From the NCBI GenBank assembly GCA_026929865.2, contig CM049397.1, positions 1,711,001-1,775,000 of the forward strand: a stretch of 64,000 bases of DNA, given 5' to 3'. Numbering within the stretch: position 1 is the stretch's first letter; each line of letters opens with the position of its first letter. The position numbers were made by a program, and so were the translations under genes. The stretch comes from Hyperoplus lanceolatus. Its lineage: Eukaryota; Chordata; Actinopteri; Uranoscopiformes; Ammodytidae. This document shows, piece by piece, positions 1-64,000 of this stretch. The notes beneath the pieces were generated by a model. The model was not told the origin of the DNA. It saw only the letters and a list, made by a program, of their open reading frames with translations, and did no database searches.

Positions 1-612
1 TACAGAAACATTCGGTCTGCCAATTTAAAGAAAGATGCAACCAAACTGATTGGAAGATGCTTCATCATGCAGCAAGATAGTGATCCAAAAAAACTGCAAA
101 AACAACAAAGGAGTTCATCAGGGGCAAGAAATAGAAGGTTATAGACTGGCCAAGTTAATCTCCAGACTTAAACCCTTTAGAGCATGCATTTTAACTGCGT
201 AAAAAGGAGACTGAAGAGAGTAACCCCCAAAACAAACAGCAACTGAATGAGGCTGCGGTGAAAGCCTGGAAAAGCATCACAAAAGAAGAATGCAAAAGTT
301 TTGTGATGTCAATGGGTCACTGGCTTGATGCAGTTATTGCAAGCCAAGGATTTACAACAAAACATTAACTTTCACTTAAATTCACTTTAAGTCTACCTGT
401 TCCAATACTTTTGCTCACCTAAAAATGTGGTGTTCCTTTACAAACAATGCTTTCTTCACAGTTGTGTATCAGATACTAATATCTGGAAATGAAAGCTGAA
501 ATGTTGATCTATTGTCTCATATTAATATTTTGGTGTCAAACCCAAATGTTTCCAGTCTACAGCAAAAATAAAGGAATTGGCCTCACTGTTCCAATACTAT
601 TGGAGGGGACTG
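1..612 (+). mobile_element. Tc1/mariner-like DNA transposon, 3' part
   Basis: The segment ends in an inverted-terminal-repeat-like sequence (ggaggggactg, ending at 612) followed by a TA at 613-614, the usual Tc1/mariner target. Positions 1-370 carry a badly broken copy of the transposase C-terminus: the conceptual peptide resembles the part just before and after the last catalytic acid of fish Tc1 transposases, but has stops and shifts. The left end lies outside the window. The element stops only 63 bases before the splice acceptor of the first visible pias2 exon, so its end forms part of the branch-point region. Family assignment is from memory of fish repeats. Confidence 0.75.
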
Positions 613-675
613 TATGTCTTTTTAAAATATTTTTCTATTTTCCTATGCACTCTTCCTGTCCACTCTGTGTTCTAG

Positions 676-7932
<7,257 letters not shown>

Positions 7933-9519
7933 GCCACACAGCCAGCCTATCAGATATTGTTTTACTAGACCGAGCCACAGCCAGCCCACTGGACCTTTTC
8001 AGGCCTGCTTTCTGTGACACTTTGACTCCAAGCAATGTGCACAAGACATGTGGAGTTTTGCACAAAAGCACCCATATTTTTAAACACAAATTGAATATCT
8101 GCTTTGGTCTGCCACCTCCTTAGGAATAGCTGGACGCCTAGATGACTGCAGCTGTGTGCCATGCCAGCAGCATAGGCTCAGTGGAACATTCACTTCATAT
8201 AAAGACTAAAGCTTAAGGAACTTTACCAGAGAGTCTTTTGGCCTGGATTTCCTGGCAAGAAGATACATGTCTGTAATCCTTTTTTTAACAGTTGCCCCCA
8301 GTGTTCAGAATATGGACAACATTGAACCTGTTGTTTATACCAAGTTGTTTTCTTGCCCATACGTGTTAATCAGACTTGAACCTGGTTGATCTGAACGGTG
8401 TGCCTCATAGCATGGAACAGAGTCAGGGTGGGCGTGACTCACTGTCCTCAACAAGACTGTTTTTCACCTGACATCATGCGTGGAAGTGGGTGAATGGTTG
8501 GAAGTAGGAAGCTGCTCTGTGGACTGATAAAGCGACTGTACTGGATCAGAGCTGGCTTTCTAAGGCCTCATTTTGCCTTTCATTCACACTCATGTAAACA
8601 TGAAAGGCGGGTAAGCCATTCAAATGATTTTATTGGTTTTAACAGTTGTCACTCAGTATGTTGATCAGGTTTATTACATGGCAGCTTTCATATCATACTG
8701 ACGTAAAATGTTCCTTTTTATTTTAGTCAGAGCAATAATAGTTCAGCAAGTGTTCAGTTAATAAAAGTTGTTAACTTAGTTCAGACACTCAATACAGGAT
8801 TCCAGCTGGTCCATACCACTCTGCCCTTCTGCTTTACAAACTGTTTGCTCATTTAACTTGCTTATTAAAGTTGGAAAACATGATTTTGTTTTGTTAGAAA
8901 GCAACAATAGAAAAAGAACAGGACGTAAAGGAATAGTTCAAAATGTAGGCTTATTTGCTTTCAGAGGGACATGTTCATATTGATGTCAATCTGATGTCGG
9001 TGATTTAAGTACAGACCTGGAGTCAGGGTGTAGCCTGGCTTATCAGGAAGACTAAAGCAGGGGAATGGCAACCCTGACTCTCTTAAAAGTTTCAAACAGT
9101 CTAAAAGTCACTTCTGAATTTGTACCTCATTTATTTGAAGCTATTATGTCGTTATGCTAAGGTAGGTTAACCATGTTTCAACTCTAGCTCTGTGCTTAAC
9201 ACAGACATCAAATTGATATTCACATTTCCTAAAATGGACTGTTCCTTCAAATTCAGCTTTGCTTTTGCAGGAGCCGGTTCAATTGATTTTGAGATGATGT
9301 GAAGGAGTTTATATTCCTCTTAAGATGGTGGAAAACCTCTGACAAGTTCATGTTGCCAAAACATCCCTTCATTTAACATTTAAAAGTCAACTGTGTATTT
9401 CTTCTGAACTGTGACCTCTGTGCTGTTTTTGGATTTTCTTGTATGCAGATGATGCTATGTTGTATGTATGGGATGGGATGGGGGGGACTTGGAATTAACA
9501 TTTGCTCAGTGTTAACGCC
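7933..9519 (+). other. pias2 3' UTR and downstream flank
   Basis: Follows the pias2 stop. A canonical aataaa lies at 8760-8765 and could be the cleavage signal, giving a 3' UTR of about 850 bases; others further on cannot be excluded. No second gene or mobile element is recognised before the Tc1-like element at 9522. Confidence 0.45.
8760..8765 (+). terminator. Candidate pias2 poly(A) signal
   Basis: aataaa about 830 bases after the stop codon on the coding strand. The choice among possible signals is inference; transcript ends would decide it. Confidence 0.35.
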
Positions 9520-9521
9520 TA

Positions 9522-10249
9522 CACTCACCGGCCACTTTATAAGGTACACCTGTTCAATTGCTTGTAAAAACAAATAGATTATCAGCCAATCATATGGCAG
9601 CAATTCAATGCATTTAGACGTATTCAAGACAAGAACTTCGCAGCTGAAATCAAGACTCATCAGACCAGGCAATATTTTTCCAATCTTCGATCCTTTGAGA
9701 ATTGTAGCCTCATTGTCCTGTTCTTAGCTGACAGGAGTGACACCCGGTGGGGTCTTCTGTTGCTGTAGCCCATCTGCTTCAAGGTCGTGTTGTGCATTCA
9801 GAGATGGTATTCTGAATACCATGGTTGTAACAAATAGTTATTCGAGTTACTGTTGGCTTTCTATCATCTCAAACCAGTCTGCCCATCTTCCACTGACCTC
9901 TGACTTCAACAAGGTATTTTCGCCTACACCACTGCCGCTCACTGGATATTTTTTCTTTTTCGGACCATTCTCTGTAAACCCTAGAGATGGTTGTGAGTGA
10001 AAATCTCAGTAGATCAGCAGCTTCTGAAATACTTAGACCAGCCTGTATGGAACCCTCGACATTACTATGTTCAAAGTCACTTAATCCCCCTTTCTTCCCC
10101 ATTCTGGTGCTCGCTTTTAACTTCAATAAATTGTCCCGTCCAGGTCTACATGCCTAAATGCATTGAGTTGCTGCCATGTGATTGGCTGATACGTTTTATG
10201 TGTTAACAAGAAATTGAACCTCTGTACCTAATAAAGTGTCCGCTGAGTG
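9522..10249 (-). mobile_element. Internally deleted Tc1-like element
   Basis: Flanked by TA on both sides (9520-9521 and 10250-10251). The ends cactcaccggccactttat and its partner cactcagcggacactttat (reverse strand) form inverted repeats of about 30 bases typical of a widespread fish Tc1-like family. On the minus strand 9869-10102 encodes the transposase N-terminus, MGKKGGLSDFEHSNVEGSIQ followed by AGLSISEAADLL and ISRVYREW, a paired-type helix-turn-helix. The catalytic domain is almost wholly missing, so it is a 728 bp deletion derivative. Confidence 0.9.
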
Positions 10250-10251
10250 TA

Positions 10252-11007
10252 TATGCGAGACCACTTTCTCACAGTTAACAGCAAGCTATCACAAACATGG
10301 ATTATCGGGCAGCTACTGTAACATACCTCCATTATCCGGATTGCTTGCTGTTCCTCCCAGCCATCAGGAGCTCAGTCTCGGGGACCTACAGTCCATTCTT
10401 CTGGGCTTGAAGTGGATTCAAATACCGACACATAAGAACAGCACTGTCAGCATCTCTACCTGAATTACAGATGCTTATGGAAAAGTAAGGCTCATTTTTT
10501 AATATCGTTTAGGTCGGGGCTATTGGTTTATTCACAAATGAAGCTAATGAATGTTGACGAATGCGTTAAGTTGTTACAAGGGTCTATTCATCCAAATTAG
10601 AAAAATACAAACCCACTTAGCCTTAATGATATCTTGGTATAGGGATGTTTTTGGTTTAATGTGAACATGTTTTGAGATTGGAGTCTTTATGCTATTGAGT
10701 TGTGCTATGAAAAATTACATTTAAAAAAATTACACTGGCAAATTTAAACTAAACCTTGTGCATTGAGCGATACCATTAGAGGTAGGGGAGAACACCTGTT
10801 TGTTATTTTCTAGATTCAACCCTTGGTAATTTAGAATATCAAGTAAAAAGATACAACATGCAATATCAATTACACAAACAATTTTCCCATTTTGTTCACA
10901 CAGCAACAACAAAAACAACTATCATGCTATTTAGTATGTGCTATTTAGTATGTGCTATGTCCCAACATGTCACTTGGTACCATCTGGGTGGGCAAATTAT
11001 GGTTGGG
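10252..11007. other. Intergenic, nothing recognised
   Basis: Short ORFs only. A duplicated phrase tgctatttagtatg occurs near 10925-10945. No mobile-element ends or coding signature seen. Confidence 0.5.
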
Positions 11008-11009
11008 AT

Positions 11010-12013
11010 TTCTATACATCCCTAGAAGATGTTCTGATGTGATAGATCCTTTGTATTGGTAGCTTTTTAGTGGTTATCCCCTCTTAAGTATAGGCTACTG
11101 TAATGGAGGTGAGACACTGCAGGTGAATAGGGTAAAATCTTAACTTATAGATATCATGAAACTTTGCCAGTTGATTACTGACATTAAAACAATTATTTTT
11201 ATATTACTATTTTGTCAAAGGTTTGAATAAATATGCAAAGTTGGCAATATCTAACTAATGCGAAAATTAGCCTTTTGAAAAAACAATTAAAAAGTGTTTT
11301 TATTATTATTTCATTTGAACAACTTGTATGTGTCCACAGAATGGACAGAACAGATACAGCCTTTTTTTCATTTTATCAACACAAAAAAAACGATCAAAAA
11401 ACAGTGTTGTCTTTTCCACATGTTTTAAAGAAGAGAATGTCTCGTAAATAAACATGTGAAGCATATATATCAACTACCCTTTCCATAATCATTCCCAGCA
11501 CTATTCTGAGGGTTATTACTGAAGGATGTGTTCATATGTTGCAAATTTGTCTGATTTATGATACATTTTCTTAAAAACATGCCGAAAAGGCAACACTGTT
11601 TTTTGATATTTTTATTTTATTTAAAAAATGAACAAAAGGCTGTATCCATATTCTGTTCTGTAAAATCTGTAGACACATATAAGTTACAAAAATGAAATAA
11701 TGATTTTAACTAAAAATACCTAGTTTTGGGGCTTTAAAAAAAATTCAATTGTATGTATATTTAGGCGGATAATACCAAATGTGCACATTATTCAAACATT
11801 TCTGAAAAATGTGTAATGTAAACAATAATTGTTTTAATGTCAGTCATCAACTGGTAAAGTTTCATGATATCTAGAAGTAAAAAATGTTAGCCTATTCACC
11901 TGCAGTGTCTCACCTCCATTACAGTAGCCTATACTTAAGAGGGGATAACCACTAAAAAGCTACCAATACAAAAGGTCTATCACATCAAAACCTCTTCTAT
12001 GGATGTATAGGAT
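11010..12013. repeat. Kilobase imperfect palindrome (fold-back element)
   Basis: The left arm 11010-11455 is matched in reverse complement by 11545-12013. The outer 200 bases match very well (for example gtattggtagctttttagtg near 11055 against its complement near 11950), and the inner part is more diverged but still alignable through tgtgtccacag/tgtgtctacag and aaaaaacagtgttg blocks. The loop is about 90 bases centred near 11500. No coding capacity or target duplication is evident at ctatacatcc / ggatgtatag. It may be a Foldback-type element or a head-to-head duplicate. Confidence 0.85.
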
Positions 12014-13124
12014 ATAAACAATCACAACTAGAATTAGTATTTGAATTAGTGGGAAGTGTCTGCATAGAGGTCACTGTTTTGGGAAAGTATAGGCCTACAT
12101 AAGTTTTTTTTCTATTTAGATGCTGACAGTTGATGGTAATTACTAATGTGATTGTGTGGGATTCCTTGTCATGCTTTTCTGTATTCATTGTTCATACATA
12201 CTGGACTTGGAGTTACTATAGAAGCATAATCCAGCTCCGGCCTCAAACACACTGACCGCGGAAGCGCCCCTATTTGCCCCTGGGCGCCTGTGCTCTGGGG
12301 TAGTTTGACTTGGTTCCATCTGGACAGATCTGTCTGTATATACTATCTATGGTCTGTTCTCACCAGACGAACCGCGCTGCACAGGAAGGCCCGGCACTCC
12401 TTGCGCGCAGCAACCATCGTTTCGGCGTATGCTCCATTTTTTCCGCGAGCAAATCGGACAGACACCACATTAAAACCCCATTAAACTGGATAAACAAACA
12501 CGATATTAAGGTTTGTATGTGTTAAATGAAGCATGGAAAGAGCAGGGTCTCTCCTCCTAAAAAGATAAATAAAAAAATATCACGACTAGGACCCACGGGT
12601 CTACTGTGGACACACGCGCAGTAGGCCTGGTTTTCTAACTACTACATTTTTTACTCATAAGGTTGCTACTAACACATGGTAAGACCAGCGCTTTCAGAGC
12701 AGACAGGGGAGATTCTCTCCTGGTTTGTAGAAAATCATGTTTGGACAGTGTGTTTGAGGAACAAGACTGTGTCCAGTGTGTTTGAGGCCTCACTTGGAAA
12801 TTTCTCACCATGTCAGCAGACTCTGAGAAAAGGTACAAATTCACAAGGTTTTTCACAGGATGGTGAATTACAAACGTGTCTGTTATAACTTTATCTGTAA
12901 ACTTTTGAATTGTGGTATCATGTGTGGGTGTCTTTATGATTAAAAGTTTTATTTTTTTATTCAGTTAGCATATGTCTCTCTTGGAAGTTGGAAGTAGGCC
13001 TAGTCCAAAATGTTCTTCTGCTCAAATGATGGTATTCCAAAGTAAAATGCATTTTACTGATATTATTTATATACACACACATACATATGCTGTTTTCAGA
13101 TGTCTCACATGGGGAAAAAATGCT
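12014..13124. other. Intergenic, nothing recognised
   Basis: A modestly GC-richer island lies at 12230-12450 with CpGs. No homology recognised in the short ORFs on either strand. Confidence 0.5.
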
Positions 13125-13128
13125 TTAA

Positions 13129-13642
13129 AGCTCCCATATTATACACTTTTTGGTACTATTATACACCATATTATATGCTCTTAGTGGTCCCTAATACGTT
13201 TTTCTTTAATTGTTTGCTGAAAAAAACTTTCAGATAATTTATTGTACTATGCTGATGTTCAGCTAATCTCACAATGGCCTATTTTTTAAAAAGAGCTGCA
13301 GCTCCCCTCGTAAATATACAATCTTTGAGCTCCCCCCGCCCCCTGTCCGGAAGCGAAACCAGATACGCCTCGCCCTCTGTCTGTCGGGGCCGTGGACCAA
13401 TGAGAAATAGGGGTGTGGGCTGCACAGTGGAAGCTTCTGGCTTTCTAGTTTGTGAGGTCAGAAACGAGGAGAATTCTGACAGGAGTATATTGGGGGGAAG
13501 GGTGGGGGTTTCAGAAAGGGGGAGAGTGAGAAAAGGAGAGATTGTTATTTTTTAAAATATTTTGGCAGTCTCTAGGCACACCGTGGACCCATGGATATGT
13601 TAGAACACATTTAAAAAGTGCATTTAGCATAATATGTGACCT
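13129..13642. mobile_element. TTAA-flanked MITE (514 bp)
   Basis: Ends agctcccatattat and ataatatgtgacct are inverted relative to each other (AG[C/G]TC.CATATTAT) and both are bordered by TTAA (13125-13128, 13643-13646), the piggyBac target. No transposase. A related end occurs at 41756-41771. Confidence 0.75.
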
Positions 13643-13864
13643 TTAAGGGCCATACATTTAAGTAGGCAATTTTTTTCGGCTGACCAGACTGCTGAAAATT
13701 TGTATTGATAGGAAGGCATTTCAACAGAGAAGAAAAACGCTCCTCTGCTTTGCCACAGGAGGGCAGTACAACCTCAACCAGTAACACAGGCCAGATTGAA
13801 TGGGATGCCCTCTGAATTCTGTTTTACCAAGACCACAATCTGGTAATTTTAAATAGTCATTTAA

Positions 13865-15142
13865 CCTTCCTCTCGTGTTAGGGTCGCCACCGACCCGTTT
13901 TGGATTTCAAATGCATAAAAGAACCACTTACATTTTGTTTATTGCATCAATATTTCTTGACTTTGTCAGGAACCTCTATTTCAACAAAATAAAAAAAATA
14001 AATTTCACTTAATTATAAAATTCTCTGGTGGAAATTATAACACTGGTGGTGTTAGGGTCGTTTTCCACCCGATTATAGAATAAGATGTAAAAAACAACTA
14101 GAGCCAAAACTGAAAATCATAAGTGCACTGTCAGCCAACACAATGACAGTCAGCTCCTCTCCCAATCATGTGAGCTCTGGGGAGGTTCTCATTTTGACTT
14201 TTTTTGCCCTTATACCTGCATAAAAGCGAAACAAACAGATGGGCATATCCAGACATGTGAGGTCAATTCAGTATAGAGCTGGTGACTTGAAGAGTGCTCA
14301 TCTCCTATTTGCAGTATTCAAAAATGAGGAGATATACCAGTTCTGGATCATGTTTTTGGTGAAAATGGCCACCTGATTCTAAAAATAAGAGGTGTCAGGT
14401 CTGCCGAAGCACTAAGGACAGAAAGATAAACGGATTGTGCTTTACCTGCAAGAAATATCTCTGCAAAGAACACTGAAAGTGTTGCTTTTTGTCACACATC
14501 TGAACATACAACCAAACATATGCACACAGAGACTTTTACTCAGTTTTTTTTTTACTAGTTTTGGAACTAGTAATTGATTTCGATTGGTTTGATTTGTTGA
14601 TTGGTTGTTGTTTATTTGACCTTACAAATCTATATCTTGTGCTGTGACTTGTTCTGGTTTTCATTGTGTGTTTGTATAATGCTGAAATAAAAGTTTTTTT
14701 TGCTGTTTTCTGAAATAAATATATATGGTTCGTAATTGACCAGTAACACCATAGATGTTAAAAAGGTCAATAATATTAATCTGAAAAAATAAATAAAACA
14801 AATTTTGTTATTTTGTGTTCTCATACCCCTCAGTAATAATCAGGTAACACAACAACCAAATATTTATTTATCTGATTCTCTTGAGGTTCATTTTACCATT
14901 TTTTTAATTGAAATTGAGGCGCATACTGACTAAAAAAAGGCCCAGCCTCCTCCACCAAAAATATTAAAAACAATATATTCATGGATAAGGGATCCTAACA
15001 AGGTAACCAAGAGATGAGAAACAAACTGGATGATAGATCATTGTTTTTAGTGTTTTTTACAGCTGATTTCAGACACGAGTCGAAACCGCCCCGTCCATGG
15101 TAACACCATGGATGGTAGCAGAAAGTTAACACAGGAGGAAGG
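13865..15142 (+). mobile_element. piggyBac-like element remnant
   Basis: TTAA on both sides (13861-13864, 15143-15146). Terminal repeats ccttcctctcgtgttag and the complement of taacacaggaggaagg match at nearly every base. Inside, 14384-14476 encodes a transposase tail. The 1278 bp length is about half of an autonomous piggyBac-like element, so the catalytic core is deleted. Confidence 0.85.
14384..14476 (+). pseudogene. piggyBac-like transposase C-terminal Cys-rich domain
   Basis: Open for 30 codons to a TGA: NKRCQVCRSTKDRKINGLCF followed by TCKKYLCKEH. The CxxC ... CxxC ... CxxxH spacing is the zinc-binding tail that ends many piggyBac-family transposases. Nothing upstream in this frame makes a long ORF, so this is a fragment left by internal deletion. 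Confidence 0.8.
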
Positions 15143-15146
15143 TTAA

Positions 15147-16995
15147 AGGCCTGTTTGCAAATTATCCTACAAAGGAACGTGCAAATAATTGGGTTTTTAT
15201 CTTTAAGTTCATATTCCCTTTGAGACACCAACAAAGCTTGACTGACATCGTTCACTGCCAGAAACTGTGCTATATTTGTTTAAAGAAAATAATCGATAAC
15301 TTAAAAGTTTTGAATTTGCGAAATTGATCCTCAACTCAACACCAATTGTTTTTTTTATTTGAAATGAGTCGTAAGGCTTCAAATCAGGGAGAAACGCAAC
15401 ACTGGCATTTCCCCCACAATGACCCCCTGTCAACTGCAGGGCAATGCTATTTTTAATCTTTGTGAAATGGTGAGCCCACAAGGCCAAATTAATCATTGTA
15501 CACTCAACACGTCAGGTCACAGGATGACAGGAGAGCTGGCACGGGAAAGTATGGGCAGAAAGGGGCTAAAGTCAGCCTGGGAAATCAAGTATGGACTCAG
15601 TGAAGGTCAGAGCCATAGTCAGGTGTATGTTCGCTCGCTGTCAAACAGAAAACACCACAAAAAGACCCAAGTAGTATAAAAAAATTCACTAACATGTAGA
15701 AATGAGATAACATACTTTACATACATAAAAACATAGCAGGAATAAAATTCAGATTATGTTAGGGAACAATTACTTTAATAAGGTGGGGGAACGTTCGAAG
15801 GTTTGTCTATACTAAACAAAAATAAAAGGAAGGTCTAGGACACATCCCAGTGAGAGGTGCCAGCCGATGTAGTGCTTTATACAGAGGGCCAAGGTATGTT
15901 TTTAAGTCTCTTTTTCAATATGCAAACTTTTATACCTCAACCAACACATGTCATGTACGTTATTTAGAATTGTTGTGCAAACAAAAAGATAAAGTTACAT
16001 ATGTAGGGGAGACCAGGGCATCTTGTTGCTCTCACTTACATTTCTCAGCTTCAATACAGCAGCCATTCATTTTCTACATTATATTAAATAATGACTTCTT
16101 GGGAACAAATGTATAATTGTAAGATTTACATTCTCACTTCAATAATGATTTATAAATGCTTGAATGTGTTCAAACAATTGCCTTTTTTGTATTATCTATT
16201 TTTATTGGTGAATCGATGCTTTGGTTATAAAATGTCATGAAAACGTAATATTTTCGCATCACATTTTCCTTCAGACCAAGTGATTTTAAGTTTGTTTTTT
16301 TGTACTAACAAGTCAATTTAAAGTTTGTTAAACATTTAAAGGCATTAAGACCGGGAACACAAGCCAACCTTAAAATATGATTCAAAAGAGTAAAATATAA
16401 GACAATAATAATAAAGATTACAGTGCAGTGTAAGATCCAAATCTAGTTCATTTGTTTCTAATGGATCAATTGGTTGTGCAGCACAGACAATAATTACAAT
16501 ATATACAGTAATATTGTCTGAAAAAGTTACATTTTCTATGACCATTGATTATAAGTATATATTACTTCTTACATACAAGTCATTTCAAAGTGCCTTACAC
16601 AGACCGAAAGGCATTAAGACAATAAACATGCTGCAGTATGTATTGTGGTTTACATGCAATATGCTACAATTTGGACATACTTATACTGGTATATTTTGTT
16701 ATTACGTTGTGCCTTGAAATTGCCTCTTGGTTATAGAGTATATCCGTCTCATAACCGTATTTTTTCACTAGGGAGGCTCAGTCCATGTGACCTAACTTCT
16801 GCTGCAGTGGATTGTGGGTCAGAATCGCCCAACAATTTGCTGATTTAAAGGTGGAGTCAGTGATTCTGGAGAACACTTGAGAAAATCACTTTTTGTCAAA
16901 ACGAGTGAATGTCTCCTTTATTACCTGTCTCCTGGATTACCTGTCTGGTGTTAATACACAGCCTTGGATCTGTTAACTGGTATGTTGTACACAAA
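15147..16995. other. Intergenic; possible solo MITE end at 16849
   Basis: Mostly AT-rich with short ORFs. ttaaaggtggagtcagtgat at 16845-16864 looks like one end of a TTAA-type MITE, but no partner end is found within the window. Confidence 0.45.
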
Positions 16996-17345
16996 GGGTA
17001 TGTAATTATGATAATAATAATATATTCAATTTATATAGCGCTTTTATTGCACTCAAAGCGCTGTAAAAAAAACGGGGCCTAGCAACATGCAAGTTCACAG
17101 CGTTGGCTGTGTATTACCCCAAAAAAAATGTCAACGCACACACAGTACATAGGCTAGGGTGGTAGTAAAACTAGTGGTGGCTGGTATTACATCTAGGGTG
17201 TCCACCATCTCTACCATTGAGTCCTTGAGCAAGACACTTAACCCCAAACTGCTCCAGGGGCGTTGTACTATGGCTGACCCTGCGTTCTGACCCCCTCCCC
17301 CCCGAAGTGTGGTAACTTGAGAGGGGATGACGGAAAGCCAAATTT
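16996..17345. mobile_element. Composite SINE-like sequence
   Basis: At the left, ttcaatttatatagcgcttt and actcaaagcgctgtaa are the reverse-oriented 3' tail type of fish SINEs (compare aagcgctatataaa at 51206). At the right, ccttgagcaagacacttaac reads in the opposite sense and is the central block of another SINE. Neither has an intact tRNA-like head here. Confidence 0.55.
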
Positions 17346-17427
17346 CAATGTAACCATAGACTAATAAAGTAACCTTTTTTCTTTTTTTAAGATTTTTTTT
17401 TTCTCTTAGTCTTAATCCAATTCCCTA

Positions 17428-18866
17428 GCATGCAGAGTATATGGGCCATAAACTCCACATGGACCAAAATGAGAATCTCGGCATGTTCGGTGTCACACAT
17501 GTTGTGGCAGTTGACGGCTACAGCAGCAAAATTGTTGCAAATGCCACCATGCCTGTGAAAAATCACCTTATTATTTATGAGCAAGTTTACAGGTGCGTCC
17601 TACACTATAATTGCAAAGTAAACTTATGTAATTATGTTTTGTATAGCCCATCACAATGAAAGTATGATCCAAGTATTTTATGTATTTCAGCGTAATGCAT
17701 TTGACTCTGTGTACTCTGTGTATGTATGTGTCTTAATTGTACCAGATGTGCAGTGGGTGCCAATGGGATGTGGGACCAAGTCAGAGTTGACCATGGCAAG
17801 GAGTTCTATCTGTGCCTGTACATCCAGGAGATCCTTTCCAGGCACAGGTACAACCTCAGCAGGCAACCTTACCTGCAGACTACGTCTTCAAGGGTAAGTC
17901 TTTCTATTAATACTCAAAAGGGAGACAAAAGGTAAAATCAAATTATATGGCCAAAGTCAAAACTGACAGAATCTTGGCCTTGCGTTGTGTCTTATTTGTT
18001 TCGTGGAGTGTAAGATGGATTCTGAAGCAGCAGAATATGTCAGGATTTGTCCACAGCTTGGAACACACTATTTTATATAATATATAAAATATGTAGCAGT
18101 TACAACTAATTTTAAGCAGATTATTGCCGTCACTTCTTTTTCAAACATACTGCATCATGTGTTCACAAGGTGAACACATGATACACAAGGTTCTTAGGGT
18201 GGAGCGGATTTGGCCTGAAGTCAATAACCGGGTGAACTACCCACTGAAGCCCTGGTGCACCTGACTGACCAAGAGGTCATAGACATGCAGGACAACACGG
18301 TGAAGTTCTGTGTGTCTAACCTGACCTGCCAACTCAGCCAGATTGGGTTAGACAGGGTTGTGCAGTCATGGAATGCACATAGGATTCCAGGTATGCTTAA
18401 AATATATTGTGAATGAATCACGTTAGCCCAAAATAAACTTACTAATAATAATAAAATGTTTTTATTTGCTATTCTCTTTACCATTTAATAATATATATTT
18501 ATGTGATATAAATGTGAACATATGCTATACAAAATAACCTTACTTTGGCTTTAAATGTTTCCTTTACAAGGCAGAGGAATACCTAACGAACTAGCTGCAG
18601 GAGGATGCCCTGCAGTGATATCGGAGGACCTGCTACCCAGTGCTTCTGTTGCTGCTGATCAATATGAGCAGGAGTTTGGAAGCTCTCTCAGCAGGGAGGC
18701 AGCCTTTGGTGTGGACCCCTTTCACACTGAGGAAGACAGGAGCCGGTCAGAAAGGGACTTTGTGGTGGCCTAATCTGTAATCTTTGACAATGTGGTCAAC
18801 AATGACCATAGTGTTTTTAATGAAGCCCTTTTCTGCCTGCTGAATGCCACAGAGAAGAATGTGTGA
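17428..18866 (+). pseudogene. Decayed spliced integrase-core (DDE/rve-like) gene
   Basis: Four exon-like segments with GT-AG borders: about 17428-17592, 17754-17893, 18198-18390 and 18571-18866. Joined, they read HMDQNENLGMFGVTHVVAVD, GYSSKIVANATMPVKNHL, then [58 protein letters not shown]. The D in MDQNE, the D in AVDGYS and the E in HGKEF look like the acidic residues of an integrase core. I remember similar uncharacterised integrase-core proteins in fish and other animals. This copy has a frameshift after PLKPW, a junction frame problem before exon 3, and an in-frame TAA at 18771. It is either a young pseudogene of a host-like family or a transposase gene of an unnamed element. Confidence 0.7.
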
Positions 18867-18960
18867 AACGTTTTGATGGATGTGTGACTGCCTGTGTATG
18901 TTTGATACTAGTACAGTATATGTTAATCTGTTTTCACAGTGGAGTTCAGGAAAATGATTA

Positions 18961-18966
18961 AATAAA
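18961..18966 (+). terminator. Poly(A) signal of the integrase-like gene
   Basis: aataaa 95 bases after the terminal TGA, on the same strand; its survival suggests a gene-level copy, not a processed fragment. Confidence 0.55.
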
Positions 18967-19311
18967 ACCTGTTGAAGGACACCACTTGTGTCTGCGAATG
19001 CTTTTGATTGTCCTTGAAAAGATACTTTTTGTTTATGTAGTTATCTTAATTTAACTGAACAGCTGCAACATGTATATTTGTCCAAAAACATGTGAATACC
19101 TCTTTATATCCAAACAAAATAGTATCTAGAATTAAACACATAGAGAATGATTCTCAAAAATAACTACATTTTAATTGGAAAATAACAATTTAACATAACA
19201 TTATAAAATTCAATATTTTTAATAACTTATTTAATTTAAAAAAGAATAAAACATAAAAATTAAAGGTACATTGATTACTAAAAAACAGGAACATTTGGTG
19301 GGAAAAAACTA

Positions 19312-19626
19312 TTAAGAAATGATATTGTCCAGTGCAGCCAGTGCCTCATCCAGGCCTACCACTGCCTGCATGTTTTCCCCTATGAAGGGGCCTCTGCATT
19401 TCGGGCAGTAGCTGTGGCTCTCCTGCCACTGCTCCATACAGCTGCTGCAGCCCAGGATGCTTCTGCAGCAGCTGGCAAACAGAGGCTTCTTCATAGGATC
19501 TGCATCGTACATATAGAGAATGTTTATATTAGTGTTTATATTAGCTTCGTGTACTTGTCGTGAAAGTCCCGCGGACATAGTCGTCATGTTTGGGTTCATA
19601 ATATGAGGCGCTAGCCGCCCGCACAC
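19312..19626 (-). CDS. Small RING-like Cys-rich protein, 104 aa
   Basis: The C-terminal half reads ADPMKKPLFASCCRSILGCS, SCMEQWQESHSYCPKCRGPF and IGENMQAVVGLDEALAALDN. The CC...C..C...W.....CP.C pattern is a partial RING/U-box-like zinc site, lacking a clear first CxxC pair, which may sit on an upstream exon. The N-terminal 45 residues have no recognised pattern and may be leader or UTR. It lies tail-to-tail with the integrase-like gene, 445 bases apart. I recall similar small Cys-rich tails in unnamed multicopy animal proteins, but give no function. Confidence 0.5.
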   Translation of the reverse strand: MCGRLAPHIMNPNMTTMSAGLSRQVHEANINTNINILYMYDADPMKKPLFASCCRSILGCSSCMEQWQESHSYCPKCRGPFIGENMQAVVGLDEALAALDNIIS

Positions 19627-19799
19627 AACAAGTTAACTAATGCTATACGGCGCTAACTTGTTTTATCGGCTAAAGCACAGCTACACATATTCACTGAATT
19701 AACCAGGAAGTCCATTCTCCTGGTTTACTCTCCCCACGTCTTCTAACCCCGAGCGGCTTCATACAGCACCGGGCGCCCGCAATACATTTTCCTCCTCGG

Positions 19800-20120
19800 T
19801 GTCTCTCATCAGCCTCTGTGTACAGTACACTGTTCTCCGACCGTGCCAATATATGTGACGTCGGGTCAAGCCCAACGCTGATTGGCCAACGCGGCTAATC
19901 GTCACGCGTAGGAGCGTAAAAAGTAAAAATTTTTGAACTCCTCACGTAGGTGCGTATATACGCTGCTCATACGCAGCTAACGCGGCTAAAATGTTGCTTT
20001 AGCGCGAGTGGCGCACCTACGCGCCATGTACGCGCGTAAACCAATGGTTCCCTATGGAAAAATGGCCGATTTTATACGCGTCTGTACGTGTGTAAAGTGC
20101 CTAGTGTGTTCGCACCTTAA
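19800..20120. promoter_or_regulatory. CpG-dense segment with cgcg repeats
   Basis: Unusually many CpGs for this window, with repeated acgcg/cgcgt words such as tacgcgccatgtacgcgcgt (20021-20040). It ends ctagtgtgttcgcaccttaa, which resembles the end of a DNA element with a TTAA border (compare ttaaggtgcatccacact at 36523). It could be either the promoter of the minus-strand RING-like ORF or a CpG-rich MITE whose left end is lost. Confidence 0.4.
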
Positions 20121-20956
20121 GGATCTTATAGATGCGACAATTATTGGATACATTCAGCAAAGACTCAGGTCTAAAACAGCTAAATGCTTTCCATCATATG
20201 ATGAATAACCCTGTGACCTCCACCGATGGATAGGATACTGATAATGATTTGCCAAGAACTGTGAAGCATCAGAAAGAAAAAGAGGGGGAAGCCTCTGGGT
20301 GCCTTCACCCCTAAACACCGTCACAGACATTAAAGATAACCCGTCTGGCCCTCCGGCCACAACACACAGACGTCTACAGACTGAAACCCTCAGTGGCTCT
20401 CTCTGTGCAAGGTTCAGAGAGCTCTGAAAACACCTCACTTTGTGTGTTTCGCAATGAACTATGGAAAGTGCTACGTGATCAATATCCCACAGCCAGCGAT
20501 GTGAACGCCATGGACTAATACGACATAAGTGAAAAGTGAATACACTGGATTACCTGCGGGAGATCAGGTACCTTGTGGATGATGCCTGTCTTGAGCTACC
20601 ATCACAGGAGGAGGACTGATGTCTCCCCTGTGCCCGCTACAGGCCAGTTCTGCCCACAACATGCAGAACCACCAGAGACAATAACATTCAGGCCCCATCG
20701 TCCATCCCCTGTTTTGTTTTATTTTATTATTTTGGCCCTGTGTTTCCCCTTGGAATTTAGCTCTATTCTGACAGTGATTAGTTTATTTGAACCTTACTTG
20801 GTTAATGCCCCTTGTGCCATTACAAATTGGATAATGATTGCGTGCTGTAGGTTAAAATTAATTAACCCTTGATTTAAAGCACATTAAGTAAATTTAGTTA
20901 TTATTTGCAGACTGTTTTTGTTTTACCCTTTACAAAAAGGATGAGCATTTTTTCTT
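20121..20956. other. Intergenic, nothing recognised
   Basis: Flank of the L1-like insertion. The pieces 20121-20600 contain short ORFs without a recognisable domain; 20700-20956 is AT-rich. Confidence 0.5.
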
Positions 20957-21264
20957 TGTTTTAGGTTTTTCTTTCAAAGGTTTTTTTTATTAAATCGCAA
21001 AGTAGCAAAGCAACTGCAGTACAATGGATTATAAATTTTTTCCCCTTTTTTTCCCCCCGAACATACCCCACCCATATCCCACCCTCACACCCAATCACAA
21101 ACAATTCTGCATTAAGAAATTAGTACAAAAAAAAACATAATGTTAAAAATAGCAGAAACGAAACAGAAACACACACTTCAAGAAACAAAAACAAAAACAA
21201 ACAACCAATATGAAACAAAAAAAAAGAAATAAAATTTAATCAAATAAAAAAGGGGAGGGGTTAG

Positions 21265-24200
21265 CTACTCTTCAATTATTGTGGTCGGTTTCTTAAAATA
21301 GTTCAGGAAGGGGCACCATATTTTATGAAATTTAGTCTCAGATCCCTGGGTAGTGCAACAAATTTTCTCCAGATTCATACATGACATAATGTCTCTAATC
21401 CAATGTGAGTGGGAAGGAGGAGCAGGATCTTTCCATTTAAGTAAAATAGCCCTACGAGCAAGTAATGAAGTAAAGGCCAGTACCTTCAGCTTCACTTTAG
21501 GCAAGCCCGGATTTGGAGCAATGCCAAAAATTGCAGTGAAAGGGTTCGGCTCAATTTGATGCTGAAGTACTTCAGAAATTGTTTGAAAAACTGATGTCCA
21601 GAACTCAGTCAAGGTGGGACACAACCAGTACATGTGAAAGAGTGATGCCGGTGCGCTCTTACAGCTATCACAGGTCGGGTCTAACATACGAGCTAATTTA
21701 GTTTTAGATATGTGGATACGATGTACTACTTTAAATTGCACAAGAGCATGTCGGGCGCACATGGAGGTAGAGTGTATCCGATCCAGGACTGAATCCCACA
21801 TGTGATCTGTGAAGGCAGAACCTAGGTCCTGCTCCCACAGGGTTCTTATAGCTGCTAATGAGGGGCTATGCAACTTCGAAATAAGGTTGAAAAACACAGA
21901 AATTGAGCCTTTTAATGTGGGGTTTACAGAAAGAAACAAATCGACATGATTGGCTGGCGGTTTATAAGGGAATTGGGGAATTAACTTCTGTGTAAAATGC
22001 CTGATTTGCAGAAATCGGAAAAAATTTGTCTTTTCGATACCAAAATGTTTTGTCAATTGGGAAAAACTAGCAAATAGATCATTAATAAATAAATCACTGA
22101 TGCATTTTAAGCCTTTTTTATGCCAGATCTTGAATGCACCATCCACCGTCGAGGGAGTAAACAAATGATTAGCTGCAATTGGGCTGAAAAGTGAAAAATT
22201 CTGCATTCCAAAATTCTTCCTAAATTGGGTCCAGATTCGAAGGGAGTGCTTAATCACGGGACTACTGTTGGGAATAGCTGAAGAGATTGGAAGTGCGGCG
22301 CTTAAGAGGGCAGATAGAGACAATGGGCTAATAGCGCTGGACTCCATTGTTACCCAGACTGGGGCTGAGTCGTCAAGGTGAAAATGCACCCAATACACTA
22401 AAGAACGGATATGAGCAGCCCAGTAATAGTATTGGAAATTAGGGAGGGCCATTCCACCTGTTTGTTTGGGTCTTTGAAGAAATGCTTTCCTTAACCGAGG
22501 GTGTTTACCATTCCAAATATAATTTATCATTAAAGAGTCAAGGGCCTGAAAAAAGGATTTGGGGAGAAAGATGGGGAGACATTGAAATAGATATAGGAAC
22601 TTTGGGAGTAATGTCATTTTAATTTAATTTATTCTACCTATGAGAGAGAAAGCCAGAGGAGACCACTTCAATAATATTTGCTTCGCCTGATCCAATAATT
22701 TGAGGAAGTTCGATTTAAATAGGTTTTTAAAATTTCTGGTAAAACATACCCCAAGGTAACTCAGATGATCTGTCACCACTTTGAGTGGAAGAGCTGTGTA
22801 ATCAAGTTTAAGAGCTTCTTTATTAATCGGAAAGAGTTCGCTCTTGCTCAAGTTAAGTTTATAGCCAGAAAACTGACTAAAGACCTCCAACACAGAAAGT
22901 GCCTCTGGTAGGGAGGTGGCTGGCTTGGCGACAAACAAAAGTAAGTCATCGGCGTATAATGATACCTTATGTTCAATTCCTCCTCTCCATATCCCCTGAA
23001 TCTGTTTGTTACCTCTGATGGCAATCGCAAGTGGTTCGATTGCAATAGCAAAAAGGAGTGGGCTCAAAGGACAACCCTGCCGGGTCCCACGGTGCAGATC
23101 AAAACTACTTGAGTAACGGCTGTTTGTTAATACTGAGGCAGAAGGGCATGCATATAATAATTTAACCCAAGAAGTGAAAACAGGACCCAAACCGAATTTC
23201 TCAAGGGTGAAAAACAAATAATTCCATTCTACTCTATCAAATGCTTTTTCAGCATCCATAGAAGCGAGGCATTCTGATTCAATATTTCTGGGGGAATATA
23301 AGATGTTCATTAGCCGGCGGATATTATAAAATGATTGGCGTCCTTTTATAAACCCAGTTTGGTTGGGGGATATGATAGAGGGGAGGACATCCTCCAATCT
23401 GTGGGCGAGAATTTTAGCAAGTATCTTCACATCCGTATTTAATAGTGAAATTGGTCGGTATGATGCACAATCTAGAGGATCTTTATCCTTTTTTAACAAC
23501 AGGGAAATACAGGCCTGGTAGAACGAAGGCGGGAGTTTACCTGAGTCAAATGAGTCTGAGAATACTGAACATAAAAAAGGCGATAATTCGGCTGAAAATT
23601 TCTTAAAAAAGTCAGATGGAAGTCCGTCTGGACCAGGAGATTTGCCTGATTGCATAGATGTTATTGCTGCAATAATTTCCCTCTGAGTAATATGTGCCTC
23701 AAGGCTATGTCTCAGGTCTTGAGAAAGGGAAGGCATGTTTAGGTTACTGAAAAAGGTTTCCATCACCGTTACGTCTACTGTACAATCAGAACTATACAAA
23801 TTTGAATAGAATGTTTTGAACTTTTCGTTTATCAATTTCTGATCTGATGTTGTACACCCACTGTCTGTCCGTATTCCAGGGATGAGTTGCTTTGCTCTAA
23901 ATCCGCGCAGTTGGTTGGCCAGGGGTTTGCCAATCTTGTCACCATGCTCGTAAAAAGTACTTCTGCTCCTAAGCAACTGGTCAGCAACCTGACGAGAGGA
24001 AAGAAGGTTGAATTCTGTCTGAAGTTTTAAACGTTCTTTGTAAAGTTCAGATGAAGGTGAGTTAGCATATTGTCTGTCTATATTCAGAATCTGATCAGCT
24101 ATTTCAGTTTGTTTCTGTTTTGTACACTTATTTTTGTATGCTGCAAATGATATAATTTCACCTCTCAAATAGGCTTTCAGGGCTTCCCAAATTGTTGCAT

Positions 24201-25050
24201 TGGACACATCTGGTGTTTTATTTATACTCAAAAAAGTTGTAATATGTGTAGAGATGTGTGAAAGAAAACTCTCATCTGTGAGCAACAATGGATCCAGTCT
24301 CCACTGTCTTCTTGTATACTCAACTTCAGAGAAAGCCAGTTGAAGGAGCAGAGGAGCATGATCTGAGATCACAATACTTTCATACTTTCTGCATGACTTT
24401 AGGTCTGACATCAATTAATTATCAACAAAAAAACAATCAATTCGGGTGTAAGTGTGGTGGACATGTGAAAAGTATGGATATTCTCTTCCTGTGGGGTATA
24501 AAAACCTGTATGGATGAGGGAGGCTATAATCAGCAAGAAATTATTTGATATAACCTGCAGATCTGCTAAGAGTGGCAGGTTTGGGGGAAGAGCGATCTAA
24601 GACTGGATCCAGATAACAATTAAAATCCCCACCAAGAATAAGAGAATGGGAATTGAGATCGGGGAGTTGAGAGAAAAATCTCTTAAAGAATTCTACATCC
24701 TCGACGTTAGGTGCGTAGACGTTGGCCAAGATGACTGACTTATTGTAAAGTTTGCCTGAAACAATAATAAAACGTCCATTTTTGTCTGATATAATGTTTG
24801 AGGACTCAAAAGGAATATTACTATCAATAAGGATAGCTGTGCCCCTAGCCTTAGCCCTGAAATTAGAATGAAAAAATTGTCCATGCCAGCATTTACTTAG
24901 TCGCCCATGGTCAGAGTCATGTAAGTGGGTTTCTTGAAGGAAAACTATTCCAGCCCTGAGTCGTTTTAGGTGGGTTAAGACCTTACCCCTTTTCACTTGG
25001 TAATTTAGCCCCTTGACATTCCAACTAATTAAATTAAGATTGCCCTTCAT
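21265..25050 (-). pseudogene. LINE ORF2: endonuclease plus reverse transcriptase, three in-frame stops
   Basis: Encodes the retrotransposition enzyme that nicks target DNA and copies the RNA in place. It starts LNLISWNVKGLN with the endonuclease (residues 1-170; FLQETHL and GGDFNCYLD motifs), followed by the linker, then RT: SYRPISLLNTDVKILAKILA, GFIKGRQ, MDAEKAFDRVEW, TRQGCPLSPLLFAIAIEPLA and YADDLLLFV. The C-terminal part contains a Cys/His cluster, CDSCKSAPASLFHMYWLCP. The whole 1262-codon frame is continuous, with no frameshift; only three TAA stops break it, at about 24541-24543, 24421 and 22624-22626. Confidence 0.93.
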
Positions 25051-25696
25051 CTAGCTCAGTTATAGTGAGAGTAAAAAGAGTTGCTCCGATAACAAAAAGA
25101 GTAGCAAAATACAGAGGGAAAAAAAACACACAAAAAAAGGAAAACACAGATAACTGAAAACACAGCAGGTAATAACCCATCAGCTAAACCCCCAGTTGAC
25201 ACTACCCCACCCCATCCCACCCAGAACCCACCCCATATATTGCTCTAAACAGCAAACCCCGAAAGACCCTTACTAGTCTCACAACAAACATTCCAAGCCT
25301 TAACTTTCTAGCCTGTGCTAGCTTCCCACATAAGTCTTGTACAATTCACCCCATAACAGCTAGTAACACTATGAACAATCCAGCAAACTGTCAAAATGAC
25401 AACACACTAAACAAACATACCGTGCTCCACCAACAAATTCGAAATACAAAAAAAAAGAACAAGGCGTGAGTTTGACAATCTGTCCAAATGGCAAAAAAAA
25501 ATAAAAAGAAGTAAATAAAGAACAGACACGCTTATCTAGCCGTTTTAAAATAGAGATACAAATAAAAAGAGTGAGCTAGACCAGTGGTTCCCAACCTGGG
25601 GTCCGCGCCCCCCAGCAGGGGGCGCCAGAGATCGCAAAGGGGGCGCACAAGTTTGTCTGTGCTGAGGTTGTGACTTGTGAAAAAAAAAAAAAAATG

Positions 25697-25973
25697 CATT
25701 TTTTTTTTTTTTTTTAACCTTTATTTATACAGGTATATCCCATTGAGTCCGAAGACTCTTTTGCAAAGGAGACCTGTTCCCATTTACATGTTACCATTCA
25801 CACACATTCATACACCGATAGCAGGCTAACTATCGACATTCACACGAGGCAAGGTGGGTGAAGTGTCTTGCCCAACGACACAACAACTATGACACAGGTG
25901 GCAGGGCGGGGATCGAACCTCCAACCCTTTGATCATCGGCCGACCCGCTCAACCAACTGAGCCACAGTCGCCC
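25697..25973 (-). mobile_element. tRNA-derived SINE, minus strand, inside the hAT element
   Basis: Reverse strand starts gggcgactgtggctcagttg at 25973, with an A-box (tggctcagttgg) and B-box (ggttcgatccc), then caagacacttcacccaccttg as in the copy at 50890. The tail differs: it ends acctgtataaataaaggtta and a poly-A of 17, whereas the 50.9 kb copy ends in aagcgctatataaa. So the two share a head and centre but have different LINE-type tails. Confidence 0.85.
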
Positions 25974-26181
25974 AAACATTAAATTCATAAAACCCCAATA
26001 ACATCCAATTGGATAATCAAAACGATGTTTAATGCTAATCAAAACATATTATTGGTCCACATTTAAATTCATTATTATATGACCTCTGAACTTGCGTAAG
26101 CAACCTTCCGGTCGGCTTGTGGGTGGCGGGCGATGCTGATTGTTTCGCTGCGGTCAGCCTCACTTTACACAGAAAAAAAAA

Positions 26182-26505
26182 ATGTCTGTGAAACGTAAAT
26201 GTACAGATGGTTCGTCTGTACCAAAGATGAAAACAAAGCAATATCTCGAGAGATACATCGATTTTGGTTTTATGGAAGGACAGGACAGTTTTCGGCCAGA
26301 ATGCGTCATTTGTGGCGAGAAGCTAGCTAATCAAAGCTTGAAACCATGCAAACTGAAACGACACCAGGAGACCAAACACCCCGAGACTATTGGTGAAAGT
26401 CGAGAATATTTTGAGAGAAAGAAGCAATTGGCACTATCAAGAAGATCCACGGACATCAGAAAAGCTTTTGAAAAAGCAGATACTGATTTACACAGAGCCA
26501 CGGAG
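26182..26505 (+). pseudogene. hAT transposase N-terminus with BED zinc finger
   Basis: Starts MSVKRKCTDGSSVPKMKTKQ; the motif CVICGEKLANQSLKPCKLKR then HQETKHPE is a BED-type C2H2 finger that binds the element ends. The sequence resembles the ZBED/FAM200/SCAND3-like group of hAT proteins. The match stops at about 26505, at a perfect 16 bp hairpin, and the dimerisation and catalytic parts are absent; the reading frame runs on to 26673 through non-coding tail. Confidence 0.8.
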
Positions 26506-26847
26506 CTCTGTGTAAATCAGTACCTGTTTATTTTTTTGCAAATAAAAGTTATTAATCACTCTATTCTTTTATTGTGTGTATGTGGGTCGGAGTTAGGGTT
26601 GGGGGGGCCTTGCTTGTCTTGGACCCTGGCACAGGGGTCCTCAGGGAAAAAAGGTTGGGACCCACTGAGCTAGACAATACGTCAAAATGACAAGCAACAA
26701 AAATGTCACGTTCACCCAGCTAATTTACCCATTAAAAAAAAAAAAAAATGCGTATAGTACCATCAGTCTGAGAGTTTGGCTGGGGATATGAAAAGAGCAT
26801 TTGTCCACATTGTATACTCACAGCAAGCAATCGTATTTACTACGGAC

Positions 26848-27603
26848 TCACACCCAGTGTAGATAAGTAGTTAGATGCTTCAGAGACAGACCGCAGCCAC
26901 TTTCTCTCGCCGCTCTGGAGAGTAATGCGAAGCCTCGCAGGGAAGAGGAGAGAGGGACGGAGACCGCGCTGATAAAGCTCAGCCATGACCCGCTTGTATT
27001 CTCGCCCTGTTTACGTGCCTCCTTCATGATCAGGTCTTTAGTCTGGTATCGGTGAAAGCGGATAACGACGGATCTTGGCCTCTCATGCGGGCCCGGTTTG
27101 GGTGCCAGAGTGCGGTGAGCCCTGTCCAGCTCCGGGGAAGAAGGGAGAACTTGACCACCAAACACCTCGACGAGGAGCTCGGAGAAAAAGGCGGTGGGGC
27201 GTGCACCCTCAAGTGACTCTGGTAAGCCCACAATACGAACGTTCTGTCTCCTGCTCCTCCCTTCCAAATCCGATAGTTTAGCTTTCAACAGCGTGTTATC
27301 TTCCTGCAGTGAGGAGCACGTAGCCTCAAGTTGCTCCAGGCGTCCGCAAACAGTTTCTGCATTCTCCTCGAGATCGGTTATATGTTTCCCCTGGCTTGAG
27401 ACCACGGCCTGGATGCTGTCCAGCTTAGCGTCCATGCTGGCGAAAGATGATTTAAACTCGGCGGCTATCGCTGCTCTATGCTGTTCAAGCAGATCCGCAA
27501 TGGAAGCAACTGAGCTAGCACCAATGTCTATGCTAACCACGCTGTCCGAGGACATATCTGACTCTGCCGAATATCTTTTTGCGTTTTTCTTGCTTCTAGG
27601 CAT
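26848..27603 (-). CDS. LINE ORF1 protein, 251 aa, intact
   Basis: ORF1 proteins of L1-type LINEs form trimers and coat the element RNA. This one starts MPRSKKNAKRYS, then has a heptad-like coiled coil (SMDAKLDSIQAVVSSQGKHI through LKAKLSDLEGRSR), then the RRM entry RRQNVRIVGLPES and ELDRAHRTL with RSVVIRFHRYQTKDLI, the Transposase_22-type core. It has no stop or shift, although ORF2 of the same copy has three stops. Confidence 0.88.
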   Translation of the reverse strand: MPRSKKNAKRYSAESDMSSDSVVSIDIGASSVASIADLLEQHRAAIAAEFKSSFASMDAKLDSIQAVVSSQGKHITDLEENAETVCGRLEQLEATCSSLQEDNTLLKAKLSDLEGRSRRQNVRIVGLPESLEGARPTAFFSELLVEVFGGQVLPSSPELDRAHRTLAPKPGPHERPRSVVIRFHRYQTKDLIMKEARKQGENTSGSWLSFISAVSVPLSSSLRGFALLSRAARESGCGLSLKHLTTYLHWV

Positions 27604-27762
27604 TTCTCCAAAACAGTATAAGTGTTACCGACAACACAAGCACAAACAAAAATCGACGAGAATAGGGTTTAATCAGTTAGGTCTGAAATATTTTGTGGGA
27701 GCTATAGAGCGATCGTGCCTACCCCATGCTCTGTAACCCGGAACTCTATGTTTTAGGTTTTT

Positions 27763-28225
27763 GAATAAATCCATAGGTTGATTTACTTTTATTGCTTTTT
27801 TGGTATCATTAAGGTTTATGTAGTTACATGTGTCCAAAAAGAGGGACTTGATTTGCTCCAATTAAGGGACTTCAGTCAGTGAAGTTTTCTTTTTCAGTGA
27901 AAGTTTTGCTAGTTTTTGTTTTTATTATTTTATTAAGTTACTAAAGAGGGAGGTAATATAAGTTAAAATTATATAGGTTATGTAAGCTAATTGACACCCC
28001 ACTGGCGCCCATATCAATGACAACCTCTCCAGGAGCAACACACACACGCATACCCATACAGACTCACACACATCACACCACATGAATTGCTCCTAAGCCA
28101 AGGACATGAGGAGAGGGAGGTTGCGAACCTTCTTCTGATGTCTGGCAAATTAACTGTGTAAGATGTTAACTGTGCTAATTGTCTGTCTGTACTAATTGTT
28201 TGTCTCAAGCTTTGTGTGACCAGGT
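27763..28225. other. Intergenic, nothing recognised
   Basis: AT-rich flank of the LINE. A short (CA)-rich stretch lies at 28040-28075. Confidence 0.5.
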
Positions 28226-28340
28226 GCAGCAGACTGTACCAGGAGGCAACTCCTAGCAAGACTCCAGACCTACAGGTAGGAGAGTGGGTGCGGGTCAAAG
28301 TTCACATTCACAGAGAAGGTGAGCTTAGAACCTAGGTGGT
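28226..28340 (+). pseudogene. Possible LTR-retrotransposon integrase tail
   Basis: An open stretch reads SKTPDLQVGEWVRVKVHIHR, like the QVGDxVxVK block at the C-terminal end of retrotransposon integrases. It lies 0.8 kb upstream of an LTR-like segment (29165-29265) in the same orientation, as a pol end would. Short, so weakly supported. Confidence 0.3.
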
Positions 28341-28599
28341 GAAACATGTACGCAGTAAATTAAACGTACTTTAAATTAAATTATGTAAGTCTGGAGCATT
28401 AAGACACCACTCACACATTGTGCACTCTCTCTTCCACCGGCCTCTCACAATTCAGAAGAGGTTAGTTAAATAATTTGCAACCAAGTGTTGGCTCTAAAAC
28501 GGATAAGTTAAAACTAATTGTCTACGAAGACAAAAGCCGTAACCAATTTTTTTGTTAGAAAAAAAATATTTTAAGAAAACTTAAAAAAATTCAATTAAA

Positions 28600-28790
28600 T
28601 GAAAAACACCAACAACAAAAAAACCTCCACTGTTGCTACCTTGTCGTGGTGGGGAGGCTTGTGTGCCTCCGTGACCCTGAAGACTATACCGGCGGGAGTT
28701 ATCCCCCTGGCAGGTGCTACCAAGCCAGGCAGTTTTCAGGTTAGAGGCCAGTCTAAAAGCAGCATTGCCATCACCCATTGGCAGTAGGAT
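28600..28790 (+). other. Possible 5' leader fragment of a non-LTR element
   Basis: The phrase gctaccttgtcgtggtgggg followed by cggcgggagtt and ccaagccaggcag resembles leader sequence that recurs in fish LINEs, as I remember it. No ORF follows. Confidence 0.25.
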
Positions 28791-29164
28791 GATTGGATAT
28801 TCAATAAGTGTGGAGCTCATGTGCATATTCAAATTCATATCAAAACAAACTTGTAATACAAAAAAAGTTACTTAAAGTGTTATTGTGGTAGGAGTAAAGG
28901 AAAAAAAATAGCCTATTTGGGTGTATTGTGGGCATTTTGGATTAGTGTATAGCTCATTTGCATATTAAAATGTATTTTCAAAGAAACGTCTAATGCAAAA
29001 AAATTTTCGGATTGATGAGAATTAAACATATTTCCTCAACTAGAATTTCTTAGGAATTGTAGTATGTTGTTCTGGACACCTCATAGAAATAATCTGAGCT
29101 GAAAAAAATTATTTTACTATTTATTCTATTTTTGGCCCCAACATGCCTTACTTTGCCTGGCCTA

Positions 29165-29265
29165 TAGGAGAGGTCAAGTGAGCATGCGTTAATAAACGAC
29201 TGCCAGTTCCTGTCAAACAGCACTGATGCCCCGCTGTGTGTTATTTCTACTTTTATTATTTTCAG
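29165..29265 (+). repeat. LTR-like segment, matches 48554-48655 in reverse
   Basis: About 100 bases from taggaggtcaag-like start to ttattattttcag are nearly identical (about five differences) to the reverse complement of 48554-48655. It contains a poly(A) signal in gttaataaacg. The 48.7 kb copy lies directly upstream of gag-pol-like coding sequence, which is why I call this an LTR 3' part. Confidence 0.65.
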
Positions 29266-29549
29266 CCTAGCAAACCATTTCTGCTAATAATGCATTTGAA
29301 AGTTCAAGAAAACATTGATATCTGTGCGGCTTTATGGTTTCTATCAAACGGTTAGCGAGAATGGTTCTACTTCCTATAGCCTACAAAAAGAATATCCTCA
29401 ACAATACAAGCAACATATTTTAGTGGTTACCCAATGATGCTATTATCCTAGTTCCAGCTGGGGTTTTACCGGTATGGAAGTGTGACTGTGAACAGGGAAG
29501 TGTGTGTGGATGCTCCTCTGTCTAAATGAAATGTACACAATTCATTTAA

Positions 29550-29903
29550 AGGAGAAGTAGGTGATATTTTTTGTTAATAAAAGTGTTAAATCTCTCTATA
29601 TTTGCACAGCAATAACTTAAACAGTATACGCAGTTCATAACATAAGTCTCCCAGTCATTCAGCTTTGCCAGTTGACGGTAATTGCCAGTTAAAACGTTGA
29701 GTATCCAGCTTGTTTTATCCAATCAGGAGACAGAGCGCTATAAAGAGGCCCATGAACGATGACTCGCTGCTCTCCATTGCCGCACTATTTCACGAAGACG
29801 GCTGCGCGTTCATCTGGTCGTGATTTAGGGACAAGGGAGGAGACTGCTAACTGCAGTCCCTGACAGGAAGTTAGCTAAAAGGACCATATCACTTACTTCT
29901 CCT
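29550..29903. mobile_element. TTAA-flanked MITE (354 bp)
   Basis: TTAA at 29546-29549 and 29904-29907. Inverted ends aggagaagtaggtgatat and atatcacttacttctcct match at all but one base. No ORF of note. The piggyBac-like target suggests that superfamily. Confidence 0.85.
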
Positions 29904-29907
29904 TTAA

Positions 29908-31163
29908 ACAAGTTTAATTTCGGTCTGGTGAAAGATGCAAACTACATGACTCCTGTCAGAAGAAAGGACATTGTGCAAAAAGCCAAAATCAAAGAAATAC
30001 TTCAACCTGTCGGCTCATTAATCGTCCCTCTGCACCAAATTAACTTCCACTCAGTGCTAGTCATTCCAGGAGCTTTCCAGAATGTCTGCCTATTAATTAT
30101 GTTGGATATTTTTATATTAACAATGGGTGGGACATTCATTTATTCAACCCTGTGGTCTGTTTCAGGCTGTAATACCTGCCATGACATCCATAGATAGCGT
30201 TACATCACACAAAACAAACAATATACAGTAGGTGTGTGTAACAGGACATGTATGTTCTAACCTGCACATAGATGGTCCAGCACTGTATTTAACATTCTTA
30301 TGTCTTGCTTTGCATTACAAATCTTAAAGGAGCTCTCACCACAACAGCTGTTCAGTGGTATTCACTATTTTTTTCAGGAGAGCCGCACTGACAGGACAAA
30401 GTCAACAGGAGAGCCATTTTTACCGCAGAATATCAAAAGCTATACATCCAGTCACACATAAGCAAGCCTGCTAATTAATATGTAATTCATGAACCAGTGT
30501 TTCCCACAGAATTTTGTGAGACATAGGGAACCCAGTCTTTAGGGGGATCCGGGGGCATGCTCCCCCGGAAGAAAATGTGGTAGGCTACTTTTTAACCCAG
30601 AATGCATCAATCTAGTGCACTTTTGGAGGAAAATGAAGAACTGAGTGACTGTGTACTATTATCTGGAATAATTTGGAGACACTGGGTCACATAACATGGA
30701 AGCTATTGAAGAATAAATGATTATCCTACTTTTTATTCAAATATTTGTAAAAACAAAAAAATATGAATGACATATTATCAATCAAAATGGGTGTGTTCAT
30801 AGCCTATAATACCCCCCTGGAATATTTTTTTTTTTAACCTTTCAAAGGTAAATGCATCAATCAGGTGCACTATGAGAGGAAAGTTAAGAGGCTAATTCAA
30901 CTGTGTCCTATGTGAGCTATTTAGCAGCCTATTATTTTTCTGGAATAATTCAGAGACATTGGGAACCCTGCCTGATCAAAGTGAACATACAATATGCAGT
31001 TTAGCCAAAACACTTAATTTTCCTCGTTTGTGGAGCTTTGTATCTGTCCACCTGGTGCCCAACTGGTTATGACTAGAAATCGATAAATTTTCAGTCAATC
31101 TTAGTCCTTAACACCAGTTAAATAGCCAGCATGAAATGTTGAAATCGCATCCAAGCTAGCGTT
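29908..31163. other. Intergenic with a possible hAT end at 30495
   Basis: cagtgtttcccacagaattt at 30495-30514 resembles a hAT-type terminal repeat, but no inverted partner is seen. Otherwise nothing recognised. Confidence 0.4.
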
Positions 31164-31171
31164 GTTGCGGT

Positions 31172-31209
31172 CATAGATATATATAGAACATGTTCTATAT
31201 ATATCTATG
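31172..31209. mobile_element. 38 bp perfect palindrome between 8 bp direct repeats
   Basis: Half-site catagatatatatagaaca is followed directly by its exact reverse complement. gttgcggt stands on both sides (31164-31171, 31210-31217). The layout is that of a minimal hAT-type insertion with no internal sequence, or the leftover of one. Confidence 0.8.
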
Positions 31210-31996
31210 GTTGCGGTACCGTGCGTATGGTTGCCAGGTTGTTAGTATGCTCCAATTTAAATGTCCAATTTAGCGATATAAAACGATATCTATTTTTTGC
31301 AAATTATTTAATATACTCCATCTTCGTGAGCATGCTTGTGATAACATATTTTTATTGGCCGCAAGTTTTTTTTTTTGCCCACAGTAGCCCAATCCATCCA
31401 GGAGCACGTTCTCCCTTGTAATGCATGAAAACCGAAAATCTGGCAACCCCGCTGTCAGTCTAACACAGTGTTAGATGAATGTTTGAGGATAGGCAGAGCT
31501 CCTAAGTGAAGAGCTGTGCACTGTGTGCACCTGCCAGTGTGTCTGCTGGACTAAAGGTTATGGAACATTTAATATGCAAATATACTAACAACACACAAAG
31601 GGCCAACAGGGGCCTGGTTCTTATGAGTTTCTCTCCAGGTAAACTTCAGACAGCCTAACAAACACAGCTGTGGCTCTGCTTTGCCTGACAAATACATGGA
31701 GACAGCCTGGTCATGGTTGCTGCTATTCTACTACACAATGCACAATGAGAGGGGACAAACAGTCCTCCCTGATCAATAGTGTGTCTCTCCATTCTGTCTA
31801 ACCTCTGCGCTGGCTCTGTGCTTCTCTGTGCTAGATGACACCAAACACTTTCTAAAACAGACAACAGGTATGAACCACTGGGATGATTTGTTCTATGGGA
31901 CCATGGCACAGAATAACATGGTCATTCAATCCAACATGCACATTGTGATCGGTTATGAAGACAATCAGCAGTGTTTCACTCAGCTCCTCTCCTCTC

Positions 31997-32991
31997 AGGG
32001 TGTATTCACACAGGGAAAGTCCGCTAGTTCACTTGCTTTGGTCCAGACCAAATAGAGTTTAGATTTTTTTTTGTTTGGTGTGGTCCACTTTCATATTGCC
32101 CCTTTTGCAAGTGAACCAGCATTACGAAGGAAAACCACACGTGATCTGAGGTCATTCATTCATTGGACAGACATTCTGGGGTGGAGAGAAGCAGGGAGAA
32201 CGAAGTAAAAACTGCGAAATATACCATTGATATACTATGGGGTTAAAAATAATAAAAAGGCCTACATCCAGCCTACAAATAAAGAAGAAAAAATCGAATT
32301 ATTGTTGTTTCATATGGTTATAATATGAAGCCCTATGACAATGCCACGTTATGTGGCTTGTAGTCTACGATGTGAAGCATCATTTTTACTGTATTTTTGC
32401 TGCTGGACGTGCGCTCGCGTGAAGAATAGGCTCAAGCCGACACTCAGCTGATTAAGCTGTGTATCAGCTGGGTGTCAGTTCGGCGCAGTGCAGCTCCAAA
32501 CTGACACGGAGATAGTATTGACGGTCCCGTACATGGGAAGCTAAATAAAAACACACACTGTGCGGGAGATGCCCCCTCTCCTTCATCTGATCTCTGAACA
32601 CATTCAGCATTTTTACGCGTCTTCTCGATCAAATGTAATAAATTGTTCTGGGCTCCCGGTCAAACCACAACTTATCGTCCTAACAATGGCGACAACAGCA
32701 CTTTCTCATAATGTGAAGCTGACTGCAATCTATTAAAAAAGAAAAAGCACAGTGCTTCCTGCATTTGGGTCGGATCGAGTCCGGACAAATTCACACCACA
32801 AATGAACTGCAGCAGAGTGCGTTTGAAAACGGACCGAGACTACCTTTTCAGCTAGGTCTCGGAGCGCTTGTTTGGTCCGCCCCCGAGTGCGATTGCTGTA
32901 TTCACACCTGCCTGAAAGATGCGCACCGAAGGCGGAAGTGCATCTGAGTTCGTTTCAACCGAACTAAACACGGCATGTGTGAATACACCCT
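31997..32991. mobile_element. MITE with agggtgtattcacac ends (995 bp)
   Basis: agggtgtattcacac at the left is matched exactly by gtgtgaataca ccct at the right. Further in, ggtccagaccaaa (32040) and ggtttgaccg-type and accgaactaaa stretches keep partial symmetry. No clear target duplication (tc/aag flanks); a Harbinger-like origin is possible. Short ORFs only. Confidence 0.8.
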
Positions 32992-32999
32992 AAGTCCTT

Positions 33000-33466
33000 T
33001 GCACCAGCAGTGATACTTGGTGTGGTCACGAAGTGGAACAGTGTGCTGTGGTCTGAGGAGTCTACATTTCAAATAGGTTTTGTAAATCATAGACGTTGTG
33101 TCCTCCGGGCTCCAGAGGAAAAGGACCATCCAGATTGTTAACAATACAAATTTGAAAAGCCAGCGTTTGTGATGGTATGGGGGTGGGTTAGTGCCCATGG
33201 TATGGGTAACACATCTATGAAGGCACCATTAATGCTGAAAAGTACATACAGGTTTTGGAGCAACATGCTGCCATCCAGACAACGTCTATTTCAGGGACGT
33301 CCCTTCTTATTTAAGCAAGACAATGCCAAGCTACATTCTGCATGTCTCAATACAGCTTGGCTTCATAGGAACAGAGTGGGGGTACTAGACTGGCATGTCT
33401 GCAGTCCATACCTGTCTCCCATTGAAAAGATTTAGTGCATTATGCAATTTTTTGGAATTGGGGTTG
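33000..33466 (+). mobile_element. Tc1-like transposase fragment with right end
   Basis: The + strand reads VLWSEESTFQIGFVNHRRCV, then FVMVWGWVSAHGMGN, LLFQ-like FLFKQDNAKLHSACL and VLDWHVCSPYLSPIEKI, the second half of a Tc1-type DDE transposase. A stop near 33138 (TAA in tgttaacaat) and altered residues in SPDLSPIE show decay. It ends ggaattggggttg followed by TA at 33467-33468. The 5' half is lost at or near the MITE that ends at 32991. Confidence 0.85.
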
Positions 33467-33469
33467 TAA

Positions 33470-35339
33470 ATGAAAGATCATTTAATAGGGAAATTGTTGC
33501 TTGCTTTACCTTGAATGTGAGTTGATTTTGTTAATATTTTTTTACAATTTTAATAGCCTACGATATTTTAAATTATTAAACAAATATATATATTATTAAT
33601 GAATATGTAATTAATTAATTCTAATAAAATGCATCTCAGGGATAAAGGTGGATTGGTTAGTTTATAAGGCTAGTTTTTCTTGAATGTTAGTTTTTTTCAA
33701 ATGTTTTACAATTTATATAGTCTACAATGTTTTAAATGAATGTAAAACATTAATCATTAATTTTAATAACATTAATTTGAGTGATTAAAGGTGGATTAAA
33801 GGTTTATTAGTTATTACTTCGTAAAATGTCATACATTTATTGTATTTATTTTATGAATACAGATTTTCTTAATCACATACTTTATTTTCATAATGCTTTT
33901 AAAGAAATTGGTGATATTGAGCGGCACACACAAAGTAAGGTTATTGAGGATAATACAAGTGTCCCAGATTACAAAGTGACCAGTCCCAGATTTTCAAATT
34001 CGGCATATTTTATATTGGCACAAAGAACACTTAAAGGTGTGGCATTTCTCCTCTGGGTATTAATAGCTACATTCTTTCTTCTGTTGTTGTGAGAAAACAT
34101 CTGGGGGATTTCAAAAATGTCTAATGTGTTGGATAGATATTGGAATAAGTCCCAAGTAAGTCTAAGCGTTAAGTGCAAAAGGGGATTACAACAACATTTC
34201 AAACTCTTCATTCTTTTAAATTGGCTTTCTGCAATTTCTATATGAAAGACTTTCCCTTGTTGTTTGTGTGCAGAAAACGCAACAGTATCAAATAGCTTGG
34301 TGGGACTTCCTCTGTGGATTCTAACTGTCAGAATCACAGTCCGAATTGATTCTTGTAATGGACACGAGCCCACAAACTTTTGTAACTGATGCAATTACAG
34401 CACAGTGCAGAACACCAGTCATCACATACCTGAGTAAACATCAAATTAGAAAAACATACATAATAGTACACCGACGCCAAACTGCATAGTTTAATTGGCG
34501 AGTCGAGTGTTGGCCAACTACTTTCAACCATAATTGTTCATTGAAAAAGTGTTGAGGACAGAGGCTGACAAGGTAACTAGGCTTAGAGGCAGATGTGAAG
34601 GGAAGCTCCCAGAGGAGAAGGCCTTCCAGAAGCTCAACACATAACAAGCCTCCCAGCAACCTCACTGATGCTTCATTCCAACAATAATTGGGATCTTGCC
34701 TCTATCTGCCATTCAGTGCCAGTCAGAAGCACACACCACACTCATAAAGGCTCACAGTTCTGCCCTGTGTATTATTACACTACAACTTGAAAGTTTTTGT
34801 GGATGTTGTTGTTCAAATTAATTGTATATTTGCCAATTGTCACTTCTTCGCCTTTTCCTAAGACAACTTTAGATTTTTATTTACTAAATAGTTTATTTTT
34901 TCACAACTCCCTTTATCCTCAATAAAAAGGGAGGCATAAATAACCTACTGTTTCTTGGTACCTAAACTTGATTATGTTCTTCGAAATGAGTAGCTTGGGC
35001 TATATACAGCCTAGAGGTAGGCTATATTGTCGCGCATCAAAATCTGACAATATTGGGACGTGATGGAAGTGCGACACCCGCTGTTCAGTTTTTGTTAGGG
35101 TCACTGTGGATAGTAGACCTGCGTTGACAATGTGATTGAGGAGACTGAGTGTAATCTTAAATAAATAAATAAAATATGTGGGCTATTACTTTATTCAAAC
35201 ATGTATCGATTTTTAATCAGATTGTGCGGAAAATTAACAAGCCTACTATAAAGGTCACTTTTACAATTGGACATAAAAGAGCACTGCAACCAATCAGAAA
35301 AAAGCCACCCACAGATGCAATAGCCAATGAGGATCGTTT
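33470..35339. other. Intergenic, nothing recognised
   Basis: AT-rich left part. An 88-codon + ORF at 33826-34092 ends in a hydrophobic run but has no neighbours or codon bias that would make it convincing. Confidence 0.5.
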
Positions 35340-35757
35340 ATTTCTTTTCATATCTGAATCTAACAAAGGGAAATCGGACAGAAAATAGCTCCGTTCTCCC
35401 GTTTCCTTGTTTCTGTCATATTAGTTTTTGGTGTTGTACCAATAAACAAGAAAAGGATGGTATTTTTGTTTCTGCATTCCAGCTGGAAAACAGTAAAGCG
35501 AAATTAAGAGTGGTATTGTACTTTCTGTCAATTGGGACTAAGCTCTTAATACAAAGTAACAAAACCCTCCGTTCACCCATTTCCTTGCTCTGTCATATTT
35601 GTTTTTCGTTCTGTACCAATAAACAAGAAAGGAAAATTCGGATGGAATTTTCGTTTCTGCATTCCAGCTGGAAAACTGGTAAAACCAAATTACGAGTGGT
35701 ATATTCCTTTCTTTCACTTTGGACTCGGCCCTTAATTCAAAATAACACTTCGTACAC
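35340..35757 (+). repeat. Tandem repeat, about 178 bp unit, 2.3 copies
   Basis: accaataaacaagaaa occurs at 35438 and 35615, ccgttc.ccc.tttccttg at 35391 and 35569, and tctgcattccagctggaaaa at about 35471 and 35656. A third partial copy covers 35700-35757. Units differ at roughly 15-20 percent of bases, so the duplication is old. Confidence 0.85.
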
Positions 35758-35992
35758 GGACCATGCTCTATGGTCACATATCCGTATTGGTCGCAGATTT
35801 CAGCGTGGCGCACCAACGTGATTTGAGAAGCCTATCCCTCCAGGTGAGGGAAGGGGAGCGGGAGCCTTGTTTGAGACAGTTGTTTGTCGTCATAATGACT
35901 GATAACGGGGCTGAACCATCAAAGAAAAAAAGAGAATGCAATGAAGAAAAGCTAAAAGGGAGAGTGATATAGGCTACGGGCGGGACGAGGGC

Positions 35993-36005
35993 GTTGCCAA
36001 GCAAC
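35993..36005. promoter_or_regulatory. Candidate RFX X-box
   Basis: gttgccaagcaac is a full palindromic match to the RFX consensus GTNRCC-N-RGYAAC. It lies in a locally GC-richer stretch with CpGs (35970-36030). No gene start could be tied to it, so function is open. Confidence 0.4.
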
Positions 36006-36235
36006 GTGTATACAATTTCACGAGAGCGAACTAAACTGCAGTGTTTACTCCTAAATGAATGAGCGGTTGGTACTAACACAAAGTTTGCTTTGCTTCACCA
36101 TCATCAGATAACCATTATCTGAAATAGTCATTATTTACATCAACAACACAAACACATTACCTCATCGTGATCCATACTAACTGCCATCTCTCGTTCATTC
36201 GCTTTCTGTGAGGAGTCGGACACGTAATCTTTCAG

Positions 36236-36353
36236 CTCTGTGAGAGAGAGTAGTTAGCTGACACTGCTGCATCAACTCATTGCAATCAGGTGTGTTTAGC
36301 ACTGACTGGCATTAGTTGATGCAGTGTCAAAACCACTCTCACGGAGCCGAAAA
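36236..36353. repeat. Short hairpin-forming inverted repeat
   Basis: ctgacactgctgcatcaact (36259-36278) is matched in reverse by agttgatgcagtgtca (36313-36328), and outer gtgagag/ctctcac words extend the symmetry. The loop is about 35 bases. Confidence 0.6.
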
Positions 36354-36522
36354 GAGTCCTCACACTTTCAACACACGGACATGCACTACATTGCTCCCTT
36401 CTCAGTTCACACTCGCACGCCTGGCACAAGCTAGAAAACAGCTTTGCGACAGCGGTCGTCGTTAAAATACTACCGCTTTTGTCCAAAGGGGCCGCCAACG
36501 TGCAATGTTACTCGTAGTGGCT

Positions 36523-36750
36523 TTAAGGTGCATCCACACTAATCGCGAATTTTCAGCGCTGCGTGAAACGTGTGATAATCATCGCGGGACATATTTCACA
36601 CCAAAGCCGATTGAAAATATTCACGCCGCATGAACGGAGGGGCTTAACAACTTTTCTGTCCACCGATCCCTCCCTCCATTGTCAACCATAGACAAAACTA
36701 CTTCAACTATAGCTGCTACCCGTTGTGTCCCCCTAGATGCGTGGGAATAC
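36523..36750. other. Possible MITE end at a TTAA
   Basis: ttaaggtgcatccacactaa resembles the reverse complement of the segment ending at 20121 (ctagtgtgttcgcaccttaa). Only one end is seen here. Confidence 0.35.
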
Positions 36751-36942
36751 CCACCGCCGTCATGTCAGTAAACACACCATCACCTGGAGGTGCAGCTCAG
36801 TGAATATCCCCGTCCTCTCCAGGAGAAGACAGAGATTTCACTGTGACCTTGCTGCAATAAATGTGTGAAAAGTACGCAGAAATAACACCATCATAAATAA
36901 TGCCACCTTGTAAAAGGCCTTTGTCGGGTGTGTTGGCTAGAC

Positions 36943-38305
<1,363 letters not shown>

Positions 38306-38313
38306 GGCTAGGC

Positions 38314-38549
38314 GACAGGCAAACTACTGTTAAAATGCTTGTTGCCTGGATGGAATTCGGATCGATAAGAGCTGTGTGAATATCACCGTCTTCTTCAGGA
38401 GGCATTTCACCAGTGGCGGAGCCAGGAAATTTTCATTGGGGTGGCCAGGATGGGGCCAGTGATAATTTTTGGGTGGCAAGCACAAGGGCTTCGGTTTTGC
38501 TTCAACATAAGTGGGGGTACTCCCCCAGAAAAAAATGTACTTCAAACAT
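38314..38549. other. Intergenic / older repeat remains
   Basis: From agtggcggagccaggaaatt (38412) onward the sequence looks like an older repeat that was split by the MITE at 38559; an opposite-facing piece, cccaaatctacgcctatggg, occurs at 39391-39410. Confidence 0.35.
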
Positions 38550-38558
38550 ACCATTTTG

Positions 38559-38932
38559 TAGCCTGGCTCTGCCCGCCCACCTACTTCCGGCCAAATTTTA
38601 TTTTCCCTTCAGTAGTCAGTCTGGGTGTACAGCCCATTTCCCAGTTTTGCTGGAGATTCGACAGCCGGTCCAATCAGCGAACAGAGCGAGTGGCTGAGAA
38701 CGATGACGTCGAAGTCGCGCTCCAGTTTCAGTTGCCAGAAGCCGGCTCATGACACACGTGACGACCAAACGTTATGCGATTGGTTGGCTAATCCAGAGTG
38801 GCACTGGGCAGAACCAATAGTTTTAAACTTTAACAGACACCCGCCTCCATGAGTGAACGTTTGCCAATTACAGCACTGCCAGACCTTCTGTACAAATTAA
38901 ATGAAGTACGATGGTCTGGTAGCACCAGGCTA
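38559..38932. mobile_element. MITE with tagcctgg ends (374 bp)
   Basis: tagcctgg at the left and ccaggcta at the right. accattttg (9 bases) flanks both sides exactly (38550-38558, 38933-38941), which means an 8-9 bp target duplication and a hAT-like mover. No transposase. Confidence 0.8.
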
Positions 38933-38941
38933 ACCATTTTG

Positions 38942-40625
38942 TGCATTCTGGTGAATTTTAATGTACTTATTTATGCCTTCTGTAGCCTATTTAATTATTA
39001 TGGTGGACATGTCTACATTTCTGTTCAGGAAAAGACAACAGGCTCCCAGTGACGTAAATATAATGTTATAAAAAGCAGTAAGGCTCTCAGGCATCTGTAT
39101 TGCTTTCAAATATTTACTCTACTGTATTGTTCAAAACATTTCTTTAGGACACTACTCATGACACAGCAGCAGTGTGAGCTATTATGACACTTAACATTTT
39201 GAAATCATAGGGGAATATGTATTAACAATTAGGAGATATATCAATGTTTCAACATCCTAAACTGTTATTTTTACCTCTTTTGGGGGAATAGGGTTGTCTT
39301 TCTTACTTTTTGAGGGGGAAAATGTATCTCTTCTGATTATTGGGATGGGGGGGGGGCATCCCCTGTGCCCCCTCCCCCCGCCCCACCTCCCCAAATCTAC
39401 GCCTATGGGCAAGCATGTGTCTGTGAGTTGCTGAAAAAAACTGCACCACAGCTGCCACCGAAATGTTCAGACTTCAGAATTTGCATCAAAGCCCTAATGA
39501 TCATAAAAACAAGATGCTTTATTTAAACTATGTCAATGTTTAGGAGGTGATTGTATTTTTTTCGGCTGTACTGAAACTAACGGAGGGAGTCAGGCGGCTC
39601 ACTCTATAGGCATTTCCTCTTGTTGCGCTGTCAGTTCGCAATGCCTACATGGCAGTGTTTTCATGCTCGTGAAATGCAATCCGATCGCGGAAGCCTCCCC
39701 TGAACAACGTTAGCGGACATGAGATCCCCGGCGGCCGGTTATCATTATAGCCGTTAAGCCACAGAGCTTTTCTCACCGGCAAGGTGATGACACCGTTACC
39801 CACAGTCACAGTCTCACCCCATGTTTCACTGGGTGAATCACTGCTTTGCTCGCGCAAGGCTTTTGTGTTTCGGTTTAACATCAGTCTTGGGCGAGCGAGT
39901 GTTTTAACTTTAAGCTGAATAACCATTGCACTGCAATCGCTGAAAGCGAAATAGTTCAGGCGGGGGCGGGGCAGAGCGGAGCGCACTAGTAGAGATGGAA
40001 GGGTTCGCTTACTTGCCAGTCAAAGCGTCAGGTCTGTAGTAACCCCATGGTAGTAACCATGGTAGTAACAGGCATTCAGGCTTGAGCTGTTACATGATGT
40101 GTGCGTGCGGCTAAAAGGTCTGAAAGAAAGGTTCCGCATTTTTCCACAGCCGCCAAAACTATTGACGGCTGTGATATGGCGCTTGGGGTGGCCAATGGGG
40201 TGGCCGAGATTCTGCGGGGGGTGGCTGTGGCCAACCAAAGCTTTTTCACTCCACTGGGTTGTAGATCATTCCCCAGTTTAACCTGTAGAGACATACATAA
40301 TACGTTGTATGTTACAAGTTAGGAGGTTTTTGCATAAATACTTAGCTCATATTCTGTTATTGACTGTGACATATTTAAACTGTATTTACCTGAGGATAAT
40401 GTCAGGGAAACCAGAAATCTTGATGCAATTTTCACAGTTTTCAGCTCAGACTCCTGCCTGACCAGGTTCAGTTGTAAAGCTTTTGGTTTAGAAGTGGTAA
40501 GTGTGCTGACATTTGCTGTAGAAATGAAGCTAAACATGGTAACATTGATCTCCATGCTGAATTGGCCAAAAGTAAACAAAACTGACAGCTGGGCGTGTGC
40601 CATGCCCATGTAGGTAGGTATAGAG
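38942..40625. other. Intergenic, repeat-like, no gene recognised
   Basis: Contains a G/C homopolymer-rich stretch (39340-39385), a 113-codon minus ORF (39645-39986) without recognised domain, and short tandem ccatggtagtaac units at 40043-40070. Confidence 0.45.
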
Positions 40626-41507
40626 CAGGGCTATTCAATTAGTTTTGAATGGGGGCCGGTTGGTGGAAATGATCCAAAATGAGGGGCCAGAAAAAAATGC
40701 CTAAAATTGATGAGCATCACATCAATAGCTACATATACTGTAAAACACTACAACGACATAGAAGTGCATATATTGTCTTTATTTTATCAAATAGGGTTCA
40801 CCAGCTTAAAAAAAATCCCTATTTGATTAACATAGGCTGCCTGTTGTTTAAGTGCTTAACAATCTTATCAGTTCAGGAAAACACAATAGGTTAACCCTTC
40901 AACAGCTTATCAAAATACATAGAAATAAATGTAGGTTACTCTAAGTGCAACACCTTACAGTGTTTCCCCCAAAAAATGTGTTTGTCAAGGGGTCACTGTC
41001 CAGGGTCATGGGAGGCGCGCCGCGGTGAAAATTTTGGCTGTATTTTGCTCAAAGATGCCAATGCACAGTACAGAAATAAACAACGGCTTATTTGAATACA
41101 AAAAACTACAGATACTGACTTTACAGTTGTGCAATTTTGTTTGCTATGTGAAGGTACAAATGTTGTGCAAACATGCAAAGTTCTACTGGTGCAATATTAT
41201 GCAGACACACTAAATACAAATAATGGACCATACACTTACACTGCGGTACAATCGCGCCTGCAAAGCTGCATACACAGAGCAGCTGATAGAGAAACGCTTG
41301 GAGATTCATGTGCACATTTATTTACTGCAGATTGCGGCCTTTCGCGCAGTTATGACCATGCAAAAGCACACATCGCATGAGCTAGTACATTAATTGTGAA
41401 CCAAAAAAATATATTATTTTTTTTTGGGTCGGTAGTCAAGGCGGGGGCCAGTAAATATTCCTTAGCGGGCCGGACCTGGCCCGCGGGCTGCCTATTGAAT
41501 AGCCCTG
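40626..41507. mobile_element. hAT-type MITE, 8 bp duplication gtatagag (882 bp)
   Basis: cagggctattcaatt at the left and attgaatagccctg at the right. gtatagag flanks exactly (40618-40625, 41508-41515). ggggccgg and ccggacc words near the ends add symmetry. No transposase ORF. It splits an older sequence, whose halves are cgtgtgccatgcccatgtag and ggtgcatgcacgcccatgta. Confidence 0.93.
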
Positions 41508-41515
41508 GTATAGAG

Positions 41516-41775
41516 TAAATGAGCAGGGCGGTGCATGCACGCCCATGTAGATCTGACCAGTCAGAGCAGACTAGGATTTTTGCGAAGGGGGGTGGATGTC
41601 AAAACCAACCTTTTGAGATAGAGAGCAGAAGAGGCTGGAAAAGGCGATGAAGAAATGGGTAATGGTAGAAAACTATTGGGTTTTTTGAAAAATAAACCAT
41701 TAAAACCTTTTCTAGTAGACCTCGGAAATACACATTTAAACCCGAGTTTTTGCATAATATGTCCCCTTTAAGGGG
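41516..41775. mobile_element. Right end of a TTAA-type MITE
   Basis: ttgcataatatgtccccttt followed by aa matches the right end of the MITE at 13129-13642 (gcataatatgtgacctttaa). The left end probably lies before the hAT insertion at 40626, but I could not fix it. Confidence 0.5.
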
Positions 41776-42204
41776 ATATTGTTTTTTTATGCATAATACA
41801 GACTGTCCCAGATTAGAGCAAACATATTTCCGTGAGCAAATTTGCACATGGACCACTAATATATGTGCCATTTCTGAATTATTTCTTCTGCTTATAGGCG
41901 GCTGCATATATGAAAAAAAACACCTAACCCTAAAAAAATTCTAACAAAAGGTTTCTCAGCTGTTTTTTTGTAGTATTAGGTGTCCTTAATAACATTCTAA
42001 AAGTTTACCAAAATTTGACCACTAGAAAGGGGTAATTTTCAAGATGGCGTCCAAGATGGGCAGTAAGAGGTAAGGTAATACACAATGCATCCACTATAGA
42101 TGTTTTTGAGTATAAAAGTGGAATTATACTAAACCCAACAAACTAAATTCACAATTATCAGCGATTCAGAAGATGGTGGAAGATAATATTGACCTTTGAT
42201 ATTG

Positions 42205-45200
42205 CTTTTGGCTAAAGGGCCATAGCCAATTTTTCCTATGGCACCAGTGGCGGCCATTTTAAAAATGGCAGCCGACGGTCGTTATTTTGCATGTAGCTTG
42301 GGTTCTAGACCACCTAGGATCTTGGTTCTGGTGGCTAATCCTACATTTTCAAGGATGAGGAAGACATTGGCGCTATTTAAAACATGCTGGAAACTACTTA
42401 AGTACATATACCTGGCATTCAGGGAACAAAATTAAGGCAAAACCATTGAATATTAGCAGAATTTTACATATTTTCCAGTACCAGGCAAGGTAAATTGCCA
42501 GCAGTAACTTTTCCTCACATCAAGTTGTATGAAACACCCTAAATACATTTGCATAAACATCAATTGAAAATTAAAAAATTTACCTAATCCTACTTTTACA
42601 GCAATGAGAAATGCAGAGGTACTATTGACAACATTCTACTAACTACATAATAACATATATCTGGCATTCAGGGAATTCAATAACTATAAAATAATTAACA
42701 CATTTATAATTATTTCAGAAAAAACAGCCCACGACAGTGGCAGAGGGCATTGCACTGTCCACTGCACCCCTTTGTGAATCCACAGCAGAGGAGTTCACAA
42801 CAGGCCTGTATCGATCCTGGTATTGTAGCCCAGTGAACTTCCCATCCACCTGTGGCCTTCCACTTCCACCCCCATTCACCTGGTGACATTGAGGGGCTGC
42901 AAGCATCATCTGTCCCAATCATTGGCCAGCTTGGTAGGCACTGGCAGCCCCCTTCTGTGTTGCATCAGTGCTGCTTTTGTTGGGGGGGTCCCTAAATGGT
43001 TATACCTTTCTGGGTGAAGAGCTGCTCGTGCGCCTGATTAACTGATTCCTGGCTGCTAGTGCAGTCATACAGCAATAACACAAATCACTCTAGAGGCTCC
43101 ATCCAGTTGTCTATGGAGTAAGCCAAGACACAGAAGGGTCTCTTGATGTCATCAAAGCTCCTCCGTGCTGTCTTAGTCCCTGTCACCAAAAGATGACGGT
43201 GTAACAACCAGTACATGCTTTGAACCCTGGTCAGGCTACACATTGATCTGGACCTAGTGCCCTCACCATCTCATGAGCATCTAAATACCAAAAACTCTTC
43301 CCAGAACACAGAACTCATTTATGTTAAGGGATTTGGCTGCTGTCACTGCCAGTAATGGCACATCTGTGTCAACTGTGCATAGACACATTGGTATACCCTT
43401 CCTTCACATTATCTCCTAGGTACAGTGGGGTGATTTTTAGTGTTGAGGGCTGTCACACCAGTTGCCAGGAAGGAGTACAGTTCAGTGCAAAACTTTGGAC
43501 AGTTTTCAAGAATGGAACAGGATGGCTCATCGCATTTACTAACTCCCTTCCCTCTCTTGCTAGCATTGCTGCAGGGTTGAGGCAATAATCTGCTTGTGGT
43601 CCTAGTCAATGGCATTGGCTAAGAAGAAGATATCTAACACTGTTCATCAACTATTTCCAGCTGCAGGGTGATGGATCAGAAGTGAAACTTGGGACATGAC
43701 ACAGCTCTTTCAGTGCACCTGTCTAGGGATGTATGATGGTTCCCTCCTCCAGGTCATTGATGTGTCAGTGTAGTTCTGCTGCAGGAGAAGATATAGGATG
43801 CTGGCTGTGACCTGATGAGCATGGCAGGTACGTGTCACTTTGGAGACTTTCAGAAAGGGATCTATTGTCCCAGCAGTAGCAACTCCAGCTTGTACATGTG
43901 CTTCTGTCCCCTTGCTATCCTCAAAGAGGGCGTCAATTACCTTTAGTGCTGACATCTCAATGTCAAATCCCGCAAATATCACAATTAAGTGATCTTCACC
44001 TTGAATTGCTGGAAAGCTCCACATTTACAAGTTCTGTGGAGATGTCTGGCACCCGATCTTAAGAAATGCACACAGCACCAGGTCAAAAAGGATGTCCACA
44101 AGGGCTCGTTTGCGGGTCCTCGTATGGATCATGATGCCCAGGTATATGGGCTATGTTGTCTCCCGGTCTTGGCTGTGCCTGATGGAAGACCGACATGTTT
44201 TGGAAATCTCCCTCTGGCGTACCAAACTGTTGTACATGATAGGGTGAGAGGGTGAGGGGCTGGTTGAGGCATAAACATAGAGCTGTTTTGACCTGTGATG
44301 TTTGTGCCATACAACACCATGGAAACTAGTGTTGAGAGTGAAACTGGCTCTGACTCCTCCTAGCATCCTCCTCATTGTCAGCATCGTGCTCACATGCTTT
44401 CCCCAATGCGGCACCAAAATCCTCATTGCACATGAGGGCAACGTCATAACCTTGCTTGTGAGCATCCATGTCTGGGATGTAACTCAGTATTCTATTTTTT
44501 AAGGAGTGGACAGGCCCCTTCACATACATTTCTAGTTATTCCAGCTTGGTACTGTACAGATTCACTAGGTTGGTTACGCTGCACATTGGTGCTACAGGTG
44601 ATTCTCTATGCGCGCCATGGTTAACATCGTCTATGTTATATTTTGTGCTTTCTTGGATCTCACTCTATTGTACAGAGAGAGAAGACACAGAGTTTGGTAC
44701 TTGGCAAAGAGGTCTACAAAGTTTGTTGAGTAGGGGTTTGTGCCAAAGCAAAATTAGATGAACATTTCGGCAGAGAATGTGTGTCTTCCTGACACAGAAC
44801 ACATTTGTTCCAGGCCATTGGCAAGGCACTCTGATCTTTCTGGCTCATTAGGATCCACCACCTTCAATAGTTTGGCCATGGTCCCTCAAGGCACTATGCT
44901 ACATGAGGACAATATGTACTAGTTCTAGCACCACCACTCCACCATACGCTGAACCAGAAAAGTATGACATACGTCACTACAGTCACATGGGAGAGCAGAG
45001 GTAACTGCATCAGACAAGTCCATTCCTGTTTATGCAAATGTATTTGGGGTGTTGTATACAACTTTATGTGAGTAAAGGTTTCTGCTTGAAACTTACCTTG
45101 CCTGGTACTTACTTTGTGGTTACAGTTTATACCACTAAGCTCTTTAGGAACCCATAGCTGTTTACTCAGCTATAGCAATTACACCACTCAAACAGGCAAA

Positions 45201-45560
45201 TACAATGTATTGGTCAGGCTCTTGAATAGATATATGTTAACATAAGAGGTCTACACACACAACTCCTGGAATAATTCTGTAATTCAGGAAAATATGTAAT
45301 ATTCCGCTAATATTCAATGGTTTTACTATAATTTTGCTCCCTGAGTGCCAGGTGTATGTACTAAAGTAGTTTCCAGCATGTTTTAAATAGTGCAACTGTC
45401 TTCCTCATCCTTGAAAATGTAGGATTAGTCACCAGAACCAAGATCCTAGGTGGTCTAGAAACTAAGCTGCATGTAAAATAACGACCGTAGGCGGCCATTT
45501 TAAAAATGGCCGCCACTGGTGCCATAGGAAAAGTTGGCGGTGGCCTTATAGCCAACAATT
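42205..45560 (-). mobile_element. Unclassified 3.3 kb element with about 280 bp terminal inverted repeats
   Basis: 42205-42487 and 45278-45560 are reverse complements at roughly 90 percent, including blocks ctaggatcttggttctgg, tttaaaacatgctggaaact and aaaaccattgaatattagc. A second matched pair lies further in (42480-42560 against 45030-45112), with about 150 extra bases in the right arm. Both arms hold the near palindrome gccattttaaaaatggc. Inside is a decayed minus-strand coding region. No target duplication is found; the right side abuts an L2-like LINE. This is a DNA transposon or a large inverted duplication; the superfamily is unknown to me. Confidence 0.8.
43710..44529 (-). pseudogene. 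Ruined unknown protein inside the long-TIR element
   Basis: Several minus-strand frames each stay open for 65-105 codons and hand over to one another, as in a gene with frameshifts. Readable blocks in order: SYIPDMDAHKQGYDVALMCN, EDFGAALGKACEHDADNEED, SFTLNTSFHGVVWHK, DFQNMSVFHQAQPRPGDNIA, DRVPDISTELVNVE and KVTRTCHAHQVTASILYLLL. The DRV.(D/E)ISTEL block reminds me of an uncharacterised multicopy protein family found in fish and invertebrates. I cannot name a domain or a catalytic triad. Confidence 0.5.
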
Positions 45561-45599
45561 GTCCTTGGGGCATGCTCTAACAGTGGGCCAAAACTCATG

Positions 45600-47459
45600 T
45601 GTGTATCATCAAAACCACAATTCCTTCATATATTGCACCTATCTGCTGGACTTAAAGGAGTAATGGCCACTTTAAGGCTGCATAAGCGTCTGCCTGACGG
45701 CAGCAGGGTGAAGAGGCCAGCATCTGGGTGAGAGGCGTCTTGCCTGATTTTCCTGGCTCTTGCCCTCACCCTCTTGCTGTATGTACATTCCATGGTGGGG
45801 AGGGGTAGCCTGATGGTTCGCTCTGCTGAGCGCACCACCCTCTGCAGGGCAGCCTGGTCGCGTGCAGTGCAGCCTCCATACCAGGCTGATATGCAACCTT
45901 TGAGGATGCTCTCCACAGCCGCAGAGTAGAAGGTCCTCAGGATGGAGGGGGAGACCTTGAACTTCCTCAGCCACCGAAGGAAGTACAGCCGCTGCCTTGA
46001 CTTGGAGACCAAGTGTTGTGTATGGAGAGACCAAGAGAGGTCCTGAGTGAGGTGCACCCCCAGGTACTTGAAACTGGGGACCCTCTCCACGGGATCCCCA
46101 CTGATGATGAGTGGGGCGAGCCCACTGCCCTGCTTCCTCCTGAAATCCACCACCATTTCCTTGGTTTTCTTGATATTTAGGCCAAGGTTGTTGGTCTGAC
46201 ACCAAAGTGCCAGGTCTGCCACTTGGTCCAGGTAGCCCTGCTCGTTGTTTCCAGTGATAAGACCCAGCACCACGGTGTCATCGGCGAACTTGATGATGGA
46301 GGTTGAGCTGCTGGAGGCTATGCAGTCATGCGTGTAAATGTTGTAGAGCAGTGGACTCAGAACGCACCCCTGGGGGGTACCCGAGTTGAGGATCAGGGGT
46401 CCTGATACTACACCTCCTCCTACTCTGACCACCTGGGGGCGATCAGTGAGGAAGCTGAGCACCCAGTTACACATTTGGGTGTTGATTCCCAGCGACCTCA
46501 TCTTCTGGATCAGGCGAGAGGGAACTATGGTATTGAATGCCGAGCTGTAATCTATAAACAGCATTCTCACATAATTCCCTCTCCTCTCATCAAGGTGGGT
46601 CAGAGAGGTGTGTAAGAGATTGCAGATGGCATCATCCCTGCTCCTGTTTTCCCTGTATGCAAACTGGAGGGTGTCAAATTAACTGGGCAGGGAGGAACTG
46701 ATGCAATTCTTTATCAGCTTCTCAACACATTTCATCACTGTTGATGTCAGGGCCACAGGACGATAATCATTCATGCATGATGGGTTATTATTTCTTGGCA
46801 CAGGGATTATGACAGAGTGTTTAAAGCAGGATGGAACGACAGCTTGGGCCAGGGATGTGTTAAAGATGTTAGTATACACTGGGGCTAGTTGGTTTGCACA
46901 GGATTTTAGGACCCTCCCAGGAATCTGGTCCGGCCCTGCAGCCTTTTTCCCATTCACAGCCTTGAAGACCCTCCTCACATCACTCTCAGTGACAATGAAT
47001 GGGGTTTCCCTGGCCTTTGCCATTTCCTCTGCCATATCTTCAGTGAAGTTGTTTTTACCCCAGTCTGTCTCAAACTGTGCATAAAAAGAATTTAATTCAT
47101 CAGCAAGAGATGGGGCAGAGCTACTTACCGAACAGGGCTTTTTCTTGAAGTCGGTCATAATCCGCATGCCCTTAAGGACAAAGTGGAAGCCGATTTCAAT
47201 ATGGGTGACCCTGCACACACTTGTGCAGGGTCACCTTATATCGCTGCTTTGCCTCTTTTACAGTCCTTCTTAAGCCATAGGCTGCAACTTTATATCCAAT
47301 CATGTCACCTGAAATGATCCCGGCATTATAAGCGGAAGTCCGGGCTGTTAATGCTGCCTTGACAGTTCCATCTACCCATGGCTTCTGATTTGGGAAGACT
47401 TTTATTTTGACAGCCTGTATGGTCTCACAGTATAGCAGATTGACGTAACTACCAACCAC
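45600..47459 (-). mobile_element. 5'-truncated L2/CR1-type LINE
   Basis: Minus-strand ORF2 part: VKAALTARTSAYNAGIISGD (RT N-terminal linker), GPDQIPGRVLKSCANQLAPV, YRPVALTSTVMKCVEKLI, then [47 protein letters not shown] and the C-terminal [12 protein letters not shown]. The RT box is FADDT. One frameshift lies near 47200, and one in-frame TAA at 46679 splits the rest; otherwise 46570-45626 is a long open piece. The endonuclease domain is missing. Confidence 0.93.
45626..46570 (-). pseudogene. LINE reverse transcriptase, palm to C-terminus
   Basis: A 314-codon open stretch from [13 protein letters not shown] to [12 protein letters not shown]. It carries the RT catalytic motifs A (FIDYSSAFN) and C (FADD), the thumb block [15 protein letters not shown] and the C-terminal SGRR motif. 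Same frame as 47218-46679, separated only by a stop, so the parent ORF was longer. Confidence 0.9.
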
Positions 47460-48207
47460 TTACGCCATTTCACCGACGTCATCCGAGGACTCACGGAACA
47501 TTTCTCAATCCACGTTGTCTAACGCGTCTTTGAGCAATGCTTCTGATTGGACCGTCCAGCGTCTGACGTATTCCGTGCACCCCAGTGCACTCCACCCCAG
47601 CTGGAGAAGAAGAAACAGTAAGTTATGTAGGTCTCGTCAAATTGACAATGCAATTAAACTTTCAAATTTAGTTCTGCTTTCTTGCCTTCTTTTTAAGGTT
47701 ATTCCCATTAAGATAACATTGTGACAAACAACCCCATAGTGTGTGACAACCGACCCCTTGATGGGGTTGGTTGTCACAATGTGTAAGGGTGTTTGATGAT
47801 TAATTTCTTCTTTATTACAATAAGTTAGAAAAAGTGAGGGGTACACATTTCAAGCCAACACCTTAAGCTTCAATTTCATGTAGGAATGACTTTGAAAAAT
47901 GTTTAGGTGATAAAGCAATTCTCACTAGAGTAAAAAGTGTGCCTACTAGCCCCGGTCTCCCCTAGTACAGTCTGTTATGACTCATGAATGTTCAATCTTG
48001 CACTGTCTCTACATATTAGGGCATCTTGTCCTTGTTTGTAGACTACAGTTCCTCCACTGACAGTTGCTGCTTTAACAGAGAAGATGGCCTGCGGGTAAGA
48101 GGGGATGTACAACGCCCTTTTCAGCGCCGCGTTGTGATTGTTGCCCTCTGCTGTCGATCAAGCAGACCTATGCATCTCCTCTGCGCTCCGCAACTCCATT
48201 GGTCTTT
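47460..48207. other. Intergenic, nothing recognised
   Basis: A duplicated phrase with inverted sense, ccccatagtgtgtgacaacc (47733-47752) against ggttgtcacaatgtg (47767-47781), makes a small hairpin. No gene seen. Confidence 0.45.
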
Positions 48208-48531
48208 TCACAACTCATCAAAACTCCTGAACTTTGATATATCATTGATGATGTGTGAGGTTGCAACTGTGTCCACCATTAGTCCTTTCAAATCAGCACT
48301 GTGGGCTCTCTGCTTCAGTGCATCTGTGTCGCTCACCTGCAAAACATACTCGTTGTCGCTCTCCTCCTCGAAAACTTTGTGTGCGTCGTCCTGCCAGTAT
48401 CTGCGCCTGCAGGTTGCATCCCGGTGTGTGGCGCTTTTACAGCAACTACACCAGTGCTTGCGTTGACACAATCTAGCTTTGTGTCCTTTCAGGACACAAC
48501 GCTGTGATGGTGGTCTCTGCACGTATAACAT
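48208..48531 (-). pseudogene. LTR-retrotransposon gag-pol remnant (zinc knuckle and protease start)
   Basis: The minus strand reads a CCHC knuckle (C-x2-C-x4-H-x4-C within KHWCSCCKSATHRDATCRRR) followed about 60 residues on by KGLMVDTVATSHI, the aspartic-protease active-site block, where the usual DTG/DSG glycine is valine. It stops at 48208. It starts just inside the LTR-like segment 48557-48733, so most of gag is missing. Broken copy; no restored product is implied. Confidence 0.75.
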
Positions 48532-48556
48532 ATTCAGTCACACTTCACTTTCACCT

Positions 48557-48733
48557 GAAAATAATAAAAGTAGAAATAACACACAATAGGGCAACAGTGC
48601 TGTTTGACAGGAACTGGCAGTCGTTTATTAACGCATGCTCACTTGACCTCTCCTAGGTCACATGTATATTCAGGGACATCCTATTGGCTGCCGCTGTACA
48701 CACAACACTGCATACAGCATATTAGGTATCACA
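48557..48733 (-). repeat. Probable LTR, minus strand
   Basis: On the minus strand this runs from tgtgatacctaata to ttattattttca (TG...CA), with a ccaat word in the upstream part and a poly(A) signal taataaac in the middle. The downstream 100 bases match 29165-29265. It precedes gag-pol-like sequence in the right sense for a 5' LTR. Confidence 0.6.
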
Positions 48734-48751
48734 AAGTAAACACAACTTATT

Positions 48752-50190
48752 GGCCCTCATTTATCAATCTTGCGTAGACCAGAAAAATGGGTGTACGTAC
48801 ATTTCCACGCAAATCTCGGCATTTATCAATATGGACGTGAGCGTAGGATACGCTCAAATCCCACGCCAGCTCTCAGCTCGTGTACGCAAGTTTGTAAACA
48901 GCATGGACTCGCAGTGCAGGCTGTGCCGGGTAGCCGATGACTTTGGTGGACAATTATTAGAAGGTAATACAAATGCAGTGTTTGCTCGGACCGAAATAAA
49001 GATATTAATCACTTAAAATTGTGCAGCTTATGGTGTGCAACTGAGTAGGAGAGCTGATTCAATAGTGCGCACACCGGCCACTTAGGAGCGCTGCATGGGA
49101 CTGCGTAAGGGCAGTTATCTTCGACTTGGAGCAGCTGGAGGGACACTGAGGCACGGGGGCTGCATTCATTCAAAATGTTAGTCTACGTATTAAATATGTA
49201 GGCCTACACTGCTCTTTATGATAAAAAATACACGGCACAACATTCAGCTTAACATTTTATTTATTTGACGCACTTTTTAGATGTTAGTTCCTCTTTTAAT
49301 GTGTCATTGATCGCTTAAGCGAGCGATTTATTTCCACCGTTAACCGGCACGTTTTTCCGATCTGCTAGTTGAGCAGCTCAGCAGGACAGTGGGCGCTCTC
49401 ACAGCTGATCGTTGCCGGGTCGGCTTGTGCAGCTGACGGCCGGGCTGACCACTCGTGCCAAGCGCACGCTGTCATACAGTAAAATGCAAAATGTGTTATT
49501 TTTAGTTTTTACACCCCTTTTGAGTAGTGCTATCTAAAAGGGCCAATACATTTTAATCACTCAAATCTCTGCAGACCTGTATTTCTTTTATGGGGACCAT
49601 TATCGGACAGTTGGTGCGTCTTTTTTTCCTCTACCACTTATATCATGCCCGCACGTTGGTTGCATTTCAGAGCAGCAACACACTTTTTTTAGTGGCGATT
49701 TTTGAGTCAGACCACTTTTTCTTCATCTATGTAAAGAAATGGCGACATATAATTGTATATGCTGTTTTATAGCATTTGAGCGCTGGAGATCGTTTGTTGT
49801 CAACATCAACGCTGTTGACCGCAGAAGTTATTTCCTTCCTAACTGCTGCCTTCTGTCGTTCTTTGATGCCGCTTGTAATGCTCCGAAATGAAACTCTTTT
49901 TTTTTCTTCTTTCGCTGTTATTTTGTCAATTTCTACTTCAGAGAAGTTCCTCTTCTGTGCCGTAATGTGCATATCCATGTCGTAAAACCTCTGGACGAGG
50001 CCTCTAAACTGAGAATATATAGGGGCGTGATACGATTGTTTTCAGCCACCGCATTTATCAATAATGGCCTGGCGTACGCCGAGATTGGCGAGATACGACT
50101 GTTTGATAAATCCCACGTGATACCTGGCGTAGGGTGGTATTTGCGCCAGAATCTGCACCAGTTTCCACGCAAGTTTGATAAATGAGGGCC
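48752..50190 (-). mobile_element. PIF/Harbinger-like element (1439 bp)
   Basis: Ends ggccctcatttatcaatctt and the complement of aagtttgataaatgagggcc form near-perfect inverted repeats of about 24 bases including tgcgt. att flanks both sides (48749-48751, 50191-50193), a 3 bp duplication as in PIF/Harbinger. Subterminal cgcaag/acgca words recur in both ends. It carries a Myb/SANT-like frame but no nuclease. Confidence 0.85.
49727..49978 (-). pseudogene. Myb/SANT-like DNA-binding protein fragment of the Harbinger-like element
   Basis: Reads QKRNFSEVEIDKITAKEEKK and SFRSITSGIKERQKAAVRKE, then ITSAVNSVDV. RNFSE.E...L and ...IT..IK...W..I..AVN.V is the pattern of the Myb-like partner protein that Harbinger elements encode beside the transposase. 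The conserved tryptophan is replaced and the frame ends after about 80 codons. Confidence 0.6.
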
Positions 50191-50790
50191 ATTGTGACAA
50201 TGGATGGCATATACTTACACTTGTCATCATGCATCTAACAGCCTTTATTGGTAGATTTGGAGAATAACCATCTCACAAATATGCAGATATTTGCAAAACC
50301 GTTGTTTAAACCAACAATTTCCCCTGCCTCCAAATATTGTGCTAAGCTAGGCTAAGACATTTGTCTAGATCGGTGCATCGGCAAGTATGTGCCGTAGTTG
50401 CTAATTGGTATTGATGGAGCGGGCATCCAGTCGTTCAGATCACCAGTGCAAATCCCTCCCTGACAGATGAGGTAATTTTATTTAGCGAGGATTCCACAGC
50501 CCGGGTTAAAGGTCACCATCACAATCAATGGCCATGGAGACAGTAGATAGGAGAGGCTGTCCCTCTGTGTTTCTGATAGAAGTTATTATTCAGCAGATGT
50601 AAATATGCCAGGGTGAGCGGTGAAAGCTTATTTGCATCTGTAGTCACTTAGCAGGAGGCCGATTGAAAGGTACATTCAAATGTATCATATAACACATATC
50701 AGACAATAACTCGTTAAATAACAAACAGTTAAGGAAAAAATTAAATTAAAGGCCTTTTACTATTATTCTAACCCAAACCATTAATAAAAT

Positions 50791-50791
50791 T

Positions 50792-50880
<89 letters not shown>
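50791..50880. repeat. (TAA)n microsatellite
   Basis: About 90 bases of nearly pure aat/taa trinucleotides immediately before a SINE. The poly-Leu ORF on the minus strand across it is an artefact. Confidence 0.97.
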
Positions 50881-50883
<3 letters not shown>

Positions 50884-50889
50884 CAATTT

Positions 50890-51242
50890 GGGGCGACCGT
50901 GGCTCAGTTGGTAGAACGGGTTGGCCAATGATCCAAGGGTTGGCGGTTCGATTCCCACCCTGCCACCTGTGTCATGGTTGTTGTGTCCTTGGGCAAGACA
51001 CTTCACCCACCTTGCCTTGTGTGAATGTTTTTGACTGCTGTATGTTTGAGGTGGTGGTCGGAGGGGCCGTAGGCGCTGAATGGCAGCCACGCTTGCGTCA
51101 GTCTCCCCCAGGGCAGCTGTGGCTACTATCGTAGCTTACCACTGACTATGTGTAAATGAATGGAACCTGGAACCCTGTAAAGCGCTTTGAGTGCCTAGGC
51201 AATAAAGCGCTATATAAATCCTATCCATTATTTAAAAAAAAA
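50890..51242 (+). mobile_element. tRNA-derived SINE, full length
   Basis: Starts ggggcgaccgtggctcagtt with A-box (tggctcagttgg) and B-box (ggttcgattcc) of a pol III promoter, centre gggcaagacacttcacccac, and a LINE-type tail with aaagcgctatataaa and a short A run. The same head and centre occur at 25973 (minus). Confidence 0.9.
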
Positions 51243-51246
51243 TCTG

Positions 51247-51715
51247 TTCAGCATCTACATTAAGGATCTGCTGCTTGTTTTTCCACAAGTGGATACTCAA
51301 ATGTATGCAGATGATACAGTTTTTTTATTATTATTTTTGTTTATTATTACATACATGCATACAAATTGATATTAAATAATTCATCCATTAAATAAAAAAA
51401 GGAGTCGGATAGTCTTTAGTTAAAGACTATCCCATATCCTTGTAGTTGCCATGGTTGCCCATTTGTTTATATCTAGTTTACATACAGTTACAGTTTTGTT
51501 TGTTCACAGCAAAAACAAGTCAGAAATCGCTCAGAAACATAAACTCTGACAGTTGTTTGCATCTCAACACTAGTAAAACTGTCTTCATGCATTTTTCTCA
51601 GAGGTCCAAACGTACCATACACTATTGGGAAACAAATAACCATTGTGGATCATATCAAATACCTTGGCATCATTTTGGATTCTCATTTAACGTTTAAAAA
51701 ACTGTTAAATTTGCT
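51247..51715 (+). mobile_element. LINE reverse transcriptase fragment, interrupted
   Basis: 51247-51315 reads LFSIYIKDLLLVFPQVDTQM then YADDTVF, an RT motif C region. After about 200 unrelated AT-rich bases it resumes at 51555 with SCLHLNTSKTVFM and, in another frame, a KYLGIILDSHLTFKK block. A short insertion and frameshifts separate the pieces. Confidence 0.75.
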
Positions 51716-53616
51716 GCTGTGAAAGAGGCAAAGCAGTGGGTGTGGGAGAAGACATGGAGTAGAGATTTTGGTCAGCACCAAAGAGTTTCTAGAAATACAT
51801 TTGGCACCTCAGGAGGGGTAAACGCTGAACCATCCGAGCTCTGTACGGTAAAGTTGACATGCTATTGAGGAGGTACTCGTACCGTTTGTCCCCTTAAAAG
51901 AAATGTGTGTCCACAACATAGTTATCTCGTTTCCACACCAAGCAATATCGTTTTTTCCCTAAATGTCACCATCGGCATCTATTTTTTTTAACGTCAGAAA
52001 ATTGAAGATGTTTACAATTGTATATGGTTATGTGTAATATACCTACTATTGTAAATATATTCACCTTGAGTGAAGATATCCATTTGTCTCAGGATAAAGA
52101 CATAAAATGTTTAGCCACTGGAATCATGATTCTAGGTAATTTAGGAGGCAAGACATTAATTAAGAAACCAGCGTTTGAAGGTCACCATTTTTGAAAAGAT
52201 GGCCACCATATTGGCGTCCGTGAAAATGGAATCATGCATTTTCTGTGTGATTTTTGTTTCTTTATGAAGTTTACTAAAATAAAAAGTTTTCAAAATCCCC
52301 CTCAAAAATTCTTACGAATCCTTTTTTTGGACATACTGAATTGGACTAAAATAAACTAAGCATCCTTTTGGTATCTGGGGAAATTTTGACTTTTCCAAAC
52401 CCTCATAGAAGCTACTTATGGAGACTTTGGAAATGGTCATCACGTCGCATTTAAATAACCTCTCACTGCTCTACTCCTTCCACATCAATAGAGAAAGGGT
52501 TTGAGAACTGGTTCATGTCCTTCTCTTTGGCAGTGCAACCTTTAAAAGTGCCATATACATTCTTTGATGAATGATGAGAGCAACATTTGGGAAACTGGAG
52601 ATCATTTCTTGCAGAGTTGCGATATGTGCAGCGTTATCCCTCAATCAGTCAAAGATTGAAAACAAATGAATCATGTGATCATACATTTGCAACTGAAGCT
52701 CATCATTTTTTCTTGCAAGCATCTGTCCAGTTGGACAGTGAGATCAAGTAAAAAAAAGTGAGATTTGCCAACCAGCTCCACCTCCAACACATGATTCAGC
52801 TGGCTCTGGTGCCTTTCACAAAAGAAACACACAAATAAATGAAATGTTGAAATGACTCATGGGCCATAGAATATGGGCTGCACACAATTAGTTTGGACTC
52901 CCAATACACAGTATATATATATAATGCGACTGTTAGGAAATGTCTGCAGAGAATAGAATGTGATGACACTGACAGAACAGGACTCTATTGAAGAAAGGTG
53001 ATGCTGATCTCAGCAGCTCAACACTCACTTCTCACCGCTCCCCTTTCGGCTGTGTCAATCTTTTAGATGTAACACATTGTGCACAGGCTTTCATTATGTG
53101 TAGAGCAATGTTTTTCTCTTCACCGCAGATTGATGCTCCTCCGTATTTTATAGTAGTGTTATTGATTAGCACTGTGCTTGTCAGTGGTGCATAAAATTAA
53201 CACTGTGTTATAGGGGCATGGATTTCTGTCAGTCTTTGACAAGATAACCCATTATTGGATGACCGCTTCTAATTTGTTTTTGTTTATTCAGTAGTATAAC
53301 GTAGCATTCAGCCGGCCCCAATAATAAGTCTATTACCTGCAAATCCTTGTCGCAGCATCAGCGGCCACTAATCTTTGCTGCTCCTAATTACATGGCCTTA
53401 ATTAACCAATCTTTACCCCATTTTACCTGCTTAATGCTGCACTCAACCAAACTACATTAGTTTAACTGCCTGCGATTTGCTGAATAGAAGTTTCCAGTTC
53501 TCCTCTACAGAAAGCTTCAATTGTATAGGCTGCATACAAAAAACTATCTATTCACTATCTATTCATTTATAGATATAGGTTTTTTAAATGTTATATTATG
53601 AAGCATGGGAGAAAAT
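51716..53616. other. Intergenic; possible relative of the 42 kb element
   Basis: 52160-52330 includes aaaagatggccaccatattg and tggcgtccgtgaaaatgg, followed by gaagtttactaaaat, in a layout like that at 42010-42055 (agtttaccaaaatttgacc, tttcaagatggcgtccaag). No gene recognised. Confidence 0.4.
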
Positions 53617-54020
53617 GGGGGCGCCCTTAGCTCAGTTGGTAGGGCGTCCCCCTACCAAAAAAAATCTTAAAAAAAAAAAAAAAACATGGCAGAAAATAAA
53701 GCTCTTGATTTTCGAAGGGTTTGTGGTTCATAGCGGTCAGCGAGAAAAAACGAAACAAAGACACATGCACAAATATAGCCTACTAAATAAAATAGGCCTA
53801 TATACAATTTTTTTTTCCAATATTCTTGATGTTTTCTGTGTTTACATCCAGTCAACTTTTTAAACAGTGACACCATGTCAAACCCCACCATTCTCTTAAA
53901 ACGGACCATGGCCCTGCAGCAGATCCGGGTTCGAATCCCGCACGGCCCCATTTCAACTCTGTCTCTACAATCGGTCTAATAAAGCAAAACAATTCCCAAA
54001 AAATATCTTTTAAAAAAAAG
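53617..54020 (+). mobile_element. tRNA-derived SINE split inside its tRNA head
   Basis: 53617-53656 gives the 5' half (cttagctcagttggtagggc with the A-box) and 53905-53951 the 3' half (ctgcagcagatccgggttcg with the B-box, then cacggcccc), followed by a tail ctctgtctctacaatcggtc and an A-rich end. About 248 bases that start with a poly-A run separate the halves. Not a working tRNA gene. Confidence 0.75.
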
Positions 54021-55208
54021 GGAATGTTTGGATGTCTCTGGCATTATTGAGACATGTTTTCAGCAAAGTCTGCCTGGCTTCAGCCTGACTTGAATGTTTG
54101 GGGATGTCCAGCAGAATTTAGATGAAGCTCAATTATATGGAAGAGGATTAGGGCCACACATGATGAGTGTCTCCACAACTTGAGTTTATATTGACTAACA
54201 GCAGAGGGCTTACTGGGGCTTTACATGGTAACGATAACGGCACAAACACATATGTATTTTTTACAAGTTAGACCACCTGCCACTTTGGCTGGTGAAAGAT
54301 GTGTGCTCTGCCGGTTTTTCTAGCAAAATAAACCTGTATCACCTACGGTAATGCCAGGGACGGCTTTCTATATTAAAAAACACTATCTATAGACCAGCTT
54401 GTAGCAGTTAAGTTACTGTTAATACAAACAGAGCATTAAGGCTGCGGCTTCATTTTAAAAACATTTCACTGGCTTCACATTAATAGCATTTCACTGGAAA
54501 AACGTGAGTTAACTTTTATTTTGAAGTAACAGGAAGGTAGCCACTGATACTGAGCTTTTTTTTTAGAATAAAAGCTGCAAGCTTGGGAAACATTCCCATT
54601 TTTCATTATCAAATTGTGTGCCCAAGTCCTCTTCCCTCCAGTTCTGGCCTTGGGTTAGAGGGCATTGGTTGATGGAGTTCATTTAGTTTGATCTGATGGA
54701 CATGTCATTCTATCTTCAGAAGCTCATCTGTATTCTATGGGACACTCATGGGGCATTTTGTTCAAACGAAGGCAACTAGTTTTGAACAAAATGTAAATCT
54801 ACAAGAGACTAAATTATTATTAGCTAGGTAGCAACATTGCTAACAATGATGTCCAAAGGATGATCATATTCCATTACTGTAGAAGTCATTTGTGGTATGC
54901 ATACCTTTTGCAGCCAAAAGACAACAAGTTTGATCTGCTAATGAATGAGCAAATGAATAGTTCTTTAGATAGTGGGTTCCCAAGGGAGAGCCCAATACAA
55001 ATCCAAGTGCTTTCTCAATTATATCTATAATTGTGAAGGATGGATATGGGATTTGTTATGTTATGTAGATATTGGATGAGTGGATGAGCAGGAATATTAT
55101 CATCCTGTTTGAGTGTAGAATTCTCTGGTTGTGACCTTTATTATACTATCTATAGTCATTTTGTCTGATCCATGCCATGAGGGAGGAGATGAGGTTGTCC
55201 ATATAAGA
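54021..55208. other. Intergenic, nothing recognised
   Basis: One short local duplication: ttaaaaacatttcactggct (54454-54473) and ttaatagcatttcactggaa (54479-54498). No gene or element seen. Confidence 0.5.
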
Positions 55209-55216
55209 GAAAAGTT

Positions 55217-55360
55217 GGTAACACTTAACAATACGCTACACACAATTGTATTAGCTACTAGTTACCTACTACATATGTTTTTTTGTGTTACCTACTTCAC
55301 CTATGTAGTAGGTAACTAGTAGGAAATACAATTTTGTGTAGCTTATGGTACAGTGTTACC
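55217..55360. mobile_element. Palindromic hAT-type MITE (144 bp)
   Basis: ggtaacact at the left and agtgttacc at the right, continuing inward as a long fold-back (actagttacctactacatat against atgtagtaggtaactagt). gaaaagtt flanks both sides exactly (55209-55216, 55361-55368). Confidence 0.93.
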
Positions 55361-55368
55361 GAAAAGTT

Positions 55369-56500
55369 TTCTATTGATGAGGTATTTGTCACATCCTGAG
55401 CAGGTTGTGCGGCTCTCCAGCCACTCTGATTTTTGTTGGTGTGTGTTCTGGAGCTGTCTTTCTCAAAATGATCCCCTGCAAACATCAAGCCATAATCAGG
55501 TGCCTTATAAAAAGCCTCAGTTTCCCTCTAACCCCTGACAGATTGTCTTGTGTTTTTTTTTGCCAAGCTCTCAAGCCCCAATTCAAGTAGCGTTTTCCTG
55601 GTTTTTGACTTTTGTTCTGCTTTTTTCAGACTAGGATTTTTGCCTAGCCCGTGCCTGTACCCCTGCCCCTCTGCCTGACCTATTGGGGTTTGGACTTTAG
55701 CTTGCCACTCACTGATAACCCTGACCCTGTCAGACCCCCTGGATTTTGACTATGCCTTGTTTTGGATATTGCCTGCTCCTTAAAAAGTGGTCTACGTTGC
55801 CAGTTCCGTGGCAGAATTGGGACGTGTTGAAAGAGATATATGAATAAAACCAAGAAGAAAGAAAGTAGGGAAGTTACCTCCAGCTTTAGCATTAGCCACA
55901 TGGCTATGGTCTCCATCACAGTTGATAGTGGGTAAGGGGTCAACCCTGTCTGGTGCCACAGGAAAGTGGAAATGCAGGTGATTTTCTGCCATTGGTTTGC
56001 ACAGAGCCAAGTTTGCACTAAAACGTACAATGAACATTTTCCCAGGGCTCATAGTTCCAGGGCTAGATGTTCCCAGAATCAATGGGGTAATATTTCAGGA
56101 TAGTATGTCTATATGTGTGTGTGTGTGTGTGATTAGGTGTGTCTCACTCCTATTCTAACTTCTCCCTCTCCCCTAACCCTAACCACCCAGCTGTGATGCC
56201 TGAACCTAATCGACAAATTACAGGAACAAGCTGCAATGTGCTATATAAACCTGGGAACATTGGGATGACCCCGTCATTCCTACCTGTTGAAGGTATTCTT
56301 GGCTTTACTTATTGGACCTATTAGCTTTTTAATCCTGGGGCCTTTAGTGAAAGAGTGTTAAACAGTTACTTCTACAGTCTATGAAAAATATCTTTCCAGA
56401 ATTCAGACAGAATTCTGTCCACCCTTAAGAGAAAATTAGGTATTTTTCAATTCAGTCACAGTACTATAATAACAAGAACAGCAATAACACAGAAAGCATT
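55369..56500. other. Intergenic between convergent units, nothing recognised
   Basis: Short (TG) run at 56115-56131. No coding signature. Confidence 0.5.
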
Positions 56501-56521
56501 TCACCGTCGTTGAAAGCATGA

Positions 56522-56529
56522 TTTTATTT
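56522..56529 (-). terminator. Candidate poly(A) signal of the ARID3-family gene
   Basis: On the minus strand AAATAAAA lies where repeat-poor sequence ends. Inferred from position only. Confidence 0.35.
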
Positions 56530-58400
56530 CTACATACACTACAAGTTAAATGGCAAAACAAGAAAATCTTTTTCAGCTCTCTGTTTTGTTGATTTTTAAC
56601 CCCTGAGCATCACAATCCAGCATTCCCATAATGCACTGTATTCATCCAAGATGAACGAAAGGGAAATAAAAATAAACATTTAAAACTCCATACACAGCTA
56701 ATAAAGCGATTCGATTCTAAAAACTACCAGCATAGCATAGCTAAATACAAAGTAAACAACATGTTATTTGATTACATAAGTCAATATTATTTTTCTACAT
56801 GCAGAGCTGTCCCTTTCTCTTTGCTTGTCTGCTCTGCTTTTGGTTATGAACTATAAAAAAAAAATCAAGTAAGCGTGGTCACAGCTTGAAAAACTCTTTG
56901 GTGAGAAGAATGCAAGAGATTCAGTGCTGTGGCCTCACAGTCATCTGAGGTGTTCAGTGATTGGCATCATACAGCAGTGTGTAAGAGGAGTGGGCGTAGC
57001 CAAAGAGAGACACAACTAGAATTCCCCAACATCCAATGAGGATATATTTTCAGTATTTTGAGCCTTGAGTGATAATTGAGGTTCTGACCCAGGGTGGCAT
57101 TCTTGAATATAATTTATAATCGCAAAATGATCATTTGCTGGCTGGACAAGACTCCAGAATCAAGACAGCAGTCTGGTGACTTGTAATGAAAGTGTGCTAT
57201 ATAGCTGTTGAATAGGAGAAACAGCTGCTTCTGGATGTCTGTATATCCTCTGTTCTCTTTTAATGATGAGAACACATTGGACATGAGTCCCCGCCACAAT
57301 TTACACATCCTTCAGGTTGATGTTATGGCCATGAGTTCAAATTATGATTAGAACATATTTGTCAATAGACTCTCTGATGTCTAGTCTGGTTAGGCAGATG
57401 GGTGCTAGGACTATGATGGCCCTGGAGGGAAGCTACGGCTGTCAGACATGCAAAAATAATTGTTTAACCAGGTAAAAAAAATAGGTCCGTTGTCATTGTC
57501 TGCCGTAAGTATTTTTTCTTTGGTTTACATTATCCCTGATGCCCCGACGGGGGGGGGGGGTTGTCAATGCCTTCCACAACCGTTGAAAATAACAATTACA
57601 AAATGGTAAGTTATTGGTGGTTAGTAGCCATGGTAAAACACGTTTTAAATAAAGCCATATTTTATATATATTTCTCAGAGAAAAGCCCTTTGGGATTGTA
57701 ATTGAAGTCTCTCCCCGAGTCCACAGGCTTGTAATTTAGACTCTTTATCAAAAAATATTAATAATAAGCATTGAAAAGCTTCAGCTGTGAGTCACCCATC
57801 ATAGTCTTTGCAAAAAAATGAATCAACTACAAACAGGTCAATTTCCACTTCTAAGAGTGGACATAATGTGGACATAGCATGTATGCTTGAGACTGTTAAT
57901 AATGAAGTTATCTGAGGTCTAGTAGGACAATATGACCGTGGCTGAAATAACCCTCCACATTGTCCAGATTTGGGAGATGTGTGTAGTCTCGATGCTTTGA
58001 GAAAAAGTCCATTAATAATGAGCTGATGGCGTCAATTCAGTGTTCAAGGATGCCACACCATTTGAGGAATAATTATTTTCTTGGACCATTGCTATATCTA
58101 CCTGCAGAATTGCCAGACTGCTAAAGAACACGTTTCAAGTAAACACAAGAATTATAAAGCTAAAAACCACCTTCAACAGCTCAACTGACCGTCGATGAGT
58201 CAGCTCATCTTATTGTCTGAGGATTGTCCTCTGCTGCACCATTGTGTTTGAACAAGTTCAACATCAGCAGCTATACACACAGTCATACAATATATTATTA
58301 ACTCCATCTCGAGGAAGTATCCTGGAGCGTTACACTGTCATCATAAAACTCAACTAGTCATAAACATCTTAAATCAAAAACTGTCAACAATCTGCATGAA

Positions 58401-58470
58401 AAGGCCTGCACGCTGAGGAAGACAGCTACTCCTAAAAGGCCTGCATGCTGAGGAAGACAGCTACTCCTAA
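58401..58470. repeat. 35 bp tandem duplication
   Basis: aaggcctgcacgctgaggaa... and aaggcctgcatgctgaggaa..., each 35 bases, differ at one base. Recent local duplication in the presumed 3' UTR. Confidence 0.95.
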
Positions 58471-61409
58471 AGCAAAAGAGGAAGCTGTAAAGGTTTGGGG
58501 AGTGAGCCAAATCTTATAGAATCTCCCCCAGGGGACCATGGACATTGACTGCAAATGTAAAGCAACTCAGACCAGTTGTATTTGGAACAGAGGGTTGTGC
58601 TATTGAGTCTGTGTTAAAAAAAATCAAATATGAACTATTTAGCTGTGCATTGTGAAATCATTTAAGAATCCTTAAATGTGATTCTCAGTCATGAAAGAGG
58701 AGATTTGGGAGACAGCACAAATATAAAAGCTGTGATCGCCATGGTTCCACGGTGCTGTCTTCCTCTTCAGGAGCACGTTTTCATGCATATTGGATTTGTT
58801 TTGAGAGGCGTCCCTACCGTGTCTCACAAAAGGCTGTTTTGTTGTGCCGGCACAACACGTAATGCAAAAAGCACTTTGAATATGCTTCATTCTCTAGTAT
58901 AATCTAATGTTTTATCTTTGACTCAACAGCATGTTGTGCTCACACAAATACACTGATATGGAACACTATTAATACTCTGGCAATTAAAATTGTGGACATG
59001 CTTGTTGGCACTGTATATAACAAATGAGGTAGATGTTTGTCAATAAAATATTCCCTTCTTTGGTATAATCATACAAAATATGAAAAAGAAATCCAGTGAT
59101 CTATTGAAGTAAAACATTGATTTTCATGTAGCTGTACAACAATAATAAAATGAAATTTATGAGGTATATGTTGTATTCATACTTTACTATGACTATATAC
59201 AGGTAGATCGGTGAGGTATCTTAAAGAAGACTCAAAAAGAGTTCGCAAAACCAAGTGGTGGAGCTGAATGCAAGGTTCGCTGGATTGGATATCAAACATA
59301 ATAAATAAAATATGCAAATAAAAACCCATATATCTTCATACTAAAACCCATTTCCCTTCACAATAAAGAACATGGTATATATTTTTGAAAAGCAGAGGAA
59401 AAAACAAGAAAGTAATAGAGAAAGAAAGAGGAAGAAGCATTCTGATGTTAAACACAAGTGCATTACTAATACAAATAAACCTGGATACTATTCACAATAT
59501 AGATGTCTGCTGTCACCTCCTCGCTCTCTGTTGACTGAAGTGCTCTCCTCTTCCCCATGGCGCTCAAGGCCAAAAGGCTCTGTACGGCCACTTCTCTCCA
59601 CCAACACCACGCCAGCTTTGTGCTTCTGTATTATATTCATACTTATTATGATACTTCCTACACGCTAGTGGTCCTAGCTTTAGTCAATGTGCATTACAGA
59701 ACATTTCTTCAAAGACAACAATGCAATCTCATGTGCTGCAGCTCTACCGCACTCAGCAGAGATGTTGAAATTACTTCTGTCCACAACCAGTGGAGCAATG
59801 ATGTTGATTGCAATGTTTCAGCCATTGAATGAGGAAAGCATTGAAAACGGATCAACTTGTCATTTCATCATTTAAAGCTTTATGATGTATTTTTCTTGGA
59901 CGTCACCAGACATATATTCTGTGATCTTGACAAACAAAGCTTGTTTGTTTCATATTAACAATTTATTCTATAATCAAAACACAGGGTCTTGTGATTAGGT
60001 ACTGTATATTGTCATAAAATAAAATGAAGTAACACTTATTTTGCGATCCCAGCAAAAGAAAACCTTGGAGAAAAGGACTTGACTAAATGTCGTTAGAAGC
60101 CTTCCACAGTTAAAAGGGCTTCAAAGTGATACTGTTTTATAGTGGCCATGTTGGACTTCCATAAACAGAAGCTTTGAACAGCTCCTTGCTTTCCCCCAAA
60201 TGACTCTCTGTTTAGCCAATAATCTGGTCAGCTAAGTATTGTGACGTTGACAATCCATCTGATTAGTACAACTTAAATACTAAACAGCTAATAATAACTG
60301 TGTGCCATTCAATACAATCCTCCTAACTGTATGATAGAGTTGAGTGTGACTTTTCCTATAACATATATAATGTCTAGAAAAATGTGGAAAAATGCTAGTT
60401 GATGGTGTAAGGATAACAAATCTTTGGTGAATTTTTCTCATCTGAAATTTCCACTGGTGTTGTGATTATGCCAATGTGCATTCCCTCATTCCCTTTATTT
60501 TATTGTTAACTGTGTTGACTTGTAGCCGGTGTAATATACAGGGCTGGATTACCAACTGGGCAGATCTGCCAACTGCTCTAATGCCAAAAGACACTATTTT
60601 GATATTTTTCTTTAAATATTTTGGTTAAATGCTAGTGCCCTATGGAGGGACACTGCATCAAAATTAAATTCTAATACAGATTGGGCCCCCTAACAGGTTA
60701 ATAAGATAATTCACTTATATAAAATATGGGATCGGAACATGCTAGTAGATATAACTACTGAATGTGTAAATTTAAACTTGCTTGGTTCCCAGACATGAGT
60801 GGCCATAGGCTAAGAGTGTACTTTACAAACTAACTGTCCAATGGAACACCTTGCTAATGGTTTGTCCCAAGGCTCTGATGAGACTGGACTGTTAAGCAGT
60901 CTAGACAAACTCACTACAGAACACTTATGAAAGAATTTTAGTAACATGAAGGTTTGGTAACTGGTACCAAACCATAGTGTGAATGCTGGGAGTGTTGACC
61001 CGGCACATATCAGTTTCTTCTTTGGTATAAGCTGTATGCATCGGGTGTCTGAGGTCTGAGGCCCTCATCTCTTGTTTAGAGGGAGTCTTCACTTGGCATC
61101 ATCCAGGGGTTCAACCTGAACTACTCCACACTAAACACACATCTTTGAGGAGGTGAAAAACAATGGTAACACACACAGAGGGTTAAATGTCCTGGATATA
61201 CACACCGCTACTCAGAGCAGGAGGAGTGGGCATAATGGAGGCAGGGCGGATCTCGTGCCTGTTAGTATTAGGTCAAGTTTGGTGCTGACCAACAAAAACC
61301 CTGATGGGAGTGGATAGAGAGAAAAGCCAAGTGTAGCTTATGTGATGACCATGTACTGTATATCCAGCTGCTTGGTGTCTTTGAGAAGGAGAAGCCGCCT
61401 CCCCTCTTG

Positions 61410-61447
61410 TGGTGTGTGTGTGTGTGTGTGTGTGGGGGGGGGGGGGC
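61410..61447. repeat. (GT)n-G13 tract directly after the stop codon
   Basis: A run of about twelve GT units followed by a run of thirteen G on the + strand. On the coding (minus) strand it forms the first bases of the 3' UTR, two bases after TGA. Confidence 0.97.
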
Positions 61448-61593
61448 TCAGGGGGAGGGGCCTCTGTGGAGTGAGGAAGAGGAGGATGAGGAAGAGGAGG
61501 AGGGCTGGAACTGTGAGGGACTGCTGCTCTTCCCCTGGCTGTGATGGTGTCCAGTCATCGCTGCTATGGCCGACTGTCTGGAGAACAGGACGC
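61448..61593 (-). CDS. arid3c: ARID3-family terminal coding exon
   Basis: 48 codons plus two bases that complete a glycine codon with the previous exon. After the VLFSRQ end of the REKLES strand the sequence is low-complexity: a His/Ser/Gln stretch and ten serines coded mainly by tcc/tct. Such tails vary freely among ARID3 proteins. Confidence 0.8.
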
Positions 61594-62216
61594 CTGAGAA
61601 TAACACAGCAGCTCTTTAAGTCAGCCTCACACTCCACACTGTTCTGGCATCAGTTCTTAAAGGACTGTGCCAGCGTTTCACGTATTTTTATAGTCTGATT
61701 ATAACAAACGACATAACACTACTCAAGCACACAATATAATATCCTAATAAAAACCTACTTTCAGACTTTTTAAAATTCATTTGTCATCTACTTCCAGATC
61801 ATCATCACAACTTGTTTTCAACTGAACACACAACCTTCACACTCAGATGGAGAGAGGGGAGTAATTCAGTGATTCACACACACACGCACGCACACAAACA
61901 CACACACTCTAGGCAGACACATAAGACAATAAGCCCCATCAACTTCAAATCCACAGGCCCAATCTTGAGATGTTTAACTTTTTTAACTCTATTGGACTGC
62001 CACTTCATTACGATGGATTTTATAGCAAAGACATCAAATTGCGAGGAGGACTAAGCACCAGGGTGCTGCTATAACTTATTGAATTTCCTTCCTGCAATTA
62101 CATCAGCAAACGGCCCTTCTATTTACCTGTGTAGACAACTCCATTTATTTCTATTGACATGTTGATGCTGCTAATGCCGTTGGTAGACAGGTTCAATGCG
62201 GTCTCTTGTCTATCAT
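61448..62216 (-). CDS. arid3c: ARID3-family transcription factor, last two coding exons
   Basis: ARID3 (Bright/Dril) proteins bind AT-rich DNA through an ARID domain and use a C-terminal REKLES region for self-association and nuclear shuttling. The penultimate exon, 62216-62127 (acceptor tgacag, donor gtaaat), reads DRQETALNLSTNGISSINMS then IEINGVVYTG; the last, 61593-61448 (acceptor tctcag), reads VLFSRQSAIAAMTGHHHSQG, KSSSPSQFQPS, a ten-serine run and LHRGPSP before TGA. SSINM..EINGVVYTGVLF is the hallmark end of REKLES. From memory it is closest to ARID3C (ARID3A has NGIMYTG, ARID3B differs more), but the paralogue is not certain. The ARID domain lies right of the window. Confidence 0.8.
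62127..62216 (-). CDS. arid3c: ARID3-family penultimate exon (REKLES end)
   Basis: A 90-base exon, too short for routine ORF calling. It holds LNLSTNGISSINMSIEINGV followed by VYT, the most conserved part of the REKLES C-terminus. Splice sites are canonical on both sides, and the phase fits the next exon. Confidence 0.85.
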
Positions 62217-64000
62217 CTGTCAAGAGAGGAGGCAGAGAGCGAGAGAGAGAAAAACTCAATATGAGCATTTAGAAAGGGAACAGAAGAAGCGAGGGAGCGC
62301 CTGGCGGAATATTGGTGATAATTCAGAGAGTGACAGGATAAGGAGAGCTGTATTAAAGAGTTCTGGGGGAGAAAGAACTGTCTAAAGAGGTTACAGTCAT
62401 TTGTACATGTCAGTCATGAATAAATCCTATAGCAGAACACAGTTGGAATTCCTGGCTGAATAAATGGGACTGGTTGTGAAATAATAGAAATGTCTGAATT
62501 AGACATAGCAACACTACACATGGAGTGGTCTTAGTGAAGAGACTGCTGACATATCTAAACCATCTGTAAAGCAAAATGTATCCGTCGTCTGGGTGGAGAC
62601 AAATAACAGTCTTTGGATATAATCTTTGAATAACAGTGTTTTATGTGAGGGCCAGACGACCAGCACGGGAATTAACCTGAGAAAAGATTCTCACTCATTT
62701 CTCCATCAGGTATCAAGTGTTAAAGCCTGCTATTATGACTAATATGAGAGAAGCAGCCATGCAGACAGAAATGATATCACACTTGAGCAGATAGGCCCCT
62801 TCTTCTTCCTTTAGCCTCTATCATTAAGTCATATGTGACTTATGGCTTGTCTTGCTGGCTGCAGCCAAAGCCCAGAAATACAAGCATCTGTGCTCATGAC
62901 AAGCTGCATTCTGCCTGTGGTCAAGAATGACTATTTATTCATCCCATTGTATGAGGTTGAGCTTCAAATGACATGTTATATCATGATCTATGTGCACATT
63001 AGTGGTGCAGGCGTCTCACAGCTGGACGTTAGAGTCTGTGAAATACAACTGGTGACGGTGCCAAATAGTCTGTGTTTGACAGGCTTTAAGATCCACCCAC
63101 CCACTGTGGTAGAGGCACTGTCATTTAAGTCTGATTGGAGGCATCTATTTACTCCAAATGACAGAAACAAACAGTTTAAAAGTATACATTAAAATCAGGC
63201 TTTCACTTCTTATTATAAGCATGTTTCAATGTCATCATTTAAAATAAAAGGACGTTCAGTCAGTTACAATGATAAGATGTGGCTGGCATTATTCTAGATT
63301 TTAACAAAGCCCACGAAAAGACCAAAACCAACATGTTGAACCAACTCTTTCTACTTTCTGTAGCCCACTCGAAAACGTACATCTTCAAAAGTCCTCACCA
63401 ATATAGTTAGGCTCAGTATGTTCAGAAACAAACAGGAGGAAGTAGTGCATTAGTTGGGGACTATTTTCAGGGGCGGATGATTCCAAATGTAGTCCTCCGG
63501 TGAGTATTTGGCAACAAGACGGTGTCCGTGGGATGAAGTAAAATAAACTGCAGCCTGTGTGTTCATGGTGATGAAGGAACATGTCACAGTGACTCACTGA
63601 TGTGTTTTTAGATAGAAGATATCGAGGGCTTGGAGCAAAAGGGGCGTAAGTGACATATTTGGCGAAAATGACTTATCATTTTAAAGGTCTTGATAAGTTC
63701 TATCAAATGGTAAAAGAATAACGTCACTATACATTTTACTTTTTGAAATAAGGGCTGAAAACATAAAGGCGTCAGTGAAAACCTTCAGTTGAGTTTGGAG
63801 CAAAAAAGGAGTAAGTGCATCATAATTAGGCTAAAGAGCTGACAATATGGAGGGAATGCAGAAAAGACCAACACTTATATTACAGAAAAAGTGTTTTGAA
63901 TATGTTTGGAGAACCTGATATACCCACATATGATGGAGACAATATGGACACTAAAATAAACACTTTATTTTTTATTTTATTTTAATAAATATATAATTTT
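62217..64000 (-). other. Intron of the ARID3-family gene, nothing else recognised
   Basis: No further ARID3-like exon was found to the window end; the upstream REKLES and ARID exons must lie further right. No clear mobile elements. Confidence 0.5.

Follow-up and report, generated by a model that had tools for sequence, protein, structure and literature searches.

Does a stretch of about 3.3 kb in the genome of Hyperoplus lanceolatus, closed at both sides by very long inverted repeats and holding the ruins of a coding region, belong to a kind of mobile element that has not been described? The question arises from a window of 64,000 nucleotides on contig CM049397.1, the whole stretch of DNA analysed here, in which a preliminary description had delimited such an element at 42205..45560. 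The answer depends on where the element really ends, on its copies elsewhere in the genome and on the protein that it once encoded.

Extent and Structure of the Element

The long inverted arms, and the second pair lying inside them, are real. The inverted-repeat search of the window returned core arms of 269 nt, 91% complementary, an inner pair of 91 nt at 86%, and a direct repeat by which part of the left arm (42335-42447) recurs at 42584-42696 with 72% identity. The limits first proposed are too narrow. Twenty copy regions from elsewhere in the genome were examined (L029-L048) and the alignment to the window was extended for 11 of them. Eight (L036, L037, L039, L040, L041, L043, L044, and L048) align with the window from 41888-41896, so that the element starts about 310 bp to the left of 42205; seven of the eight reach 45675-45677, and L040 extends only to 45480. 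The alignment of L047 starts at 42048, and L031 and L032, which belong to a second group of copies (group A, the window being of group B), match the window only internally.

At 41895 the end-motif search found the left end, TAGGCGGCTGCATATATG, with TTA just outside, and homology to other genome copies spans from there to 45677, where it ceases and a LINE with a reverse transcriptase starts. The right end, which in other group B copies is TAGTCAGCTGCAGATATG on the reverse strand, is absent from the window: when the terminal 157-160 bp from three copies were searched against its whole length, the sole strong match was the left outer end at 41927-42048, which recurs inverted, at 78-82%, where three other copies have their right end. 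Since the right end of the window copy is lost, its own target duplication is unreadable. The features are as follows.

41895..45677, minus strand (that of the gene): transposon remains, right end lost (copy alignments and end motif at 41895)
41895..42205, plus strand: outer left end (copy alignments, end motif, right-end search)
42208..42476, plus strand: left core arm (inverted repeat, 91%)
45287..45555, minus strand: right core arm (inverted repeat, 91%)
42477..42567, plus strand: inner arm, left (inverted repeat, 86%)
45019..45109, minus strand: inner arm, right (inverted repeat, 86%)
42584..42696, plus strand: second copy of 42335-42447 (direct repeat, 72%)
42779..44812, minus strand: ruined gene in eight blocks (tblastn with 13 protein pieces of the longer copies)
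45678..47230, minus strand: LINE fragment outside the element (RVT_1, E=1.5e-23; outer limit from ORFs)
52104..52208, minus strand: probable arm-core relic, related to 42248-42349 (alignment against shuffles)

The relic listed last corresponds to a related segment that had been suspected at 52160-52330. A related segment is indeed present; it lies on the minus strand at 52104-52208, overlapping the suspected place only in part. Its alignment with the arm stretch 42248-42349 scores 34, where 100 simple letter shuffles gave at most 26, and it was also weakly matched in a separate comparison (38 bp, 76%, E=0.053); on the plus strand of the 52-kb segment no arm match was found (23 against a shuffle maximum of 31). 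It probably represents an ancient remnant of an arm of this type.

Other features of the window were recorded in passing, in part from a Pfam scan of window ORFs (9 of 51). The LINE adjoining the lost right end carries RVT_1 (1.5e-23) within 45629-46678 on the minus strand, with ORFs at 45626-46678 and 46679-47230. A further LINE at 21265-25050 (minus strand) has two long ORFs, one of 596 aa with RVT_1 (3.2e-39) and one of 169 aa with Exo_endo_phos (3.4e-10); a 258-aa ORF at 26848-27624, for which Pfam gave no match, may be the first ORF of this LINE. The ORF at 19315-19632 (minus strand) shows a sub-threshold zf-RING_2 match (5.8e-4; 20.5 bits, the cut-off being 27.3).

Copies in the Genome and Target Site Duplications

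The copy searches covered the 807-Mb genome in 527 contigs. The left arm was matched at at least 40 places, its own included (40 of 40 scored, from 351 first-look candidates), and the core gene region likewise at at least 40, its own included (40 scored, from 129 candidates). The same arrangement of arms and core recurs together in other copies on different contigs. In group A, five complete copies (L031-L034 and L042) measure 5716-5981 bp, have arms of about 0.9-1.0 kb that are 93-99% identical (BLAST) and begin TAGTCTAGATGGAAGAATAGG; the right end of L042 has TG in place of TA. L045 is a shorter relative in this group, of 3385 bp, with arms of 203 bp and the same ends, while L029 is larger because of a nested element. 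The latter, named by eye as Ty3/gypsy-like, occupies L029:3573-8271 within the group A transposon and has ORFs of 778, 572, and 220 aa. Over the core, the window is 81.5-85.6% identical to group A (L032 and L034; BLAST). Separately, the window holds at 38559-38932 a repeat that aligns over 382 columns, at 74% identity, with L032:3813-4150, a stretch nested within the L032 transposon of group A.

The end motifs were searched in 21 sequences (the window and L029-L048) with 4 mismatches allowed, or 6 for the longer motif, and three further matches were dropped as chance or self-overlap (window 37480, L032 8892, L037 2118). Both ends are present in 13 of the 21 sequences, and 12 of these 13 copies are flanked by three identical bases: TAT, ATA, CTA, CTG, TAT, TAG, GTG, TGT, GGA, AGT, GTA, and GTA. 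It is thus the length of the duplication that recurs among copies, and not the sequence of the site. The flanks of L042 differ (CTA/GTC) and form no matching duplication; in the other eight sequences (the window, L029, L030, L035, L037, L038, L046, and L047) one or both ends are missing from the stretch examined. The ends begin TAG in both groups and read TAG...CTA. The first impression, that of a mobile element whose inverted repeats are very long, is borne out by the number of copies, by the ends that they share and by their 3-bp duplications.

The two groups differ in what surrounds the core. The outer ends occupy about 540 bp in group A and 310/118 bp in group B, and the outer 540 bp of the former are unlike the outer ends of the latter, both scores being 20 where the shuffled means are 21.8 and 19.5. 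When longer stretches are compared, 700 bp of A with 340 bp of B, the score rises to 45 against a shuffle maximum of 33, which we attribute to the shared core beginning there. As judged from these alignments, a single dead core occurs with outer ends of two kinds, unrelated to each other and both working. An unlikely reading of this arrangement is that the lineage exchanged its outer ends, each set remaining capable of insertion with 3-bp duplications, possibly following different transposases, and may constitute an undescribed superfamily with long arms. Should such an exchange over a single core be confirmed, it would be relevant to the way in which non-autonomous elements change from one transposase to another.

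The Broken Gene

Eight of 13 protein pieces taken from group A were found in the window by tblastn (E<0.05), all on the minus strand and running from 44812 to 42779, and pieces M2-M6 were not found there at that threshold. The blocks, at 44812-44643, 44542-44371, 44359-44248, 44150-44040, 44006-43827, 43376-43305, 43162-42983, and 42981-42779, are colinear with the longer copies and lie in changing frames. The two protein blocks noticed at first are therefore present on the minus strand as described, and both belong to this single broken protein. Between the last two pieces the same one-base offset is found in L031, L036 and the window; the place of that frame shift, unlike the offset, is partly set by the choice of pieces.

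A search of the genome with the arm, as had been suggested, yielded copies and 3-bp duplications, and none of the copies examined had an intact gene. The longest ORFs reach 132 residues in L032, 157 in L034 and 141 in L029 without its nested element. Among the ORFs listed (at least 110 residues, up to six per copy, 12 copies) the longest has 160 residues, apart from those of L038 and L047, which run up to 239 residues and were judged by eye to be wholly or partly inserted elements. No autonomous partner was seen.

Profile searches of the protein gave little. Seven fragments returned three weak Pfam matches far below cut-off (DUF2589, 0.067; TILa, 0.11; TetR_C_25, 0.11), and a joined piece of 217 residues across the supposed nuclease had no Pfam match. 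The single match by sequence in PDB was to a calcium-binding protein (E=1.6). For an Academ-type DDE transposase the broken gene drew no support from Pfam, and for an XPG-type nuclease none from Pfam or PDB. Scans of viral contigs gave 2, 27, and 36 pattern matches and a scan of a genome contig collection gave 599, none of them confirmed; animal transposons are not expected in either.

The substitutions between groups A and B, followed over seven surviving blocks in 16 comparisons, show no strong excess at third positions. By codon position, the window differs from L031 at 26/343, 31/344, and 31/344 sites, and the steepest gradients are those of L036 against L031 (20, 24, 29) and L037 against L031 (30, 28, 37). 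Because there is no strong codon-position bias between the groups, the gene was probably dead before they split, and the mild gradient in some comparisons, such as L036 against L031, may leave room for a short period of constraint.

Age and Recent Movement

L043 and L044, on different contigs, are 99.4 and 99.1% identical in two long stretches, and among the ORFs listed neither has a frame of at least 110 residues on the gene strand. That two copies so alike, at about 99%, are both broken argues for movement in trans. Moreover, L024, which is the same place as L043, is 99.5 and 99.3% identical to L026 and 99.4 and 98.7% identical to L027; its comparisons with L025 and L028 returned no alignment, probably as only one strand was compared. 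From these identities, the family has moved recently, probably without a protein of its own.

The divergence between the arms of the window copy tells little about its age. Eight left and seven right core arms of group B were compared, pieces under about 180 bp being dropped. With L037 set aside, left arms are mutually 95.7-99.6% identical and right arms 92.9-99.3%; those of L037 are more diverged, at 92.1-94.8%. The left and right arms of one and the same copy are 88.4-94.7% identical (7 copies). The 91% arm identity in the window is, on this comparison, largely inherited, and it cannot date the window copy, the arms of the two sides having diverged already before the spread of group B. Group A arms are not clearly sorted by side, with 98.4-99.5% within L031/L032/L042 and 94.7-96.4% within L033/L034. 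A multi-kilobase non-autonomous family thus seems to have gone on multiplying long after its gene had died, and arm divergence in one copy is shown not to date that copy.

How such spreading might proceed can be outlined. An autonomous element elsewhere in the genome would supply the transposase in trans; the enzyme would recognize the ends and excise the element, and insertion at breaks staggered by 3 bp, as the duplications suggest, would generate the flanking 3-bp repeats. If the element's own gene was broken before groups A and B separated, only the ends would have been kept under selection. The internal repeats of the arms could serve as binding sites for the transposase.

Classification

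We consider it likely that 41895-45677 is a degenerate non-autonomous cut-and-paste transposon, moved in trans, whose gene was broken before the separation of groups A and B, and that it belongs to Academ, in the AcademX nuclease lineage; the Academ-like placement as such is held with moderate confidence. The KACEHDADN, TD.PLLAV, and FTGCDT blocks resemble what we take to be a widespread transposon protein of fish and invertebrates that has an XPG/FEN1-like region and is rich in cysteine at its end. The region from TD.D to FTGCDT is presumably the XPG/FEN1-like one, and the blocks are, on the same assumption, extensively like Academ-associated proteins. Such a nuclease-like C-terminus would, together with the lengths of duplication and element, point to AcademX. 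No relevant work joining Academ with XPG was found in the literature, and nothing was found on long-arm Kolobok elements in teleosts. The element does not look like a new kind; it seems to form a new family, which may well be unnamed, within a superfamily described before.

It is doubtful that the element, again as a non-autonomous one, comes from another superfamily that leaves 3-bp duplications, namely Zator, PIF/Harbinger, or CACTA. The duplication length seen here would suit all three, since Harbinger and CACTA elements also make 3-bp duplications. The Harbinger target is the 3-bp TWA (TAA/TTA), and the left flank of the window does read TTA, though the right side is lost; TAA and TTA are both absent from the 12 duplications, however, and PIF/Harbinger was rejected. 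CACTA/EnSpm elements begin CACTA or CACTG, whereas the ends here read TAG...CTA, beginning TAG in both groups, and this candidate was rejected as well. We know of no long arms in Zator.

About as doubtful is a genuinely undescribed superfamily, whose marks would be its long arms, the TAG...CTA ends, duplications of 3 bp and a protein that belongs to no known family. In its favor are the protein fragments, for which neither Pfam nor PDB gave support, and the arms of five copies in group A, which measure 0.9-1.0 kb. To our knowledge, however, Pfam has no Academ model, which makes the Pfam miss weak evidence, and the resemblance that we assume to Academ proteins is extensive. An undescribed superfamily is unsupported, duplication and length both fitting AcademX. 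Finally, it is hardly credible that two unrelated repeats were inserted by chance in opposite orientation round a decayed gene: the arms and core recur together on different contigs with shared ends and 3-bp duplications, the copies examined exclude arms without shared ends, and the element is therefore a DNA transposon.

Comparison with Known Systems

Long inverted arms are shared with Mutator-like elements, for which long terminal inverted repeats are described (PMC3310237). In the part of PMC10045372 that treats duplication lengths, the IS256/MuDR group is given 4-10 bp, in contrast to the 3 bp found here, and Mutator was rejected; the same part gives Zator 3-bp duplications, a point of likeness. 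Compared with Academ, the copies described here differ in that no intact gene was seen among them, and may differ in their arms, of about 0.9-1.0 kb in group A or with a 0.3-kb core in group B. The 5716-5981 bp of group A are near the average of 5565 bp given for curated bivalve Academ elements in the relevant section of PMC10294476, although L045, with the same ends, has just 3385 bp. The superfamily is reported in teleosts, namely zebrafish, medaka, and stickleback, and not in tetraodon, within the excerpt of PMC4746887 concerned. Furthermore, AcademX is assigned duplications of 3-4 bp and AcademH of 9-10 bp, lengths that the authors tie to the encoded nuclease or helicase (PMC10045372), and the 3-bp duplication found in 12 of 13 copies falls within the AcademX range.
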